Shown here: positions 1 through 64,000 of the stretch, one piece after another
How the letters are laid out: each line of letters begins with the position of its first letter
Position numbering within the stretch: the stretch's first letter is position 1
DNA from: Oscillospiraceae bacterium
GTDB taxonomy: Bacteria; Bacillota; Clostridia; Oscillospirales; Oscillospiraceae
Reading direction: 5' to 3'
NCBI GenBank assembly: GCA_902798545.1
Contig: CADBWQ010000025.1
Span: 26,378-90,377 of the forward strand
DNA length: 64,000 bases
The notes under the pieces: model-generated
Seen by the model: only the letters and a program-made list of their open reading frames with translations
Database searches by the model: none
Told to the model about the DNA's origin: nothing
Program-made: the position numbers and the translations under genes

Positions 1-38
1 CGGTGCCGGCATGAAAATCCCGCCGGCATGGAGGAGCT

Positions 39-572
39 ATGTATTACGGAAATATCAAGAACTTCGATGTTGCCGACGGGCCCGGCTGCCGGGTGTCGCT
101 GTTTGTCTCCGGATGCAGAAACCACTGTCCCGGATGCTTCAATGAAGAAACCTGGGACTTCTCCTTCGGGGAACGGTATACAGAGGAAACCACAGACAGG
201 ATTCTGGAATCCCTTGCCCCGGATTACATTCAGGGACTCAGCCTTCTCGGCGGAGATCCTTTCGAACCTGAAAACCAGCGGGAGCTGGTTCTTCTCCTGC
301 GCAGGGTCCGGACAGAGCTTCCGAAGAAGGACATATGGGCTTACACGGGATACACTCTGGAACGGCTCCAGGGAGAGGATTCCCATCCCAGATGCGAAGT
401 GACAGATGAAATGCTCTCCATGATCGACATTCTGGTGGATGGGCCGTTCATACAGTTGAAAAAGAATATAAGCCTCCGGTTCAGAGGCTCAGAGAATCAG
501 AGAATCATTGATCTCCCCGCCACGTTGAAAACCGGGACGATCGTTATTTCCCACTATATGGAGAGGGACTGA
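39..572 (+). CDS. nrdG: Anaerobic ribonucleotide reductase activating protein
   Basis: Radical SAM activase that installs the glycyl radical on class III ribonucleotide reductase. The 177-aa length is normal for NrdG. The N-terminus carries the SAM-cluster motif CRNHCPGC (Cys26, Cys30, Cys33), followed by the GGDPF motif that contacts SAM. The ATG is set by GGAGGA a few bases upstream. The partner nrdD lies about 17 kb away on the opposite strand, whereas the two are often adjacent, so they are not co-transcribed here. The next gene starts 9 bp downstream, suggesting a two-gene transcript with dus. Identity is confident from motif and length. Confidence 0.95.
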   Translation: MYYGNIKNFDVADGPGCRVSLFVSGCRNHCPGCFNEETWDFSFGERYTEETTDRILESLAPDYIQGLSLLGGDPFEPENQRELVLLLRRVRTELPKKDIWAYTGYTLERLQGEDSHPRCEVTDEMLSMIDILVDGPFIQLKKNISLRFRGSENQRIIDLPATLKTGTIVISHYMERD

Positions 573-581
573 GGAAAAACA

Positions 582-1556
582 GTGATCACAGAGTTTCTTT
601 ATGCCCCGATGGAGGGGATCACCCTCTCGAGATTCCGACAGATCCATCACGAGATGTTCCCCGGTGTGAAGGAATACTACACTCCTTTTATCGCACCGGA
701 CAGCAACGGCGGCTTCAAGTCCAAATATCTCAGGGAACTGACCGAAGACGTTGAGCAGGTCCGTGTGATTCCGCAGCTGCTGGTCAACAACGCAGATGCT
801 TTCTGTCTGACCGCAGAGCGGCTGTGCGCGCTCGGCTTTCGGGAAATCAACCTGAATGTCGGCTGCCCGTCCGGTACAGTGTTTTCCAAGCATAAAGGGG
901 CAGGGATGCTCACGGATCTGACAGCGCTGAACGCGCTGCTGGAGCGTATCTGCAGCCATGCGGAAAGGGCAGGCTACCAGATCAGTGTGAAGACGCGCAT
1001 GGGAGTCCGCAGCACCGAAGAATTTCCGGCGATTCTGAAGATCTATGAGAAGTATCCCATAAAAAAACTGATCGTCCATGCAAGATGCAGGGACGACTTC
1101 TATCAGGGCAGGGCGGATCTGAAAGGCTTTGCCGAAGCAGCTTCAGGCTGTGGTCTTCCGCTGGTATATAACGGGGATATCGCAGCGGCGGGAGACCTGG
1201 AGGCATTGAACGCAGCTGCCCCGCAGATCGCCAGTGTCATGATCGGGCGTGCCGCGGTGGCCAATCCCGCCCTGTTCCGTGTTCTGAAAGGCGGGGAACA
1301 GCTGAAGCGCGGCGAGCTGAGAGAATTTCATGACAGGCTGACAGAAGCATGGATGGAGGGCGGGCTGAGCCCGAACTTCACCGTTGAGCGCATGAAGACG
1401 CTCTGGTCCTATATGCAGGCGATGTTCCCGGATAACCCCAGGGAGGTCAAGACAATTCTGAAATCCCGCAGCATGGAAAGCTATCGCAGCGCGGTGAGCG
1501 TCCTGCTCAGCACAGGGCTGTTTCAGCCGGAGGCGGTCAATGCACCAACGCACTGA
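582..1556 (+). CDS. dus: tRNA-dihydrouridine synthase
   Basis: FMN-dependent enzyme that reduces uridine to dihydrouridine in tRNA D-loops, in the cytosol. The 324-aa protein opens with the FMN-binding APMEGIT segment. It has the family motif LNVGCPSG with catalytic Cys95 and later KTRMG and VHARCR segments that contact flavin and substrate. The start is GTG, preceded by a GAGG ribosome binding site just after the nrdG stop. The stop codon lies inside a perfect 11-bp inverted repeat that probably terminates transcription. Family membership is certain; the modified position (DusA, B or C type) cannot be told from sequence alone. Confidence 0.93.
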   Translation: MITEFLYAPMEGITLSRFRQIHHEMFPGVKEYYTPFIAPDSNGGFKSKYLRELTEDVEQVRVIPQLLVNNADAFCLTAERLCALGFREINLNVGCPSGTVFSKHKGAGMLTDLTALNALLERICSHAERAGYQISVKTRMGVRSTEEFPAILKIYEKYPIKKLIVHARCRDDFYQGRADLKGFAEAASGCGLPLVYNGDIAAAGDLEALNAAAPQIASVMIGRAAVANPALFRVLKGGEQLKRGELREFHDRLTEAWMEGGLSPNFTVERMKTLWSYMQAMFPDNPREVKTILKSRSMESYRSAVSVLLSTGLFQPEAVNAPTH

Positions 1557-1564
1557 CCGCCTCC
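1529..1564. terminator. Bidirectional terminator hairpin between dus and the WYL regulator
   Basis: Perfect 11-bp stem (GGAGGCGGTCA / TGACCGCCTCC) with a 14-nt loop, overlapping the dus stop codon. It sits between convergent genes and is followed by a pyrimidine-rich stretch. Confidence 0.6.
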
Positions 1565-1571
1565 GATTCTC

Positions 1572-2561
1572 TTATCCGTAAACTTCCGCCAGTCTCTTCA
1601 CTTCGGCTTTCATCCGCTCAACGACTTCTTCCGGGCCGGTTATGCGGATGCCATCTCCCAGGGAAACGATCCAGCCCAGGAAATGCGGGCTTGCAACCAC
1701 TTCAACATGCGCAGCGAAGTGCGATTCATCCACGGGAATGATGGTGATATCTTTTCCAAAGCGATCGATCAGCGCTCCGACCAGCTGGTTCCGGCCTTCC
1801 AGGCTGACCGTGATCGGTTCCCCTCCGTACATTCCGAAGAGGCTCCTGGTATATCTGGCCGCGTCAAATTCCCGGAACTCCTGCTTTCCCTCGCGCGGAA
1901 CATCGGTGATGGAGAGCCGGATGATCTTGTCAACCCGGTAGTGTTTAATCTTGTGGTCTCTGCTGTCATACGCCACCAGATAGTAGTTTTCATCGTCCCA
2001 CATCAGGCACCAGGGGCTGATATGGTACCACTCGCCGTTTCGGCGCAGTTCCTGTTTCCTGCTGACATTCCACTGGAAGTACTGAAACCGGATCTGACGG
2101 TCCGCGTTGATCGCCTCATGGAGCATATCGACGTTATAGTAGATACTCTCGTTCATGGCTTTGATCCGGCCGGAAATCAGGACCTGGCGGTGGAGATGTT
2201 TGGCCTCATGGATGCTGGCCATGGATTCCAGCTTCTTGATCAGCTGGCGGGACTTTTTCTCCGTGATGAACTTGGAGGACTGGACAGCATCCACCAGCAG
2301 CTTCAGCTCCGGAAGTTCAAATTTCCGCGCGCCCAGATGATACGTCACGGTTCTGCCGATCTGTTCCCGCAGGATCTCATAGCCGTAGTTTTCCAGCTCA
2401 ACGAAGTCTTTGTACAGGGTCTTTCGATCGGCATTCACGCCATATGCCTCGAGCCGGGATACTATCTCCTGAAGAGTCAGCGCATGCGAGTCATCGGTCT
2501 CTTCCGACAGGATCTTGACAAGATACAGCATTTTCAGTTTTTGATTATCACCTGCTGCCAT
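1572..2561 (-). CDS. HTH-WYL domain transcriptional regulator
   Basis: Predicted ligand-responsive DNA-binding regulator of 329 aa. The N-terminal ~70 residues form a winged-helix HTH of the DeoR/HTH_11 type. The middle and C-terminal parts match a WYL domain (SPWCLMWDDENYYLVAYD region) followed by the WCX-like extension. WYL proteins respond to nucleotides or nucleic acids and control DNA-damage, defence or metabolic genes; the target here is unknown. The chosen ATG is five codons inside the longest frame because GGAGGC lies 8 bp upstream of it, and the longer frame would begin with TTG overlapping that site. No defence genes lie adjacent. Confidence 0.85.
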   Translation of the reverse strand: MAAGDNQKLKMLYLVKILSEETDDSHALTLQEIVSRLEAYGVNADRKTLYKDFVELENYGYEILREQIGRTVTYHLGARKFELPELKLLVDAVQSSKFITEKKSRQLIKKLESMASIHEAKHLHRQVLISGRIKAMNESIYYNVDMLHEAINADRQIRFQYFQWNVSRKQELRRNGEWYHISPWCLMWDDENYYLVAYDSRDHKIKHYRVDKIIRLSITDVPREGKQEFREFDAARYTRSLFGMYGGEPITVSLEGRNQLVGALIDRFGKDITIIPVDESHFAAHVEVVASPHFLGWIVSLGDGIRITGPEEVVERMKAEVKRLAEVYG

Positions 2562-2644
2562 TGTGAACGCCTCCAAAGTCAGGGATCGGTGTTTTCATTT
2601 ATCAAAACATAATACGGCGGCACGGAAGACCTGCCGTCGATGAA

Positions 2645-3613
2645 TCAAAGCGTAATCAGGATCGGGATCAGAACGGGAACCAGGAGAGACAGGATCAGGC
2701 CAGAGGCAAAGGCATAGATCGTGATCCTCTCGTGCGTTGCCCCCACAACAACGGGAAGGACGGTATCCATGGCCGCGGCCCCCGGCAGGGCTACACATTC
2801 CAGATATCCGACGGTCTTTGCGACGAAAGGGATCGCAGCAATCGAAAAGATCTCCCTGAGCACATTGGCAAGGAAGGCAATCGCCGATACAGAGAGCGAG
2901 TACGGCGCCAGCAGCGTAGGTGCCAGTGAGTACCACCCGAAGCCTGCGGACGCGGCAACAGTGTCTTTGATGCCAAGCGGCAGCAGCAAACCGGCGCCAG
3001 CCGAGAACAGGAACGTTCCGATCACAACCGCACAGGGGATCAAAAGGGCCTTAAATCCCGCTGCCCTGATTTCCTGCAGTACATTTCCATGCCTGCCCAT
3101 ATCGACCCCCACCAGGAAGAGGAGAATGTAGAGTCCGACATCTATGACCGTACCGCACCAGGCCGTGCTGCGGCCGGAAAAAGCGAAGTAGCCGAGCCCC
3201 ATTCCTGCGGCAACGGTCAGAACGATCCATCCGGTCAGTCCGGTACCGGCTTTTCCTTCCGCTCCAGACTCGGAAGCGCATTCTGCATCTGATTTTCCAT
3301 AACGCCCATACCGGTCCAGGTGCAGAACATACCTGCGAAGCAGGGTAACGGCAGCCAGCGATCCCAGCATGGAGAATACCGCGATCATCAGTGCCGAGAG
3401 GCCGATCTCTCCAAGAGAGGCAACGACCTGTTCGTCCGCGCCCAGCCTGATCCCCAGGGCGAGAATCAGGGCGAGAAGAGAAACAAGCTGCAGCCTTCCC
3501 AGCCAGCAGGCAACGCGCTCACCCCAGAGATGTCGTCCGCCCAGAAGGATTCCCAGCGTGACAAGCGCAATGTAGATGAAGAGATTGATGATGGTGCCCT
3601 GTGTTGCATTCAT
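2645..3613 (-). CDS. LysO-type lysine exporter family membrane protein
   Basis: Polytopic inner-membrane protein of about 322 aa with some eight hydrophobic segments, matching the LysO (DUF340) family that exports L-lysine and toxic analogues in Escherichia coli. Both conserved halves are present: an N-terminal LGILLG-containing segment and a C-terminal block with the PTLLAPYS stretch. An Asp/Glu-rich linker separates the halves near the middle. The longest frame begins with TTG and lacks a ribosome binding site, so the internal ATG is preferred. It reads toward the WYL regulator gene, 83 bp away. The substrate is inferred from family only. Confidence 0.8.
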   Translation of the reverse strand: MNATQGTIINLFIYIALVTLGILLGGRHLWGERVACWLGRLQLVSLLALILALGIRLGADEQVVASLGEIGLSALMIAVFSMLGSLAAVTLLRRYVLHLDRYGRYGKSDAECASESGAEGKAGTGLTGWIVLTVAAGMGLGYFAFSGRSTAWCGTVIDVGLYILLFLVGVDMGRHGNVLQEIRAAGFKALLIPCAVVIGTFLFSAGAGLLLPLGIKDTVAASAGFGWYSLAPTLLAPYSLSVSAIAFLANVLREIFSIAAIPFVAKTVGYLECVALPGAAAMDTVLPVVVGATHERITIYAFASGLILSLLVPVLIPILITL

Positions 3614-3722
3614 ATGGTCATTATTCCAGTAAAATCGTAAGGATGAATTCTGCAATCAGAAAGGTGAGGAAGCCGGAGCCTCTGCACTAAAACAGAATAA
3701 TACTGCACGGATAATACGAAAA

Positions 3723-3750
3723 ACACCTGGCTTCTTGCGAAGTCAGGCGT
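3723..3750 (-). terminator. Terminator downstream of the tRNA pair
   Basis: On the minus strand, a 12-bp stem with one mismatch is capped by a GCAA tetraloop and followed by GTGTTTTT. It lies a few bases beyond the CCA end of tRNA-Thr, so it probably ends the tRNA-Asp/tRNA-Thr transcript. Confidence 0.7.
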
Positions 3751-3755
3751 CTTCC

Positions 3756-3831
<76 letters not shown>

Positions 3832-3838
3832 AAATTTT

Positions 3839-3860
3839 ATGCCCCTTGAAGAAGGGGCAT
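3839..3860 (-). other. Stem-loop between the two tRNA genes
   Basis: Perfect 9-bp inverted repeat (ATGCCCCTT / AAGGGGCAT) with a 4-nt loop lies directly after the CCA of tRNA-Asp and before tRNA-Thr. No T-tract follows, so it looks more like a processing or spacer hairpin in a dicistronic tRNA transcript than a terminator. Confidence 0.5.
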
Positions 3861-3862
3861 AG

Positions 3863-3939
3863 TGGCGACCGAGAAGGGACTTGAACCCTCGACCTCCGGC
3901 GTGACAGGCCGGCGTTCTAACCAGCTGAACCACTCGGCC
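3863..3939 (-). tRNA. tRNA-Asp(GTC)
   Basis: A 77-nt cloverleaf on the minus strand. The acceptor stem is GGCCGAG/CTCGGTC and the anticodon loop CTGTCAC gives anticodon GTC. The T-arm is GAGGGTTCAAGTCCCTT and the CCA is encoded. Its 5' end overlaps the first copy of a 34-bp tandem duplication. Confidence 0.95.
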
Positions 3940-3990
3940 ACAGCTCCGCTAATATAAGCTGAACCACTCGGCCACAGCTCCGCTAATATA
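3923..3990. repeat. 34-bp perfect tandem duplication at the 5' end of tRNA-Asp
   Basis: Two identical adjacent 34-bp units, 3923-3956 and 3957-3990. Each contains the first 17 nt of tRNA-Asp plus 17 nt of its upstream leader. Unit 1 is part of the functional tRNA; unit 2 is a partial tRNA 5' end in the transcribed leader or promoter region. Confidence 0.95.
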
Positions 3991-4060
3991 CCAGATAAAA
4001 TCCGATTTGTCAACTACTTTTTTCGGAATCTTTTACGAGGCGGTCAGGTGCAAATCCGTA

Positions 4061-4089
4061 TTGTCTGTGCCGTTGATCTCTGATATAAT
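4061..4089 (+). promoter_or_regulatory. Sigma-A promoter for the beta-lactamase-fold gene
   Basis: TTGTCT, 17-bp spacer, TATAAT, about 30 bp upstream of the ATG at 4120. A GGAGGT ribosome binding site follows at 4105-4110. Confidence 0.75.
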
Positions 4090-4119
4090 GAACCATATTT
4101 CTCCGGAGGTTCTGGTTGA

Positions 4120-5397
4120 ATGAATAAAAAAGCGCTTATTTCCCTGCTGTTTTTCTTTGTTCTGCTGCTCTCTCTGCCTGCCGTGCAACTCACGGCTGCA
4201 GCGGATGATTATATTCCGGAGATTCTGCCCGCCCCTGCTGCCGACGGCAGTCTGGTCGACGGAGAGGCCCTGAGGCAGTTCTTCGACAATTACCTGAAGG
4301 AAAACAACTGTGACGGGGAGGATCAGCTTCTCTCCATCGCCGTGTGGTATCCGGGGACCGGTGAATACTGGTACTATAACGCGGAGGAATGGATGTACGG
4401 GGTGAACTGGTACCGCCTCCCGGTCAGTATGTACCTCGCGGAGAAAGTCTCAAAAGGTGAGCTTACGATGGACACGGTCGTCAACGGCATTCAGTTGGAA
4501 TACGCCATCACAACAGCGCTGGAAGCCTCCAGCAATCCAAGCGCCTCCTCCATGGTTCTCTATCTCGGTGGGAACATGACGACGAACTGCGCAGATCTGA
4601 CAAAGGGATTATCCAATCTCCCGGACAGCTATTTCATCGATGACTATTATCAGAAGAACGCCTACAACGCCCGTCTCATGCTGGAGATTACGAAGACGCT
4701 CTACCTCGGCGGCGCAGAGCGTTTTCCCCTGGTTGAGGAATCGATGAAGAAATCCACGCCCGAGGACTTCTTCAAGCGGGACTGGGATGTCCGGCATACC
4801 TGGGAAATTGCGCAGACACACGCCGCTTACTGGGGCGACGGAGCCGGTGACCGCGTCCACTGCACCGGCATTATCTATACACCAACACCGCTTCTCCTCA
4901 CGGTTATGACAAAAAACATTGCGGATCTGGATATCATCGGCGGAATCGGCTGGCGTATGTCACACCTGGCTGCGGCGCTGGACGCACGTCTGAAGGCGGA
5001 TCCCTCCCTGTCCGCCAATGCAGCGGGCAACGGAAGCGCAGTACCTGCTGTCCAGTCCGATCCGGAGGCAGGTACCGCCCTCTCACAGGATACGCAGGCT
5101 GCAGACGTCGCTCCGGCGGAGATCACCATCAGCGACACACAGGAATCGGCCATCGAAAGCACAGAGGACGAGATTGCCCCGAATGCAGCGGCCCCGGATA
5201 CCGTCGAAGAAGCACCGCTCCCCTCACCCGTCGCGCAGGAAGAGAATACTTCGACATCATCCTCACGCAACCCATTCACGCTGTTTCTGATTCTCTTCGT
5301 TGTTTTCTTCATTGCTGTCGTCTCTGTCGCAGTCTGGCTGATGGTCCGTGAGAACCGCCAGCGCAAACGCCGCCGCAGACGCTCAAAACGATCATAG
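4120..5397 (+). CDS. Membrane-anchored serine beta-lactamase-fold protein, catalytic residues missing
   Basis: A 425-aa exported protein. It has an N-terminal signal peptide (residues 1-28), a domain of about 270 residues resembling the class A beta-lactamase/transpeptidase fold, a Pro/Ala/Glu-rich linker (about 300-385), one transmembrane segment (about 389-410) and a highly basic Arg/Lys tail inside. In active relatives the SxxK motif precedes IPVxMYL. Here the aligned stretch is VNWYRLPVSMYL, so Ser and Lys are replaced by Asn96 and Arg99. It probably does not hydrolyse beta-lactams and may bind peptidoglycan or a partner. It has its own promoter and GGAGGT site, and the RiPP-like locus begins 170 bp downstream. 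Confidence 0.7.
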   Translation: MNKKALISLLFFFVLLLSLPAVQLTAAADDYIPEILPAPAADGSLVDGEALRQFFDNYLKENNCDGEDQLLSIAVWYPGTGEYWYYNAEEWMYGVNWYRLPVSMYLAEKVSKGELTMDTVVNGIQLEYAITTALEASSNPSASSMVLYLGGNMTTNCADLTKGLSNLPDSYFIDDYYQKNAYNARLMLEITKTLYLGGAERFPLVEESMKKSTPEDFFKRDWDVRHTWEIAQTHAAYWGDGAGDRVHCTGIIYTPTPLLLTVMTKNIADLDIIGGIGWRMSHLAAALDARLKADPSLSANAAGNGSAVPAVQSDPEAGTALSQDTQAADVAPAEITISDTQESAIESTEDEIAPNAAAPDTVEEAPLPSPVAQEENTSTSSSRNPFTLFLILFVVFFIAVVSVAVWLMVRENRQRKRRRRRSKRS

Positions 5398-5484
5398 ATT
5401 TTCCTTCCCCAGAGTGCTGCGGTCTCCCGTTCCCGAACATATGTTTAAATTTTTAACTTTTTGACATTTTTCTGCAAATATTGC

Positions 5485-5513
5485 TTGACATTTTTCCTCA
5501 ATGTGTATATATT
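5485..5513 (+). promoter_or_regulatory. Strong sigma-A promoter of the RiPP-like precursor gene
   Basis: TTGACA, 17-bp spacer, TATATT. A second TTGACA lies 24 bp upstream (5461-5466). The surrounding sequence is AT-rich. Transcription would start near 5520, with GGAGGT at 5554-5559. Confidence 0.8.
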
Positions 5514-5565
5514 GAATTCAGATTTATTCTGATAATTATTGCAGAAAATATCTGGAGGTATAAAC

Positions 5566-5739
5566 ATGAAGAAAGAACTCTATGAAGAACTGGATCTTGA
5601 GGTCATCCGCTTCCGTGCAGAAGATATCATCACCACATCCGATGCAACGACTGAACAGGAACAGGATCCTGTTCCTGAAAAAGAAAAAGAGCCGGATCCC
5701 ACAACAGGTAGAACCCCATTTGTCCAAGAAGTATCATAA
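5566..5739 (+). CDS. Small RiPP-like precursor peptide
   Basis: A 57-aa protein with no membrane segment or Cys. Residues 6-25 (YEELDLEVIRFRAEDIITTS) match 15 of 20 positions of the protein at 15455, while the C-terminal halves are unrelated. The KK-Y-x-x-x-x-LEV pattern resembles lasso-peptide leaders such as that of paeninodin, which PqqD-like RRE proteins bind. The tail is Glu/Pro/Thr-rich and ends in Ser57; lasso kinases of the HprK type modify a C-terminal Ser. There is no obvious Gly1 + Asp/Glu8-9 lasso core. The start is fixed by GGAGGT, 6 bp upstream. It is followed by a strong stem-loop and then PqqD. Precursor status is an inference. Confidence 0.65.
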   Translation: MKKELYEELDLEVIRFRAEDIITTSDATTEQEQDPVPEKEKEPDPTTGRTPFVQEVS

Positions 5740-5803
5740 GGAACTAAATAACCTGATTGAATTTTATTCTTTCATTTGACCGACTAATTTCATTCTCACG
5801 ACC

Positions 5804-5839
5804 GCAAAGGGCAGACAGCCTCAGCTGCCTGCCCTTTGC
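5804..5839 (+). promoter_or_regulatory. Stem-loop between precursor and PqqD genes
   Basis: Perfect 11-bp stem GCAAAGGGCAG / CTGCCCTTTGC with a 14-nt loop that can pair internally (CAGC/GCTG). It ends 25 bp before the PqqD start and lacks a T-tract. Likely an attenuating or RNA-stabilising hairpin that keeps the precursor transcript more abundant than the enzyme genes. Confidence 0.6.
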
Positions 5840-5864
5840 ATTCAATGTCCAAGGAGAACAATCG

Positions 5865-6125
5865 ATGAAGCTAAAGAGAGAGTTTATCGTCCATCACGCC
5901 GGAGATGAGACTGTCCTGGTTCCGGCAGGCGGAGCCGGGTTTTCCGGCATTGTCAGAGGGAACCGCACGCTGGGTGCCATTCTGGACCTTCTGAAGGAAA
6001 ACACAACGGAAGAAGCGCTGGTTGCGTCTCTCTCCGAGCGTTTTGATGCGCCGCAGGAAACCATCCGCCAGGATGTCAGACGCGTCCTCACGGAACTCCG
6101 TCAGATCGGAGCCCTGGATGGCTGA
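5865..6125 (+). CDS. PqqD-family RiPP recognition element protein
   Basis: An 86-aa stand-alone PqqD-like protein. These small winged-helix proteins bind leader peptides and present them to modifying enzymes; in lasso clusters the equivalent is B1. It shows a beta-rich N-terminal half (FIVHHAGDETVLVPAG) followed by a helical half rich in Leu and Glu (TLGAILDLLKENTTEEALV, then a C-terminal RQDVRRVLTELRQIGALDG). This is the usual PqqD layout. AAGGAG lies 8 bp upstream of the ATG. The stop overlaps the next gene by 8 bp, implying translational coupling with the peptidase. The likely ligand is the leader at 5566. Confidence 0.85.
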   Translation: MKLKREFIVHHAGDETVLVPAGGAGFSGIVRGNRTLGAILDLLKENTTEEALVASLSERFDAPQETIRQDVRRVLTELRQIGALDG

Positions 6126-6540
6126 GGGCAGCTTCGAATCCGTCCTCGAGAGAGACGGGACGCTCATTTACACAAATGTCGGGGACAGCATGCTCCCCCT
6201 GATTCGTGAAGGGCGCGACCTGCTGGTCATCGAAAAAGCAGCCGGTCCTCTGAAGCGGCTTGACATTCCTCTCTACCGACGGAGCAGCGGCCAGTATGTC
6301 CTGCACCGGGTTCTTCAGGTGCGCTCCGACGGGTACGTGCTATGCGGCGACAACCGCCGAGATAGAGAATACGGCGTGACGGATCAGCAGATTCTCGGCG
6401 TGCTGACCGCCGTCATACGGGGCGGAAAGGAGATCTCCATGCAGTCACCCTTCTGTCGTCTCTATGCTCACCTGTGGTGCGACTTTTTCCCGCTTCGTGT
6501 GCTCCTTCTCCGGGCACGCAGCTTTCTGCGCAGACTCTGA
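6118..6540 (+). CDS. S24/S26-family signal-peptidase-like protease, Ser-His type
   Basis: A 140-aa predicted protease. The S26 nucleophile motif VGDSMLP contains Ser24. The position usually held by the general-base Lys reads YVLHRV, with His63, as in SipW/archaeal/ER-type signal peptidases. The conserved CGDNR box follows. A C-terminal region rich in aromatic and Leu/Arg residues (after about residue 110) may associate with the membrane. It overlaps the PqqD gene by 8 bp. In this context it probably cleaves the leader of the precursor. Such S24/S26 proteins recur beside PqqD, NTP_transf_5 and HprK-like genes in Firmicutes. Substrate is inferred. Confidence 0.8.
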   Translation: MAEGSFESVLERDGTLIYTNVGDSMLPLIREGRDLLVIEKAAGPLKRLDIPLYRRSSGQYVLHRVLQVRSDGYVLCGDNRRDREYGVTDQQILGVLTAVIRGGKEISMQSPFCRLYAHLWCDFFPLRVLLLRARSFLRRL

Positions 6541-6563
6541 CGTCAACGGAGGAATTCTGTTTC

Positions 6564-7709
6564 ATGTCTTCTGTCAACCTGCATCTCATTTATGACCTGA
6601 TGTACCTGGTCAAATGCGCCATTGAGGGCATCGTCCCAGACAGCGTGCGGATCGCTTCCCTGGATCTGGACGCGCTGTATCAGCTTGCAGAAAACCATAA
6701 CATGACCGCTGTCACCGCCATGGCGCTGGAATCAGCGGGGATCAGAGACGAAACATTCCTCGAGGCCAGAGGAAAAGCCATCCGGAAGGCTGTCTGCATG
6801 GAGACGGACATGCACCTGCTTACTGCACAGCTGGAGGCAGACGGGATCTGGTACATGCCTCTCAAGGGTGCTGTTCTGAAAGACTATTATCCGAAGCTCG
6901 GCATGCGCCAGATGTCGGATTATGACATTCTTTATGATTCATCCTTCCCTGACCGCGTGCGGGAGATTCTGACAGGCCTCGGATTTCACGTGGATGAGTA
7001 TAACATGCACAATGTTGACAGCTATGAGAAGCCGCCGGTCAGCCGCTTTGAGATGCACCGCCGTCTCTTCAGTCCCTATCTGGATGACAGACTCTATCAC
7101 TACTACGAAAACGTCCGGGATCGCCTGCTGCCGGATGAGGGTACAGAATATGCGCTCCATTTCAGCCCGGAAGATTTCTATGTGTACATGCTCGCCCACG
7201 AGTATAAGCACTACATCACCGGCGGGAACGGCCTGCGCTTTCTGATGGACACGTTTGTGTTTCTCCGGCGCTTCGGCGAAACGCTGGACACACGGTATAT
7301 TGATGCCGAACTGGAAAAGCTCGGGATCACGGAATTTGCAGAGCACAACCTGCATCTTGTCCGGCATCTGTTTGACGGTGCTCCCCTTTTGCCGGAAGAG
7401 GAAGACATGCTGGAATACATGGCGGAGGCCGGCACCTTCGGCACGGTGAACAACGCCGTCAGCAACCGCGTCGAAGCCCTGGGCGGCGGCATGAGAGGGA
7501 AACTCCGTTTCGCCAAGGAGAGGATTCTGATTCCCATGAAGACTCTGGAATCCGCTTATCCGTTCTTCTACAGGCATAAGGCGCTCATCCCCTTCCTCTA
7601 TCCATACCGCACATGGAAGCTCTTTTTCCGGAGTCGGGAGAAAGCGGCGGCGGAGCTGAAAGCCCTGCTGAGGACAGAGGGAAAAAAGAAGAAGCAGAAC
7701 AAGGTTTAG
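6564..7709 (+). CDS. NTP_transf_5-family nucleotidyltransferase
   Basis: A 381-aa cytosolic protein of the putative nucleotidyltransferase family found with Firmicute lasso peptides. Recognisable elements are the MPLKGAVLKDYYP stretch (Lys101) and the acidic pair in MSDYDILY (Asp119, Asp121) that forms the metal site. A helical C-terminal region contains the conserved YMLAHEYKHY-like segment. In the pseudomycoidin lasso pathway, a nucleotidyltransferase elaborates a peptide already phosphorylated at its C-terminal Ser; the same role is plausible here. ACGGAGGA upstream sets the start. It closes the plus-strand operon and converges on the kinase gene. Confidence 0.8.
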   Translation: MSSVNLHLIYDLMYLVKCAIEGIVPDSVRIASLDLDALYQLAENHNMTAVTAMALESAGIRDETFLEARGKAIRKAVCMETDMHLLTAQLEADGIWYMPLKGAVLKDYYPKLGMRQMSDYDILYDSSFPDRVREILTGLGFHVDEYNMHNVDSYEKPPVSRFEMHRRLFSPYLDDRLYHYYENVRDRLLPDEGTEYALHFSPEDFYVYMLAHEYKHYITGGNGLRFLMDTFVFLRRFGETLDTRYIDAELEKLGITEFAEHNLHLVRHLFDGAPLLPEEEDMLEYMAEAGTFGTVNNAVSNRVEALGGGMRGKLRFAKERILIPMKTLESAYPFFYRHKALIPFLYPYRTWKLFFRSREKAAAELKALLRTEGKKKKQNKV

Positions 7710-7713
7710 AAGA

Positions 7714-7748
7714 AACGCACGCGGCCCGAATTGCGGATTGCGTGCGTT
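7714..7748. terminator. Terminator between nucleotidyltransferase and kinase genes
   Basis: Perfect 9-bp stem AACGCACGC / GCGTGCGTT with a 17-nt loop, followed on the plus strand by CTCTGTCTCTGTT. It begins 5 bp after the stop of the nucleotidyltransferase gene and lies between convergent genes. Confidence 0.55.
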
Positions 7749-7789
7749 CTCTGTCTCTGTTCAAAGCGGGTTCCGTGCCCGCCTGCTTT

Positions 7790-8533
7790 TCACTGTTCCT
7801 GTTCAGGCTCAGCCATGGTGCGGTAAGACAGTTCTGCCGCGCTGCGGTCCATATTGCAGCCCAGCCGGAAAAAGCGGACCTTCATCCGATCGATCAGTGT
7901 CAGCGTTTTTGCCAGAGCAGTCGGATCGGACGGACGATAGATCTGCTGCAGGAGTTCCGGCAGTGCCTCTGTCCCTGATATTTCCCGGATATGATTCTCC
8001 TGCGCCCGTTCGAGAATGCAGATGCTTTTCAGCGGAACTGAGATATTCGCGCTCAGGCGGTGTTTTCCGTCCCAGGGCGTCCCGCAGGCCACTACCGATC
8101 CATCCGGGAGAATCCGGATCAGCGGCTTGTCATCGTTGACCATCACTGCCCGCTCTCCCAGCAGTTTCCGCCACAGGCGGGTGTGCGTACTCTTCCCGGT
8201 CCCGCTCCTTGCGGTGAACAGATATGCAGCCCCATCCACCGCAATCACCGAGCCATGGAACAGAAATGCATCATAGTCCGGCATCTTCTCCGCGATCCTG
8301 CGGTAAACGGCGAGCGTCTCCAGATAATCCGCGGCGAAGTGACGGACCGGAATGCCCTCCACCTCATCCTCCCTTGCGGACTTCAGCCTCTCGAACTCCA
8401 GATCAGACTGCCGGATCTCCACGGTGAAGTCCTCCGCGGCATCCGTCTCATATCCGGCGCAGTAGGTATGGATCATCGGATAAATCGAAGATATTTTCAC
8501 TGTTCTGCCAGCAAAGCAGTAGTTCTGAACCAT
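7790..8533 (-). CDS. HprK-like peptide kinase (lasso-tailoring type)
   Basis: A 247-aa protein whose C-terminal half resembles HPr kinase. It has a P-loop ARSGTGKST (residues 108-116), an acidic VNDDKPLIR segment (133-140) and CGTPWDGK (150-157). It is shorter than true HprK and lacks that enzyme's N-terminal domain. In paeninodin-type lasso clusters the homologous kinase phosphorylates the hydroxyl of the C-terminal Ser; the peptide at 5566 ends in Ser. It is transcribed convergently with the nucleotidyltransferase, from an AAGGA site. General carbon regulation is less likely given the neighbours. Confidence 0.8.
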   Translation of the reverse strand: MVQNYCFAGRTVKISSIYPMIHTYCAGYETDAAEDFTVEIRQSDLEFERLKSAREDEVEGIPVRHFAADYLETLAVYRRIAEKMPDYDAFLFHGSVIAVDGAAYLFTARSGTGKSTHTRLWRKLLGERAVMVNDDKPLIRILPDGSVVACGTPWDGKHRLSANISVPLKSICILERAQENHIREISGTEALPELLQQIYRPSDPTALAKTLTLIDRMKVRFFRLGCNMDRSAAELSYRTMAEPEQEQ

Positions 8534-8771
8534 AGCTGTCCTTCCGTTCTCCCTGTACCGGGCAATCCCGGTCCTCCTTCGTTTTCTGCATTCGTCTCTG
8601 TTCCGTCATTATAGTCGCAGTGCGATCACTTTGCAAGCTTCCTGCACTCCCTTACCGATTTGTCCGGTCAAGAATGACAGTCCCCCGGGCGGCCCCTATA
8701 TCAGATGCACATTTCATAGATTCTGTCATAATGTACAAATTGGTTTTGTCATTTTTGTACAAGATCACATC

Positions 8772-8800
8772 TTGTATTTCACTTTCTTTTCGTGTATTAT
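8772..8800 (+). promoter_or_regulatory. Promoter of structured RNA copy A
   Basis: TTGTAT, 17-bp spacer, TATTAT; transcription would begin near 8807. The preceding 240 bases upstream of the kinase gene hold no gene that I can see. Confidence 0.65.
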
Positions 8801-8988
8801 GTAGACACTGAAAGAAACCAATCAATGAGTGGGGTTGAAAGGTTCACCGCTGAGGATCAAAAAAGAAAGTACTCCACAATCAGGTCTGTCCCACCTAACG
8901 GGAATTGCGCGAGTCGCAGATATTGTGTTATGGGTGTTTCGAGTGTTTGATTCAGCGGTTTTAATATAAAGAAAGCGGAGGTTAAAAG

Positions 8989-9018
8989 ATGTTAGATACC
9001 AAGAATTTAAAGAAGTAA
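8989..9018 (+). CDS. 9-codon mini-ORF MLDTKNLKK in RNA copy A
   Basis: ATG preceded at 6 bp by a full GGAGGT ribosome binding site; the stop codon lies inside the terminator stem. Copy B has MLDTKNSEK at the same place. Five of nine codons are identical, two changes are synonymous (ACC/ACG, AAG/AAA) and two are not. It may be a leader or signalling peptide, or a conserved RNA segment that only looks coding. Confidence 0.4.
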   Translation: MLDTKNLKK

Positions 9019-9060
9019 GTCCTGATTGTGTCTCAACTGTCAGGACTTACTTCTTTTTTT
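9009..9060 (+). terminator. Intrinsic terminator of RNA copy A
   Basis: Perfect 17-bp stem (9009-9025 with 9040-9056) followed by an uninterrupted T-run. It includes the stop codon of the mini-ORF. Confidence 0.9.
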
Positions 9061-9084
9061 CGTGTTTTTTATTCTGAACCGGGG

Positions 9085-9106
9085 CCTGCTGTGAAGCAGG
9101 TTTTTT
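9085..9106 (+). terminator. Second, short terminator after RNA copy A
   Basis: CCTGC-TGTGAA-GCAGG followed by six T, nested in an outer AACCGGGG/CCCCGGTT pairing (9077-9120). Copy B also has a second GC-rich hairpin plus T7 downstream of its main terminator. Confidence 0.7.
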
Positions 9107-9128
9107 CTTTTTCCCCGGTTCTTCTGTG

Positions 9129-9311
9129 TTACAGATGCTGGTCGCGTTTTACCCTGTTGTCATAGAACCAGGTCAATACCGGTTCCATTGCCGCCGTGAG
9201 CTTCATGTCAAGGTTAAAGAAGTAAACAACAAACAGAAGCGCAAGACCCGCTACAGCAAACAGACAGAGCTTCAGCAGAATGAGCAACAGTTTTTTCCCT
9301 ATTGTCTTCAT
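9129..9311 (-). CDS. Small single-pass membrane protein
   Basis: A 60-aa protein with a basic N-terminus, one strongly hydrophobic segment (about residues 8-32) and a short polar tail containing YDNRVKRDQ. It starts 14 bp after the dehydratase-like gene, with a good AAGGAGG site, so it is the last gene of the redox operon. I do not recognise a family. A role as membrane tether or small subunit of the upstream iron-sulfur proteins is conceivable but unproven. Confidence 0.6.
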   Translation of the reverse strand: MKTIGKKLLLILLKLCLFAVAGLALLFVVYFFNLDMKLTAAMEPVLTWFYDNRVKRDQHL

Positions 9312-9325
9312 ATTCAGGTTCCTCC

Positions 9326-10900
9326 TTACCAGGATTCCGCATCGTTGAGGATTTCAAGCGAAGGATCGACAGGCTCCTCGTTCATGACCGTGCGCATGTA
9401 GCTGTTGATCTGGTCACGGACGCCCTGGCGGGAAATCACACGGGGATCAAACAGGTCATGGGAAACCCAGACAAGGTGGATTCCCTTTTCACGCGCCTTC
9501 TCTTCGAACATGCCGTGCATGCCGTCCAGCGCCTTGCAGCTCATATGCTCCCAGAGGATGACCATATCGGCGTTAAATTCCTCCACGAACTCCCAAAGCT
9601 CGTCCAGCAGAACCTTATAGCCGCCGTGGGTACGGTTGCGCATGATCATGTTTTCCGTCAGCCATGCGATATCATAGATCGCCTGTTCGCGATTTTCCGG
9701 CGTATCGGTGTCGGCGATCATCCTGGTATTGACCATGGAGAGCATATCGGTCAGCGGCACAATGCCCCAGCAGTTGAGCAGCCAGACCAGGAAATCCATG
9801 TAATAGTGGGACTGCACACCCCAGATGATGGCACGATGGCGGTACTCATTGGCCGCCATTCTCTTCTTTTTGAACGCTTTTTCAGCCAGCGCGCTGATTT
9901 TGCGATCAGCATCCTCAAAAACTTTCAGACGTCCGCTGATGGCCATATAGTTTGTCTCGGTATAGAGAGCAAGGTTCGAGCCGAAGACCTGCGGATAGTC
10001 CGTACGGTTCATCTCCAGCCAGTTCAGGCGGCATTCTGTCGCATAGTTCACGCGTTTGGCACACTCAAAATAGTGCGTCCAGTCCCACTTCTCGCCGGTC
10101 TTCTCTTCGATAAAGGCGATGGCGTTGCGGATCTCCTGAGCCGCATACTCCTGCACGTCGTCCTCTCTGTGGCGCAGCGGCGTGGCAAGCTGGAACACCG
10201 GGATACCATCCTCCAGTTCCAGGCGCTTTGAGATGACGCTGTTGCCCATGAGGGAGCCATCACAGGTGGTGTTGCACTGCACGGCGCAGCAGCCAAGCAC
10301 CGGCGCATCATCGTCAATGGAGACACCGGCTTCAGCCTCGGGCATCGGGCAGACATCACCAGCCAGACCATACTCCTGAGCCACATCAATGTAGTGCAGG
10401 GCAGCACGCTGGTTGAGCAGCACGGGAATATATGTGGAGGCGATCTCGCGGCTGAGTGGGACGACTGTCGGGAACCCCATCATGATCGACTGCATTTCGT
10501 TCTCATCCACGAGGACAACCTTGCTGGAAAACTCTTTGTCGTTGCCGATCCGCCGGTCTCCGCGGAACAGCTTATCCAGAAGCTTTGCCACATCCTCCAC
10601 GATCAGATCCTGCTCCTCGTGGCAGATACGAAGATGCTCATTTCGCAGGCCCTGCGTGTGCCTGTCGATCATCATCGGCACAGCCAGATAGCTTGCCATC
10701 CAACGATAGCGGAACATGGCTTTGATATTCCGGGGCTTCACAAGCACAACCCGGAACATGGTGATCCAGTTGTGCAGCCAGCGGGAAAAGTCATAGGCCG
10801 TATCCACGACACCGCGCCACTCGCGGCGGCTCCTCACCCGGCCGTCGGTATAGAGGCTGCCGAGATTCTGTGTTCCGATTCTGTTTTCGTCTTTCATCAT
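9326..10900 (-). CDS. 2-hydroxyacyl-CoA dehydratase-like protein, larger subunit
   Basis: A 524-aa protein of the HgdB/FldC (HGD-D) family, whose members bind a [4Fe-4S] cluster and form the catalytic heterodimer of 2-hydroxyacyl-CoA dehydratases, benzoyl-CoA reductase or double-cubane-cluster proteins. It is longer than the usual ~380-430 aa because of an N-terminal extension. Cys-rich segments are visible: CPMPEAEAG and then LGCCAVQCNTTCDG. It overlaps the preceding gene by 4 bp; ATGATG gives two possible starts, the second having better spacing to GGAGGT. No ATP-dependent activase gene (HgdC type) is adjacent. The substrate is unknown. Confidence 0.8.
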   Translation of the reverse strand: MMKDENRIGTQNLGSLYTDGRVRSRREWRGVVDTAYDFSRWLHNWITMFRVVLVKPRNIKAMFRYRWMASYLAVPMMIDRHTQGLRNEHLRICHEEQDLIVEDVAKLLDKLFRGDRRIGNDKEFSSKVVLVDENEMQSIMMGFPTVVPLSREIASTYIPVLLNQRAALHYIDVAQEYGLAGDVCPMPEAEAGVSIDDDAPVLGCCAVQCNTTCDGSLMGNSVISKRLELEDGIPVFQLATPLRHREDDVQEYAAQEIRNAIAFIEEKTGEKWDWTHYFECAKRVNYATECRLNWLEMNRTDYPQVFGSNLALYTETNYMAISGRLKVFEDADRKISALAEKAFKKKRMAANEYRHRAIIWGVQSHYYMDFLVWLLNCWGIVPLTDMLSMVNTRMIADTDTPENREQAIYDIAWLTENMIMRNRTHGGYKVLLDELWEFVEEFNADMVILWEHMSCKALDGMHGMFEEKAREKGIHLVWVSHDLFDPRVISRQGVRDQINSYMRTVMNEEPVDPSLEILNDAESW

Positions 10901-12090
10901 GAACCTCCGTGAAGCTTCTTGATTTCCACACTCTCAATGAAGGCCTGAATACGGGTGCGGAGCTGGCCGACACCGGAGACGGTATAGGGACGGTCGATGG
11001 AGAGCACGGGATAGCCGTACTCATTACGCATAATATGGCTGCCAAGCATTCTGTCATAGGCCCACGGGTCGCAGAACTTGACCTGCTCATACAGGATGCC
11101 GTCAGCCCCGTACTCTCTGGCGAGCCGGTCCACATAGCTGCGGCGCTCCAGAAGCTTCGCCGTGTTCATATAACGCGGGCACTGGGCGCGGTACATATAC
11201 TGGCGGCAGATCTGGGTAAGCGCATCCTCGTCGTCCGTCAGCGTGATGGGATCTCTGCCCGGGAAAGAGCCGTAGCAGTAGCGGTCAACACAGACAAACG
11301 CGCCCGTCTCCTCCACGAGTTTGATGAACTCGGGGTCATCAATCTCCGAGCCGACCAGCGCCACGCGCACACGGAAGGGACTTTTCACATCCGGTTCGCG
11401 TTTTCTGAGTTCTTCCAGGGTTTCCTCCAGCCGGTCGATCAGCATTGCCTTGGGCGCAGCGTAGGTGGCCATGGTGATCACGCTGTACTCATAGCCGGTG
11501 ATGACAGGCTTCTCGCCCTTTCTGAATTCACCGATCGCCCGAATCAGCTCGCAGACGCGGTTGTGCTCTGTCACCGCCTTTCGGATAGCGGCATCGGAAA
11601 CATCAATGCCGAAGTTTTCCTTCAGCGGAGTGAGAATATGGTTTTTGCACTGGAGCACATAGAGGTTCAGGCCGTTATCGTCGGCTTTCATCGGAATCTC
11701 CATATGCTCATAGAAGAAGTGTTCCTTCCCCTTATCCATGGTATGCAGCAGTTCCATGTTTTCCGCGCAGCGGTTGATCATGCTGCAGCCGTCCGGTGCA
11801 ATCAGGCAGTCGGAAAAATTGTAACCGCCCTCAATGGCGCGCTCGAGCAGGGCGCGGCTGTATTCACAGAGGAAGCTGGTCATGTAATAGGTCGCCATCT
11901 CCATGGAGCCGGTACGCGGTGCGCGCAGACGCACCGAGAAGCACCCGTCAAGGTTCAGAAGCGGCTCCGGTGAGTTTTCACAGATGTAGGAGACACATCT
12001 TTTTCCCTCTTCCCTGGCCCTGACAACAAGCTCGTTGTTGGCTTCCTGAAGGAGATCCTCAAACCAGGTCAAATATTTGAGATCTTTCAT
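10897..12090 (-). CDS. 2-hydroxyacyl-CoA dehydratase-like protein, smaller subunit
   Basis: A 397-aa member of the same HGD-D family. It has the PEPLLNLDGC segment with Cys50 (matching the family PxExxxAaG region), Cys75 in CEYSRALLE, and Cys95/Cys102/Cys108 in CLIAPDGCSMINRC. These are typical positions for the [4Fe-4S] ligands. It is coupled by a 4-bp overlap to the larger homologue, so the two probably form a heterodimer. A possible AGGAAGG site lies upstream. Function as a radical dehydratase, a double-cubane-type reductase or another low-potential reductase cannot be decided here. Confidence 0.82.
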   Translation of the reverse strand: MKDLKYLTWFEDLLQEANNELVVRAREEGKRCVSYICENSPEPLLNLDGCFSVRLRAPRTGSMEMATYYMTSFLCEYSRALLERAIEGGYNFSDCLIAPDGCSMINRCAENMELLHTMDKGKEHFFYEHMEIPMKADDNGLNLYVLQCKNHILTPLKENFGIDVSDAAIRKAVTEHNRVCELIRAIGEFRKGEKPVITGYEYSVITMATYAAPKAMLIDRLEETLEELRKREPDVKSPFRVRVALVGSEIDDPEFIKLVEETGAFVCVDRYCYGSFPGRDPITLTDDEDALTQICRQYMYRAQCPRYMNTAKLLERRSYVDRLAREYGADGILYEQVKFCDPWAYDRMLGSHIMRNEYGYPVLSIDRPYTVSGVGQLRTRIQAFIESVEIKKLHGGS

Positions 12091-12119
12091 TGTATGTCTA
12101 ACCTTCCTGAAGATCGCAG

Positions 12120-12464
12120 CTAACCTGCCACGATCTCTTTAATGTTCATTTCATTGCCCTGCTGCAGCCATGTTTCCCCGCTGCCGCAGTATGGACAGGT
12201 CTTGCCGTATTGCAGAGTCGGATAAGTTTTCTTACAGGCATTGCACCAGGTTATGGCCGGAACGGTCTGATAGAGGAAACGGGCATGCTCAATCAATGGT
12301 GTTTTTTTCGCATACCATTTCCAACAGTCGGCAAGGTACTCCGGCTCAATGCCGGAGACCTCGCCAAACTCAAGGGTGACCGATTCCAGCTCCGTGAGAT
12401 CATTCTGCTTCATGATCTCCTCCAGCTGGTCAATGACGTAGGAAACGATACCAAGTTCGTGCAT
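12120..12464 (-). CDS. hypA: HypA-like nickel metallochaperone
   Basis: A 114-aa protein with the HypA N-terminus MHELGI, in which His2 binds nickel. The C-terminal zinc site is a pair of CxxC motifs (CNAC and CPYC). HypA normally delivers nickel to [NiFe] hydrogenases or urease. No hydrogenase, hypB or other hyp gene is present in this window. Instead the gene starts 6 bp after a large Fe-S flavoprotein and precedes two dehydratase-like genes, so it may have been recruited for metal insertion or redox coupling in that system. Family is clear; partner unknown. Confidence 0.88.
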   Translation of the reverse strand: MHELGIVSYVIDQLEEIMKQNDLTELESVTLEFGEVSGIEPEYLADCWKWYAKKTPLIEHARFLYQTVPAITWCNACKKTYPTLQYGKTCPYCGSGETWLQQGNEMNIKEIVAG

Positions 12465-12470
12465 GCTGTA

Positions 12471-15239
12471 TTATTTTCCGCTCATCTTTTTCCGGATGAT
12501 CTTGACCTCGCGCTGGGCGGCGTAGGGTACGATCATCTTGAACTTGTCTTCTGCCGGAACCATTTTGCTGTTCTGCGGCCGATCACGCTTGAGGTGAATG
12601 GCGTCGAACTCGCACTTTGTGGTGCAGATGCCGCAGCCGATACACTTGTTGGGATCAACGACACTGCGGCCGCAGCTCAGGCAGCGGGACGCTTCGGATT
12701 TGATCTGCTCCTCCGTGAACGTCACACGGTCATCTTTCATGGTACGGACTTTTGTCTTGTCGATGACAACAGCGCTCCGCGCAGGCTTGCGGATCTTCTC
12801 GGCGGGAAGCACGACGCTCTCCTTGTCGAGTTCCTTGAACTCGCGAAGATTGCGGTGGATGGTCAGAGTCTGGCCTACGTTGACAAAACGGTGGATAGAT
12901 ACCGCACCCTCGCGGCCGGTGGCAATGGCGTCAATGGTATACATAGGACCTGTGGCGCAGTCGCCGCCGACAAAGATATCCGGCTCATTGGTCTGGAAGG
13001 TCACCTTGTCATGGTTAATCAGTCTGCCGTCAGGTGTCTCAGCCCTGGTGCCAGCCAGCACAGCGCCGTAGTCGGAACGCTGGCCAATGGCGACAAGGAC
13101 ATTCCGGCACTTGACGGTTTTGGTCTCGTTCTCGTCATAGACCGGTGCAAAGCGGCCGTTGGCGTCACGGACAGAAACACAGCGCATCAGCTCGATGCCG
13201 GTTACCCTGCCATCCTCACCGAGAATGGCTTTGGGCGCCCAGGAGTTGTTGATTGCGACACCATCGGAGATGCCCGCTTCTTTCTCGTCAGGAACCGTGG
13301 GCATTTCCTCGTCCTTCTCCAGGCAGTAGATCTCCACCTTGCCGGAAGTGAGACGGAGTGCAGCACGGGCTACGTCGATGGCTGCGTTGCCGCCGCCGAT
13401 CACAACCACATCGCCATCGAGTTCAGTGAGGCTGCCGCTGTTCACCTTCCGCAGGAAGTCAAGACCGCCGGAGACACCGATGAGCTCTTCACCGGGGATG
13501 TTCAGCTTGGAAGCCTTCTGCAGGCCAACAGCCACATAAAAGGCCTTGAAGCCCTCTTCGCGCAGCTGCTGAATGGTGATGTCCTTACCGACCTCAACGC
13601 CGCAGCGGAACTCAACGCCCATTTCGCGCAGCACGTCGATCTCGGAATTGACAATTGCCTTGTCCACACGGAAGCTGGGGATGCCGTTGATGAGCATGCC
13701 GCCCGGCGCAGCTTCCTTCTCGAACACCACAGGACTGTAGCCCTCGATGGCGAGGAAGTAGGCACAGGACATGCCGGCCGGGCCGGATCCGATGATGGCG
13801 ACCTTCTGGTCAAACTTGGCGCGGGTGCAGGAATTCATGGGCGGGATATAGCGGTGCTCGGCTTTCATATCCTGCTCAGCGATGAACTTCTTGATCTCAT
13901 CAATGGCCAGTGGCTCATCAACGGTGCCGCGGGTGCAGGCGTCCTCGCAGTACTTGCGGCAGATGCTGCCGCAGACAGCCGGGAACGGGTTATCCTTTTT
14001 GATGAGCTTGAGCGCGTCGGTATAGCGCCCTTCGGAAGCCATATGAATGTAGCCCTGAATCGCAATGTGAGCGGGACATGCGACCTTGCAGGGTGCGGTG
14101 CCTGTCGGCCAGGTCTGGATTGAGCCGTTCTCGTTGCGGTAGTTTTTGTTCCAGTGGTCCTCGCCCCAGGCGGTGTCATCAGGCAGCTCGTGGCGCGGGT
14201 ACTGGATGGGGCCGTCCTTGGTGCAGAGCTTCTGGCCCAGGCGTACAGCACCGGCAGGACATGTCTCTACGCACTTGCCGCAGGCCACACACTTTTCCGG
14301 GTCGCTCTCGGCGGTATAGGCGGAGGCGGAGAGGTTGGGGGTATTGAAGAGCTGGGAAGTACGCAGTGCGTTACAGACACCGACCGCGCAGTTACAGATA
14401 CCAAAGATCTTGTTTTCGCCGTCGATATTGGTGATCTGGTGGACATAGCCGCGATCCTCAGCTTTCTGGAGGATCTCCATCGCCTCTTCATAGGTGATGT
14501 CACGACCGTGGTTCGTTTCTCTGCAGTAGTCGGAGAAGTCGCCGACACCGATGCACCAGTCAGCCTCGATATCACCGGAACCTTCCTCCAGGATACGCAT
14601 CTGCTTGCGGCAGGAACAGACGGAAACTCCGATATGGCCTTCATACTTCTTCAGCCAGTGGGAGAGATGCTCAATCGGCAGAGACTGGGAATGCGCCGGG
14701 ATCGCCTTCTCGACGGGGATGACATGCATGCCAATGCCGGCACCGCCCGGCGGCACCAGTTCCGTGACGCCTGCGAGCGGCAGATAAGCCATACGCTCGA
14801 AAAAGCGGGCCGTCTCCGGGAACATGTCCGCCTGCTCAGGCTGGATCACCATAATCTCAGCACTGCCGGGTACGAACATATCGAGAACCCAGCGTTTTTC
14901 GTGGTTGGGGTTTTTGCCGTCCAGGTTTTCCCAGTGATACTCCACAAGACCGCTCTCACTGATGGCCTGCAGAGCTTTTTCCAGGTACTCTCTGTCAAAC
15001 TGCGGGTTCTTTTTCGCAATCTGCTCAAAGGTCAGGGGGACGCGGCGTTTCATGGTCAGGGCGATATCCAGGATATCATCCGCCATTTTCTGGTCATACT
15101 TGGCTGCGGTAAACTTCAGCGCGGAATTGATGCCGAGATACTCAGGGGACTGTGGCGTGATCGCCTTTGCCCCGAGTTTGGTGGCCATGTAGTCTGTAAT
15201 CTCACGGCCGAGCTTTGCAATTTTTTGGTCTTTGGTCAT
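12471..15239 (-). CDS. Large Fe-S flavoprotein oxidoreductase (GltD-like core with ferredoxin domains)
   Basis: A 922-aa multidomain protein. The N-terminal ~290 residues contain several Cys motifs (GVSVCSCRKQ, GICNCAVGVCNA). A ferredoxin motif CVACGKCVETCPAG follows near 320. Next is a glutamate-synthase-small-subunit-like module with its own Fe-S region (APCKVACPAH). It carries an FAD Rossmann motif (IIGSGPAGMSCAY) and an NAD(P) motif (VIGGGNAAIDVA). It ends with a second ferredoxin motif, CIGCGICTTKC. It could pass electrons from NAD(P)H to the downstream dehydratase-like pair. GGAGGA sets the start. First gene of the operon; an inverted repeat lies just upstream. Confidence 0.85.
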   Translation of the reverse strand: MTKDQKIAKLGREITDYMATKLGAKAITPQSPEYLGINSALKFTAAKYDQKMADDILDIALTMKRRVPLTFEQIAKKNPQFDREYLEKALQAISESGLVEYHWENLDGKNPNHEKRWVLDMFVPGSAEIMVIQPEQADMFPETARFFERMAYLPLAGVTELVPPGGAGIGMHVIPVEKAIPAHSQSLPIEHLSHWLKKYEGHIGVSVCSCRKQMRILEEGSGDIEADWCIGVGDFSDYCRETNHGRDITYEEAMEILQKAEDRGYVHQITNIDGENKIFGICNCAVGVCNALRTSQLFNTPNLSASAYTAESDPEKCVACGKCVETCPAGAVRLGQKLCTKDGPIQYPRHELPDDTAWGEDHWNKNYRNENGSIQTWPTGTAPCKVACPAHIAIQGYIHMASEGRYTDALKLIKKDNPFPAVCGSICRKYCEDACTRGTVDEPLAIDEIKKFIAEQDMKAEHRYIPPMNSCTRAKFDQKVAIIGSGPAGMSCAYFLAIEGYSPVVFEKEAAPGGMLINGIPSFRVDKAIVNSEIDVLREMGVEFRCGVEVGKDITIQQLREEGFKAFYVAVGLQKASKLNIPGEELIGVSGGLDFLRKVNSGSLTELDGDVVVIGGGNAAIDVARAALRLTSGKVEIYCLEKDEEMPTVPDEKEAGISDGVAINNSWAPKAILGEDGRVTGIELMRCVSVRDANGRFAPVYDENETKTVKCRNVLVAIGQRSDYGAVLAGTRAETPDGRLINHDKVTFQTNEPDIFVGGDCATGPMYTIDAIATGREGAVSIHRFVNVGQTLTIHRNLREFKELDKESVVLPAEKIRKPARSAVVIDKTKVRTMKDDRVTFTEEQIKSEASRCLSCGRSVVDPNKCIGCGICTTKCEFDAIHLKRDRPQNSKMVPAEDKFKMIVPYAAQREVKIIRKKMSGK

Positions 15240-15274
15240 CAGATGCTCCTCCAGTAAAATACTCCATCTCTTTA

Positions 15275-15301
15275 TTGTTCATTCTGTTTTTGAATGAACA
15301 A
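15275..15301. promoter_or_regulatory. Inverted repeat upstream of the redox operon
   Basis: Perfect 10-bp arms TTGTTCATTC and GAATGAACAA separated by 7 nt, 36-62 bp upstream of the flavoprotein start. It lies in an AT-rich divergent intergenic region. Position and symmetry suit a repressor operator or a 5'-UTR hairpin; the regulator is unknown. Confidence 0.5.
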
Positions 15302-15383
15302 TATTTTTATTTAAACAAAACTCTTATGTTGTTCGCGACTTTGAAAAAAACATATTTGTACACAATCTGTCATCTGTCTGATA

Positions 15384-15412
15384 TTGACACCTGATATATC
15401 TATATATATAAT
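15384..15412 (+). promoter_or_regulatory. Perfect consensus sigma-A promoter of the second precursor-like gene
   Basis: TTGACA, 17-bp spacer, TATAAT, with AT-rich surroundings. Strong constitutive expression is expected. Confidence 0.85.
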
Positions 15413-15454
15413 GGCCTCTAGGTACAAAAACCTGCATGAAAGGGGCCAAATCCC

Positions 15455-15814
15455 ATGAAAACAACAACAGAAGAAAAGAAGCCCTACGAAGGACTGGAAT
15501 TTGAGGTAATCCGCTTCGTCACTGAAGATATCATCACAACGTCGAACGCAAGCGAAGACGACGACAAGGACGACAAGGACCAGCCGGACGACGACGGCGG
15601 CAACGTCGATCCGCAGGCTTCCCCGGAGCCCTCACCTGAAACGCCAACCACGATCACCGTCACTGGCACTTTTAATAATGATGATACTGATACTGTCGAA
15701 GTCACCACTAAAACTCTTACGTTCCTTTATGATAACGGAGCAGCATATTTTTATCGGGACGAAGACGGAAAACAATGGTGGACATTCGATGGGGAGGCCT
15801 TCTTTATTGACTAG
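15455..15814 (+). CDS. Second RiPP-like precursor or leader-bearing acidic protein
   Basis: A 119-aa, very acidic, Cys-free protein. Residues 11-30 (YEGLEFEVIRFVTEDIITTS) share 15 of 20 positions with the peptide at 5566. A Asp/Pro-rich linker follows (about 33-66), then a C-terminal segment with alternating Thr/Val and aromatic residues (FLYDNGAAYFYRDEDGKQWW) that may fold as a small beta domain. It stands alone with its own perfect promoter, an AGGGG site and a terminator; no modification enzyme is adjacent. It may be recognised in trans by the PqqD protein at 5865. It does not end in Ser. Function unproven. Confidence 0.6.
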   Translation: MKTTTEEKKPYEGLEFEVIRFVTEDIITTSNASEDDDKDDKDQPDDDGGNVDPQASPEPSPETPTTITVTGTFNNDDTDTVEVTTKTLTFLYDNGAAYFYRDEDGKQWWTFDGEAFFID

Positions 15815-15842
15815 TACTGTCTGACATCCGCTTCACCGGCAA

Positions 15843-15906
15843 AACAGAACGCGACAGCATCAGTGGGCAACAAAGCCCTACACTCTACTATCGCGTTCTG
15901 TTTTTA
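15843..15906 (+). terminator. Terminator of the second precursor-like gene
   Basis: Perfect 12-bp outer stem AACAGAACGCGA / TCGCGTTCTGTT with an inner GGGC/GCCC hairpin in the loop, followed by TTTT. Confidence 0.75.
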
Positions 15907-15996
15907 TGCTTCCAAACGCTGTCACTCTACCAGAAGGCCTTCCAGATGGAGAACTGTAACCAAGTGGCGCAAACCATCGCCCCCTGGTTTGCACGA

Positions 15997-16887
15997 TTAT
16001 TCTATCGCCTTAATCTCAGACCCATCAATATTTGCGACTATCGTTGTTTCCATCATAAAATCTTTGTTCGCGTTCAGACTGTAAATTGAGGTATCATCAA
16101 GCCAGTAGAACTGCCACAAATATTCTTCTAAATATAAAGCTTCATTTTTTCCTGTTTCAACGTGATAGGAATACATTCTTTTACTATCATAATAATTGGT
16201 ATAAACCACCTGGGTACCATTGAAAGCAAATGTTGTCGGATTTACCTCAGAGATCACCTCTGTACCAGATTCAGGAACATAGATTTTCAAAACTCGCCTC
16301 AAGTCGGCAGCATTGACCGGTAAACCCTTTTCATCCCATTCTACATCGCCATCATAGGACACATAATAGAACTTTTCCCCGTCCTTTATATACTGATAAC
16401 ATACGTCATCAATGAAGATATGATCATTTGTTCCATCCGCATCACAGACATGCAATTTCTTGCCGTCCAGGTAATCCTGGTAATAAAGTCGGTCACCTAT
16501 GAAATATGGATAGAACGCAGGCTTTTCCAGAATCTGTGTGATCTCACTCCCATCAAGATCAGCCCTGAAAAACGCTCCTGTAATTGTATTCACATTCTTA
16601 TCCGTCAAAGCATAGTTTTCAGTAAAAGTACTTCCATCATTGTTGATGGAGAAATAGAGATAACCATCATGAATCTGCACATATCGAATTGTACCGGGAA
16701 TGGGCTGGCTTTTCGGGCCTATTAACTCAGTTTCTTCACCTCCTGTTACCCTGGATTTCATAATCGAAGTTTGATTACTATCCTTACGGTTCAAAAAATA
16801 AACCCACATGTCGTCGGAATAGATATACGAAGGCCTACATCCAGCTTTGGCTTCTGTTTCGCCAGATTTCCTATTCGTAAACAACAT
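15997..16887 (-). CDS. DUF5050-like beta-propeller protein, apparently 5'-truncated
   Basis: A 296-aa protein made of repeated blades of the type GD-YYxDxxDxxKLYxxxxDG, typical of DUF5050/TolB-like propellers. Related proteins are usually secreted or lipoproteins, but this one begins abruptly without a signal peptide. An in-frame TAG lies 15 bp upstream of the ATG and the AAGGAG-like site is 14 bp away, which is too far. Base composition looks more AT-rich than its neighbours. The sequence just upstream (about 16888-16990) looks unrelated. I read it as a remnant or horizontally acquired fragment that may still be translated. Confidence 0.55.
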   Translation of the reverse strand: MLFTNRKSGETEAKAGCRPSYIYSDDMWVYFLNRKDSNQTSIMKSRVTGGEETELIGPKSQPIPGTIRYVQIHDGYLYFSINNDGSTFTENYALTDKNVNTITGAFFRADLDGSEITQILEKPAFYPYFIGDRLYYQDYLDGKKLHVCDADGTNDHIFIDDVCYQYIKDGEKFYYVSYDGDVEWDEKGLPVNAADLRRVLKIYVPESGTEVISEVNPTTFAFNGTQVVYTNYYDSKRMYSYHVETGKNEALYLEEYLWQFYWLDDTSIYSLNANKDFMMETTIVANIDGSEIKAIE

Positions 16888-17060
16888 TGAGTGTTCCCTG
16901 TTCTAACTCCTTTATGTGGGGTTTTCCAAAAATCACAGAATTCTTCATTGAGGCAACCGGGCTTTTGATTCTTCCCCCCAAATACCAAGTGGTATTCCTG
17001 CAATCCGTCCCACTCACTATGTCAAATGATTATAATACATTATAACGTATATTTATTCTA

Positions 17061-17105
17061 AAAGAAACACACCTACCTACGATACGAAGGCGGGTGTGTT
17101 TCTTT
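17061..17105. terminator. Bidirectional terminator downstream of nrdD
   Basis: Perfect 13-bp stem AAAGAAACACACC / GGTGTGTTTCTTT with T-rich sequence on both outer sides. Confidence 0.75.
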
Positions 17106-17235
17106 ATTTGTTTTGCAATTTGTCTGTTTTTCAGAAAACAACATTTTAGTTTTTTTCAGAGTTAACGTGGATAATGTTCATTTTTCCCTATTTTTTCAAA
17201 AAAATTTTTTCCGGAGATGTTTTAGTCCGGATTCC

Positions 17236-19437
17236 TTACAGGTGCAGGACGCGGTCTTTGATTTCCTGGGTGCGGCCCTGGTTCCAGAACTGGGTGCCGA
17301 TGTAGCCGCAGGTGCGGCGGGCGACATTCATCTTGTTCTGGTCGCGGTTGCCGCAGTTTGGGCACACCCAGACGAGCTTGCCGTTGTCTTCCTCGATGCT
17401 GATCTCGCCGTCGTAGCCGCAGACCTGGCAGTAGTCGCTCTTGGTGTTGAGCTCGGCGTACATGATGTTGTCATAGATGAAGCGCATAACGGAGAGGACC
17501 GCTTCGAGGTTGTCCTGCATGTTGGGCACCTCGACATAGCTGATGGCTCCACCGGGCGAAAGGGCCTGGAACTTGGCCTCGATGCGAAGCTTTTCGAAGG
17601 CGTCGATTGGCTCGGTGACATGGATGTGGTAGCTGTTGGTGATATAGCCTTTGTCCGTGATGTTCTTGATGACACCGAAGCGCTTCTGCAGGCACTTTGC
17701 AAATTTGTACGTGGTGCTCTCCAGCGGCGTGCCATAGATGGAGTAGTCGATGTTCTCGGCAGCTTTCCATTTTGCGGTATACTCGTTGAGCTTGTTCATG
17801 ATCTCAAGGCCCAGCGCTTCACCCTCCGGCTCAGTGAGCTTTTTGCCGTTAAGGGCAAGGACGCATTCCCACAGTCCGGCATAGCCGAGACTGATGGTAC
17901 TGTAGCCGTTGTAAAGGAGCCTGTCAATAGTCTCCCCTTTCTGCAGTCTGGCCAGAGCGCCATACTGCCAGAGGATCGGGGCCACATCCGAAACCGTTCC
18001 AAGGAGACGCTCGTGCCGGCAGCGCAGCGCCCGGTGACAGAGCTCCATACGCTCGTCAAAAATCTCCCAGAAGCGGTCGAGATCGCCACCGGCGGAGAGG
18101 CCGATATCCACGAGGTTCACGGTGACAACCCCCTGATTGAAACGGCCATAGTATTTGTGCTTGCCCTCTTCATAATTTCCGGCGTTTGCCACATTGCCCA
18201 GATGGGCATCCGTAAAGCGGTCCGGGGTCAGGAAGCTGCGGCAGCCCATGCAGGTGTACACATCACCTTTTTTGAGCTGCTTCATGATCTTTTCGGAGAT
18301 ATAGTCCGGAACCATTCGCTTTGCAGTGCACTTGGCGGCAAGCTTCGTCAGATCATAGTACCTGCTGCCCTCATGGATATTGTCTTCTTCCAGAACATAA
18401 ATAAGCTTCGGGAAAGCCGGGGTGACCCAGACGCCCTTCTCGTTCTTCACACCTTCATAGCGTTGAAGCAGGACCTCTTCGATAATCATGGCGAGGTCCG
18501 CTTTTTCGCTCTCGTTCTTTGCCTCGTTCAGGTACATATAGACCGTGACAAAGGGGGCCTGCCCGTTGGTGGTCAGGAGGGTCACGACCTGGTACTGGAT
18601 GGTCTGGACGCCGCGCTTGATCTCGGCGCGGAGCATGCGCTCGGTGATCTTCTGCTTGATCTCTTCCGACATCTCCACCCCCGAAAGCTCGCACTCTTCG
18701 TCCAGTTCCTTGCGGAGCTTCCTGCGGCTTACTTCCACAAAGGGGGCGAGGTGCGTCAGGGAGATCGACTGTCCGCCGTACTGATTTGAGGCAACCTGTG
18801 CAATGATCTGGGTGGCGATGTTGCAGGCGGTCGAGAAGCTGTGCGGCTTCTCAATCAGGGTACCTGTAATGACGGTACCGTTCTGGAGCATATCCTCGAG
18901 GTTCACGAGGTCACAGTTGTGCATATGCTGGGCATAGTAGTCCATGTCATGGAAGTGGATAATGCCTTCGTTGTGGGCTTCGACAATGTCCGCCGGGAGC
19001 AGGATGCGTTCGCTGATGTCCTTGGAGACCTCACCCGCCATGTAGTCACGCTGGGTGGAGTTGATAACCGGATTCTTGTTGGCATTCTCCTGCTTTGCCT
19101 CTTCATTGGTGCACTCGATGAGGCTGAGGATCTTCTTGTCGGTGGTGTTGGACTGGCGGACAAGCGCCCGTGTATAGCGATAGGTTATATAGCGCTTCGC
19201 GACTTCATAGGCGCCGTGAGACATGAGCTGTCGTTCCACCATATCCTGGACTTCTTCCACGCCGGGTGCGCGACCGAGGGCGGCACAGGACGCCGTGACT
19301 GAATCTGTCATGGCCTGGATGGCCTCCTCCGGAACACGTTCGGACGGGTCGGAGGCAAAATTGGCCTTGCGGATGGCGTTTGCGATCTTCTCTCTGTCAA
19401 ACTCTGCTTCGGAGCTGTTGCGCTTGATAATTCTCAT
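17236..19437 (-). CDS. nrdD: Class III anaerobic ribonucleoside-triphosphate reductase
   Basis: A 733-aa oxygen-sensitive enzyme that makes dNTPs from NTPs. An N-terminal ATP-cone (about 1-90) is followed by the glycyl-radical catalytic barrel. The C-terminus has the zinc site (CQVCGY and CPNCG pairs) and the radical motif RRTCGYIG, with radical Gly711. Length and motifs are complete. The activase nrdG lies at the opposite end of this region. A candidate NrdR box and a hairpin lie between it and thiI. Its presence indicates anaerobic DNA synthesis. Confidence 0.96.
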   Translation of the reverse strand: MRIIKRNSSEAEFDREKIANAIRKANFASDPSERVPEEAIQAMTDSVTASCAALGRAPGVEEVQDMVERQLMSHGAYEVAKRYITYRYTRALVRQSNTTDKKILSLIECTNEEAKQENANKNPVINSTQRDYMAGEVSKDISERILLPADIVEAHNEGIIHFHDMDYYAQHMHNCDLVNLEDMLQNGTVITGTLIEKPHSFSTACNIATQIIAQVASNQYGGQSISLTHLAPFVEVSRRKLRKELDEECELSGVEMSEEIKQKITERMLRAEIKRGVQTIQYQVVTLLTTNGQAPFVTVYMYLNEAKNESEKADLAMIIEEVLLQRYEGVKNEKGVWVTPAFPKLIYVLEEDNIHEGSRYYDLTKLAAKCTAKRMVPDYISEKIMKQLKKGDVYTCMGCRSFLTPDRFTDAHLGNVANAGNYEEGKHKYYGRFNQGVVTVNLVDIGLSAGGDLDRFWEIFDERMELCHRALRCRHERLLGTVSDVAPILWQYGALARLQKGETIDRLLYNGYSTISLGYAGLWECVLALNGKKLTEPEGEALGLEIMNKLNEYTAKWKAAENIDYSIYGTPLESTTYKFAKCLQKRFGVIKNITDKGYITNSYHIHVTEPIDAFEKLRIEAKFQALSPGGAISYVEVPNMQDNLEAVLSVMRFIYDNIMYAELNTKSDYCQVCGYDGEISIEEDNGKLVWVCPNCGNRDQNKMNVARRTCGYIGTQFWNQGRTQEIKDRVLHL

Positions 19438-19475
19438 ATAAAACGGTCTCCATATTCTCTCTGAAAACGAAATTA

Positions 19476-19501
19476 CTGCACAGCATTTTGGTGCTGTGCA
19501 G
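19476..19501. promoter_or_regulatory. Hairpin in the nrdD 5' leader
   Basis: Perfect 10-bp stem CTGCACAGCA / TGCTGTGCAG with a 6-nt loop, about 40 bp upstream of the nrdD start codon. No T-tract adjoins it. Confidence 0.45.
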
Positions 19502-19509
19502 CGAGAAGA

Positions 19510-19525
19510 ATACCATATCTTGTAT
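19510..19525. promoter_or_regulatory. Candidate NrdR box upstream of nrdD
   Basis: ATACCATATCTTGTAT matches 12 of 16 positions of the NrdR consensus ACACWATATAWTGTGT-type palindrome, as I recall it. NrdR represses ribonucleotide reductase genes; boxes usually come in pairs and I see only one. Confidence 0.35.
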
Positions 19526-19603
19526 CTAAAGTAAAGGATTTTGTTTTTTTGTTTTTCTGTAACTCTTTGTCTTTTCTACCGGTATTCCACCGGAGGAAGC
19601 GGA

Positions 19604-20770
19604 TCACAGCCTGATCCGCTCTAACCCGGCAAGGGCTTCTTCCACCAGTGCGGCGACATCCAGTGCGCTCTCCGCAGTCTCCACTTCGACGATCTTCGGA
19701 TGGGTCCGCGGATGCCGCGGAGTGAAGACCGTACAGCAGTCCTCATAGGGGAGGATTGAGGTGTCGAAGGTGCCGATCTTCCGGGCGTAGCGGACAATGT
19801 CCTCCTTGTCCATTCCAACCAGCGGCTGCAGGACCGGCAGCGTCGTCACGGCCTGGGTAGAAGCCATGGCCTCCATGGTCTGACTTGCAACCTGGCCAAG
19901 ATTCTCCCCAGTGACTATAGCCTTCGCGCCGGTGCGTTCGGCAATTTTCTGGGCGATACGCATCATGAACCGGCGCATGATAAGGGTGAAATACTCCTCC
20001 GGGCACTTGTCGCGGATTTCCTCCTGAATATGGGTGAAGGGCACAACCTCCAGCGTCATATCCCCGCAATACCTTGTAAGGAGATGCCCGAGCTCAATCA
20101 CCTTTTCCTTCGCCTGCTGGGAAGTATAGGGGAAGGAGAAAAAATGGACCGGGATCAGGCGCACACCGCGCTTTGCAATCATATAGGTGGAAACCGGGCT
20201 GTCGATTCCTCCGGAAAGGAGAGACACTGCAATTCCGTTGGATCCCACGGGCATACCGCCCGCGCCGTCCACTGGCTGCGTGTGGACATAGGCCGCAAGG
20301 TCCCGAACCTCAATATTCACAACGAGTTCGGGACTGTGGACATCCACCGCGCAGTTGGGATAAGCCTCTGCCAGTTCTCCGCCAACATACTGGCTGAGCT
20401 GGATGCTGGTCATGGGAAAGCGTTTGTCGCTGCGCTTGGACTCAACCTTAAAGCTCTTTGCCCGAAGCATATCCTCCCGCAGGCATTCAATGGCGAGGCG
20501 GACAATGGCATCCTTGTCTTTTTCACAGGCCGAAGCCCGGCTGATTTTGACCACACCGAACACATCCCTGACCGCTTCGAAGGCAGCGTCCAGATCTGCA
20601 CTTTCATCGGCGGGCTCCACGTAGACCGTTGACTGCAGGCAGCTGACATTGAATCTGCCAAGGTCGGCGAGGCGGCGTCGGACATTGCCTACCAGTCGTG
20701 CCTCAAAGCTGCGGCGGTTCAGTCCTTTCAGGACGATCTCTCCGAGTTTCAACAATAAGATGTCATTCAT
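19604..20770 (-). CDS. thiI: tRNA 4-thiouridine synthase ThiI
   Basis: A 388-aa enzyme that adenylates and thiolates U8 of tRNA; it also supports thiazole synthesis in some bacteria. Order: N-terminal ferredoxin-like domain, THUMP domain (about 60-165), then the PP-loop ATPase with SLLSGGIDSP near 185. The C-terminal rhodanese domain of enterobacterial ThiI is absent, as in Bacillus, where a cysteine desulfurase supplies sulfur differently. No nifZ/iscS gene is adjacent. ATG start overlaps no other gene. Confident from length and PP-loop. Confidence 0.94.
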   Translation of the reverse strand: MNDILLLKLGEIVLKGLNRRSFEARLVGNVRRRLADLGRFNVSCLQSTVYVEPADESADLDAAFEAVRDVFGVVKISRASACEKDKDAIVRLAIECLREDMLRAKSFKVESKRSDKRFPMTSIQLSQYVGGELAEAYPNCAVDVHSPELVVNIEVRDLAAYVHTQPVDGAGGMPVGSNGIAVSLLSGGIDSPVSTYMIAKRGVRLIPVHFFSFPYTSQQAKEKVIELGHLLTRYCGDMTLEVVPFTHIQEEIRDKCPEEYFTLIMRRFMMRIAQKIAERTGAKAIVTGENLGQVASQTMEAMASTQAVTTLPVLQPLVGMDKEDIVRYARKIGTFDTSILPYEDCCTVFTPRHPRTHPKIVEVETAESALDVAALVEEALAGLERIRL

Positions 20771-20803
20771 TTGGATTCTCCTTGTGAAATGCGGCTTATC
20801 CTC

Positions 20804-22708
20804 TCAGTAGTTCCGGACATAGAGATAGTAGGGATAAACCGTTCCGTTATCTTCATAATAAACTGTCTGCAGGAGGCTGTAGCAGGGACTGTCCACCTCG
20901 AGTCCCCGGGAGACAATGTACTCCGTCACACCATCCGCCATATAGTGTTCCATTTCCGAAACCATCTCCTCCGAAGGGAGATTCAGCATGCAGAAATAAC
21001 GAGTGGATGGGACAATATCCGCTGTTGTGAAAAGACCGATATCCAGCGCCCCGTAATTAAACAGCGTTGCATCCGGCTTATCTCTGAGTGTCTCCGCGAA
21101 AATGAACTGGGGCATCTCGGCACGTCTGTGCAGCAGCATTCCGCTGTTTTCAGATCCGAACAGCGCCAGCGTGAACAGGATTGGGATCAGAATGCGTCCA
21201 AGGCGATTTCTGCGATTGGAACGGGATTCCGATATTCCGGTCTGTTCCTCTTTCGTATTGCCGGATGGATCTGCCAATGCACTACAGCAACTCAGGAGCA
21301 TGGACACCCCGAGCGGAATGAATACACAGAGAATCTCAGAATAATACTTTAGATTGATTCCCCCGGCATAAATCATTCCGAATGCGAAAGCAAAGGACAG
21401 GAACACATGAACAGCCAGTTCCCGTTCCCTGCTCTTCCAGAGGGAGAGCACACTGAAGAGGACCAGCAGGATCGTCGCATCGTTATAAGTGAGCATGGAA
21501 GCAAGGCCGGAACCCAGTCCACGGATCGTACGGAGCAGGGACGATGCCTTGCCGTAGACAAAGATATTGTTGTAGAAGTACGCCTCCCAGAGAGATGAAA
21601 GCGCATGGTGATAAGCAAAGTAAGCCAGGATCGGCAGCGAAACTGTAACGACGCCGAGTGCAATCATTCCAAGCAGTTTCAACAGCCGGACCGCATGTCC
21701 TTCCCGAAGCATCCGGTACGCCGGTACAAGGATAAATCCAATGTAAAAACCCAGCATGCTGTACTTGATCCAAAGCACCGCGCTGGAACTCAAGCCGATC
21801 AGGAAGGCCTCCTTCAGGCTGAGCTCGCGCTTCAGACAGATACACTGTAGTCCGTAATAGAACGAGAGCATCACGAGCGGCAGAGAAAGCTCTTCCGCAC
21901 TGCCGCCCTTGAGGAAAGCCGGCGCCGTATAAACCAGCGCTGCTGTCAGGAATAGGAAAATCGGGCTTCTCCTGCCCGTAAGAAGCAGATGGCATTTCCA
22001 TGCCAGGCTCAGGAAAGCCCAGGCTGCCGCAATTTCCAGCAGCCATCCGCCAAGGAAACTACGGTGGGAAACCGGATAACAGAGGGCATACAGCGCATAC
22101 AGCAGAGGGCCCTTCTGTTCATAAAGGTCACGGTAGGGTACGATTCCGTACAGCATGGATTTGCCTACGGTAAAAAAACAATTGGCGTCCACCCAGTCGT
22201 TAAAGGGGTAGAGCGGGGATGAAAGTGAGCAGACGGAGACGGAGACCACCGCCACGCAGAACAGCAGTCGTCGGTCTTCCCTGCTGACCATACCGCGGTC
22301 ATCGGCATGTACCATCGGTCGGTCCGCCGTGAGGCTCTCCCCAAGTGCCAGAAGAAGTGCCGACAGAAACGGGACTGCACCGGCACAGCTTATTCCGGCA
22401 GCCAGAAGGATCGGTATGGCCTTCCGCCACTCAAAGAACTGCAGCGAGACAAGCCGCTTCGTGCGCAGCCACACGATGAGAAACAGTATCGAGAAAAGCA
22501 GAGACAAAAAGGCTGCCCGCAGGAGATATTGCCTGTTCTCCCGGTTATCTTTGGCTTCCCCCTGTTTCTCTCCAGCAGAGATCAGCGCCGTGGCAAGCAG
22601 CGCTGTCACTGCCGGGGAGATCACAAAGCTCGCATATAGCGGTCTGACCAGCAGGACGCAGAACGCGGCTGCCGAGAGACAGAGCCGGATTCTTTTTTGT
22701 TTTTCCAT
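20804..22708 (-). CDS. Polytopic glycosyltransferase-like membrane protein
   Basis: About 634 aa with roughly a dozen transmembrane helices. A luminal loop near residues 175-200 carries the acidic NDWVDAN and KGPLLYALYA stretch typical of GT-C fold dolichyl/undecaprenyl-phosphate-sugar transferases (GT39/PMT-like). The C-terminal ~90 residues form a soluble domain. The family adds sugars to cell-surface polymers or proteins from lipid-linked donors. The ATG chosen lies 9 bp after AGGGG; a longer frame would begin with TTG. Neighbours (kinase-like protein, LTA-synthase-like enzyme) suggest an envelope polymer role. Substrate unknown. Confidence 0.7.
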   Translation of the reverse strand: MEKQKRIRLCLSAAAFCVLLVRPLYASFVISPAVTALLATALISAGEKQGEAKDNRENRQYLLRAAFLSLLFSILFLIVWLRTKRLVSLQFFEWRKAIPILLAAGISCAGAVPFLSALLLALGESLTADRPMVHADDRGMVSREDRRLLFCVAVVSVSVCSLSSPLYPFNDWVDANCFFTVGKSMLYGIVPYRDLYEQKGPLLYALYALCYPVSHRSFLGGWLLEIAAAWAFLSLAWKCHLLLTGRRSPIFLFLTAALVYTAPAFLKGGSAEELSLPLVMLSFYYGLQCICLKRELSLKEAFLIGLSSSAVLWIKYSMLGFYIGFILVPAYRMLREGHAVRLLKLLGMIALGVVTVSLPILAYFAYHHALSSLWEAYFYNNIFVYGKASSLLRTIRGLGSGLASMLTYNDATILLVLFSVLSLWKSRERELAVHVFLSFAFAFGMIYAGGINLKYYSEILCVFIPLGVSMLLSCCSALADPSGNTKEEQTGISESRSNRRNRLGRILIPILFTLALFGSENSGMLLHRRAEMPQFIFAETLRDKPDATLFNYGALDIGLFTTADIVPSTRYFCMLNLPSEEMVSEMEHYMADGVTEYIVSRGLEVDSPCYSLLQTVYYEDNGTVYPYYLYVRNY

Positions 22709-22769
22709 GTTCATCCGCCCCTTCTGTGCTGCCGCATCTGTTTCTGTGAATCGAACGTACCCCAATGGT

Positions 22770-23327
22770 TCAGAGCTGATCGATCAGTCTTTCCAGTTCC
22801 TTCTCCGCGGCGTTCAGGTCCGTGCTGTCCACTCTCGCATCACAGTAAACAGCCTCCTCACGCTGTTCTCTGGCCAGTTCCAGGCGCGCAGTGAGTTCGA
22901 AGGAATTTCTTGCTGATCGGGCATATCGTGCTTTAAGCTGCTCCGGATCTTTCGGTTCTACATACACACAGAAAGCCTCCGGCATGTTCTGTTTCACCTG
23001 GGCAGCGCGCTCGGGCTCTATGGTGAGAAGAACGTGCTTTCCACTTCGAAGCCCTTCCTCGACTAGTCTGCGGGAGGTACCGTAGTCATTTCCGGCAAGT
23101 TCCGTCGTCTCCAGGAGGTCGCCCGTCTCTTTCAGCTCATTCCAGCCTTCCAGATCATAATAATAAAAGCGGTCGCCGTCAACCTCGCCATCCTTTTTCT
23201 TTCTGGCGGTCACCGGAATCACGGTTATAAGATCTGCTCTGCGCTCCAGAACATCTGCAACGATGTCCTTCAGACCGGCGCCGAACGGGCCTGTTACAAC
23301 GATCAGTCTTCCGCTGTTGTTACCCAT
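22770..23327 (-). CDS. Guanylate-kinase-like protein with degenerate P-loop
   Basis: A 185-aa protein with the overall layout of guanylate kinase: N-terminal phosphate loop, GMP-binding region containing PVTARKKKDGEVDG and YYYDLEGW, and a C-terminal helix rich in Glu/Leu. The P-loop reads TGPFGAGLKD (residues 12-21) instead of GPSGxGKST: the Walker Lys is Leu19 and the Ser/Thr is Lys20. It is therefore unlikely to be a normal GMP kinase and may bind nucleotide weakly or act as a scaffold. AGGAGG gives a clear start; the longest frame upstream has no such site. It sits between two envelope genes. Confidence 0.7.
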   Translation of the reverse strand: MGNNSGRLIVVTGPFGAGLKDIVADVLERRADLITVIPVTARKKKDGEVDGDRFYYYDLEGWNELKETGDLLETTELAGNDYGTSRRLVEEGLRSGKHVLLTIEPERAAQVKQNMPEAFCVYVEPKDPEQLKARYARSARNSFELTARLELAREQREEAVYCDARVDSTDLNAAEKELERLIDQL

Positions 23328-23459
23328 GGTTTTCCTCCTGTGGATGCTGAGTCTTCGTATTTTAACACCTTTATTGTGTATTGACAAGCAGTTTATCCAA
23401 TCCATTCCTTTCGGTGAACGCTGCGGCGCAATGTGCTCCGGGAGCTCCGGCACCGCGTC

Positions 23460-24983
23460 CTATTCCTCTATCCGCAAAAGCTCGGCATTATAGAATGCGG
23501 ACTGTTTCTGCAGTTCTTCTGTGAGATACTCATAGCCGAACTGCTCCGTCAGGGTCTTCCTGTCTGAGAACAGATTTGTACCAAGACCCAGCCGATCTCC
23601 GTCGATCTCTGCTCCCAAAGCCGCCAGCGTCGTGGGAAACAGATCAAAGGTACCAAACAGGCGATTCTTTTCTTTCGACGGCGTAGCAGCAGAATGAATA
23701 AAACAATTATAAACCGATCTTGTATAGTCCGGGTCTATCTCTTCCATGAATCCGGCATCCATCGTAAGATGATCTCCGCTTATCACGACCGTCGTATTTT
23801 CATAAAAGGGCTGCTCCTGAATCCAGGAAACGAAATCCGCCACCTGACGAGAGGAGCACGCCAGCACATTGGCATACGGAGCCTCAAACTCATCCCTGCA
23901 CAATCTGCACTGGCAGCCATCCGGAAAATGGGTATCTGCTGTGAGCATCGTAAAGTTAAACGGTGCATCTTCTTCTGCCAGGCGGGTCAATTCCTCCTTC
24001 GCAAAGTCAAACAGTTTCTCATCTTCAAACCCCCACCACGCCTCATAGTCCTGTGGAAGCCTGTCCGCTTCTTTCAGCGCATCGGTGTCAAGTATCTTAT
24101 AATTCCCGTGCTCCGTAAAATAGACCTCTCTTCCATGGAATTCAGCATTCGAACCAAGGAGCAGCTCCTGATTATATCCCTGTTCTCTGAGAATCTGGCC
24201 TATGGATACAGCCCCGGGAAGGAAAGAGTCCTCTGCGCCATAGGTATCTGCTTCCAAAGACATCTTCACCGGTACGCCGGCAGTCTGTGCCACCATGGCA
24301 GCAGCTGTCCAGGTCGTCCCGGGATAGGACAGGGCACCCCCCAATCCTGCATTATGAGAGAAATTCAGGTTATGACTGGCCAGTTGCTCCAGCTCCGGTA
24401 TATAGCAGGCTGTAATCATCTCTCCAGCTTCAGGCTCTGCAAAGGTGCTCTCCATTGATTCCAGGAAGATATAAATCAGGTTTCTCTTTTGTTCCGGAAA
24501 ATGCAGGAGTGAACTGTCTGGTTTCACATAGTAATTCTCAATGAAATCAGAGTGCATAGAATCCGCTTTCACAAAAGAAAAGAGCCGAATCTGCAATCCA
24601 CATACGAGAAGAGAAATCGTCAGCAGCGCACAGGCGAAAGCTAAGACGTATTTCCTGGTCCGGGAAACAAATGCCAGATGCGCACCAGCGGATGAATCTA
24701 CCAAAAGGAGAGATCTGCCTGTTTGTTCATTGGTGAACAGACAATAAATCCATACTTCGAGTGCGGTCAAGCCCAGAGACAAGAGGCCGACATGTACAAT
24801 GGCGCTCTGCAGCAGATCCGAATTTACCCCTGTGGAAGTTGATTTCAGCTGGAAAAGGAATTGGTCAAAGCTGATTTGATCATAATTCTGTTCCAGCCAG
24901 AGCGCCAGCATAAATAGAATATTCGCGAGAAGCAGGAGCAACCCTGCCGATTTTTCTTTTCTTGAATAAAGGCTTCTGTTCAT
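23460..24983 (-). CDS. LTA-synthase-like phosphoglycerol transferase (sulfatase fold)
   Basis: A 507-aa membrane enzyme. Three or so hydrophobic segments occupy about 1-135; the extracellular alkaline-phosphatase-fold domain follows from about 165. It has YIFLESMEST, where the Thr is the expected nucleophile, and the metal motifs TADTHFPDG and VISGDHLTMD. It resembles LtaS and OpgB-type phosphoglycerol transferases, which move glycerol-phosphate onto lipid anchors or glycans. It is shorter than Staphylococcus LtaS (646 aa) through fewer membrane helices. Downstream are the kinase-like and glycosyltransferase-like genes, probably one envelope-polymer cluster. Confidence 0.78.
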   Translation of the reverse strand: MNRSLYSRKEKSAGLLLLLANILFMLALWLEQNYDQISFDQFLFQLKSTSTGVNSDLLQSAIVHVGLLSLGLTALEVWIYCLFTNEQTGRSLLLVDSSAGAHLAFVSRTRKYVLAFACALLTISLLVCGLQIRLFSFVKADSMHSDFIENYYVKPDSSLLHFPEQKRNLIYIFLESMESTFAEPEAGEMITACYIPELEQLASHNLNFSHNAGLGGALSYPGTTWTAAAMVAQTAGVPVKMSLEADTYGAEDSFLPGAVSIGQILREQGYNQELLLGSNAEFHGREVYFTEHGNYKILDTDALKEADRLPQDYEAWWGFEDEKLFDFAKEELTRLAEEDAPFNFTMLTADTHFPDGCQCRLCRDEFEAPYANVLACSSRQVADFVSWIQEQPFYENTTVVISGDHLTMDAGFMEEIDPDYTRSVYNCFIHSAATPSKEKNRLFGTFDLFPTTLAALGAEIDGDRLGLGTNLFSDRKTLTEQFGYEYLTEELQKQSAFYNAELLRIEE

Positions 24984-25196
24984 TTGTCCATCTCACTGTC
25001 TTGCTGTCATGTCTGAAGCTGATGTTTGAAGAAGAATATCATAAACAAAAACAAATAGCAAGATGATAGCAGGTACTATATTTTTAATATAATGATATCT
25101 TCCGTGTATCATTAACCGCATATCACAGGTATTTTCAATTTCGATTGCTCTGTGTTATCATACAATCGTCCTGAGGGAACAGGACAAATAACTCAG

Positions 25197-25322
25197 AGAA
25201 AGAAGGCGCTGAAAATGCTGAAAGAGTTCTATGAAAGCTTCTCTCAGTCTCGAAACTTCCTCAACAACAGATTTCAGAAAGAAGGCGCCGAAGATGCTGA
25301 AAGAGTTCTATGAAAGCTTCTC
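25197..25322 (+). repeat. Imperfect direct repeat carrying a duplicated mini-ORF start
   Basis: Two 47-bp copies, 25197-25243 and 25276-25322, 45 of 47 bases identical, period 79 bp. Each contains an AGAAGG ribosome-binding site and the same first ten codons of a mini-ORF. Confidence 0.9.
25215..25313 (+). CDS. Mini-ORF of 32 codons, copy 1
   Basis: Begins MLKEFYESFS, preceded at 8 bp by AGAAGG. It runs through the spacer into the second repeat in another frame and stops there. No homolog recognised. Translation is plausible because both repeat copies keep the ribosome binding site and start. A promoter-like TTTCAA-17-TATCAT lies at 25133-25161. Confidence 0.35.
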   Translation: MLKEFYESFSQSRNFLNNRFQKEGAEDAERVL

Positions 25323-25341
25323 CCATCGGGAAGGTAAATAA
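25294..25341 (+). CDS. Mini-ORF of 15 codons, copy 2
   Basis: Same MLKEFYESFS start as copy 1, then HREGK and stop, immediately before an intrinsic terminator. It overlaps the end of copy 1 in a different frame. Possibly the original peptide, with copy 1 made by tandem duplication. Function unknown. Confidence 0.35.
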   Translation: MLKEFYESFSHREGK

Positions 25342-25349
25342 AAATACAG

Positions 25350-25380
25350 AAGGATCGGCTTGACCGGTCCTTTTGTATTA
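25350..25380 (+). terminator. Intrinsic terminator after the mini-ORFs
   Basis: 9-bp stem AAGGATCGG / CCGGTCCTT (one T-G pair), 5-nt loop, followed by TTGTATTAT. It supports a short transcript of about 200 nt covering the repeat. Confidence 0.7.
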
Positions 25381-25419
25381 TCCAGGAGTTAGTTTGTTCT
25401 AATCTATGCAGATAGAAAT

Positions 25420-25439
25420 GCAGGGGATTGCTCCCCTGC
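25420..25439 (-). terminator. Hairpin downstream of the YwaF remnant
   Basis: Perfect 7-bp GC-rich stem GCAGGGG / CCCCTGC with a 6-nt loop; on the minus strand it is followed by ATTTCTAT. Position suits a terminator for the remnant gene. Confidence 0.45.
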
Positions 25440-25466
25440 TCAGGTTTAAACCAGATCTGCAACGCT

Positions 25467-25745
25467 TTAGCTTTCCGAGGTAACCCGGTCCTGGAGTCTT
25501 CCGATCAGCCGGTAGATCAGGAAAAACAGATGCAGCACCACAAACAGGATACAGCCGAGGGCGATCGTAAAACCAATCCGTCCATAAGCAGGCGTCAGCA
25601 TATCCCAGAGCTTCGCGAGGATGCCTACATCGGACCGTGTGCCGGTAAACATGTAGTTTACGTCAAAAGCACCATTGATGTGATAGATTGGAACGGAAAA
25701 AGCAATCATGAAAACACTGCTCAGCAGAAGTCCCCTGTAATCCGG
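25467..25745 (-). pseudogene. C-terminal remnant of a YwaF/TIGR02206-like membrane protein
   Basis: The readable frame covers only about 92 residues: two membrane segments with the family-typical NYMFTG and the late YGRIGFTIALG helix. YwaF-type proteins are about 230-250 aa with six or more helices. Here the frame is closed by an in-frame TGA just upstream of 25745, and no start or homologous sequence is visible beyond it. An internal ATG at 25709 exists but lacks a convincing ribosome binding site. I read this as a 5'-deleted gene. Confidence 0.6.
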
Positions 25746-26058
25746 TCAGACTTCCCGCGACATAAAAAGCCATACAATTATATTCATCATAGCACATAAG
25801 GGTTCTGTTCTCAAGCTGCATGAAGCGAAAAACGGCTGTGTTTACAGGAGATTCTTATTCCGCCAGAGACTCTGTACGACATCAGGTGACGATTTCTGCT
25901 GCCGTCGGAGCAGATCCAATGCGCCGGAATGATCATGCAGGAGTGTTCCGGGTCGGGACGTGATGATTTCTACGTACAGCATTTCGACTGTGCCGATTCT
26001 GTGACTGTCCGTATGTTATACTCCAGCCATAACATAAACAGAAGGGAGATTCAAGGGA
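25746..26058. other. Intergenic stretch without recognisable gene
   Basis: About 310 bp between the YwaF remnant and the small membrane gene. I see no conserved frame, only a TATACT element near 26017 that may serve as the -10 of the downstream gene without a clear -35. Confidence 0.5.
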
Positions 26059-26373
26059 ATGCGCAACTTCAATTTCGAGATGCTGATTATCGCCTTTGTT
26101 GCGGCCAGTTTTCTCTGGACCTTATTCAATATTATCAAAATCAAAGTCACTGGTATAGAAGCCGAAGCCGTTGTTACCCGTTTGGAAGAACACGATACCA
26201 CGGATGTAGACGGTCTTCCCTGTGAATACTACGAGGCCTTTGTCCGCTTCCAGGCACAGGACGGAAGAATGGTTAACGCCTCCCTTCTCAACGCCAATCT
26301 GTTCCTGAATGTTGGAGACTGGGTGCGAATCAAGTACATTCCCGGTCGTGAAGACAAGCCCGTGCTGGTCTGA
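26059..26373 (+). CDS. Small membrane protein with DUF3592-like beta domain
   Basis: A 104-aa protein: one transmembrane segment (about 6-28) and a C-terminal beta-rich domain containing TGIEAEAVV, YEAFVRFQAQDGR and VGDWVRIKYIPG. This layout resembles DUF3592 and other small OB-like proteins of Firmicutes. A GAAGGG/AAGGGA ribosome-binding region precedes the ATG, and a good terminator follows. Role unknown; such proteins are cell-surface or membrane-associated. Confidence 0.65.
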   Translation: MRNFNFEMLIIAFVAASFLWTLFNIIKIKVTGIEAEAVVTRLEEHDTTDVDGLPCEYYEAFVRFQAQDGRMVNASLLNANLFLNVGDWVRIKYIPGREDKPVLV

Positions 26374-26408
26374 GTCTGAGAAGATTCAAGAGGAAGCAAC
26401 GATAGAAG

Positions 26409-26463
26409 ATGCCCGCAAGGCAAGAATCACAGCGTGTGATAATTGCTTTACGGGCATTTTTTT
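26409..26463 (+). terminator. Terminator of the small membrane gene
   Basis: ATGCCCG / CGGGCAT stem extended by GGCAA/TTGC pairing inside, followed by seven T. It abuts the stop codon of the convergent LDT-VanX gene. Confidence 0.75.
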
Positions 26464-27940
26464 ATGCTGCCTGATCCAGTTCTGCAGTCTCAAGTGAATT
26501 GCTGTTAATCGGGAACGTAAAGTACGTATCCGGGTATGGCTCATCTGCAAGGGTAAAGTGCCACCACTCCTCGGCAAGCGGCTTAAAGCCATGCGCGAGC
26601 ATTGCTTCCCGGAGAATCATCCGGTTCTGATACTGTTCTTCTGTTATCCCTGTATAATCAGGATGGCTCAACTCGCCAAAGTAATCAAATGTACCACCCA
26701 TATCCACTTCTTTTTCTGTGGTCATATCGAATAGCGTCAGGTCAACCGTACTGCCTCGGCTGTGGCCGGAGTGCTCTGCAATATAGCCCTGCGGGAAGAG
26801 GACATCCTTATCCAGTTCAGGATAAAAGTATTCTTTCATACGTGTGTCTTCCGTGTCCAAAGCCCAGTTCATAAAATGCGTTACCGCCATCTGCGGGCGA
26901 TAGGCGTCGAAGATCTTCAGCCGATATCCCCTGGTACGCAGGTCATCACTGACATTTTTCAATGCCGCAGCAGCTTCCTTTGTCAAAAATGCAAGGGGTT
27001 CCTCATAGCCATTGATCCGGTCACCAACGAAATTATATGTGGAATAGTAACGGATCTCCAATATTGCATCCGGAACTGCCTCACTAAGCATCACGAAATC
27101 CGAGGAATCGTCCGAAAGTTCAACATCGTCCGCGCAACTGTCTGTCTGGGCAAATCCCCACGCATTCCAGACATCCGGACATATGTTTTCCATCAGATCA
27201 ATGATCACAGCACAGTCCGGTTCTACCCGCTGAATCACCTGCTTCATGATATTTTCCGGAATGGCAACACAGCCGCCGGTATACGGCTTCTCAGGTCCCA
27301 GGCAGTGCAGGAAGATAGCAGAGCCTCTGCCCGGGGTCCCCTCCTCATTAAAGCTGATATTCAGGCAGTACTGATACTGGTATTCATAATCAATGATATG
27401 CTCACTGTCATCTCTGCTGAGATCAGGTACTTCCCGGATATCGACCATCTCGTTGTAATGCATGCCTTCGTTGACATCTCCGGACCACCAGATATCATCC
27501 GAGACCTGTGTGTACGGTATCGCACATCCCGGGTCCGCTGCAATACCGAAGGCCTTATTGAAGTGATACGTACCAATCGGCGTCTGCCCGCAGCCCTCTG
27601 CATGGTCCTCGTCCAGGCATAGTCCGTTTTTTCCGACATAGCCTGGTGTTGACAGGATTTGTTTCCATTGCCCGTTTTCATCCCGCTCATGCATGGAGAC
27701 AGTCGCCGTCGTCTTATCCATACCCAATCCAGCGACGATAAAGAGTTGGGTCACTGCTTCATCCTTCGCCTCATCCAGTTCACTCACCCATGCGGGAGAG
27801 CTTATCACATGCTGGATGGACGCATGAAGGCTGTCTTCGATCTGCTCCGAAAGGAGATTCGTTTCTTCAGCTGCGGAAAAGACCGCTGTCCCGGTAATCA
27901 GCAGTGCCGCCACAAGAAGGATCGCCATTCCTTTTTTCAT
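26462..27940 (-). CDS. Secreted L,D-transpeptidase / VanX-type D-Ala-D-Ala dipeptidase fusion
   Basis: A 492-aa exported protein. A signal peptide covers residues 1-24. Residues about 65-250 form a YkuD-like L,D-transpeptidase domain with catalytic His212 and Cys224 in LHCLGPEKPYTGGCVAIP. Residues about 280-485 form an M15D dipeptidase with SGHSRGSTVD (His393, Asp400 zinc ligands), the DAYRPQ Arg and the EEWWHF signature (Glu458, His461). One domain makes 3-3 cross-links from tetrapeptides; the other hydrolyses D-Ala-D-Ala. Both activities change the D-Ala terminus of peptidoglycan outside the cell. AGGGGG sets the start. The two-domain combination is unusual. Confidence 0.85.
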   Translation of the reverse strand: MKKGMAILLVAALLITGTAVFSAAEETNLLSEQIEDSLHASIQHVISSPAWVSELDEAKDEAVTQLFIVAGLGMDKTTATVSMHERDENGQWKQILSTPGYVGKNGLCLDEDHAEGCGQTPIGTYHFNKAFGIAADPGCAIPYTQVSDDIWWSGDVNEGMHYNEMVDIREVPDLSRDDSEHIIDYEYQYQYCLNISFNEEGTPGRGSAIFLHCLGPEKPYTGGCVAIPENIMKQVIQRVEPDCAVIIDLMENICPDVWNAWGFAQTDSCADDVELSDDSSDFVMLSEAVPDAILEIRYYSTYNFVGDRINGYEEPLAFLTKEAAAALKNVSDDLRTRGYRLKIFDAYRPQMAVTHFMNWALDTEDTRMKEYFYPELDKDVLFPQGYIAEHSGHSRGSTVDLTLFDMTTEKEVDMGGTFDYFGELSHPDYTGITEEQYQNRMILREAMLAHGFKPLAEEWWHFTLADEPYPDTYFTFPINSNSLETAELDQAA

Positions 27941-28037
27941 TTTGTATTCCCCCTCTAATGCCAAGACTGAGCGTATTCAGGAGTCTGATTAAGAAGTCTG
28001 ATTAAAATGCAAGTCATATGATGCATGGAAAAATGCT

Positions 28038-28391
28038 TCAGGAGCTCAGAAGCGTATATATTTTCTTCCATAAGATTGCCAGGGGCAGAGTCACGAGTGC
28101 GGATATGACAAAAAACAGAAGATTCGAGTTTATTCTTCCCGCAAGCAGGATCATTGGAATTCTCTGCACAAGATAGATCTCAAGCGCATACCTGTTCAGA
28201 TACTCAAACACAGGACTTTTCATCCGGACTCTCATACTGAAGGCAATAAGGAGGCCGCATAATGACGTGACGCAGAATTCAAACAAGATAAAACGCCCCT
28301 TGTGAAACGGCACAACCGCAAACGCTGCCAGGCCACAGATGACCGCGGTGCAGAATACTCTTCTGTCTTCGAAACGGTTTAGTATCTGTGT
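28038..28391 (-). pseudogene. C-terminal remnant of an acyltransferase-3 family protein
   Basis: About 117 codons encoding the last membrane helices of an Acyl_transf_3 protein, including the typical YLNRYALEIYLVQRIPM stretch. Full-length members are about 330-400 aa with ten helices. The frame is bounded upstream by an in-frame TGA at 28392-28394 and has no proper start; the internal GTG at 28313 lacks a ribosome binding site. Its 5' edge overlaps the end of the zinc-ribbon gene, which seems to mark the deletion or recombination point. Confidence 0.65.
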
Positions 28392-28519
28392 TCAGGCACT
28401 GTACGCTGCTGATCAGGCTTACTCTTCATCGTTCTCTTTTTTCTCATTCGGTTAACCGGGAATCCACACTCGGGGCATATCCCTCCCTCCATAGGGGTAC
28501 CGCATCTTGGACAATTCAT
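28379..28519 (-). CDS. 46-aa zinc-ribbon protein
   Basis: Tiny protein MNCPRCGTPMEGGICPECGF followed by a basic tail. Four Cys in two CPxCG motifs form a rubredoxin-type zinc ribbon. The start has a full GGAGGT site 7 bp upstream, and a TTGAAA-17-TATACT promoter lies about 135 bp upstream. Such N-terminal ribbons usually head longer membrane proteins in Clostridia, so it may be a broken gene whose 3' part was lost; the stop falls at the edge of the acyltransferase remnant. Confidence 0.65.
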   Translation of the reverse strand: MNCPRCGTPMEGGICPECGFPVNRMRKKRTMKSKPDQQRTVPEHRY

Positions 28520-28652
28520 CTGTAAAACCTCCTCTTCAAATTCTTATGATGGAATTACCGTAGCAGCATTCTTCCAGTGCAGAGGGCTGTCATGTGCTTT
28601 TCTCTGACTGGCTGCAGCATAAATATCCTAATTTACAGTGTTTTACTATAAC

Positions 28653-28681
28653 AGTATACAAAAAATAAATGTTCTTTTCAA
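28653..28681 (-). promoter_or_regulatory. Promoter for the zinc-ribbon gene
   Basis: On the minus strand TTGAAA, 17-bp spacer, TATACT. No gene is visible in the surrounding 28520-28750. Confidence 0.6.
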
Positions 28682-28760
28682 CGGCAGTTTTACAATAAAA
28701 CATCTGTCTGGTCATTTGAGTTCTCAAAAAAGATGTTCGATAATCTATATATTACAGGAA

Positions 28761-28798
28761 CCCACAGCCGCAGATCAAACATGATCTGGTCCTGTGGG
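28761..28798. terminator. Two-part stem-loop downstream of yifB
   Basis: CCCACAG / CTGTGGG outer stem with an inner CAGATCA / TGATCTG stem; a T5 run lies just beyond on the plus-strand side, but only short T stretches follow on the minus strand. Confidence 0.5.
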
Positions 28799-28830
28799 CT
28801 CCGCGTTTTTCTTTATGAATGAACTCTCTA

Positions 28831-30348
28831 TTATTGTTCTGTAAAGTCAAAACTCCGGTACTGAATTGCTTCTGCGATGTGGCTAACGCCAATCTCCTCC
28901 GCACCGTCGAGATCCGCGATGGTTCTGGCCACGCGCAGGATTCGGTCATGGCTTCTTGCAGAGAGTCCCATGGCGTCAAAGGCATCCCGCATCAGCTCTT
29001 CCCCGTCTTCGGACAGGCTGCAGAACCGCCGCAGCTCCCTTGTCCTCATATGTGCGTTGCACATTGTGCTGTCATCAGGGAATCTGGCATGCTGTATTGT
29101 GCGGGCGGCATTGACGCGCTTCCGGATGACTGCGGAGCTCTCCGCCGGGTTTTTCCGCCGGATTTCATCATATTCCAGTGCGGGAACCTCAACAACGATG
29201 TCGATCCGGTCCAACAGTGGTCCGGAAACCCGATTCTGATAGCGTCGCACTTCGTTCGGCGTGCAGCGGCAGCGTCCGGATGGATGACCGTACCAACCGC
29301 ATCTGCACGGGTTCATCGCGCAGACCAGCATAAACCGGCTTGGGAACGTCACTGCACCTGAAACACGGGAAACCGTCACTGTTCCATCCTCCAGCGGTTG
29401 GCGCAGAACCTCCAGGACATCGCTTCGGAATTCAGGAAGCTCATCCAGGAAGAGGACACCGTTGTGTGCCAGACTGATCTCGCCGGGTCTTGGTGTTGTC
29501 CCTCCGCCAGCAAGCCCTGCCGGAGAGATGCTGTGGTGCGGAGACCGGAACGGTCTCTCAGAGATAACAGGATGCTGGCGGTCCGTGAGTCCCGCTACGG
29601 AATGGATTTCCGTTGACTGGATCATCTCTTCTCGGGTCATATCCGGCAGAATCGACGGAAGTCGTTTTGCCAGCATGCTTTTCCCCGCTCCCGGAGGTCC
29701 GACCATCAGAACGTTATGCCCGCCCGCAGCGGCGATTTCCAGCGCACGTCGGACGTTTTCCTGCCCTTTTACATCCGAGAAATCCGGTTGCCCCATTGCC
29801 GTCTCACCAAGCTTCGGTGCTGCAGCAGGCTGGATTTCCTCCACATGATTAAGATGCTGCAGCAGCTGTTTCACATCGCGGACCGGAATCACAGAAACAT
29901 GCTCAGCGAAAGCTGCCTCAGGTGCATTCGCTTCAGGGACATAGAGTGTGCGGATCCCTGCTCTTTCGGCGGCAATCGCCATGGGAAGTGCGCCGGGAAC
30001 CGGGCGGAGCTCTCCCGTCAGAGAGAGTTCGCCGAAAAAGGCACTGTCTTTGGGTGGGTTTTTGATCTCCCCTGCTGCAGAAAGGATTCCGATCAGCAGA
30101 GGCAGGTCATATACCGTTCCCGCTTTTTTCTTATCCGCCGGGGCAAGGTTCACTGTCAAGTGACTCACCGGATACCGAAATCCATTGTTTTTGATGACCG
30201 CACGGACGCGTTCCCGGGCCTCCTTGACTGCAGCATCCGGAAGCCCGACGATTTCAAATACAGGGAGGCCGGTGGTGATATTTACCTCCACGCTGACCTC
30301 ATAGCCTCCTACTCCGCTGACGCCGAGGCTGCGAATAACTGCGTACAT
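28831..30348 (-). CDS. YifB/ComM-family Mg-chelatase-like AAA ATPase
   Basis: A 505-aa AAA+ protein. N-terminal Lon-protease-like S5 domain (about 1-165, with VNLAPADKKK), then the Mg-chelatase-type ATPase with Walker A GPPGAGKSML and arginine-rich motifs. A four-Cys element lies in CRCGWYGHPSGRCRC, and a C-terminal Mg_chelatase_C domain follows. In Gram-negatives ComM is a branch-migration helicase used in natural transformation; in Firmicutes the role is less well defined. It lies 22 bp downstream of aspS, probably co-transcribed. Length is normal. Confidence 0.92.
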   Translation of the reverse strand: MYAVIRSLGVSGVGGYEVSVEVNITTGLPVFEIVGLPDAAVKEARERVRAVIKNNGFRYPVSHLTVNLAPADKKKAGTVYDLPLLIGILSAAGEIKNPPKDSAFFGELSLTGELRPVPGALPMAIAAERAGIRTLYVPEANAPEAAFAEHVSVIPVRDVKQLLQHLNHVEEIQPAAAPKLGETAMGQPDFSDVKGQENVRRALEIAAAGGHNVLMVGPPGAGKSMLAKRLPSILPDMTREEMIQSTEIHSVAGLTDRQHPVISERPFRSPHHSISPAGLAGGGTTPRPGEISLAHNGVLFLDELPEFRSDVLEVLRQPLEDGTVTVSRVSGAVTFPSRFMLVCAMNPCRCGWYGHPSGRCRCTPNEVRRYQNRVSGPLLDRIDIVVEVPALEYDEIRRKNPAESSAVIRKRVNAARTIQHARFPDDSTMCNAHMRTRELRRFCSLSEDGEELMRDAFDAMGLSARSHDRILRVARTIADLDGAEEIGVSHIAEAIQYRSFDFTEQ

Positions 30349-30370
30349 ACCGTCTGTTTACCTGAACGGC

Positions 30371-32149
30371 TCAGTCTTCCGGTTCGCAGGTGATGGCAAT
30401 GTGCAGCTCATCCAGCTGCTTCTGCTCCACTGCAGAAGGTGCGCCCATCATGATATCCTGCGCGCTCTTATTCATCGGGAACGGAATGATCTCTCGGATA
30501 CTGTCCTCGCCCGCCAGAAGCATGACCATGCGGTCGATGCCCGGAGCAATACCGGCATGAGGAGGTGCGCCATAGCAGAAGGCGTTGTACATAGCAGGGA
30601 ATTTTTTCTTCACGTCCTCTTCACCGAGGCGAACCATCTCAAAGGCCTTGATCATGATCTCGGGGTCATGGTTCCGAACCGCACCGGAAGAGAGCTCCAC
30701 ACCATTGCAGACCAGGTCATACTGGTCCGCCGTAATGGTAAGTGGATCAATCTCTCCCCGCTCCGCCTGCAGGAGGACATCCAGCCCGCCGGCGGGCATG
30801 GAGAAGGGGTTGTGACAGAATTCGAGTTCGCCGGATTCCTCGCCGATCTCATACATCGGGAAGTCCACAATCCAGCAGAATTCATAACGTTCCTTATCCA
30901 TATGGCCGGGGACTAGTGCGCCGAGCATCTTGATCATGACGCCGGCAGTCTTCTGGGCCTGCCCGCGAACACCGGTGGTGACGCCGACAAGACAGCCCGG
31001 CTTCAGGCCGAGGCGCTCGGTGAGGGCCTCTTTCAGCGGGTCTACAAACTTTGCAACACCGCCCACGATGGCGCCAGTGTCATCCATGCGGAACCAGTAG
31101 GGCTTTGCGCCCGCCTGGACTTCGACATCCGCGCAGAGTTTGTCGATCTGCTTTCTGGTAAGGTCGCAGCCGGACACCACGATCGCCTTGACCGTGTTTC
31201 CGTTCTGGAAGGCCTGAAACTCGCTGTCCTTCACGAGATCAGTAATGTCCTGTGCGAAAAGATCAATCCGCAGGTCGGGTTTGTCGCTGCCATAGGTTTC
31301 CAGAGCGTCCAGATACTTAATTCTGCGGAAGGGTGCCTGGGAAGCGATGTCATACTTTCCGTATCTGGCAAAAATCGGAGGCAGGACATCTTCCAGAATG
31401 GCAAAGACGTCTTCCTGGGAGGCAAATGCCATCTCCATATCCAGCTGATAGAACTCCCCGGGGCTTCTGTCACCGCGGGCGTCCTCATCGCGGAAGCAGG
31501 GGGCGATCTGGAAGTAGCGATCAAAGCCGGAGGTCATGAGCAGCTGCTTGAACTGCTGCGGGGCCTGGGGAAGCGCATAGAATTTGCCCGGATGCTTGCG
31601 GGCAGGAACCAGATAATCGCGTGCACCCTCGGGTGAGGACGCGGTCAGGATTGGCGTTGTGATTTCCAGGAAATCGTGCTCCAGCATGGCTTTGCGGATT
31701 GCGGCGATCACCTGGCAGCGCAATATGATATTCTGCTTGACGGCGGGGTTTCGCAGGTCGAGATAGCGGTATTTCAGCCGCTGGGTCTCGTCCGCCTCAC
31801 GGCTGCGATTGATTTCAAAGGGGAGTTCATTATAGCGGCAGCGTCCCAAAACCGTGATGGATTCGGGGACAACCTCGATTTCGCCGGTGGGGAGATTGGG
31901 GTTCTTGCTTGCGCGCTCGCGGACCGTGCCGACAACTCCAATGGTGGATTCCTTGTTGATTCCCTTCAGCTGACGGAGAAGATCCTCGTTCTCCACAACA
32001 AGTTGTGTCTTTCCGTAGAAGTCACGGACCACAACGAAAGCCAGGTTTCCACCGACTTCACGGACATTTTCCAGCCAGCCAGCGAGCTGCACCTTCTGGC
32101 CGACATGCTCCATGCGGAGCTCCCCACAGGTATGTGTACGGGATTGCAT
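30371..32149 (-). CDS. aspS: Aspartyl-tRNA synthetase
   Basis: A 592-aa class IIb synthetase that charges tRNA-Asp. N-terminal OB anticodon-binding domain (about 1-110) is followed by motif 2 (FRDEDARGDR), the GEFYQLDMEM segment, a bacterial GAD insertion (about 280-420) and motif 3 (GIAPGIDRMV). The GAD domain marks the bacterial-type enzyme. It follows hisS by 21 bp, a common Bacillota pairing. Whether it is discriminating (Asp only) cannot be judged; gatCAB genes are not in the window. Confidence 0.96.
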   Translation of the reverse strand: MQSRTHTCGELRMEHVGQKVQLAGWLENVREVGGNLAFVVVRDFYGKTQLVVENEDLLRQLKGINKESTIGVVGTVRERASKNPNLPTGEIEVVPESITVLGRCRYNELPFEINRSREADETQRLKYRYLDLRNPAVKQNIILRCQVIAAIRKAMLEHDFLEITTPILTASSPEGARDYLVPARKHPGKFYALPQAPQQFKQLLMTSGFDRYFQIAPCFRDEDARGDRSPGEFYQLDMEMAFASQEDVFAILEDVLPPIFARYGKYDIASQAPFRRIKYLDALETYGSDKPDLRIDLFAQDITDLVKDSEFQAFQNGNTVKAIVVSGCDLTRKQIDKLCADVEVQAGAKPYWFRMDDTGAIVGGVAKFVDPLKEALTERLGLKPGCLVGVTTGVRGQAQKTAGVMIKMLGALVPGHMDKERYEFCWIVDFPMYEIGEESGELEFCHNPFSMPAGGLDVLLQAERGEIDPLTITADQYDLVCNGVELSSGAVRNHDPEIMIKAFEMVRLGEEDVKKKFPAMYNAFCYGAPPHAGIAPGIDRMVMLLAGEDSIREIIPFPMNKSAQDIMMGAPSAVEQKQLDELHIAITCEPED

Positions 32150-32170
32150 TATTCTTTCCTCCTTATGAAC

Positions 32171-33526
32171 TCAACCGCGAATGGGCGCGGCGCTGTTTCT
32201 TTTTTTTACGGTCTCACGGATCAGTGCAGCTGCCTCTTCCGTCGGAAGCATTTGCTGCTCGCCCGTTCCCATGTTTTTCACCGAGAGCAGGCCTTTTTCG
32301 ATCTCGTCCTCTCCGAGCAGGACAGCAAAAGGTACACCAATCTTATCGGCATAACTCATCTTCGCTTTAAACTTGCGCTTCTCGGTATAGAGTTGGGTAC
32401 GCAGCCCCGCATTCCGGAGAGCTGTCGCAGTCGAAACCGCAGATCCAAGATCCTCCGTCATGGGAATGACCAGTACGTCGCAGGGTGCTGTCAACACCTC
32501 GTCCGAGAGAAGCTTCTGCTCCTGGAGCACATAGAACAGTCTTGTCAATCCAATCGAAATGCCGACACCGGGGAGCTGCTTATCCGTATAGTACTCGGCG
32601 AGGTTGTCGTAACGGCCGCCGGAGCAGACCGAGCCGATCTCCGGGTAGTCTGTGAGCTCCGTCTCGTACACCGTGCCGGTATAATAATCCAGGCCGCGGG
32701 CGATGGTGAGGTCGACCGCAAAGTTCTCCTCCGGAACGCCGAAGGCCGCCAGATGCGATGTCACCGCTCGCAGTTCCTCCAGGCCGAGATCGAAAGTCTC
32801 GTCCATGCCGCGATAGTTTTCCAGACGTTCCAGGATCTCCGTGTTGCTGCCCTGGATTGCCATGAAGTCAAGCACATTTTCCGCCTTATACGGGCGCATG
32901 TCCAGTTCGTCGATCAGCATCTGTTTCACTTTCACTTCGCCGATCTTATCCAGCTTGTCGACAATGCGCATGATGTCCTGCGCTTTCTCGGACATGCCGT
33001 TCATGGCATAAAACCCGTTCAGGATTTTCCGGTTATTGACCCGGATCTTAAAGTGCTTCAGGCCAAGCCGCGTAAAAGCTGTGTAGATGATTGCGGGAAT
33101 CTCCGCTTCATTCACAATGTCCAGCTTCCCGTCGCCGATCACATCGATATCCGCCTGATAGAATTCGCGGAAGCGGCCGCGTTGGGCGCGTTCACCGCGG
33201 TAGACTTTGCCAATCTGATACCGGCGGAACGGGAACGCCAGATCTGCATAGTGCGCAGCGACATACTTGGCCAGCGGAACCGTCAAATCGAAGCGCAGAG
33301 CCAGGTCACTGTCTCCTTTCTGAAAGCGGTAGATCTGTTTCTCTGTCTCTCCTCCGCCTTTTGCCAGGAGGACCTCTGCGGCTTCGATCACCGGGGTGTC
33401 CAAAGGGGTAAAGGCAAAGAGAGAATAGGTCTCCCTCAGGATCCGCATCATGCGCTCCATCTTCATCTGGTCCTGTGGCAGAAGCTCCATGAAACCGGAG
33501 AGCGTTCTTGGATTCACTTTACTCAT
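32171..33526 (-). CDS. hisS: Histidyl-tRNA synthetase
   Basis: A 451-aa class IIa synthetase. Motif 2 region YRGERAQRGRFREFYQ, the His-specific LDYYTG segment and a C-terminal anticodon-binding domain (about 350-440) are all present. Length is typical. It heads the hisS-aspS-yifB unit. I do not see a T-box leader upstream; the 110 bp before it hold the mgsA terminator instead. Confidence 0.95.
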   Translation of the reverse strand: MSKVNPRTLSGFMELLPQDQMKMERMMRILRETYSLFAFTPLDTPVIEAAEVLLAKGGGETEKQIYRFQKGDSDLALRFDLTVPLAKYVAAHYADLAFPFRRYQIGKVYRGERAQRGRFREFYQADIDVIGDGKLDIVNEAEIPAIIYTAFTRLGLKHFKIRVNNRKILNGFYAMNGMSEKAQDIMRIVDKLDKIGEVKVKQMLIDELDMRPYKAENVLDFMAIQGSNTEILERLENYRGMDETFDLGLEELRAVTSHLAAFGVPEENFAVDLTIARGLDYYTGTVYETELTDYPEIGSVCSGGRYDNLAEYYTDKQLPGVGISIGLTRLFYVLQEQKLLSDEVLTAPCDVLVIPMTEDLGSAVSTATALRNAGLRTQLYTEKRKFKAKMSYADKIGVPFAVLLGEDEIEKGLLSVKNMGTGEQQMLPTEEAAALIRETVKKRNSAAPIRG

Positions 33527-33583
33527 AATTCTTGTTACTCACTTTCTATTCGAATAGAAGCAGGCAGCCATTAAACACACATA

Positions 33584-33617
33584 AAGAGTGAAGCTCCCGG
33601 AACCGAACTTCACTCTT
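33584..33617 (-). terminator. Terminator of mgsA
   Basis: Perfect 10-bp stem AAGAGTGAAG / CTTCACTCTT with a 14-nt loop; on the minus strand followed by TATGTGTGTTT. It separates mgsA from hisS. Confidence 0.65.
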
Positions 33618-33639
33618 CGAGGAAAGACGCCTGATGCGC

Positions 33640-34044
33640 TTATCTCTTCTGTGGATTGACAATATTGCGCCAGTCGAGATCGCCTCGACGCAGCCCCTGA
33701 ACCAGGACCTCTGCCGTTGCGGCATTGGTGGCAAAGGGGATCTGATACTGGTCACAGAGCCGCTCTACTTTATTGATATCGTCAAAGCCCTTTGGGTTAG
33801 CCGGATCACAGAAGAACAGGACCAGATCGATCTCGTTATAGGAGATCCTTGAGCCGATCTGCTGGGCGCCGCCCTGATCGGCATGGAGATACAAAGTGAT
33901 TGGAAGTCCTGTCGCCTCAGAGACCAGTTTTCCTGTCACGTGGGTTGCGCAGAGACTGTGTTCAGCCAGAATTCCGCAGTAAGCAATGCAGAACTGGACC
34001 ATCAATTCTTTCTTCCTGTCATGTGCCATCAGGGCAATATTCAT
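33640..34044 (-). CDS. mgsA: Methylglyoxal synthase
   Basis: A 134-aa enzyme that converts dihydroxyacetone phosphate to methylglyoxal, a bypass of lower glycolysis. It has the family start MNIALMAHDRKK, the phosphate-binding THVTGKL region, the conserved GGAQQIG with FFCDP, and PFATNAATAE. Length is as expected for bacterial MgsA. Monocistronic: own promoter and own terminator. Confident. Confidence 0.95.
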   Translation of the reverse strand: MNIALMAHDRKKELMVQFCIAYCGILAEHSLCATHVTGKLVSEATGLPITLYLHADQGGAQQIGSRISYNEIDLVLFFCDPANPKGFDDINKVERLCDQYQIPFATNAATAEVLVQGLRRGDLDWRNIVNPQKR

Positions 34045-34117
34045 ATCCTGTAATCTCCTTCTCTCTCATCCGTACACACCGAAACACCACAGTAGCCATC
34101 CAAAATTCAGATAAAGT

Positions 34118-34146
34118 ATTATACCCGTTTTTTATCGGATGCGCAA
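34118..34146 (-). promoter_or_regulatory. Sigma-A promoter of mgsA
   Basis: On the minus strand TTGCGC, 17-bp spacer, TATAAT, about 75 bp upstream of the mgsA start. Confidence 0.7.
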
Positions 34147-34172
34147 TAGGAATCTGTTACTTTTTCGTAATT

Positions 34173-36293
34173 TTACCGCAGCAGCGTCATTTCATCTTCC
34201 GAAGAGTCGGAATAGCTGCAGATGTTGATGTATGCGTCCATGATACGCCGTGCGATACGCTGAACATTCGCACCGGATCCACCGCGCTCCACCACAACGG
34301 CGATCGCGATATCAGGGTCGCTATAGGGGCCGTAGCAGATAAAGATACCATCGTTGGTGATCTTCTCACCCTTCTGTGCCGTTCCGGTCTTGCCGGCACA
34401 GACCCACGGGCAGGCTGTCCAGACAATGGCATTTGGTTCATTGATCCAGTCGTTTAAAACCATGTACATACCCTCGTGGATCGCCAACCAGTTGTATTCG
34501 GCGGAACGGATGGTGTTCAGAACTTCGGGCTCGCGTTCATAGATTTTCTTGCTGTAGTCATAATTACGTACTGTTTTCAGGATTGACGCGGAATAGCGGT
34601 GGCCGGAGTTGGCAACTGTTGCGCAGTACTCTGCCAGCTGCAGCGGAGAGAAAATGCTGTCGGACTGGCCGATGGCTGCCTGCATCGTATCACCGATGCG
34701 CCACACGGTACCGGTGTAGTCCGCGTGGTTGGCTTCATTGGACATATTGCCCTTTGTCTCGACGAGCTCGATGCCGGTGCTGACCCCGAGGCCGTAAGCA
34801 TGGGCATACTCGCCCATTTTGTCAATGCCGAGGTCGTGGCCAACGGAGTAGAAGAAATAGTTGCAGGAGTCACGCAGCGCCGTCGTCACGTTCTCCTCCG
34901 GGTGTGTGTAGTGCTCGCCCTTGACACTGTTCCAAATCCAGCACTCAGGTGCATAGCCTTCGGCTGCATACTTGGTGAAGACACCTTCACACTTGATTTT
35001 GTACTCGGTATTGATCTGTCCTTCGGTCAGCACCGCCGTTGCGACACAGGGCTTGAACGCTGACCCCGGTGCATAGGCGCCCATCAGCGCGCGGTTAAAG
35101 AGCGGTGCGTTCGGAGTCTCCATCAGCTCCTGATACTTTTCGATGATCGTTGCACCGTCATAGGTCGGCCAGCTGGCAATCGCAAGCGGTTCTCCTGTGT
35201 TGACCTTCACAACCACAGCCGCGGCGCCGGTAATCTCATCCTTCATCTCCGGGTCATAGTCGCCGCGTTCGATACCTTCGGCACGCTCCTGGTTTCGGTT
35301 CAGGATCATGGTGTTGACCGTGTTGTTCAGGATACGTTCTGTCTGTTCCTGAAGCACCTTGTCAATGGTCAGGTAGATATGCGCGCCAGGCTCCGGTTCT
35401 TCCTTGTACACGGTACTGAGAACCGTTCCGGCGTTGTTCTGCGTCTCGATCACCGTACCGTCGTGTCCGTGCAGGTACTCCTCAAAGGCATATTCCACAC
35501 CGTCTTTCCCGACCATGGCGTCGTTGGCGTAGTTCAGGAGCGAATAGCGCTCAAACTCCTCCTGGGTCATGAGCCCGGTATATCCGAGGATATGCGCCGC
35601 ATATTCCGTCTCATAATTGCGGATATATGCCCGTTGTACCTCGATACCGACCAGCTTGTTCTCCATGATGGAGGAAATCAGTTCCATACTCGCATCTTCA
35701 ACGAAGAGGTACTCTGCCGTATTGACCGCATAGCGAACATTGATAGAGTAACGCACGCCGGCGATGATTCGCATTTCCTCGCTGGAATAGCTGTTGTCAA
35801 TCCCATAACGGGTGCGCATGAAGCTGAGCAGTTCAACCGCACTGGGGTTTTCCGCCAGGCCGTCCGGCTTCTGGCGAACAAAATAAGCGTTCAGCATGGT
35901 GCGCTGAATGTCCGTCATGTTTTCATCATACTCGAAGGGTGGTGTCCGGGTAATGGGAAGGTCGTCGGTATACTGGTCACCGAAGCCCTCCACCATATGT
36001 ACCAGCTCCAGGATGACAGCATTCGGGTCCGCATTGGCAAAGAGCTTGACATTATCGACCTTGAGGTTATAGCATTCCTTGTTGCTTACCAGAACGCGCC
36101 CGTAACGGTCGAGAATATTCCCGCGCGCTGCGGTAACCGTTCTCTCCGTATTTGTAATCTCGTTGCTCTGGTTGTAGTATTTCTCGCCTTCAATGATCTG
36201 GAGTCGGTACAGAAATGTCATGTAAATGGCGAGTATCATAATAACCAGAATCACCATGGCGGCAACTCTGCCGGGGTTGACTAAGCGTTTCAC
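34173..36293 (-). CDS. mrdA: Penicillin-binding protein 2 (elongation transpeptidase)
   Basis: A 706-aa class B PBP that cross-links peptidoglycan during cell elongation. Short cytoplasmic tail, one transmembrane helix (about 11-31), dimerisation/pedestal domain (about 50-290), then the transpeptidase with SAFK (in APGSAFKP), SCN (SCNYFF) and KTGTAQ. It lies in the U32-maf-mreC-mreD-pbp2 order, so it is the rod-complex PBP rather than a division PBP. An extended loop in the pedestal region makes it slightly longer than E. coli PBP2 (633 aa). rodA and mreB are not in the window. Confidence 0.93.
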   Translation of the reverse strand: MKRLVNPGRVAAMVILVIMILAIYMTFLYRLQIIEGEKYYNQSNEITNTERTVTAARGNILDRYGRVLVSNKECYNLKVDNVKLFANADPNAVILELVHMVEGFGDQYTDDLPITRTPPFEYDENMTDIQRTMLNAYFVRQKPDGLAENPSAVELLSFMRTRYGIDNSYSSEEMRIIAGVRYSINVRYAVNTAEYLFVEDASMELISSIMENKLVGIEVQRAYIRNYETEYAAHILGYTGLMTQEEFERYSLLNYANDAMVGKDGVEYAFEEYLHGHDGTVIETQNNAGTVLSTVYKEEPEPGAHIYLTIDKVLQEQTERILNNTVNTMILNRNQERAEGIERGDYDPEMKDEITGAAAVVVKVNTGEPLAIASWPTYDGATIIEKYQELMETPNAPLFNRALMGAYAPGSAFKPCVATAVLTEGQINTEYKIKCEGVFTKYAAEGYAPECWIWNSVKGEHYTHPEENVTTALRDSCNYFFYSVGHDLGIDKMGEYAHAYGLGVSTGIELVETKGNMSNEANHADYTGTVWRIGDTMQAAIGQSDSIFSPLQLAEYCATVANSGHRYSASILKTVRNYDYSKKIYEREPEVLNTIRSAEYNWLAIHEGMYMVLNDWINEPNAIVWTACPWVCAGKTGTAQKGEKITNDGIFICYGPYSDPDIAIAVVVERGGSGANVQRIARRIMDAYINICSYSDSSEDEMTLLR

Positions 36294-36305
36294 TGATTGC
36301 TCCTT

Positions 36306-36821
36306 CTATTCAAGTCTGCTCAGACGGGCAGGCGGAAAATAAACCAGTACTGCAAAGGGAATCGACCAGATGGTCTGCAGGAGAGCCGTGGTCAGCATCA
36401 CCACGGAGAAGCTATCCAGGGCCGCTGTTTTCAGCATCTGCCCCGCCGCCGTTAACAGCAGCCCGAAAACTGCCGCGCCCATGTAGGCAAAAAACCTCCT
36501 GTTGATAAAGAAGTTTGAGATGAAGGCCGCCGCGAAGCTGATGGCAGGAAAAACAAGTGTAAAAAACACCGTGTTTTCAATAAACGCCATGTCCGCAAAA
36601 ATCCCCAGCAGCAGGCTGAAGACCGGCCCCCAGGTTGCGCCCTCAAACATGCCCATGGCCACCGCCGCCGCGGGCAGCACCATCGGGCATACTCCCAGGA
36701 TGCGAAGCTGCGTAAACAGGATATTCTGTGCGATCAGCAGAACCAGCATGAAGATCCCATAGCGCAGGACCTTGCCCATATTGATCTTTTCCAGAAAATC
36801 TTTCGGGATGACTGTTTTCAA
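36306..36821 (-). CDS. mreD: Rod shape-determining protein MreD
   Basis: A 171-aa integral membrane protein with about five hydrophobic helices and the usual length of MreD. It connects MreC to the cell-wall elongation machinery. Sequence identity in this family is low, so the call rests on size, topology (GPVFSLLLGIFADMAF segment) and its position between mreC and the PBP2 gene, 3 bp and 12 bp away. Confidence 0.88.
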   Translation of the reverse strand: MKTVIPKDFLEKINMGKVLRYGIFMLVLLIAQNILFTQLRILGVCPMVLPAAAVAMGMFEGATWGPVFSLLLGIFADMAFIENTVFFTLVFPAISFAAAFISNFFINRRFFAYMGAAVFGLLLTAAGQMLKTAALDSFSVVMLTTALLQTIWSIPFAVLVYFPPARLSRLE

Positions 36822-36824
36822 GAT

Positions 36825-37667
36825 CTATTCCACCACATCGAAGTCTTTGATAATAAACACCTGCACCAGTGAGTCCAGATTCGCCTGCGGTTCCACAATT
36901 CCGTACTCGATCTGGCCTCCGGCTTCTGTCTGGACGTTTGTCACCGTACCGATGACCAGGCCTGCTGGAAATGCACCGCCGGAGCCTGAGGTTGTCACTT
37001 CGTCGCCGACAAAGATCTGTGCTCCGTCTGCCAGGAACGTCAGCTTTGCCCTTTTCTGCTTCATAAGGGAATACTCGCCGACCACCATACCGGAGCTTCC
37101 TGTGGAGACAACGGTTCCGCCGACACTCATATCTACGTCAATCAGCGTGCTCACCGTTGCCCAGGTCTCCCCAAGTTCTGTAATCTGCCCGACCAGTGCG
37201 CCATACTCCGTGATTACCGGATCACCGTATTCTATCCCGCTCCTCGCACCTTTGCTGATTGTAAATGAGGAGGACCAGTTGGACGCAGACCAGAGAACGA
37301 CCTTGCTGGATTCCATGACGAAATCCGTATGCTTGTCCCGCAGATTCAGCAGTTCCCTGAGCCGCACGTTTTCTTCAGAGGCTTCGATGCCGTCTCGCGC
37401 AGACTGCTGTGCATCAGCCAGCTGTGAGCGCAGAGACTCATTCTCTGCCATCAGTGAGTCATATTGATACAGGTATCCATAGATCGTATCAAACCAGTTT
37501 GCAGCGGAACTCAGAACCTTCTGCAGCGGTGCGGACGCAGTGCCTCTCGCGTTCTGCACAAATCCGATGCGTCCGGTTCGTGCCGCAGAACCCAGACCGA
37601 CGATCAGAACAACCGCCAAAACGATGATTCCGACCCGAATACCGTTTTTTCTCAGATAGCTCCTCAA
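36825..37667 (-). CDS. mreC: Rod shape-determining protein MreC
   Basis: A 280-aa bitopic protein: one N-terminal membrane helix (about 10-28), a coiled coil (about 65-105, with LMAENESLRSQLADAQQ) and C-terminal beta domains. The domain includes the family-typical GARSGIEYGDPVI and GTVVSTGSSGMVVGE stretches. It scaffolds the elongation complex on the outer face of the membrane. It overlaps the maf stop by 4 bp. No mreB precedes it, as is common when mreB is elsewhere in Clostridia. Confidence 0.92.
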   Translation of the reverse strand: MRSYLRKNGIRVGIIVLAVVLIVGLGSAARTGRIGFVQNARGTASAPLQKVLSSAANWFDTIYGYLYQYDSLMAENESLRSQLADAQQSARDGIEASEENVRLRELLNLRDKHTDFVMESSKVVLWSASNWSSSFTISKGARSGIEYGDPVITEYGALVGQITELGETWATVSTLIDVDMSVGGTVVSTGSSGMVVGEYSLMKQKRAKLTFLADGAQIFVGDEVTTSGSGGAFPAGLVIGTVTNVQTEAGGQIEYGIVEPQANLDSLVQVFIIKDFDVVE

Positions 37668-38245
37668 AGGATCGGTACTCCCTTCTTTCTCAGCATCTGC
37701 CCCAGGCGGCAGAGCGGCAACCCCATGACATTAAAAAAGTCGCCCTCGATTGCCCGGACAAACAGAGCCCCTTTTCCCTGTGCTCCATAAGCTCCGGCCT
37801 TGTCCATCGGCTCTCCTGTTGAGATATACCTCCGGATTTCCATTTCCGAAAGATCACGGAAATGTACCGTACTGCACTCCGCCTCACAGAGTTCTCCCTC
37901 CCTGTCGAGGACGGTGACTCCGGTGTAGACCTTATGCTCTCTGCCCGAGAGCGCGCTCAGCATCGAGAATGCCTGCTCCTCGGAGTGCGGCTTGCCGAGG
38001 ATCTCTCCATCCAGCCAGACAATCGTATCCGCGGCAATCACAAGTACTTCTTCATTGAAAAGCGCCGCGACCTCTTCGGCTTTCGCGCTGGAGAGCGCTT
38101 TCACGATCTCCTCCGGCGGCACTCCTTTAGGCGGGTCTTCCTTACCCACGGCCGGATGTACAATCACATCTGAAAATCCAAGCATATGCATCAGTTCGCT
38201 TCTCCTCGGCGACGCGGATGCCAGGACCAGCTTTTTATTATTCAT
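37664..38245 (-). CDS. maf: Maf-like nucleoside triphosphate pyrophosphatase
   Basis: A 193-aa house-cleaning pyrophosphatase acting on non-canonical nucleotides such as dTTP/UTP or m7GTP analogues. Motifs: LASASPRRSEL at the N-terminus, AADTIV with the catalytic Asp, and YTGVTV. Length is typical. It overlaps both neighbours by 4 bp, inside the cell-elongation operon, an arrangement also seen in other Firmicutes. Confidence 0.94.
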   Translation of the reverse strand: MNNKKLVLASASPRRSELMHMLGFSDVIVHPAVGKEDPPKGVPPEEIVKALSSAKAEEVAALFNEEVLVIAADTIVWLDGEILGKPHSEEQAFSMLSALSGREHKVYTGVTVLDREGELCEAECSTVHFRDLSEMEIRRYISTGEPMDKAGAYGAQGKGALFVRAIEGDFFNVMGLPLCRLGQMLRKKGVPIL

Positions 38246-40326
38246 TCAACACCCCGATAATACAGGCCTCTCGTCAGCATATTAGGCTGGTAGTCATTCA
38301 GTCCCAGATAGGCCTTTGCGACCTCTGTGCTCTCTCTTGCACTCTCGGTCGTAAACAGCAGACGCATTCCCCACAGTCCGGCTGACAGCAGCTCACTGCG
38401 TTTGTCTGCAAGATATAGTTTATGTGCATTATAGATCACATTTCTGCAACCGTATTCCTTCACAACCGGGAAAACAGAACCAGTCCGGTCTGAGAGTTGT
38501 GCCGGGACCTGACAGTTGCATTTTCCTGCACTCTGTCGGATCACGCACTGGTCGGACACCATTACAGGCAGACGACCGTAAATAATCATCTCAGTATCCA
38601 GCGGCTTCTTCATGTCCCGGATCTGTGAAAGGCGAAGCTCAAAAGATGCCGTCGCCGAAAGAAGCCCGGCCGTCCGCAGGACGTCCAGCGTCCGGGAATT
38701 GAAGGCATTCAGCCCGAAGTCCCCGCGTACACCCATTCCCGCCTGCTTGGCCAGTGCCACATGGCCGATATTACCGACCAGGGCTTCCCTCACCCCATAC
38801 CGGGAAAGCTTCTCCAGCGCACTGTAAATCTCTTCCGTCTCATCATCTGTAATCACACGAGGCAGGACCGCCACCGGAATCGTATCATTGGTCAGGAAAG
38901 GCATCACCCGGTCAAAGCGTTCGGCCATAAGAAGTGCGGGCGCATAGAGATATCCTGGTTTCAGTTCCGCCAGTTCCGGTGCGAGTTGTTCTTCAGTCGA
39001 CACCTGGAAAATCGCTGCAGGCTCACCTGTATGCAGCATGTTTTCAGGTTCCGGTGGCATCGGATTGCTCTTTCTTGCCGGCGGTGTCATCCGCTTTTCA
39101 GAGAGTTCGGAGACCAGCTTTCTCCTCAGCTCATTGATCTCCGCGGCCGGAAGAAAAAGTCCCTCATCTGCCTTGGCCTGATTTTCTACTACTGTAAAGG
39201 GCGTTCCGCCCGTCTTATACATCTGTTCGACGATATATCCCGCCGTAACCCCCTGCCGCTTTGCTCGCTCGGGCACCGGCCCGAATGCCACCGCGCGGTT
39301 ACCGTCATCGTCGAAGGCAATCGCCTTCGCCTTCTCTCCTTTTTCCACCAGTGTGTAGAAATGAATTGGAACACGTCGGACCTCTCCATCGCAGTATGCC
39401 TTTCTCGTATCTGCATATAGTCTGTCGAGGTTTTCATCCGCTTCTGCGCGAATCCCATGCATATCTTTCTTGTCACCGTTCAGATATCCCTGGGTGAATC
39501 CCTGTCTGGAGAAGACTCTCTCCAGGAGACCCATCTCTTCAGGTGTCGGTTTCCGTTTCTCCTTCAAGACCTTTGCGTAGACGCCGGTCACGATTCCGGT
39601 ATATTCCGGTCGTTTCATGCGCCCTTCGATCTTAACGCAGGCGACGCCTGCTTCTTCCAGTTCCTGCAGCCGGTCTGCAAGGCAGTTGTCCTTCAGGGAA
39701 AGCGGATAGTCATCCATCCGGCCTCCCAGTGAGTACTGCATCCGGCAGGGCTGGGCACACATGCCGCGGTTGCCGCTGCGGCGGCCGATCATGGCGGAGA
39801 AATAACACTGCCCCGAATGGCAGAAGCACAGTGCTCCATGTACAAAGACCTCGGTCTCGACCCTGGCATGTTTTGAGATGAAACGGATTTCGTCCAGGCT
39901 CAGCTCGCGGGCCAGGACCACACGTGTCATACCCATCTGCGCAGCCGCTTCCGCACCGGCCAGATTGTGGATGCTCATCTGCGTGCTCGCATGGAGCGGG
40001 ATATCCGGGACTGCAAGGCGGATCGCCTGAGCCAGCCCGAGATCCTGTACAAGGATCGCATCAGCGCCCTTCTCTGAAGCGAGTCTGGCTGCTGCCACCG
40101 CAGCCGTCATCTCACGGTCGTTTACAAGTGTATTCAGAGTCACATATACTCTGCAGTTGCGCAGATGACAGTAGCGGACTGCCTTTTCAAATTCTTCCGG
40201 TGTGAAGTTATGTGCACCTCTTCGGGCATTAAAATCTCCGAGCCCAAGATACACCGCGTCAGCACCGTTCTGAACGGCGGCGATCACGGCTTCAGGGGAT
40301 CCGGCCGGGGAGAGTAATTCCATCAT
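38242..40326 (-). CDS. U32-family peptidase / RlhA-like protein with C-terminal extension
   Basis: A 694-aa protein. N-terminal U32 domain (about 1-340) with the signature GALCFCHSGQCYFSAMIG and following Cys residues that ligate an Fe-S cluster, then a DUF3656-like collagenase-type domain and a C-terminal repeat. E. coli relatives hydroxylate 23S rRNA C2501 (RlhA) or tRNA U34 (TrhP), so an RNA-modification role is more likely than proteolysis. AGGAG lies 7 bp upstream. First gene of the elongation operon; divergent from dnaD. Confidence 0.87.
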   Translation of the reverse strand: MMELLSPAGSPEAVIAAVQNGADAVYLGLGDFNARRGAHNFTPEEFEKAVRYCHLRNCRVYVTLNTLVNDREMTAAVAAARLASEKGADAILVQDLGLAQAIRLAVPDIPLHASTQMSIHNLAGAEAAAQMGMTRVVLARELSLDEIRFISKHARVETEVFVHGALCFCHSGQCYFSAMIGRRSGNRGMCAQPCRMQYSLGGRMDDYPLSLKDNCLADRLQELEEAGVACVKIEGRMKRPEYTGIVTGVYAKVLKEKRKPTPEEMGLLERVFSRQGFTQGYLNGDKKDMHGIRAEADENLDRLYADTRKAYCDGEVRRVPIHFYTLVEKGEKAKAIAFDDDGNRAVAFGPVPERAKRQGVTAGYIVEQMYKTGGTPFTVVENQAKADEGLFLPAAEINELRRKLVSELSEKRMTPPARKSNPMPPEPENMLHTGEPAAIFQVSTEEQLAPELAELKPGYLYAPALLMAERFDRVMPFLTNDTIPVAVLPRVITDDETEEIYSALEKLSRYGVREALVGNIGHVALAKQAGMGVRGDFGLNAFNSRTLDVLRTAGLLSATASFELRLSQIRDMKKPLDTEMIIYGRLPVMVSDQCVIRQSAGKCNCQVPAQLSDRTGSVFPVVKEYGCRNVIYNAHKLYLADKRSELLSAGLWGMRLLFTTESARESTEVAKAYLGLNDYQPNMLTRGLYYRGVE

Positions 40327-40389
40327 AGCGATACTCCTGACATATGGAAAAAGATGTCATACTGATTAATTATATCACATTCTTTCCTA

Positions 40390-40418
40390 TTGCGACAAGA
40401 TAATTTTAATGATATAAT
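40390..40418 (+). promoter_or_regulatory. Sigma-A promoter of dnaD
   Basis: TTGCGA, 17-bp spacer, TATAAT; transcription would begin near 40425. This excludes the ATG at 40419 as start. Confidence 0.75.
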
Positions 40419-40466
40419 ATGTTTTCCACAATAACAAATTGTGAATTCTTCTGTTTCCGGTGCGAT

Positions 40467-41426
40467 ATGAAAGATTTGGACGAAAAAAAACTGATCAGCG
40501 CAAGAGCTGCTGACCTGATCATCGGCCTTCGGGATGGTGACGCAGCACTGCTGTATCTGTATCTTTGCCGTCGTGGCATGGGGGATCGGGAGCAGATTGC
40601 ACGTGATCTGTATCTTCCGAAGCAACGGCTGAGCGAGGCAATGGAGCGGCTGGAGATGTTGGGGCTTCTCCCACTCGATCCCACCATACCGGAAGCACCC
40701 GCCGAGGTTCCGATTCCATCCGGAACTTCTGCGGCTGTCGTGCGGCCGGTCTTCGTTGATCGCCCGGACCTGCCGGATTATACTGCTGCTGAAGTCCGTG
40801 CCCGCAAGGAGAGCGACAGTGCCTTTTCCGCTCTGATCTCCGAAGCGCAACTCATCATGGGCCGTCCGCTCAGCACCCCCGATCTTATCAAGCTTCTCGG
40901 AATCTATGACCACCTTGATCTCCCTCCGGAGGTCATGATGGAGCTGATGAACTTTGTCGCGGAGCTGTACCGCTGGAAGTATGGAGAACGTCGCCGTCCC
41001 TCCGCCAGAGCTTTCGAGTTGGAAGCCAGGACCTGGGTAGAGCGCGGAATTACGGATTTTGACTCTGCCGAGCAGTATATCCGCACGGCCAGAGAGCGTC
41101 GAAGTCAGGAGGGCGCCATTAAGGCTGCCATGAAAATCGACAACCGTGATTTTACAGACACCGAACGGCGCTATGTGGTACAATGGCTGGATTGGGGCTT
41201 CGGCGCCGATGCCATCGCTGTCGCTTACGATAAGACGGTCACTAACACGCGCAAGTTCAGTCCTGCTTATATGAATAAGATTCTGATGAGCTGGCACGAG
41301 AAGGGTCTTCACACAATCCAGGAAATCCAGGAAAGAGACCGTCCTCCCAGGACTCATGCTTCCTCTGCAGCCCCGCACCCCGTCGAGCGTCCCGAAAACA
41401 TCTGGGACAAGGTAAACCAGATTTGA
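40467..41426 (+). CDS. dnaD: DnaD-domain replication initiation protein
   Basis: A 319-aa protein with an N-terminal winged helix (about 1-65), a Pro-rich linker and two DnaD-type helical modules, the second containing YVVQWLDWGFGADAI and the family-like YMNKIL. DnaD remodels oriC DNA and helps load DnaB helicase in Firmicutes. The internal ATG is used because the promoter overlaps the upstream one; the ribosome binding site is weak. dnaC follows 13 bp downstream, a standard replication pair. Confidence 0.88.
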   Translation: MKDLDEKKLISARAADLIIGLRDGDAALLYLYLCRRGMGDREQIARDLYLPKQRLSEAMERLEMLGLLPLDPTIPEAPAEVPIPSGTSAAVVRPVFVDRPDLPDYTAAEVRARKESDSAFSALISEAQLIMGRPLSTPDLIKLLGIYDHLDLPPEVMMELMNFVAELYRWKYGERRRPSARAFELEARTWVERGITDFDSAEQYIRTARERRSQEGAIKAAMKIDNRDFTDTERRYVVQWLDWGFGADAIAVAYDKTVTNTRKFSPAYMNKILMSWHEKGLHTIQEIQERDRPPRTHASSAAPHPVERPENIWDKVNQI

Positions 41427-41439
41427 CAGGAGAAATCAG

Positions 41440-42438
41440 ATGACTTATGACGGAAAACTCCTCGCCCGCGCCCGCGCCGCCCTGGATGTGCAGCGCGAAG
41501 CAAATCAGGCTGAGCAGCAGCGCCGTATGCTCCGCGTTTATCAGGAGATCCCGGAAATTGAACTGATTGACCGGACGCTTCGATCCCACATGGCGGAACT
41601 GGTGAAGCTGACGCTCTCCAGGCCTTCTGATTTGAAGGATCGCCTCGCCGCCCTGCAGGATCGGAATCTGGATCTTCAGATGCGCCGGGCGGAGCTTCTG
41701 ACAGAGCACGGCTATTCCATCGACTACCTGGACGAAATCGTCAGCTGCCCCAGGTGCCGGGACACCGGCTACGACGGGACGGAGGTCTGCGACTGCCTGA
41801 AGCGGCGATACAATCTTGAGCTGACAAAAGAGCTCTCCGGTCTGCTGAGGAACGGAGACGAGTCCTTTGATCACTTCGATCTCAGTCTCTATCCTGCTGT
41901 CCCGGACACTGAGACCGGCTGTATTCCCAGAGAGGCCATGGAAGCAGTCTTTGCCGGATGTAAAAAGTTTGCTCTCAATTTTCCTGACGTCTCCTCAAAT
42001 CTTCTGCTGCGTGGCGGGACCGGACTCGGCAAGACTTATCTCTCTGCCTGTATTGCCCGCGTCGTAGCGGAAAAGGGATATTCTGTCTGTTATGATTCCG
42101 CTTCTGTAGCTCTGGAAGCTTTTGAGCGGCAGAAGTTTTCCCGGGATTCGGAGGAGTCAGAAATTGCCGGTATTAAAGTCAGCCGCATGCTTTCCTGTGA
42201 CCTGATGATTCTGGATGATCTCGGAACCGAAATGGTCACACCGATGTCGGTCAGTGCGCTGTACACGCTCATTAATACCAGGCTGAATGAATGCCGCAGG
42301 ACGATAATCAGCACCAACTGCAGTGACGAAGAACTTGCCCGCAGGTACACCCCTCAGATCTGCTCACGGATCCACGGTGAATTTCTTGAGCTGCCTTTCT
42401 ACGGAGAGGATATTCGCCGTCTCAGGCGCAAAAAATAG
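41440..42438 (+). CDS. DnaC/DnaI-like helicase loader ATPase
   Basis: A 332-aa AAA+ protein that loads the replicative helicase. N-terminal helical region (about 1-95), a Cys cluster CPRCRDTGYDGTEVCDC (about 102-118) likely binding zinc as in DnaI, then Walker A GGTGLGKTYLS and Walker B LMILDDLG, with sensor TNCSDEELA. AGGAG precedes the ATG. Its pairing with dnaD is typical of Clostridia and Bacilli. The gene could be named dnaC or dnaI depending on convention. Confidence 0.9.
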   Translation: MTYDGKLLARARAALDVQREANQAEQQRRMLRVYQEIPEIELIDRTLRSHMAELVKLTLSRPSDLKDRLAALQDRNLDLQMRRAELLTEHGYSIDYLDEIVSCPRCRDTGYDGTEVCDCLKRRYNLELTKELSGLLRNGDESFDHFDLSLYPAVPDTETGCIPREAMEAVFAGCKKFALNFPDVSSNLLLRGGTGLGKTYLSACIARVVAEKGYSVCYDSASVALEAFERQKFSRDSEESEIAGIKVSRMLSCDLMILDDLGTEMVTPMSVSALYTLINTRLNECRRTIISTNCSDEELARRYTPQICSRIHGEFLELPFYGEDIRRLRRKK

Positions 42439-42511
42439 CTTGTCTTTCTTTTAACTTCTGTTATAATGGCCTTGCTTAAAAAATTTTAATCATCATTCAG
42501 GAGGAACCAAC

Positions 42512-43393
42512 ATGGCCACTGCCCGCCGTCGCCGTATGGGTGACCGCAAGGAAGGGCGCCTGCTTCGCTCTCTGCCCGGATTTTCCAAATTCATCCCGTA
42601 TATCATGCCGCAGAGGAATGACCGCTACCTCCATTACGAAGAGAGTTTTGAGGTTACAGCGCTCGACCGCATGCTTCGCAAACTCCGTGTGGAGGGATAT
42701 AAAGGGATCGGAATTCTTCACTTTCTGATTGCGGCATATATCCGCGGTCTCTCGCGCATGCCGGGGGTCAACCGTTTTATCGCCGGTCGCCGCATCTACG
42801 CCCGGGACAATATTGAAGTCGTCATGACCGTCAAACGTGCTCTCAGCATCGACGCCACTGAGACGACAATCAAGGTCGTCTTCGAGCCCACGGATACCAT
42901 CCTGGATGTTTATCGAAAGATGAACGAAAAAATTGACGAAATCAAGTCGAGTGATGAGAACAACGGCACCGAGGATGTCGCTGACACAATCGCCCGCCTG
43001 CCCCGTTTCCTGATTCGATTTGCGTTGACCGTTCTGCGGGTGATGGACTATTTTGGCTGGATCCCCAAATCCCTGCTGGATGTAAGTCCCTTCCACGGTT
43101 CCATGATCATCACCGATCTGGGCTCTCTCCGCATCGGTCCAATCTACCATCACATCTACAACTTCGGTACGCTTCCCTGCTTCATCGCCTTCGGTGCAAA
43201 GCGGCATGCCTATGAGCTCAACCGGCGTGGCGAGATGGTAGACAAAAAATATGTCGACTGCAAGTTTGTGCTGGACGAGGGAATTGTGGACGGACATTAC
43301 TGGGCACAGTTTCTCCTGGCATATCGCTATATGTTCGAGCATCCGGAAATTCTTCTCTCCCCACCCAGCAAGGTGGTTGAGGACGTTTCCTGA
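42512..43393 (+). CDS. 2-oxoacid dehydrogenase E2-like acyltransferase-fold protein, catalytic His replaced
   Basis: A 293-aa protein matching the CAT-like catalytic domain of dihydrolipoamide acyltransferases, but without lipoyl or E1/E3-binding domains. The family active-site motif DHRxxDG reads DEGIVDG (Asp255, Glu256, Asp260), so the catalytic His is Glu. A helical insertion lies near residues 125-190. Stand-alone proteins of this kind are found in Clostridia; function is unknown. AGGAGG precedes the ATG. It is flanked by dnaC and a UUCG terminator. Likely not an active acyltransferase of the usual type. Confidence 0.72.
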   Translation: MATARRRRMGDRKEGRLLRSLPGFSKFIPYIMPQRNDRYLHYEESFEVTALDRMLRKLRVEGYKGIGILHFLIAAYIRGLSRMPGVNRFIAGRRIYARDNIEVVMTVKRALSIDATETTIKVVFEPTDTILDVYRKMNEKIDEIKSSDENNGTEDVADTIARLPRFLIRFALTVLRVMDYFGWIPKSLLDVSPFHGSMIITDLGSLRIGPIYHHIYNFGTLPCFIAFGAKRHAYELNRRGEMVDKKYVDCKFVLDEGIVDGHYWAQFLLAYRYMFEHPEILLSPPSKVVEDVS

Positions 43394-43460
43394 TCACGCA
43401 ATCGGCCAGGGAAGCAGTTTCCTTTATTTTAAAATTCAATTAATCCGGTTTCACTTTGCG

Positions 43461-43485
43461 GCGGTTCTTCGGAACCGCTGCTTTT
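43461..43485 (+). terminator. UUCG-capped terminator
   Basis: GCGGTTC-TTCG-GAACCGC stem with the very stable C(UUCG)G tetraloop, followed by TGCTTTT. Ends the transcript of the acyltransferase-like gene. Confidence 0.8.
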
Positions 43486-43587
43486 AGTTAAAACAATAAA
43501 GGCTCCATCTGAACCTGTTGTCGCTAGTTCCCTTATCCACCGTCTCCGTCTGCTTTTATATTGCTCATGTAAACAGCATTTTCCCTG

Positions 43588-43616
43588 TTGACAATCTCTG
43601 CTTTTGGGTGTATATA
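43588..43616 (+). promoter_or_regulatory. Sigma-A promoter of the hflX operon
   Basis: TTGACA, 17-bp spacer, TATATA, within an AT-rich block. It would drive hflX-yigZ-dgt-dnaG-rpoD. Confidence 0.75.
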
Positions 43617-43742
43617 TAATTAGTTAAGTTGTAGTAACATGGATGAAGTATGTGTATTTGTTGAAAGGCAGGCCTGATTTTCGTAGAAAGCACAGAAAAA
43701 CGTAAAGAACGCGCTATACTGGCAGGGCTGAACGCGCTCAGC

Positions 43743-44981
43743 ATGGATCGGGCTGAACGCTCCTCCGACATCTCCATGGAAGAGCTTGCCGCACTGGTTG
43801 AAACTGCCGGCGGCGAAGTGATCGTCACAATGATTCAAAACCGCCCCTCTCCTGACCCCCGCAGTTTCATCGGAGACGGGAAGGTTGCGGAAATGAAGGC
43901 CCTGATTGCGCAGAACGACTGTGATCTTGCAGTTTTCGATAATGAGCTCTCTCCTTCCCAGATGCGTGTTCTGTCCGAGGATCTCGGCATCAAGGTTCTT
44001 GACCGCTCCGGACTGATTCTGGATATTTTTGCCCAGCGTGCGAGGACGCGTGAGGGTAAGCTCCAGGTTGAACTGGCACAGTATCAGTATCTTCTTCCGA
44101 GGCTTACCGGCATGTGGACCCACCTGGTGCGTCAGACTGCCTCCGGCGGCAGCTCTCCCATCGGTACCCGAGGTCCCGGAGAGACACAGCTGGAAACTGA
44201 CCGGCGGCATATTCGGCGAAAGATTCAGGCGCTGCAGGCTTCTCTGGCAGAGGTCCGGAAGCAGCGTTCCACACAGCGCAGCCTCCGACTGAAGAATCGG
44301 CTGCCCCTCGTGGCGCTGATCGGCTATACCAACGCCGGGAAATCCACACTGCTGAACACCCTGACCTTTTCAACCATTCCGGCCAATGACCGTCTTTTTG
44401 ATACGCTGGATCCCACCACGCGTCGTTTTCCTCTGGCCCCCGGCCAGGAGATTCTGCTCTCTGACACCGTCGGTTTCATTCGCAAGCTCCCCACGCATCT
44501 TGTGGAAGCTTTTAAAGCCACCCTGGAAGAACTGCAGTATGCCGACATCCTGCTTCATGTGATTGATCTCTCCAATCCTGATTGGGAGGAGCAGGCGGCT
44601 GTCGTGGACAGCCTCGTGCAGCAGCTCGGGGCACAACAGACGCCCTGTCTTCGCGTGTTCAACAAGTGTGATCTCTACTCCGGTATTCTTCCCCACGGAG
44701 AGGACGTTGTCTGCATCTCGGCCAGGACCGGCGAGGGTGCTGATGTGCTCACAGCACATCTGATCGCAATGCTGAGCGAGGGCGTCTGCGAGAAGGAACT
44801 CCTGCTCCCCTATTCCGAGGGCGGCGTTCTGGACATTCTCCTCAGGGAAGCACAGGTTTTCTCCACAGAGTATAAAGAAAGCGGAATCCTGGTGCGGGCT
44901 GCTCTCACGCCGGAGCTTCTCGGTCGGTATAAGGCCTTCATCCCCGGATGGAAAGAACCGCGGGAGGACTGGGAAAAATGA
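43743..44981 (+). CDS. hflX: Ribosome-associated GTPase HflX
   Basis: GTPase that splits or rescues stalled ribosomes. At least 412 aa: N-terminal HflX domain (with SPSQMRVLSEDLGIKVLDR), the Gly-rich GSSPIGTRGPGETQLETDRR linker helix, then the G domain with GYTNAGKSTLL, DTVGF and NKCD, and a C-terminal domain. The only canonical start is this ATG, but the open frame continues upstream to 43665 and encodes VESTEKRKERAILAGLNALS, which looks like a genuine HflX N-terminus. The true start may be CTG 43674 or ATT 43677. First gene of a five-gene operon. Confidence 0.9.
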   Translation: MDRAERSSDISMEELAALVETAGGEVIVTMIQNRPSPDPRSFIGDGKVAEMKALIAQNDCDLAVFDNELSPSQMRVLSEDLGIKVLDRSGLILDIFAQRARTREGKLQVELAQYQYLLPRLTGMWTHLVRQTASGGSSPIGTRGPGETQLETDRRHIRRKIQALQASLAEVRKQRSTQRSLRLKNRLPLVALIGYTNAGKSTLLNTLTFSTIPANDRLFDTLDPTTRRFPLAPGQEILLSDTVGFIRKLPTHLVEAFKATLEELQYADILLHVIDLSNPDWEEQAAVVDSLVQQLGAQQTPCLRVFNKCDLYSGILPHGEDVVCISARTGEGADVLTAHLIAMLSEGVCEKELLLPYSEGGVLDILLREAQVFSTEYKESGILVRAALTPELLGRYKAFIPGWKEPREDWEK

Positions 44982-45592
44982 GCACGGGGTTTTGTACGCC
45001 TGCCGGGCCGGGCAGATCTGAGCTCACGGAAAAGCGCTCCCGTTTTATCGGGCAGGTCAGGCCGGTGGACAACGAGCAGGAGGCCAAGGACTTCATCGCC
45101 AGTGTGAAAAAGCAGTACCACGACGCCAGGCACAACTGCTGGTGTTACCGCATTGCAGACGGGCCGGAGCGCTTTTCGGACGACGGAGAACCTCAGGGCA
45201 GCGCAGGTATGCCGATGCTGGAAGTATTCCGGCGCGAGGGCATCCAAAACTTTGTCTGTGTTGTGACGAGATACTTTGGCGGCGTTCTGCTCGGTACGGG
45301 AGGCCTCTCCAGAGCCTACTCCGGTACCGCAAAACAGGCGTTGACAGAAGCCGGCACTGTAACGATCGGCAGTTATACCGAGCTTCGGTTTTCCTGTCCC
45401 TACGGTCTCGGTGAGCGGCTGAAGAATCTGATCATTGCCTCCGGCGCCTCTATCGAAGACATTCAATACGGATCCGAGGTTGAAATGACGGTTCTCGCGC
45501 AGGAGGCGTCTGCAGAGGCACTCACAGGACAGATTCATGATCTCAGTGGGGGGCAGATTCTGCCTGAAATGCGCAGCGGTGTGAGGAGGTAA
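44978..45592 (+). CDS. YigZ/IMPACT-family protein
   Basis: A 204-aa protein of the YigZ (UPF0029/IMPACT) family. The N-terminal half contains DARHNCWCYRI, DDGEPQGSAGMPML and VTRYFGGVLLGTGGL, the family hallmarks. A C-terminal DUF1949 domain follows. Bacterial members act with the translation machinery, though their exact reaction is uncertain. The ATG overlaps the hflX stop (ATGA), so translation is probably coupled. Length is typical. Confidence 0.92.
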   Translation: MSTGFCTPAGPGRSELTEKRSRFIGQVRPVDNEQEAKDFIASVKKQYHDARHNCWCYRIADGPERFSDDGEPQGSAGMPMLEVFRREGIQNFVCVVTRYFGGVLLGTGGLSRAYSGTAKQALTEAGTVTIGSYTELRFSCPYGLGERLKNLIIASGASIEDIQYGSEVEMTVLAQEASAEALTGQIHDLSGGQILPEMRSGVRR

Positions 45593-45595
45593 GAC

Positions 45596-46597
45596 ATGCT
45601 TCCGAGAGAAGAACGCGAACAGCTGGAGCAGATACTTGTCGGCCCCTGGGGAATTCGTGCAGCACAGTCTCATGGCAGGCAGGTACCGGAAGAGGAATGT
45701 GATGTCCGCACCTGTTTTCAGAGAGATGTAGACCGGATCACACACTGCAAATCTTTCCGGCGTCTGAAGCACAAGACTCAGGTCTTTCTTCAGCCCGAGG
45801 GGGATCACTACCGTACCCGCCTGACGCATACGCTTGAGGTCAGCAGGCTGGCAAGGACGGTCTCCCGTGCATTGAAACTGAACGAGGACCTCACTGAGGC
45901 CATTGCACTTGGTCACGATCTGGGTCACACCCCCTTTGGACATGCGGGTGAGCGTGCCCTGAACCGGATCCATCCGGGCGGTTTTCGCCACTATGAGCAG
46001 AGTCTCCGGGTGGTGGATCTGCTGGAGCGGGGAGGCCGCGGGTTGAACCTGTGTGAAGAAACCCGGATGGGAATCCTCAACCACACGCACGGTGCGCCGG
46101 ATGATACATTGGAAGCTACCTGCGTGCGTCTGTGTGACCGAATTGCCTATATCAATCATGATCTGGACGATTCGATCCGGGCAGGTCTCCTGACAGCTGA
46201 AGAAGTCCCGGAACGCATTCGGACCGGCTGCGGCGAACGGAACTCTGAGCGTATCAACAGCTTTATCACAGACCTGATTCGTTCCAGCGGAAACGGCGTA
46301 CTCCGGATGAGTCCAGAGATGCAGGAACTGTTTGAATATTTCCATGGTTTCATGTATTCCGACATCTACACCAATCCCATCGCAAAGGGAGAGGAAGGAA
46401 AGGTAGACGGGATTCTGGCCTCTCTGTACGAGGTCTATGTGGCGCATCCGGAAAAGCTGCCGGAAGATTTCGGCGGCGTGCTGAACCGCGAGGGGGCAGA
46501 GCGGGCCGCCTGTGACTATATCAGCGGGATGACCGACGGCTATGCCATGGAAAAATACGGCGAACTGTTTATCCCCTTCGCCTGGACGGTAAAGTAA
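45596..46597 (+). CDS. dgt: Deoxyguanosine triphosphate triphosphohydrolase-like HD protein
   Basis: A 333-aa HD-domain phosphohydrolase that converts dNTPs to nucleosides and triphosphate. Metal ligands lie in YRTRLTHTLEV and in GHDLGHTPFGHAGE; the conserved NHTHGAPDDT region follows. The length matches the short Gram-positive type. A strong GAGGAGG site lies upstream. Adjacent to dnaG and rpoD in several Firmicutes. Substrate preference is not visible from sequence. Confidence 0.92.
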   Translation: MLPREEREQLEQILVGPWGIRAAQSHGRQVPEEECDVRTCFQRDVDRITHCKSFRRLKHKTQVFLQPEGDHYRTRLTHTLEVSRLARTVSRALKLNEDLTEAIALGHDLGHTPFGHAGERALNRIHPGGFRHYEQSLRVVDLLERGGRGLNLCEETRMGILNHTHGAPDDTLEATCVRLCDRIAYINHDLDDSIRAGLLTAEEVPERIRTGCGERNSERINSFITDLIRSSGNGVLRMSPEMQELFEYFHGFMYSDIYTNPIAKGEEGKVDGILASLYEVYVAHPEKLPEDFGGVLNREGAERAACDYISGMTDGYAMEKYGELFIPFAWTVK

Positions 46598-46599
46598 TT

Positions 46600-48345
46600 A
46601 TGGCTTTTCCTGAGAGTTTTATACAGGAGCTCACGGAACGCAGCGATATCGTTGACGTTGTAGGGAGCTATGTCTCTCTTTCCAAGCGCTCCGGCGCCAA
46701 TCTGTTCGGGCTCTGCCCTTTTCACAATGAGCGCACCCCCTCCTTTGCAGTGAATCCTTCCGGGCAGTTTTATCACTGTTTTGGGTGCGGCAAAGGCGGC
46801 GGCGTGATCAACTTTATCATGGAGATTGAGAACCTCTCCTATCCAGATGCCGTAGCCTTTCTGGCAAAGCGCGCAGGCATGCAGATGCCTGAGGAATCGA
46901 ATGATCGTGAGAGCAGGAAGCGTGCCCGGCTTCTCGCCGCAAACAAGGACGCGGCAAGATGGTTCTATGAGCAGCTGACAACACCGGAAGGGAAGCGCTG
47001 CACCGATTACATGAATTCCCGCCAGATTTCCCCTGCGATCGCCAGACGCTTCGGCCTGGGCTTTGCGCCGGAGCGAAGCGGCACCTTTCTTTCCGCCATG
47101 CGTGAAAAGGGATACACTGACTGGGAGCTGATCGACGCCGACCTCATACGCAAAGGAGATCACGGGTTTTACAGCACCTTCCGCAATCGCCTCATGTTCC
47201 CCATCATCGATGTGCGTGGGAACGTGATTGGCTTTTCCGGCCGGACACTCGGCGACAGCGGAGCGAAATATCTCAACAGCCGGGACACCTCGGTCTTCAA
47301 CAAGGGCCGGAACCTCTTTGCGCTGAATCTGGCGAAAAAGTCCAAGGCTGGATATATTATTCTTTCAGAAGGCAATATTGATATTGTGGCGTTGCACCAG
47401 GCCGGCTTCGACTCTGCGGTGGCGTCGCTGGGAACTTCCCTCACCCCGGAGCAGGCCAGGCTGTTGAGCCGCTACACTGGAGAAGTGATTATCGCCTATG
47501 ACAACGACGGCGCAGGGATCAAGGCTTCTCAGCGTGCGATCGGGATTCTGGAGCGGCTGGACATGAAGGTCCGGGTGCTTCGCCTCACCGGCGCCAAGGA
47601 TCCGGACGAATACATCAGGGCAAGGGGATCCGACGCATTTCGCAATCTTCTGGAGAGCTCTGAAGATCAACTGGATTATCGGCTCGGCGCTGTGACAGCA
47701 AAATACGATCTGAACCAGGATGATCAGAAGGTAGCATTCCTGAAAGAAGCCACTGAGCTGCTGGCGAGCTTACCGGGTCCCGTGGAGCGTCAGGTCTACG
47801 CGATCCGGGTTGCAGGCCAGGCCGGCGTCGGCCAGGATGCGGTGATCCAGGAGGTAGAACGTCGACGGAAAGCACTGTTGCGGAAAGCCCGACGGTCCGA
47901 GGAGCAGGAGTTCAACCGTCCGGAGCGGATGGCACAGCCTGCCGCGAAGGAGCTTCGTTACCAGAATCCGGTATCGGCAGCTGCGGAGGAGGGCGTGATC
48001 CGGCTTCTGTATCTGGAACCTGTACTCAGCGAGGAGCCGGGTCTCCCGGAACCGGACCAGTTTTCTTCAGATGCGCTGGGGCGGATCTACAGCGTGCTGC
48101 GGCAAAAAATCAAAGACGGTGACACCGTTAACATTGGTTCTCTCTCCGGGGACCTCAGCCCGGAAGAGATGAATCTTCTGGTGACAATCTTGCAGAAACC
48201 GGAAGTCCTGTCCAACAGCCGGCGGGCGATGCAGGACTATATCACGAGAATACGCGAACAGAATGAGCGCACATCCCAGAGTGGCGAGACGGATCTCAAC
48301 GCCCTGCGGGACAAGCTCAGAAAACGAAAGGGGTACCATCCATGA
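46600..48345 (+). CDS. dnaG: DNA primase
   Basis: A 581-aa primase. N-terminal CHC2 zinc finger ([11 protein letters not shown] and [10 protein letters not shown]), catalytic core with TOPRIM motifs [14 protein letters not shown] and YDNDGAG, and a C-terminal helicase-interacting domain rich in helix. The start is 2 bp after the dgt stop and the end overlaps rpoD by 4 bp, the classic dnaG-rpoD arrangement. Length is typical. Confidence 0.97.
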
Positions 48346-49613
48346 ATGACGAACTGCAACTGACTGAAGAAGATCTCGAGAGCATGGCGGACAAGCTCAT
48401 CGAAGAGGCCGCAGGCGCCGACATCGCAGGACAGCAGGAAACGGAACTGATAACAAGCCGTAAGAAGGCACCGCGTAAAAAAGAAGCGCAGGCCGACACC
48501 CGTCCTCCGGAAGAGCGGCTGAAGGAGCTCTTTGAAAAGGGCAAGAAAGCCGGCAAGCTCACAGTAAAGGATCTGGAACTTCTTAATGAGTTGAACATGG
48601 ATGCGGACAGCATCGACAAGTTCTACGAACAGTTGGAGCAGAATAACATCGATATCGACTATGCCGCCGGCGACCTGGGTCTGCCGCTGGATGACGATCT
48701 TCTGCCGGAGCTGGACGATTTGAGTGAGGTTGAAGAAGTCCCCACCGAAGAAGTCACCGACACTGACGCGCTGATGGACAGCTTTGCCACCGATGACCCT
48801 GTCAGGATGTATCTCAAGGAAATCGGCAAAGTTCCTCTGCTCACACCGGATGAGGAGCTGGATTTGGCCAAGCGTATGAGCGAGGGTGACGAAGAGGCCA
48901 AACGCCGCATGACCGAAGCCAACCTCCGTCTCGTCGTTTCCATTGCCAAGCGTTACGTTGGCCGTGGAATGCTGTTTCTGGATCTGATTCAGGAAGGCAA
49001 TCTCGGTCTCATCAAGGCCGTCGAGAAGTTCGATTACACCAAGGGCTATAAGTTTTCTACCTATGCCACCTGGTGGATTCGTCAGGCAATCACCCGCGCC
49101 ATTGCGGACCAGGCCAGAACCATTCGCATCCCGGTACACATGGTTGAGACAATCAATAAGACCATCCGTGTCTCCCGTCAGCTTCTGCAGGAACTGGGGC
49201 ACGATCCCAGCGCGGAAGAGATTGCCGCAGAGATGGATATGCCGGTTGAAAAAGTCCGTGACATTCTGAAAATTGCGCAGGAGCCCGTCAGTCTGGAGAC
49301 CCCGATCGGAGAGGAAGAGGACAGCCATCTTGGTGACTTCATCCCGGATGAGGACGCATCCGAGCCCAGCGAAGCCGCGTCCTTTTCTCTTCTGCGGGAG
49401 CAGCTGGAAGAGGTTCTTGAGACCCTTGCACCGCGTGAAAAGAAAGTGCTGGAGTTGCGTTTCGGTATTGTCGATGGACGTACGCGCACCCTCGAGGAGG
49501 TCGGTAAGGAGTTCAACGTCACACGCGAACGAATCCGCCAGATAGAAGCCAAAGCCCTGCGCAAGCTCCGTCACCCCAGCCGCAGCAAGAAGCTTCGCGA
49601 TTTTCTGAATTGA
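48342..49613 (+). CDS. rpoD: Primary RNA polymerase sigma factor (SigA/RpoD)
   Basis: A 423-aa sigma-70 factor. Acidic N-terminal region 1.1 (about 1-100), region 1.2, region 2 with [16 protein letters not shown] and the DNA-melting [15 protein letters not shown], region 3, and region 4.2 with [18 protein letters not shown]. The housekeeping nature is clear from the complete region 2-4 set and the dnaG-linked position. It agrees with the many TTGACA/TATAAT promoters in the window. Confidence 0.98.
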
Positions 49614-49678
49614 GTCGAAAGGGTTTCCGACACAGCCATTATCCGGTATCATGATAATGAAAAGCGAGGTGTACAAGG

Positions 49679-50794
49679 ATGAAAACGAAACTTTCAGTCC
49701 TTCTGGTTCTGATTCTGCTCTTTGGCTGTATGACGTCCGCGCATGCTGAACAAGAAGGCACGACTGTCAACAGCGAGATCAGTTCCCAGATCAGCCTGAT
49801 CCACGATCACATCAATGATTTGTTTCAGCCGGATATCGGAACCGTCTGGTACTACAGCATCATGGATTTTGATCACAACGGCAGGCTGGAATTCTTCGCC
49901 GCGACGCAGCACCCGGCAGATCGTTCCACGAGTCTGAAGGTGTGGGAGGTCACCGAAGATCTGGCTTCGCTCACGGAGTGCACCATTGTAAAAGACCCGG
50001 ACGAGTCATTTCCCGACATTCTCTCGAATTCCGCAGATGCCTTTCATGATGTCAGCACCGGTACATGGTCCTATCTGTTTTATGACAACATCATTCTCTC
50101 CCCTGCTGATGTGTATACGGTGATGTGTTCCGTCAGCCTGAAAGACGGTGCGCTGGGATATGAGTCTTACGCCGTGGAGCATTCTGAGATGGTAAACTCC
50201 TATCGCTATGTCACCCATCTTGACAACAACGGTTTTCCAATCTCCGATAAGCAGTATAACTCGATGGCGATCAACGCCTTTGCCGGGGCGGAACGCAGCG
50301 CCGTAAACTTTGACTGGTTTCAGGCCGGCACCACGGTGACGCTCTCCCGCCTGATCAACAGCTATGAGGTTTTTACCGGTTCCGTCGCGCCTGCGGAAGA
50401 CTCTCCTGTTTTTGATCCTCCCATTCTGCACCATGACGAACTGGCTCCCGTATACGGGTCTGCCGGAGATGTAAACGCAACCTATATGGTCATCACCAGG
50501 AATCCTGGCAGTGTGAAGATCAAATCCAACGCCAACATCAAGTTTGTCGCTGATGCCAATGTCTATGACTCGGCATATTGGACCTTTGTCTCTCCAGATG
50601 GGGGTGAATATGATCTGGCATACTTTCAGGCACACTTCGTCTATTCCTCTATCAGCGGTGCATATGATACGACGCTCCGAATAAACGCGGCAGATGGGTA
50701 CATGGATGGATGGGGTGCCTACTGCACTTTCTCCTTCAAGGGCCAGACCGCTGTCACCAGCACAGCCTGGATCAGCATCACCGATAACCGCTGA
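49679..50794 (+). CDS. Secreted protein of unknown function
   Basis: A 371-aa exported protein with signal peptide (cleavage probably after SAHA, residue ~22; a Cys at LFGC could alternatively be lipidated). The mature part begins with a helix and then a calcium-binding-like loop DFDHNGRLEFF, and has a C-terminal beta-sandwich-like region rich in Thr/Ser/Tyr from about residue 270. The family was not recognised. An AGGTGTACAAGG region upstream supports the start. It stands alone after rpoD. Confidence 0.65.
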   Translation: MKTKLSVLLVLILLFGCMTSAHAEQEGTTVNSEISSQISLIHDHINDLFQPDIGTVWYYSIMDFDHNGRLEFFAATQHPADRSTSLKVWEVTEDLASLTECTIVKDPDESFPDILSNSADAFHDVSTGTWSYLFYDNIILSPADVYTVMCSVSLKDGALGYESYAVEHSEMVNSYRYVTHLDNNGFPISDKQYNSMAINAFAGAERSAVNFDWFQAGTTVTLSRLINSYEVFTGSVAPAEDSPVFDPPILHHDELAPVYGSAGDVNATYMVITRNPGSVKIKSNANIKFVADANVYDSAYWTFVSPDGGEYDLAYFQAHFVYSSISGAYDTTLRINAADGYMDGWGAYCTFSFKGQTAVTSTAWISITDNR

Positions 50795-50890
50795 ACGGTC
50801 CGGACCTGCCCGTCGCTTTGATTTTCCCGTATGATAGAATTCCGTCTAAGTCCGTCTAAGGCTCATAAAAAAAGGGGGACAGATGCAATT

Positions 50891-51022
50891 ATGAAACCAA
50901 TGGGATATCAGCAGGTGAAAGAGCGTGTTGACAGAGAAGACAAAGTCCTGAAGAAGCTTGTGATCCAAACCGGAATCGGCATGCTTGCAGCATTGCTGAT
51001 TACGATTGCCTTCGTGCGCTGA
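50891..51022 (+). CDS. Small single-pass membrane protein
   Basis: A 43-aa protein: MKPMGYQQVKERVDREDKVL-type charged N-terminal helix and one hydrophobic C-terminal segment. The ribosome binding site GGGGGA lies about 12 bp upstream, rather far; a second Met at codon 4 improves spacing little. The preceding 20 bases contain a short GTCCGTCTAA duplication. A strong terminator follows. No family recognised. Confidence 0.5.
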   Translation: MKPMGYQQVKERVDREDKVLKKLVIQTGIGMLAALLITIAFVR

Positions 51023-51086
51023 CGACACACGCTGTCCGAAAAGCCGGCGCACTCCGCCATCATAGCTTTCTTCAGCTGCGCTCTCC

Positions 51087-51129
51087 AATAACAGAGCGCC
51101 GAGGGATAACCCTTCGGCGCTCTGTTATT
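51087..51129. terminator. Long bidirectional terminator
   Basis: About 19-bp stem AATAACAGAGCGCCGAGGG / CCCTTCGGCGCTCTGTTATT with a single bulge and short loop, between convergent genes. Confidence 0.85.
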
Positions 51130-51185
51130 CGTATTCAGTTCCGCGGCAGGTTTTCTGCTAAGTCTTCGGTCGATACTGTTTTCCT

Positions 51186-52130
51186 TCAGGAGACAAAATC
51201 CGGTTCAGTCAGCCCGTTTGCAGAAAGCCTCGATCCGATGTTCTGTGTCACTGCATTATAATAGTTCGCATCGTCCTCCGGGAGCTTGGTGACATCAATA
51301 GCTCGAAGCTGTTTCAGGTAAGTGACGAATGTCGTCTGCATCTCACCTGCATGCCGGATCTGCTCCGTATCGCTCCGGTCATAGGTAGACATGAATTCGA
51401 TATACTCGTTCATATAGTTCCTGTAATTATCCAGCAGTTCCTTAAGCTGCGGAGAGACATTCTCACTCTGCTTTTTCTGTTCAATGCTGGCCTGGAGCTG
51501 TGCTTTGGCACGGTCGATGGTGTCGATAACCGGCGCATAGTCCGGGACCGCCAGATTTCCGTACTGCTGGTACAGGCCAAACCGCATCTGGTCGATCATG
51601 CGTCCGGTCTCTCGAATCTCTTTTGCATGGAAAATTGAATCCTTGTCAGGGGCCGGTGCGGGAGAGGCCTCGATTACGGGTACCTCGATCCGCAGCTCCA
51701 TGGCCTTCTGAATAATCTCGTTGGATGCCGTCGCGATTCTGGGGTCCAGCGGCTCCTCTCCGGAATTGAGAACCGCGCGGAGCTGATCAATTTTGGCATC
51801 CAGTACATCGTTGGCTGAGGCGATCTGTGCCGGGATTTCCTTATACTCCGCCACTTGCTGCTCATAAGCGGCCTTTTCATCGTTATAATACCGCGTTGCG
51901 TCTTCGTATGGCCACTTCAGTCCATTCAGGTACAGGAACACACCCAGCGCCGCAATCAGAAGTGTCAGCAGCAGGGCGATCAGGGTATTTCCAAATGTCC
52001 ATTTCTTCTCTTCGACATAGTAACGGACTTCATCGTCCTCCGCATCAACCAGCAGATTTCCGCAGTTTGGGCAGAAGCTCTCCTCTTCATCAACTTCAGC
52101 ATTGCATTTCGGACAGGTTATTTTCGCCAT
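51186..52130 (-). CDS. Zinc-ribbon membrane protein with long extracytoplasmic domain
   Basis: A 314-aa protein. N-terminal zinc ribbon (CPKCNAEVDEEESFCPNCG), an acidic stretch, one membrane helix (about 48-68), and a largely helical domain with coiled-coil-like heptads to the C-terminus. The layout resembles zinc-ribbon-headed sensor or scaffold proteins of Firmicutes. GGAGGT 5 bp upstream decides the ATG over the longer frame. It follows the lysozyme-like lipoprotein gene by 64 bp. Function unknown. Confidence 0.7.
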   Translation of the reverse strand: MAKITCPKCNAEVDEEESFCPNCGNLLVDAEDDEVRYYVEEKKWTFGNTLIALLLTLLIAALGVFLYLNGLKWPYEDATRYYNDEKAAYEQQVAEYKEIPAQIASANDVLDAKIDQLRAVLNSGEEPLDPRIATASNEIIQKAMELRIEVPVIEASPAPAPDKDSIFHAKEIRETGRMIDQMRFGLYQQYGNLAVPDYAPVIDTIDRAKAQLQASIEQKKQSENVSPQLKELLDNYRNYMNEYIEFMSTYDRSDTEQIRHAGEMQTTFVTYLKQLRAIDVTKLPEDDANYYNAVTQNIGSRLSANGLTEPDFVS

Positions 52131-52194
52131 CTTCAACCTCCGTAAGTTTATCCTTCTTGAACCTTCTTCCATTGACCGTTTATTGGTTCCGGAT

Positions 52195-52989
52195 CTACGC
52201 GTTCTTCTCTTCGTTCAGCTCGGTCAGCCGTGGATAGATCAGCAGTTCTGTCAGTTCCTCTCTGGCTTCGCTCTCTTTCTCCGGATCTGAAGGCACTTCA
52301 TAGTACGCACAGAAATAAAATGTAGCCTGACGTGCCCCCTCTTCCGAATCGTTACACAGCCGGATCAGATCATAGGCATAGATATAAACTTCCTTCAGAT
52401 CATGCACCAGGAAACGCAGCTGACCCTCCTTTGTCACCGGGTTGAGGTCATTCTCTTCACAGAATCGAATCATTTGATCCAGTCGGGGACCGCGCCACTG
52501 ACACAGCCCGTAGGCGTTGCCCATATCGCCGACCTTATTCGGATTGAATCCGGACTCGCCCTGAAGGTTTGACAGAATCCCGGCCAGGGAGGCATCGTTC
52601 AGATTCAGCTCTCTTCTCAGGAATTCCGCATATTCCATGAATTCCTCTTCCGTGATGCTCAGCATGATCGTGCGTCCGTCTATGATATCGAACATCGGAA
52701 ATGGCGTCGGTTCCGCGCTTTTCTCAGGCAGCTGCTCCGCTGAGGGCGACGGAGTCGGTTCCGGTGTTGAATCCACCTCTCCGTCCTGGAGCGTCTCCTC
52801 TTCGCCGATCTGTTCTGCCGGCAACAGAGCACTTTCCGATTCGTCTGTCTGTTCGCCTGCAGTCTCCTGCGGAGATTCCGATTTTGGCGTGCAGGCTGAC
52901 AGGAACAGCAGCACGATCAGCAGCGGCACAAGAATTTGATATATGTTTTTTTCCCGAATGGCCGTGCTCTCAATCGGACGTATGTTCAC
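52195..52989 (-). CDS. Lipoprotein with phage-tail-lysozyme-like domain
   Basis: A 264-aa lipoprotein. The lipobox LSAC (Cys33) follows a hydrophobic segment. A Glu/Pro/Thr-rich linker covers about 40-100, and the C-terminal domain (about 115-245) carries GILSNLQGESGFNPN and GLCQWRGPR, hallmarks of the Phage_lysozyme2 family with a catalytic Glu in GESGF. It probably cleaves peptidoglycan at the cell surface. A promoter lies about 60 bp upstream. It may be co-transcribed with the zinc-ribbon gene. Confidence 0.8.
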   Translation of the reverse strand: MNIRPIESTAIREKNIYQILVPLLIVLLFLSACTPKSESPQETAGEQTDESESALLPAEQIGEEETLQDGEVDSTPEPTPSPSAEQLPEKSAEPTPFPMFDIIDGRTIMLSITEEEFMEYAEFLRRELNLNDASLAGILSNLQGESGFNPNKVGDMGNAYGLCQWRGPRLDQMIRFCEENDLNPVTKEGQLRFLVHDLKEVYIYAYDLIRLCNDSEEGARQATFYFCAYYEVPSDPEKESEAREELTELLIYPRLTELNEEKNA

Positions 52990-53044
52990 CCACTGCTCCC
53001 TTCTGCGTCAGCAATTGCTGTGCATACTTACCTCATACCTGTTT

Positions 53045-53073
53045 ATTGTACCAGATTTCTGGCTGAATAGCAA
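53045..53073 (-). promoter_or_regulatory. Promoter of the lysozyme-like lipoprotein gene
   Basis: On the minus strand TTGCTA, 17-bp spacer, TACAAT. Confidence 0.6.
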
Positions 53074-53255
53074 TATAATGATGACAATTCATGTCAAAAC
53101 GGAGAAATTGCTGCAGATAAGAAAAACGGGTATCTTGAACCCGCAGTTTTGTATCATACTACAAGCAGCTCTTCTCGTCAAGATTTTTATAAATATAGCA
53201 CAAATTTCGGAGATCTTCACAAATCCAACTTGTTATTTTTGTCAATTTCTGCCTC

Positions 53256-53284
53256 TTGCACAGAAGCATTTTTTCCTGTATGAT
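53256..53284 (+). promoter_or_regulatory. Promoter of structured RNA copy B
   Basis: TTGCAC, 17-bp spacer, TATGAT; transcription would start near 53291. Its distance to the RNA's conserved elements is the same as in copy A. Confidence 0.65.
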
Positions 53285-53490
53285 ATAGCCAGAAACAAAA
53301 GGAGTCCGAACTTCCTAATCACTCGGCAAAGTGGGGTCGGGTGAGCTCCATTGGGGATCATGTTTGCGAAGCACTCCAACACAAAGGGGATCTCACTTAC
53401 GAGATATGCGCGAGCCGCAGTTGATGATGTTTGAGAGATGATTCAGAAACGGACACAATGGGGACGATCAGAAGAAAGAGAGGTCTAAAG

Positions 53491-53520
53491 ATGTTAGATA
53501 CGAAAAATTCAGAGAAGTAA
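53491..53520 (+). CDS. 9-codon mini-ORF MLDTKNSEK in RNA copy B
   Basis: Same position as the mini-ORF of copy A, with a GAGAGGT site upstream and the stop codon in the terminator stem. Coding status uncertain. Confidence 0.4.
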   Translation: MLDTKNSEK

Positions 53521-53568
53521 GCCCTGATTGTGAGAATGGATGTTGCAGTCAGGGCTTGCTTCTTTTTT
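53513..53568 (+). terminator. Intrinsic terminator of RNA copy B
   Basis: 15-bp stem (53513-53527 with 53549-53563) with one T-G pair, then a T-run. Confidence 0.88.
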
Positions 53569-53658
53569 ATCTGCTGTTTCTTTTGTTCCGCTCCCTGACA
53601 CAAGCTTTGCCGATACCATCCGGTTCTGTCTTCCCCTTATCATTATAAGATTAATACG

Positions 53659-53679
53659 CCGCCGGAGGGCGGTTTTTTT
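53659..53679 (+). terminator. Second terminator after RNA copy B
   Basis: CCGCC-GGAG-GGCGG followed by seven T. Mirrors the second terminator of copy A, although nothing but the RNA lies upstream on this strand. Confidence 0.8.
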
Positions 53680-53684
53680 ATGTG

Positions 53685-53725
53685 AAATCCCCGAAGCTTT
53701 CTTGCAACGGCAGCTTCGGGGATTT
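53685..53725 (-). terminator. Hairpin downstream of rpsU
   Basis: Perfect 14-bp stem AAATCCCCGAAGCT / AGCTTCGGGGATTT with a 13-nt loop, 12 bp after the rpsU stop. The T-tract on the minus strand is short. Confidence 0.6.
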
Positions 53726-53737
53726 TCTCAGAAAGGA

Positions 53738-53923
53738 TTAATAGTAACGCTTATTTTTATTCTTGCGCGCAGCTTCTGATTTCTTGCGGCGTTTTACGCT
53801 GGGGCTCTGGTAATATTCCTTCTTGCGCAGATCGGCCAATACACCGGACTTCGCGCAGCTGCGTTTGAATCTCTTCAACGCATTGTCCAGAGACTCGTTC
53901 TCCTTCACGTAAATTTCAGACAC
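53738..53923 (-). CDS. rpsU: 30S ribosomal protein S21
   Basis: A 61-aa protein [20 protein letters not shown] followed by the basic [18 protein letters not shown] tail, diagnostic of S21. The start is GTG, preceded by GGAGGG; the longer frame would run into the leader hairpins. S21 stabilises mRNA-16S pairing in initiation. It has its own perfect consensus promoter and a structured leader, so it is expressed independently of leuS upstream on the same strand. Confidence 0.95.
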
Positions 53924-53942
53924 TGATTTCCCTCCCTCCAAC

Positions 53943-53977
53943 ACGTCCGAAGACGTTTCAAGGGCCAACAACTTGGC
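53943..53977 (-). promoter_or_regulatory. Two hairpins in the rpsU 5' leader
   Basis: ACGTC-TTCG-GACGT (UUCG tetraloop, 53943-53956) adjoins the ribosome binding site, and GCCAA-GTTG-TTGGC (53964-53977) precedes it. They may mediate feedback by S21, as leaders of many ribosomal protein genes do; this is inference. Confidence 0.45.
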
Positions 53978-53989
53978 TTTAACAGGCCT

Positions 53990-54018
53990 ATTATAACGGT
54001 TTTAGGCTATTTTGTCAA
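53990..54018 (-). promoter_or_regulatory. Consensus sigma-A promoter of rpsU
   Basis: On the minus strand TTGACA, 17-bp spacer, TATAAT, overlapping the end of leuS. Confidence 0.88.
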
Positions 54019-54021
54019 TAA

Positions 54022-56529
54022 TCAGTTTGCTTTTTTAAGAATCAGATTGATGATTCTGTTCTTGACCACGATGGTCTTCACGAGTTCCATCCCGGCCATC
54101 TGGCGCTGGATCTTTTCATCGGCAAGCGCGGCGGCGATGATGCTTTCCTCATCGGCATCGTTCGCGACAACGATCGTGCTGCGGAGCTTGCCATTGACCT
54201 GGACGGCCATTTCGTGCTCGGCATCGATGGTCTTCTTTTCGTCATACTCCGGCCAGGACATCTGCATTGCCATTTTGCCCTCAGAGGCGGCAAAGCCGGT
54301 CTGCTCCCACATCTCCTCTGCGAGGTGCGGTGCGAAGGGGCTCAGCATCAGGATCAGGGGTTTCAGATCGCCCTTGGTGCAGCCGTTGGTATAGTATGCG
54401 TTGACAAGGGTCATCAGCGCAGCGATAGCGGTATTCATCTTGAGCTCGAGGATGTCATCGCCGACCTTCTTAATGGTCTTGTGGATGAGCGCTTCGTTTT
54501 TCGGCGTTACAGTCTGATCATCCTTCATCAGCTCCAGAAGATTCCAGCAGCGGTCCAGGAAGCGTTTGGATCCCTTTACGGCTTCGTCAGACCATGTTGC
54601 CGTCTTTTCGAAGTCACCGATGAACATGATATAGACGCGCATGGTATCCGTACCGTATTCCCTGATGACGTCGTCGGGATTCACCACATTGCCGAGGGAC
54701 TTGGACATCTTGACAGAGGTACGCAGAGCCTCATTGCCATAGTGATCAATCAGAGCCTGCTTCTCCTCCTCAGTCTCGGCGTAGCCGACATAGTGAGGAT
54801 TGCGTCCGAGGATCATACCGTGGGAAGTGCGCTTTGCATAGGGTTCTTTGGTGTGTACCACGCCGATATCATAGAGGAACTTGTGCCAGAAGCGGCTGTA
54901 CAGCAGGTGCAGCGTGGTGTGCTCCATGCCGCCGTTGTACCAGTCGACCGGGCCCCAGTATTCCTCGGCCTCCCTGGAGAAGGGCGCCTCGTCGTTGTTC
55001 GGATCCATATAGCGCAGATAGTACCAGCAGGATCCGGCCCAGTTGGGCATGGTGTCGGTCTCGCGCTTGGCCGGCCCGCCGCACTTCGGGCAGGTGGTGT
55101 TGACCCAGTCGGTCATCTTGGCCAGGGGGCTCTCACCGTCATCGGTCGGCTCATAGCTCTCGACGTTGGGCAGAACCAGCGGCAGCTCACTCTCGTCCAG
55201 CGGGACCCAGCCGCACTTTTCGCAGTTTACAAGGGGGATCGGCTCGCCCCAGTAGCGCTGACGGGAAAAGACCCAGTCGCGCAGCTTGTAATTGACCTTT
55301 TCCTTACCGAAGCCCTGTTCCACAACATACTTCTTCATGGCAGGAATCGCCTCGCGGACGGTCATGCCGTTCAGGAATCCGGAGTTCACCATGACGGCGC
55401 TGTCGTCCTTCGCGACAAAGGCTTCTTTGCTGACATCGCCGCCGCTGACGACTTCGATGATCGGAAGCCCGAACTTGGTCGCGAACTCCCAGTCACGCTG
55501 ATCATGGCCCGGCACGCCCATAACAATTCCGGTGCCGTATCCCATGAGGACATAGTCCGATACAAACATCGGGACACTCTCGCCGTTCACGGGATTGATG
55601 ACTTCAATTCCCTGCAGGCGGACGCCGGTCTTTTCCTTGTTCAGCTCGCCGCGCTCGAAGTCGGACTTCTTGGCAGCGGCAGCCTGATAAGCGGCAACCT
55701 CGCTCCAGTTCTGAATACGGTCTTTCCACTTCTCCAGCAGAGGATGCTCCGGAGAGATGACCATGTAGCTTACACCATAGAGTGTATCCGCACGGGTGGT
55801 GTAAACCGTGACCTCGTCCGGGGTGTTGGTCTTAAAGGTCACCTCGCAGCCGGTGGAACGGCCGATCCAGTTCTTTTGCTGGATCTTGACGCGCTCGATA
55901 TAATCCAGATCGTCCAGATCGTCGATCAGGCGGTCGGCATACTTCGTGATGCGGAGCATCCACTGGCTCTTTTCCTTGCGGACGACTTCACCGCCGCAGC
56001 GCTCACACACGCCGTCGACGACCTCCTCGTTGGCGAGACCGACCTTGCAGCTGGTACACCAGTTGATGGGCATGGTTGTCTTGTAGGCAAGACCGTTCTT
56101 GAACATCTGCAGGAAGATCCACTGGGTCCACTTGTAATAGCTGGGGTCAGAAGTATTGACCACACGGTCCCAGTCAAATCCATAACCCAGCATCTTGAGC
56201 TGGCGGGTAAAGTTTGCGATGTTGTCTCTTGTGACGATGGAGGGGTGAATATGATTCTTGATCGCGAAGTTCTCCGTCGGCAGGCCGAAGGCGTCATAAC
56301 CGATGGGGAAAATCACGTTATAACCGTCCATGCGCTTCTTGCGCGTAATGATGTCCATTGCGGTAAATGGACGCGGATGGCCGACATGCAGACCGGCAGC
56401 ACTCGGATACGGGAACTCAATCAGTCCGTAGAACTTGGGTCTGGGGTCGCCGGTAATGGCAGCGTAAGGTTTGGTCTCTTCCCATCTGTCCTGCCATTTC
56501 TTTTCAATGGCAGCAAAATCGTATTTCAT
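54022..56529 (-). CDS. leuS: Leucyl-tRNA synthetase
   Basis: A class Ia synthetase of about 835 aa. HIGH-type motif GLHVGHP, CP1 editing domain with [13 protein letters not shown], zinc-type Cys pairs (CTSC, CERC; later CEKC and CPKC), and KMSKS in [22 protein letters not shown] is the usual LeuRS start and is preferred over a Met three codons earlier. The editing motif has Gly where many LeuRSs have Ala. Last gene of the smc operon, 40-odd bp after rsfS, with a small GC hairpin between. Confidence 0.96.
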
Positions 56530-56581
56530 TTTATACATGCACCTCTGTTATGAAAGATATGATAGGATCGGAAGCCCCTTA

Positions 56582-56941
56582 TCAGGGGCTGGGAAGGGAT
56601 GAGGGCGTCACCTCTTCCGCATCACTCCAGAGTCTCTCCAGATCATAAAACTTTCTGGCCTCATCCGTGAAGATGTGCACGATCACACTGCCGAAATCCA
56701 TCAGAACCCAGATGTCGGAGCGCAGCCCTTCCCTCCGGATCGGAGGTTCCCCCGCTTCCGAAAGCTGCTTGTCCACTTCATCGACCAGCGCCTTGATGTG
56801 GGTGGAGGAGCTGCCGTTACAGATCACGAAATAATCAGCCAGTACCGTATGCTCCGCCGTCTTCAGGATTTTTACGTCTTTTGCTTTCTTGTCGTCCAGC
56901 GCGCGATAGGCGATGGCTGTGATTTGTTCAGGGGTCAACAT
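56582..56941 (-). CDS. rsfS: Ribosomal silencing factor RsfS
   Basis: A 119-aa protein that binds L14 and blocks subunit joining during starvation. It has the RsfS/iojap motifs DYFVICNGSSSTHIKAL, GLRSDIWVLMDFGSVIVHIF and FYDLERLW. The ATG is inside the nadD-HD gene end (14-bp overlap), as is usual for the nadD-yqeK-rsfS order of Firmicutes. Length is typical. Confidence 0.94.
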   Translation of the reverse strand: MLTPEQITAIAYRALDDKKAKDVKILKTAEHTVLADYFVICNGSSSTHIKALVDEVDKQLSEAGEPPIRREGLRSDIWVLMDFGSVIVHIFTDEARKFYDLERLWSDAEEVTPSSLPSP

Positions 56942-58121
56942 GTCTGTCTCTCCTTTCCAAGATGCGCTCTTCGTACCATTCACAGGCCGTCAGCGTGTCT
57001 ATATATGGTTCCTCTCCGTGTGAGCGGACCTCTTCGATGGTCATCTGCAGACCAAGCAGCAAAGCCCGGTCCAGATCTTCATATGCCAGTTCCCGAAGCT
57101 TCTCAACGCCGGGGAAATCTCTCGTCGGCTCAATATAGTCCGCAAGGTAAATGACTTTCTCAAGCAGTGTCATGTCCGGCTTGCCGGTCGTGTGCCAGCG
57201 AATAGCCTCGTAAATCTCATCCGGTACCCCGAACAGATCCCGCGCGACCGCCGCACCGGTCTTCGCATGCAGCAGCTTGGGCGTTCTGCGCTCAGCGCTG
57301 TCGCAAATAATAGCATATTTTTCACACAAGTTCAACTGTTCCTCGTGCGAAAGCCGCTTAGTAATATCGTGCAGGATTCCGGCCTCGGCTGCGTTCTCCG
57401 GGTCTTCGCCCCAGCGGCGGGCAAGCTCAATGGCTTCGCCTTCGCAGCCGGCCACATGGGCAATCCGACGCTCATCCAGCATCGTATATGCCTGCTCCCG
57501 AAGCCAGCTCAGTTCAGGCATTGCTCCGTAATAGCGATGACGGATGATGGCGGCATAGGCAGCCTCCCGGATCGACTCCGCGCCCAGCCGGCGGTGCAGG
57601 ATCTCCCGAAGTTCCGTGGAGCTCATGGGCATTGGGACATGATTGAGAAGAACAATCTCGGCGCCGTATTCTTCGCGGAGCCGTTCGGCCGTCTCCCTCA
57701 GCTTGCCGTCATCCTCATAATCTCTAGCGAGAGCGGCGATTCTGCAGTGCTCCAGAAGATACTCAAAGTGGTACCATTCTTCAAAGCACAGGAGCATGTC
57801 GGTCCCAATGATGAGCGTCAGTCTGGCGTCCGGCCAGGCGCGCTCCAGATCACAGACCGTATCGTAGGTATAGCTTTTTCCTCTTCGGTCCAGTTCCAGA
57901 GAAGATACTTCCACACCCTCCAGATCACCGAATGTCAGTCTGCACAGTTCCAGGCGCTGCTCCGGTGTCGGGCTCCCCTCTTCCATCTCTTTATGAGGAG
58001 GCTGGTGGTCCGGCATGATCAGCAGCCGGTCCGGCTTCAGTTCTTCCAGGGCAGTAATCACCGCTTCCCTGTGTCCCAGGTGCGGTGGGTTGAAGCTGCC
58101 GCCATAAATGGCGATATTCAT
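56928..58121 (-). CDS. nadD: NadD - YqeK HD-hydrolase fusion
   Basis: A 397-aa two-domain protein. Residues about 1-190 are nicotinate mononucleotide adenylyltransferase, with GGSFNPPHLGH and MSSTELRE, making NaAD for NAD synthesis. Residues about 205-390 are a YqeK-type HD phosphohydrolase, with RIAHVAGC, GILHDITK and HAKTGAAVA, a family that cleaves Ap4A to ADP. In Bacillus these are two adjacent genes. Here one reading frame without a break joins them. It overlaps yhbY by 4 bp and rsfS by 14 bp. Confidence 0.93.
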   Translation of the reverse strand: MNIAIYGGSFNPPHLGHREAVITALEELKPDRLLIMPDHQPPHKEMEEGSPTPEQRLELCRLTFGDLEGVEVSSLELDRRGKSYTYDTVCDLERAWPDARLTLIIGTDMLLCFEEWYHFEYLLEHCRIAALARDYEDDGKLRETAERLREEYGAEIVLLNHVPMPMSSTELREILHRRLGAESIREAAYAAIIRHRYYGAMPELSWLREQAYTMLDERRIAHVAGCEGEAIELARRWGEDPENAAEAGILHDITKRLSHEEQLNLCEKYAIICDSAERRTPKLLHAKTGAAVARDLFGVPDEIYEAIRWHTTGKPDMTLLEKVIYLADYIEPTRDFPGVEKLRELAYEDLDRALLLGLQMTIEEVRSHGEEPYIDTLTACEWYEERILERRDRHVDP

Positions 58122-58384
58122 TCCGGCTTCCTGCGGTACAGCACAAACTTGGTTCCGATAGACTGCACAGCCTCAGCACCAAGGGCTTCTGCCAGCTGTT
58201 CACAGGCTTCACGTGCTGTCAGCAGGCTGCTCTCCAGGACCTTTCCCTTCACCAGTTCTCTGGCAGTAAGAGCGGTATCGACAGAGGCGATCAGGTTTTC
58301 GGTGATTCCGCTCTTTCCAATCTGGACAATCGTGTCAGCGGTGGCTGCGAGGCTCCTTAGTCTTGCGCGTTCTTTGCTTGTCAT
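58118..58384 (-). CDS. yhbY: YhbY-type CRM RNA-binding protein
   Basis: An 88-aa CRM-domain protein associated with ribosome assembly. It has RARLRSLAATADTIVQIGKS (family GKxG region nearby) and ends in the conserved IGTKFVLYRRK. Length and position before nadD are standard. It lies 11 bp downstream of ftsY. Confidence 0.93.
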   Translation of the reverse strand: MTSKERARLRSLAATADTIVQIGKSGITENLIASVDTALTARELVKGKVLESSLLTAREACEQLAEALGAEAVQSIGTKFVLYRRKPE

Positions 58385-58395
58385 AAGGTCTCCTT

Positions 58396-59301
58396 TTATT
58401 GTTTGAACAGAGCTTCTACAAAGTTCCTGGAATCAAAGGGGATGAGGTCATCGATTCCCTCGCCGACACCGACATACTTCACCGGCAGCTGACACTCAGT
58501 AGCAATGGCGAATACCACGCCGCCCTTCGCTGTTCCGTCCAGCTTGGTCAGGACAATACCCGTGATACCGCAGGTCTCCATAAACTGTTTAGCCTGCAGG
58601 ACGCCGTTCTGTCCGGTTGTTGCATCCAACACCATCAGTGTCTCCACGTCGGCATCTGGAAGCTCTCTGTCGATAATCCGGCGGATCTTGTTCAGCTCAT
58701 TCATCAGGTTCTGTTTATTGTGAAGACGTCCGGCAGTGTCAATCAGGATTACATCAGTATCTCTGGCCTTTGCGGCGCAGATGCCGTCATAGACGACCGC
58801 CGCCGGATCACTTCCCTCTTCATGCCGGACGAAGTCAGCGCCTGAGCGCTCAGCCCAGATTCCAAGCTGCTCTGCCGCTGCCGCGCGGAATGTATCCCCG
58901 GCGCAGAGCATGACCTTTTTTCCGGAGTTGCAGAGCTGGTGTGCGAGTTTGCCGATCGTCGTGGTTTTACCTACGCCGTTGACTCCGACCATCAGTATCA
59001 CGGATGGCCTGGTATTCAGCTTGAGCGCAGTGTCTCCAACATCCAGCATGCCTGTCAGGACCCTGATCAGACCTTCGCGGGCTTCCTCTCCCTTGCGATA
59101 GCGGTCCTCCCAGGTTTTCTTCCGCATGAGGTGATCCACACGTTCCGCGGTCGCAACGCCTGCGTCAGACAGGACCAGCATCTCCTCCAGGTTATCATAG
59201 AAGTCCTCACTATCCGGCGCATAATCCTGAAACAGTTCTTCAAGGTCGATCTGCTGTCTGGTTTTCCCCAGACCACCGAACAATTTATCAAAAAATCCCA
59301 T
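58396..59301 (-). CDS. ftsY: Signal recognition particle receptor FtsY
   Basis: A 301-aa SRP-receptor GTPase that docks ribosome-SRP complexes at the membrane. Only the NG domain is present: N helices (about 15-95) and the G domain with GVNGVGKTTT, DTAGR, and TKLDGTAKGG. The acidic A domain of E. coli FtsY is absent, as is normal in Firmicutes. It starts 2 bp after the smc stop, the usual smc-ftsY order. Confidence 0.96.
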   Translation of the reverse strand: MGFFDKLFGGLGKTRQQIDLEELFQDYAPDSEDFYDNLEEMLVLSDAGVATAERVDHLMRKKTWEDRYRKGEEAREGLIRVLTGMLDVGDTALKLNTRPSVILMVGVNGVGKTTTIGKLAHQLCNSGKKVMLCAGDTFRAAAAEQLGIWAERSGADFVRHEEGSDPAAVVYDGICAAKARDTDVILIDTAGRLHNKQNLMNELNKIRRIIDRELPDADVETLMVLDATTGQNGVLQAKQFMETCGITGIVLTKLDGTAKGGVVFAIATECQLPVKYVGVGEGIDDLIPFDSRNFVEALFKQ

Positions 59302-59303
59302 AC

Positions 59304-62300
59304 TTACTCCTCTATTGTCTTTCTGGCCGCCTCGAGGTCCAGACTCAAGACGACGGAGACGCCCTTCTCCTGCATCGTCACGCCATAGAGCATATCTGCC
59401 TCCTCCATCGTGCCACGGCGATGCGTGATTATCAGAAACTGCGTCTTCTTGGCAAACTGTCTCATATACTGTGCATAACGGCTGACATTCTCTTCATCCA
59501 GTGCCGCTTCGATTTCGTCCATCACACAGAATGGCGTAGGCCGCACCTTCAGGATTGCGAAGTACAGTGCGATGGCGACAAAAGCCTTCTCGCCTCCGGA
59601 CAGCAGACTGATCGTCGACACCGCCTTCCCCGGCGGCTGGACACGGATATCAATGCCGCAATTCAGCACATCATTCTCATCCTCCAGGACCAGCGCCGCT
59701 TTTCCGCCGCCGAAGAGGTCCTGGAAGGTCTCCCGGAAACGTTGATCAATCTGTGTGAACTGTTCGCGGAAGATCGACTCCATGCTCTGGGTAATGTCGC
59801 GAATGACGCCGGTCAGTTCGCCCTTCGCCTTCTCCACATCATCCCTCTGCTCTGTCAGGAAGACGTAGCGGGTATTGACGCGCTCATATTCCTCAATGGC
59901 GCCCAGGTTCGGGGTACCCAGGGCATTCATCTGCCGGCGCAGATCGGTGATTTCCCTGTTGGCTTTCTGAAGATTCTCCACCGGCTGGCGCAGCGTCTGT
60001 GCCGCTGTGTGACTGAGTTCATAGCTGTCCCATAGTTTGTCGATAATCTGTTTTTCTTCCAGGTCTGCCGTGACCTTCTTCTGTTCGGCGCGGGAAACCC
60101 GACGCTCCAGGTCGTTGATATCCGCATTGAGCTGCTGAGCCAGCTTGTCGGTCTTTGTCCGCTTTCCCTCCAGCTCCAGCTTCTCGTCGCTTATCCGGCG
60201 GATGGTCTCCTTTTCCCGGTTGACATCCTCCAGAATGTGCTTCTTCTGCTCCAGCTTTTCGTGCAGACGTTCCCGGAAGCTCTCTGTCTGGCGCTCAGCT
60301 GCTTCAATGGTGCTGCGCCTTGCATCGCTGTCACCATCAATCGCAGTCAGCAGGATCGTGAACTGCTGGGTCGATGCCTCCACGGAACGCCGCTCGGCAT
60401 CCAGCGCAGCCTCTTCCTGCCGCAGAGTTCCCTGATCCTCCTGTGCCATGGAGAGCTCATACTGCAGCTTCTCCGCAGCCCGGCGGGTGTTGTCCAGGAG
60501 TTCCTGTGCGTTTTTCTGTTTTCCGACCAGACGCTGCTGCTCCTGCTTCAACTGTTCCAGCTCACTGGCGCGTGAAAGGATGCCGCTGCTGCGAATGCTG
60601 CTGCCGCCGGTCATAGAACCGCCGGTATGGATCATCTGTCCGTCCAGGGTGACGATGCGAAGGCGGTTTCCGCTGTTCTTCGACATGCGGATCGCATCCG
60701 AAAGTCTCTCCGCCACCACCGTCCTGCCAAGGAGATTCAGGATGATCTGTTCATATTTTTCATCATAATCCACCAGCTCTGAAGCAAGTCCCACAAAGCC
60801 GGGGTCTCGTTCCGGTACCTCCTGAAGCCGGCTGCCGCGGATTGTATCCAGCGGAAGGAAAGTCGCGCGGCCTGCATCCTGCCGCTGCAGCATCTCGATG
60901 GCAAGGCGTGCGTCATTCTGGGTACCGACCACGATGTTCTGTCCGGCGCTGCCGAGGGCGGTCTCAATGGCAAGCGCCACCTCTCCGTCCGCGCGGATCA
61001 GGCCGGAAACCGGTCCGTGGATGGACCGAATGGTGCCCCGGTTTGCTTCCCGCATTACGGTCCTGACCGCCTTGGAATAACCTTCGTAATCCCGCTGCAT
61101 ATCGCTCAGGATCCGGATACGAGCTTCGGCACTGTTGAGCTCGACGGTGACAGCATTGAATGCCTCCGTCTGCTGGTTCAGCATGGACTCGCGGCTGTCC
61201 AGCTTCATCTGGCAGCCACGGAGGACGTTCTCTGCCTCCTGCATCCGTCCCGCCAGAGCCTGCTTTTCCTGCTCAATACCGATGAGTCGGTCCTTGCCTT
61301 TCTGAATCTCAGCACGTATTTCTTCCACGCGGCTGCGTTGCTGTTCCAGATCCTCCTCAATACGCCGGACATTTGCGATGGAGCTCTCGATGTTCGCGTT
61401 CAGTACCGCAGCCTCCGCCTCGCACGTAGAAAGCCTTGCTTCTTCGGCTGAGAGGCGCTCTCTCGCCTCTTCGGACTCGATATCCTTGCGATGCATGCGA
61501 TCTGTCAGGCTGTCACCGGAGACATAGACTGAATCCAGTTCCGCCTTTTTCTGCGCCAGTTCTCCCGCCAGCTGCTCGTACTCCTGATGGATCGACTCTG
61601 CCTGGGTACGCAGCTTGTCCAATGTGGTGAGCCAGACGGAGATTTCTTTGATCCGGAGATCATCGCGCAGTACAAGATACTTCTTCGCTTTCTCGGACTG
61701 CTCTTTCAGCGGTCCAACCTGCATCTCCAGTTCTTCGATTTTATCGTTGATACGAAGGAGGTTCTCTTCGGTCTTTTCCAGTTTCCGCTCCGCTTCCTCC
61801 TTGCGGTAGCGGAAACGGGAGATGCCGGCCGCTTCTTCGAACACTTCACGCCGATCGGTGCTCTTTGTGGAGATAATATCTGCGATCTTGCCCTGGCCTA
61901 TAATGGAGTACCCGTCCCGGCCAAGGCCGGTGTCCATCAGGAGGCCGTTAATATCCTTCAGCCTTACCGGCTCTTTGTTTATATAATATTCACTCTCGCC
62001 ACTGCGGTAATAGCGACGGGTCAGCATCAGTTCGCTGCCCTCGGCCTCAAATACATGATTGGAATTGTCCAGGATCAGCGAAACCTGGGCAAAGCCCATG
62101 GGGGAACGCACCTCGGTACCGCCGAATATGACATCTTCCATCTTGTTGCCGCGGAGCGCTTTGGTGCGCTGTTCTCCCATAACCCAGAGAATCGCATCGG
62201 AGATGTTGGACTTGCCCGACCCGTTTGGGCCGACAATTGCCGTGATATCCTTCTCAAAGGTGAGGCGTGTCTTATCCGCAAACGATTTGAAGCCTTGTAT

Positions 62301-62330
62301 TTCAAGTGCCTTTAAGTAGATAGTGTTCAC
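59304..62330 (-). CDS. smc: Chromosome segregation SMC protein, short-armed
   Basis: A 1008-aa condensin subunit. Walker A GPNGSGKSN (residues 34-42), coiled coil about 170-415, hinge about 425-580 (IHGPVSGLIR, GSMTGGS), second coil about 585-850, signature LLSGGEKAF (909-917) and Walker B FCVMDEIEAALD. It is well below the ~1190 aa of Bacillus SMC; the loss is in both arms equally, so the protein should be intact. GTG start. A TTGAAA-17-TAAAAT promoter lies 160 bp upstream. rnc, a frequent partner, is not adjacent. Confidence 0.95.
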   Translation of the reverse strand: MNTIYLKALEIQGFKSFADKTRLTFEKDITAIVGPNGSGKSNISDAILWVMGEQRTKALRGNKMEDVIFGGTEVRSPMGFAQVSLILDNSNHVFEAEGSELMLTRRYYRSGESEYYINKEPVRLKDINGLLMDTGLGRDGYSIIGQGKIADIISTKSTDRREVFEEAAGISRFRYRKEEAERKLEKTEENLLRINDKIEELEMQVGPLKEQSEKAKKYLVLRDDLRIKEISVWLTTLDKLRTQAESIHQEYEQLAGELAQKKAELDSVYVSGDSLTDRMHRKDIESEEARERLSAEEARLSTCEAEAAVLNANIESSIANVRRIEEDLEQQRSRVEEIRAEIQKGKDRLIGIEQEKQALAGRMQEAENVLRGCQMKLDSRESMLNQQTEAFNAVTVELNSAEARIRILSDMQRDYEGYSKAVRTVMREANRGTIRSIHGPVSGLIRADGEVALAIETALGSAGQNIVVGTQNDARLAIEMLQRQDAGRATFLPLDTIRGSRLQEVPERDPGFVGLASELVDYDEKYEQIILNLLGRTVVAERLSDAIRMSKNSGNRLRIVTLDGQMIHTGGSMTGGSSIRSSGILSRASELEQLKQEQQRLVGKQKNAQELLDNTRRAAEKLQYELSMAQEDQGTLRQEEAALDAERRSVEASTQQFTILLTAIDGDSDARRSTIEAAERQTESFRERLHEKLEQKKHILEDVNREKETIRRISDEKLELEGKRTKTDKLAQQLNADINDLERRVSRAEQKKVTADLEEKQIIDKLWDSYELSHTAAQTLRQPVENLQKANREITDLRRQMNALGTPNLGAIEEYERVNTRYVFLTEQRDDVEKAKGELTGVIRDITQSMESIFREQFTQIDQRFRETFQDLFGGGKAALVLEDENDVLNCGIDIRVQPPGKAVSTISLLSGGEKAFVAIALYFAILKVRPTPFCVMDEIEAALDEENVSRYAQYMRQFAKKTQFLIITHRRGTMEEADMLYGVTMQEKGVSVVLSLDLEAARKTIEE

Positions 62331-62733
62331 CTATCCTTTTAAATGTTCTTAAATCTTGGTAAAACGCTCAAAACAGATAACTTTCAGACCGGCATAAATC
62401 CGGGTAACGAATCGAACTGATGATGTATTTTGGAATCTTCTTTTGTCATGAGAAGCTTCTTTCCGTCACACCAGAACGAGAAGGAACCAGACGCAGTATT
62501 TTAACATAATAGCTTTCCTTTTTCAACAGACAGATTACACAACAAATTACACAGATTACACAACAGATTACACGACTGAGCACTGATCTATGTCAGACTG
62601 TGCTGCATACAGAAAAACGGCTGCGACTGACCGACAGGAAAGCACATTCAGTCCGGTACTTCAACATAGAAGCGGGTTCACCTGACCTCGTCCTCGGCGA
62701 GGTAGTTCAGGAAATCTACTCCATTGACGGTGA
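62331..62733. other. Intergenic stretch before the flavoprotein remnant
   Basis: Holds the smc 5' leader and promoter, then three or four tandem CAGATTACACA-like units (62531-62575). A short open frame from 62600 encodes no family I know and overlaps the remnant in another frame; I do not call it. Confidence 0.5.
62498..62526 (-). promoter_or_regulatory. Promoter of the smc operon
   Basis: On the minus strand TTGAAA, 17-bp spacer, TAAAAT, giving a 5' leader of about 160 nt. Confidence 0.65.
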
Positions 62734-63471
62734 AACGAAAAGTGGCGATGGCGGATTGCCCCCTTCAATATACGGGATCAGAGTGATGCTGATGGTGAAC
62801 GCTTCTGCAACGAGGACGGGCCGTATGATTACCAATGCAATGCGATTATCAACCAGCCCGGCGGCTTCGCCTACCAGATTTTCGACAGCAATTACTGGAC
62901 TGATGTGAACAAGTTCCACACCACCATCTGCAGCCGTGTCGTTGCTTTCCCGGGATCCCAGAACTCCGAGGTTCTGCCCAACATTTATCCGGTAACCAAC
63001 GAAGAAGATTTCCGCAAAGTCTTCATGCAGCCTGGTCTGGATTCCGGCAAACTGAAGGAAGCAGATACTCTCGAAGATCTGGCCGCACAACTTGGCCTGA
63101 CCGGAAAAGCAGCCGAAACATTCCTCGCATCTGTTGAGCGGTATAACGAGCTTGCCGAGAAGGGTGTAGACGACGACTTCGGAAAGATGTCCATTCGCCT
63201 GACACCGGTCAAGAACGGTCCGTTCTATGGTATTGCGCTGAGCAGCTGGATCCTCTGCAGCATTGTCGGTGTCAATGTCAATACCAATCTGCAGGCAATT
63301 CGTCCGGATGGCTCCCCAATTGACGGACTCTACGTCATAGGCAATGACATGGGTGGTTTCTTCCGTCACAGCTATCCGCAGATGTTCGCAGGCACTGCAC
63401 ACGGCAAGACCACGTGCTTTGCACGTCTGGCTTCACTGCATGCTATGACAGGATCCATCTACGAAGATTAA
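62734..63471 (+). pseudogene. C-terminal remnant of a fumarate-reductase-like flavoprotein
   Basis: An uninterrupted frame of about 245 codons with the FAD_binding_2 features SDADGERFCNEDGPYDYQ, the substrate-domain DTLEDLAAQLGLTGKAAETF, and the C-terminal DGSPIDGLYVIGNDMGGFF that closes the FAD site. The N-terminal dinucleotide-binding Rossmann half (GxGxxG) is missing; an in-frame TGA lies at 62731 and no start is present. Full-length proteins are about 500-600 aa. The segment still has a good terminator, so decay seems recent. Confidence 0.75.
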
Positions 63472-63495
63472 GAAGACAAAATAGCATTCCTGACA

Positions 63496-63525
63496 GAGAA
63501 GAGCCTCCTGGCTCTTCTCTTTTTT
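63496..63525 (+). terminator. Terminator of the flavoprotein remnant
   Basis: Perfect 10-bp stem GAGAAGAGCC / GGCTCTTCTC, 4-nt loop, followed by six T. Confidence 0.85.
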
Positions 63526-63576
63526 ATTATCCATTGCTTCGGTTGCTCCTTCTCTGGTAACGTGTCACAGCGTTGT

Positions 63577-63837
63577 TTAGCTGCCGGCCGTCGAGGTAGA
63601 CGCGGATCTGCCGGAAGAACGGCCGGTGGTGGTCTTCGGCTCCTTCTCCTCCACCTCGTAAGCAACGAGGCGGTTGATCTCGTCGAACTTGAGGAGCTGC
63701 TTCGAAGCCTTCCAGACCGTGCGGGTGAAGTGCTGGTACTGGCGGTCCAGATCACGGAGGGCTTCGGCGGTTTCCCAGTACTCCTCCGCGGCGCCGTCCG
63801 GGAGGACTTCGAAGATGATGGATTTGAGGGTACTCAT
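63577..63837 (-). CDS. Small protein of unknown function
   Basis: An 86-aa protein: a short beta-like start (STLKSIIFEVLPDG), two predicted amphipathic helices (about 16-60), then a Thr/Ser/Gly/Arg-rich tail after KEPKTTTGRSS. GGGAGG lies 7 bp upstream of the ATG, which supports expression. It is Cys-free and not membrane-bound. I do not recognise the family. The remaining ~160 bp to the window edge hold no visible gene. Confidence 0.6.
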   Translation of the reverse strand: MSTLKSIIFEVLPDGAAEEYWETAEALRDLDRQYQHFTRTVWKASKQLLKFDEINRLVAYEVEEKEPKTTTGRSSGRSASTSTAGS

Positions 63838-64000
63838 GGCAGGCCTCCCAAGAAATCAATTGCGCCGGTGAAAAGCTTATGGTAAGATGATCTCGATAAA
63901 TCGGAGTTTGTAGGGGCTATGGATATGGACTGGAAAGACCGGGAGAAAAGCCAGGATCAGGATTCCTGATGATACAGAGCTAAGATTGAGACCGGATTAG

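Follow-up and report, generated by a model that had tools for sequence, protein, structure and literature searches.

Two paralogous transcription units in the 64,000-nucleotide stretch of Oscillospiraceae bacterium DNA analysed here (the window) each carry a putative nine-codon open reading frame (ORF), and comparison of homologs shows amino-acid-level constraint on this apparent ORF at codons 2 and 5. With about even confidence, we propose that each element is a free-standing nonapeptide gene with a fast-evolving structured leader and regulated or stabilised expression, the peptide being its likeliest output. The parts of such a gene would be a promoter, a structured 5′ leader, a split Shine-Dalgarno, a nine-codon ORF of the form M-L-D-[TIN]-K-x-x-x-K and a terminator. 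More tentatively, the elements could form a class of minimal genes, each with its own promoter, an evolvable leader, a dedicated ribosome site and a stop-encoding terminator, in which the peptide would be the functional product. If this is true, few conserved free-standing protein-coding genes would be as small. The elements would be kept by nearly every species sampled in one genus, and also by several families of the class; a near-universal nonapeptide gene in a genus would widen what counts as a gene. Nine-codon genes sit at or under the lower limit of small-protein catalogs and are missed by routine annotation. The global smORF catalog (PMC11364881) takes ORFs of at least 30 nt, encoding 9 to 99 amino acids.

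Paralogous units and their nine-codon reading frame

A first-pass annotation of the window had described two related RNAs, copy A (8807–9060) and copy B (53291–53568), and both were found where it had placed them. The evidence bears out a description of them as paralogous, free-standing transcription units that are structured, show compensatory changes and lack an evident cis target. Their promoter-like elements, judged by eye, indeed share a spacing: −35 TTGTAT (8772) and −10 TATTAT (8795) in copy A (8772–8800, plus strand, as are all features of A and B below), and −35 TTGCAC (53256) and −10 TATGAT (53279) in copy B (53256–53284), with a 17-nt gap in each. A consensus promoter scan left the promoter of A unreported and gave the −10 of B with a −35 one base further on and a 16-nt gap. 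In a pairwise alignment of A and B, the 3′ block is the best-conserved part, above the folded part. The annotation had recognised the conservation of this block but overlooked an ORF with its own Shine-Dalgarno inside it. The mini-ORF encodes MLDTKNLKK in copy A (8989–9018; AUG UUA GAU ACC AAG AAU UUA AAG AAG UAA) and MLDTKNSEK in copy B (53491–53520; AUG UUA GAU ACG AAA AAU UCA GAG AAG UAA), and in both it ends in TAA and overlaps a terminator. A third copy elsewhere in the genome, on a different contig (G000:C3:309046–309171, minus strand), reads MLDIKNSEK.

Homologs were collected by BLAST, by pattern and with R1, a covariance model of the 3′ module trained on 72 sequences. Since the sets of 144 and 192 units analysed below retain only frames starting ML[DE]xK, the frame and terminator tests were redone without this filter, and the coding claim is based on unfiltered own-genus codon counts together with the unfiltered frame test. 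For this purpose, 60 of 92 own-genus R1 matches were fetched and read without a peptide filter. The ORF (ATG-Leu-Asp-x-Lys plus a stop) is kept at 59 of these 60 loci, with nine codons in 52 and eight in seven; the exception (L188) has TGG at the stop position. No replacements occur at codons 2, 3 and 5. Leu2 is written TTA (41), CTA (14), CTT (2), TTG (1) and CTC (1), Lys5 is AAG (47) or AAA (12), and Thr4 uses all four codons. Asp3 is GAT in all 59, so some nucleotide-level constraint is also present.

The frame comparison used 48 distinct nine-codon sequences from the unfiltered loci. Among single-base codon differences at codons 2–6, the synonymous share is 75% in the ORF frame (frame 0), compared with 12% and 33% in frames +1 and +2, figures to be read as contrasts between frames and not as probabilities, because the pairwise comparisons are non-independent. 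Stop codons fall within none of the 48 sequences in the ORF frame, compared with 45 and 27 of them in the other two frames. The frame-0 synonymous signal stems from codons 2 and 5; synonymous and replacement differences number 318 and 247 at codon 4, 235 and 231 at codon 6, 138 and 174 at codon 7, and 0 and 470 at codon 8. The filtered version of the test gave 0.74, 0.09 and 0.30. A wider set of 141 sequences gave 58%, 12% and 33%, with a bias at codons 2–3, since loci L035–L150 were fetched by a pattern containing ATGTTAGATA.

Across the 192 distinct units, 171 have nine codons, closed by TAA (77), TGA (71) or TAG (23). Counted from the AUG with frame ignored, the first [CG]CC past +18 lies at 30 nt in 141 of 184 units, at 29 nt in 21 and at 27 nt in 18; the 29-nt spacing fits TAG followed by CC. 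An in-frame ATGATG start occurs in 53 of the 192, which makes a one-residue-longer form (MMLD) possible. In addition, 50 of the 192 (63 by a looser pattern; for example L131, L149, L018 and L031) have another mini-ORF module close to the 5′ end of the RNA, most commonly of the form AGAAAGGGTGATACC-N-ATG TAC x stop, giving MYR, MYN, MYI or MYK before the stop. The leader of this second module, too, is similar to the complement of the 16S tail.

Ribosome site and the terminator holding the stop codon

The ribosome site is a split Shine-Dalgarno, GAAAG-A-GAGGT, in copy B (53474–53484), where it is the sole exact GAAAGNGAGGT match in the window, and a bulge variant of it, GAAAG-CG-GAGGT, in copy A (8971–8982). 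The form GAAAG-N0–3-GAGG[TC] is found in 186 of 192 units, and its spacer is a single A in 154. An exact 16S-tail pattern had no match in 20 genomes; a shorter one matched two of six, of which one is a single-contig module carrier whose matching site proved to be 16S. In this same-family carrier, the 3′ end of the 16S rRNA, GGATCACCTCCTTTCT, is complementary to the split Shine-Dalgarno. The consensus site pairs with this tail at −15.8 kcal/mol, compared with −9.2 for GAGGU alone and −12.5 for plain AGGAGG, and the mean over the 192 units is −14.7 kcal/mol vs −7.0 for shuffled sequences. Folding showed neither clear exposure nor clear masking of the Shine-Dalgarno (mean unpaired 0.51 vs 0.44 upstream; 90 of 192 units), so gating by the leader has no computed support.

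The tandem terminators attributed to both copies were recovered. The main intrinsic terminators fold at −30.2 kcal/mol in copy A (9009–9057) and −35.5 kcal/mol in copy B (53511–53566), and in each the 5′ arm comprises codons 8 and 9 and the stop. A terminator scan, which accepts loops of 3–8 only, left these two unreported and found the second hairpins, at 9081–9104 in A (seen in folding as well) and 53658–53673 in B. The 13 positions made up of the final codon, the stop and the seven bases after them were compared with the 3′ arm at the 59 unfiltered loci. All 13 pair at 51 loci, 12 at seven and 11 at one, whereas the same region reaches 7 to 11 of 13 when the downstream sequence is shuffled. 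A covariation test required a recognisable 3′ arm, which 133 of the 144 units have; removal of near-duplicates left 94, and 72 of those were aligned. In the resulting 16-pair helix, 97.8% of cells are paired, a value inflated by the selection of the 72 units, and 15 of the 16 pairs show changes on both sides (0/500 shuffles). Pairing falls to 27–53% when the partner is slid out of register, and exchange between TGA and TAA is accompanied by a compensating change in the 3′ arm. Comparison thus shows the apparent stop codon to sit in a covarying terminator stem. Separately, 37 of the 192 units (for example L176, L183, L195 and L200) have GGTGAAAGA immediately after the ORF, where the loop of the terminator lies.

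Leader folds and distribution of the family

Upstream of the shared block, the first pass had proposed four helices common to both copies, with sequence replaced and pairing kept. The long-range stem P2 is formed by ACCGCTGA (8846–8853) and TCAGCGGT (8952–8959) in copy A (8846–8959) and by CTCCATTG (53346–53353) and CAATGGGG (53456–53463) in copy B (53346–53463), and covariation among homologs agrees with this replacement. Hairpin P3 changes from TCCC/GGGA (8889–8903) to ATCTC/GAGAT with the loop ACTTAC (53390–53405); the compensatory change is real, and P3 covaries among homologs. P1 is a short CAA/TTG hairpin in A (8823–8837), longer and covarying in other members, and CACTCGG/TCGGGTG in B (53320–53343), where folding also finds it. 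P4, TGCG/CGCA in both (8906–8918 and 53407–53419), is conserved with almost no covariation. Double changes therefore back P1, P2 and P3 of the four, and P4 is backed by its conservation.

These helices were examined in a MAFFT alignment of 12 window-type leaders, which is free of structure fitting but whose members were picked by eye (13 were aligned, 14 listed and 12 used; L089, which has no similar leader, and L016 and L158, of a different class, were omitted). Hand-placed helices, having been chosen to pair, were excluded from the evidence. The four nested helices have 79.7% of cells paired vs 73.9% after shuffling (0/500), a covariation score of 0.246 vs 0.151 (0/500) and 10 pairs with double changes vs 5.8 (7/500); no excess is seen in the number of further pair types (24 vs 22.1; 105/500). 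When 21 homologs were fitted to a leader model, a procedure that biases the test towards the structure, 87.3% of cells were paired vs 78.1% (0/500), with double changes at 8 of 8 pairs in P1, 6 of 7 in P2, 4 of 5 in P3 and none of 4 in P4. RNAalifold on these 21 sequences recovered P2, P3 and two P4 pairs, the latter in a shifted register with double changes in one and two sequences. Covariation of P1, P2 and P3 is hence retained in both sets of homologs.

The pseudoknot that a crossing helix (GGGGT/ACTCC) had been thought to create is unsupported. Its pairing is 69.5% vs 68.0% shuffled (165/500) in the 12 sequences and 70.2% vs 68.6% (111/500) in the 21, and 14 of the latter cannot form one of the five pairs. 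An alternative loop–loop pairing, AAGUG/CACUU, reached 80.0% vs 77.3% (65/500) and is likewise unsupported.

BLAST with copy A matched 19 of 60 genomes, its own included, all of the same genus, and the 26 loci obtained (L009–L034) all have this short frame behind very different upstream sequences. When each species was represented by a single genome, a pattern scan returned at least 116 stretches; the 80 matches listed carry mostly Oscillospiraceae, Ruminococcaceae or Clostridia names and come mainly from gut and rumen metagenome-assembled genomes, and at least three pattern loci (L041, L057 and L081) are chance starts of longer genes. A covariance-model search of Clostridia relatives, which the first-pass annotation had suggested, found homologs to be widespread. 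At E values up to 1e-3, R1 matched 57 of the 61 genomes sampled from the genus, with 23 of 24 near-complete ones positive, and 72 of 394 genomes in the order sample, from 36 of 169 genera and, by our own count, 11 families. At E values up to 1e-5, it matched 14 of 291 genomes in the class sample, own included, and one of 299 in the phylum sample, the genome of the window. Strongly changed relatives could escape R1, because 52 of its 72 training sequences came through the pattern fixing ATGTTAGATA. Positive genomes of the genus mostly have one to three matches and at most seven, one of which is an opposite-strand echo; raw counts run slightly above copy numbers, since R1 weakly matches the opposite strand of its own terminators (for example in G032, G079 and G391). 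Tandem pairs of units some 440 to 900 bases apart were seen at L026, L082, L093, L105, L112, L114, L125 and L138, and between the paired units of L125 and L138 lies an ORF of 221–231 amino acids without a Pfam match.

A leader-only covariance model (R2), built from the 12 window-type leaders, matched 35 of 102 genomes of the genus at E values up to 0.01. The 21 matches of at least 74 bits comprise the 12 training members, chosen with a mini-ORF behind them, and nine new ones; in all 13 cases fetched (these nine and four weaker matches), the R1 module and an MLD ORF lie directly behind the leader. Across the family, leaders range from about 40–60 nt, lengths that depend on promoters placed by visual inspection or with a simple score, up to a 200-nt fold. 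Because the other leaders differ or are very short, the common 3′ gene has several kinds of leader, of which the window-type fold is one. Comparison shows a family widespread in gut bacteria whose leader varies in sequence and size and is predicted to be folded in the window class. An RCYT-type-loop hairpin closed by C–G recurs in 35 of the 192 otherwise dissimilar leaders vs a shuffled mean of 1.6 (for example at 53390–53405), and a small subclass (L017, L029 and L034) has self-complementary TGTACA-type elements at both leader ends and a seven-codon ORF.

These leaders bear on the reading of the elements as trans-acting structured RNAs, in which the 5′ domain would be the effector, by target pairing or protein binding, and the mini-ORF and ribosome site would stabilise the RNA or couple it to ribosomes. 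In favour of this reading, P1, P2 and P3 evolve by compensatory change in leaders of the window type, an RCYT-type-loop hairpin recurs, and downstream orientation shows no cis target. We nonetheless judge it unlikely, because it omits the best-conserved part, which evolves as a nine-codon reading frame. Moreover, the amino-acid-level constraint on codons 2 and 5 exceeds the need of a mere stabiliser, and in some members the 5′ domain is down to some tens of nucleotides with the ORF module retained.

Proposed function, genomic context and related systems

In the proposed nonapeptide gene, the split Shine-Dalgarno would load 30S subunits efficiently, a nonapeptide would be made from the mini-ORF, and the leader would set the amount of its translation or the lifetime of the RNA. 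From the geometry, a ribosome at the stop codon would cover the 5′ arm of the terminator, so translation and termination (or 3′-end protection) may compete. The overlap of stop codon and terminator would offer a testable case of competition between translation and termination with no regulated downstream gene. The peptide appears the most likely output because Leu2 and Lys5 drift only synonymously. What counts against this reading is that peptide positions 4 and 6–8 are loose, which is unusual for a receptor-bound peptide.

The same looseness would fit an element whose output is the act of translation, a ribosome or translation-state sensor or decoy in which loading of one or two mini-ORFs and terminator melting report ribosome supply or sequester initiating ribosomes, with peptide identity counting only through decoding or release kinetics. 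The extended split Shine-Dalgarno, the second, AUG-UAC-x-stop type module in 50 of 192 members and the stop codon locked into the terminator point the same way. A codon-specific sensor is, however, argued against by the interchange of synonymous codons at Leu2, Thr4 and Lys5, no downstream gene is there to receive read-through, and the Shine-Dalgarno duplex is only moderately above plain AGGAGG (−15.8 vs −12.5 kcal/mol). Such an output seems to us improbable.

A short ORF overlapping a terminator is also the usual anatomy of translation-coupled attenuation. That the elements are leader-peptide attenuators of a downstream gene is very improbable and largely refuted by orientation. The nearest downstream ORF, located with a simple ORF caller in 126 of 144 units, is on the same strand in 63 and on the opposite strand in 63 (a further count gave 47 and 57), and the commonest downstream Pfam family occurs in only 3 of 91 proteins. 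Likewise, neither window copy is followed by an evident same-strand gene and both face convergent genes, in agreement with the earlier view that they precede no gene to be regulated in cis. No neighbour family is held in common on either side, the upstream maximum being 4 of 82 proteins, and the 25 Pfam families listed per side are diverse. The elements thus resemble attenuators in having a short ORF and a terminator expected to exclude each other, but differ in that downstream genes are no more often on the same strand than on the opposite one.

Descent from raiA (ModT) RNA, which the first pass had named as a candidate for these clostridial, structured, free-standing RNAs of about 250 nt, can be set aside almost entirely, as RF03072 had no match in the window at the gathering threshold (101.3 bits), on A or B at E values up to 10, or among 20 homologous loci at E values up to 0.05. 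In a genome search, RF03072 matched 0 of 30 relatives, but also 0 of 14 control genomes. The raiA motif/ModT RNA is described as noncoding, with a core of about 215 nt plus a terminator (PMC11706538); it is likewise a free-standing structured Clostridia RNA, but the invariant part of the nonapeptide family is the mini-ORF. The proposed Rfam 15 search gave no gathering-level match in the window except two tRNAs. At lax E values, the best matches came from terminator hairpins, which were similar to microRNA models and to a model of an antisense RNA, and we rejected them; on the 20 homologous loci, only microRNA-like hairpins matched, all below their cut-offs. Searches of open-licence PMC papers, including searches with peptide strings, showed no earlier description of the nonapeptide family. 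Candidate structured RNAs from human microbiomes are reported in PMC8040213, with possible overlap with small genes for 99 of them, and an unnamed entry among the candidates may overlap this family.

Few-codon ORFs that act through a peptide or its translation include SIP of streptococci, a leaderless peptide signal, and the lambda bar minigenes. The proposed nonapeptide genes are alike in that a few-codon ORF would directly give a peptide or its translation; unlike SIP, a hydrophobic peptide acting together with a neighbouring receptor, their peptides are hydrophilic and their neighbours share no common family. The Stab-SD elements of Bacillus have a Shine-Dalgarno-like sequence near the RNA 5′ end, as does part of the present family, whose better conserved ribosome site is, in contrast, at the 3′ end and starts an ORF. 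SgrS/SgrT, RNAIII and SR1 are dual-function small RNAs. Like these, the present transcripts are small, combine structure with a short ORF and have no cis target; they differ in having mostly nine codons, a stop within the terminator, a leader unconserved family-wide and no known pairing target. Their ORF appears translated by its evolutionary signature. A further dual-function small RNA, VcdRP, has a 29-amino-acid protein (PMC8672173).

A mobile-element or phage RNA was considered and rejected, as no enrichment was seen on phages, plasmids or beside mobility genes; phage and plasmid records held nothing similar to copy A at E values up to 1e-3, and the exact pattern occurs in two viral-contig stretches. 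The gene divergent from copy B has a relative (58% identical over 161 residues) that is also divergent beside the module in L027, which suggests inheritance of the putative gene in place while its leader sequence was replaced. On the other side of copy B, the convergent ORF facing it (53738–53971, minus strand) looks by eye like ribosomal protein S21, and leucyl-tRNA synthetase (54022–56538, minus strand) is next after it.
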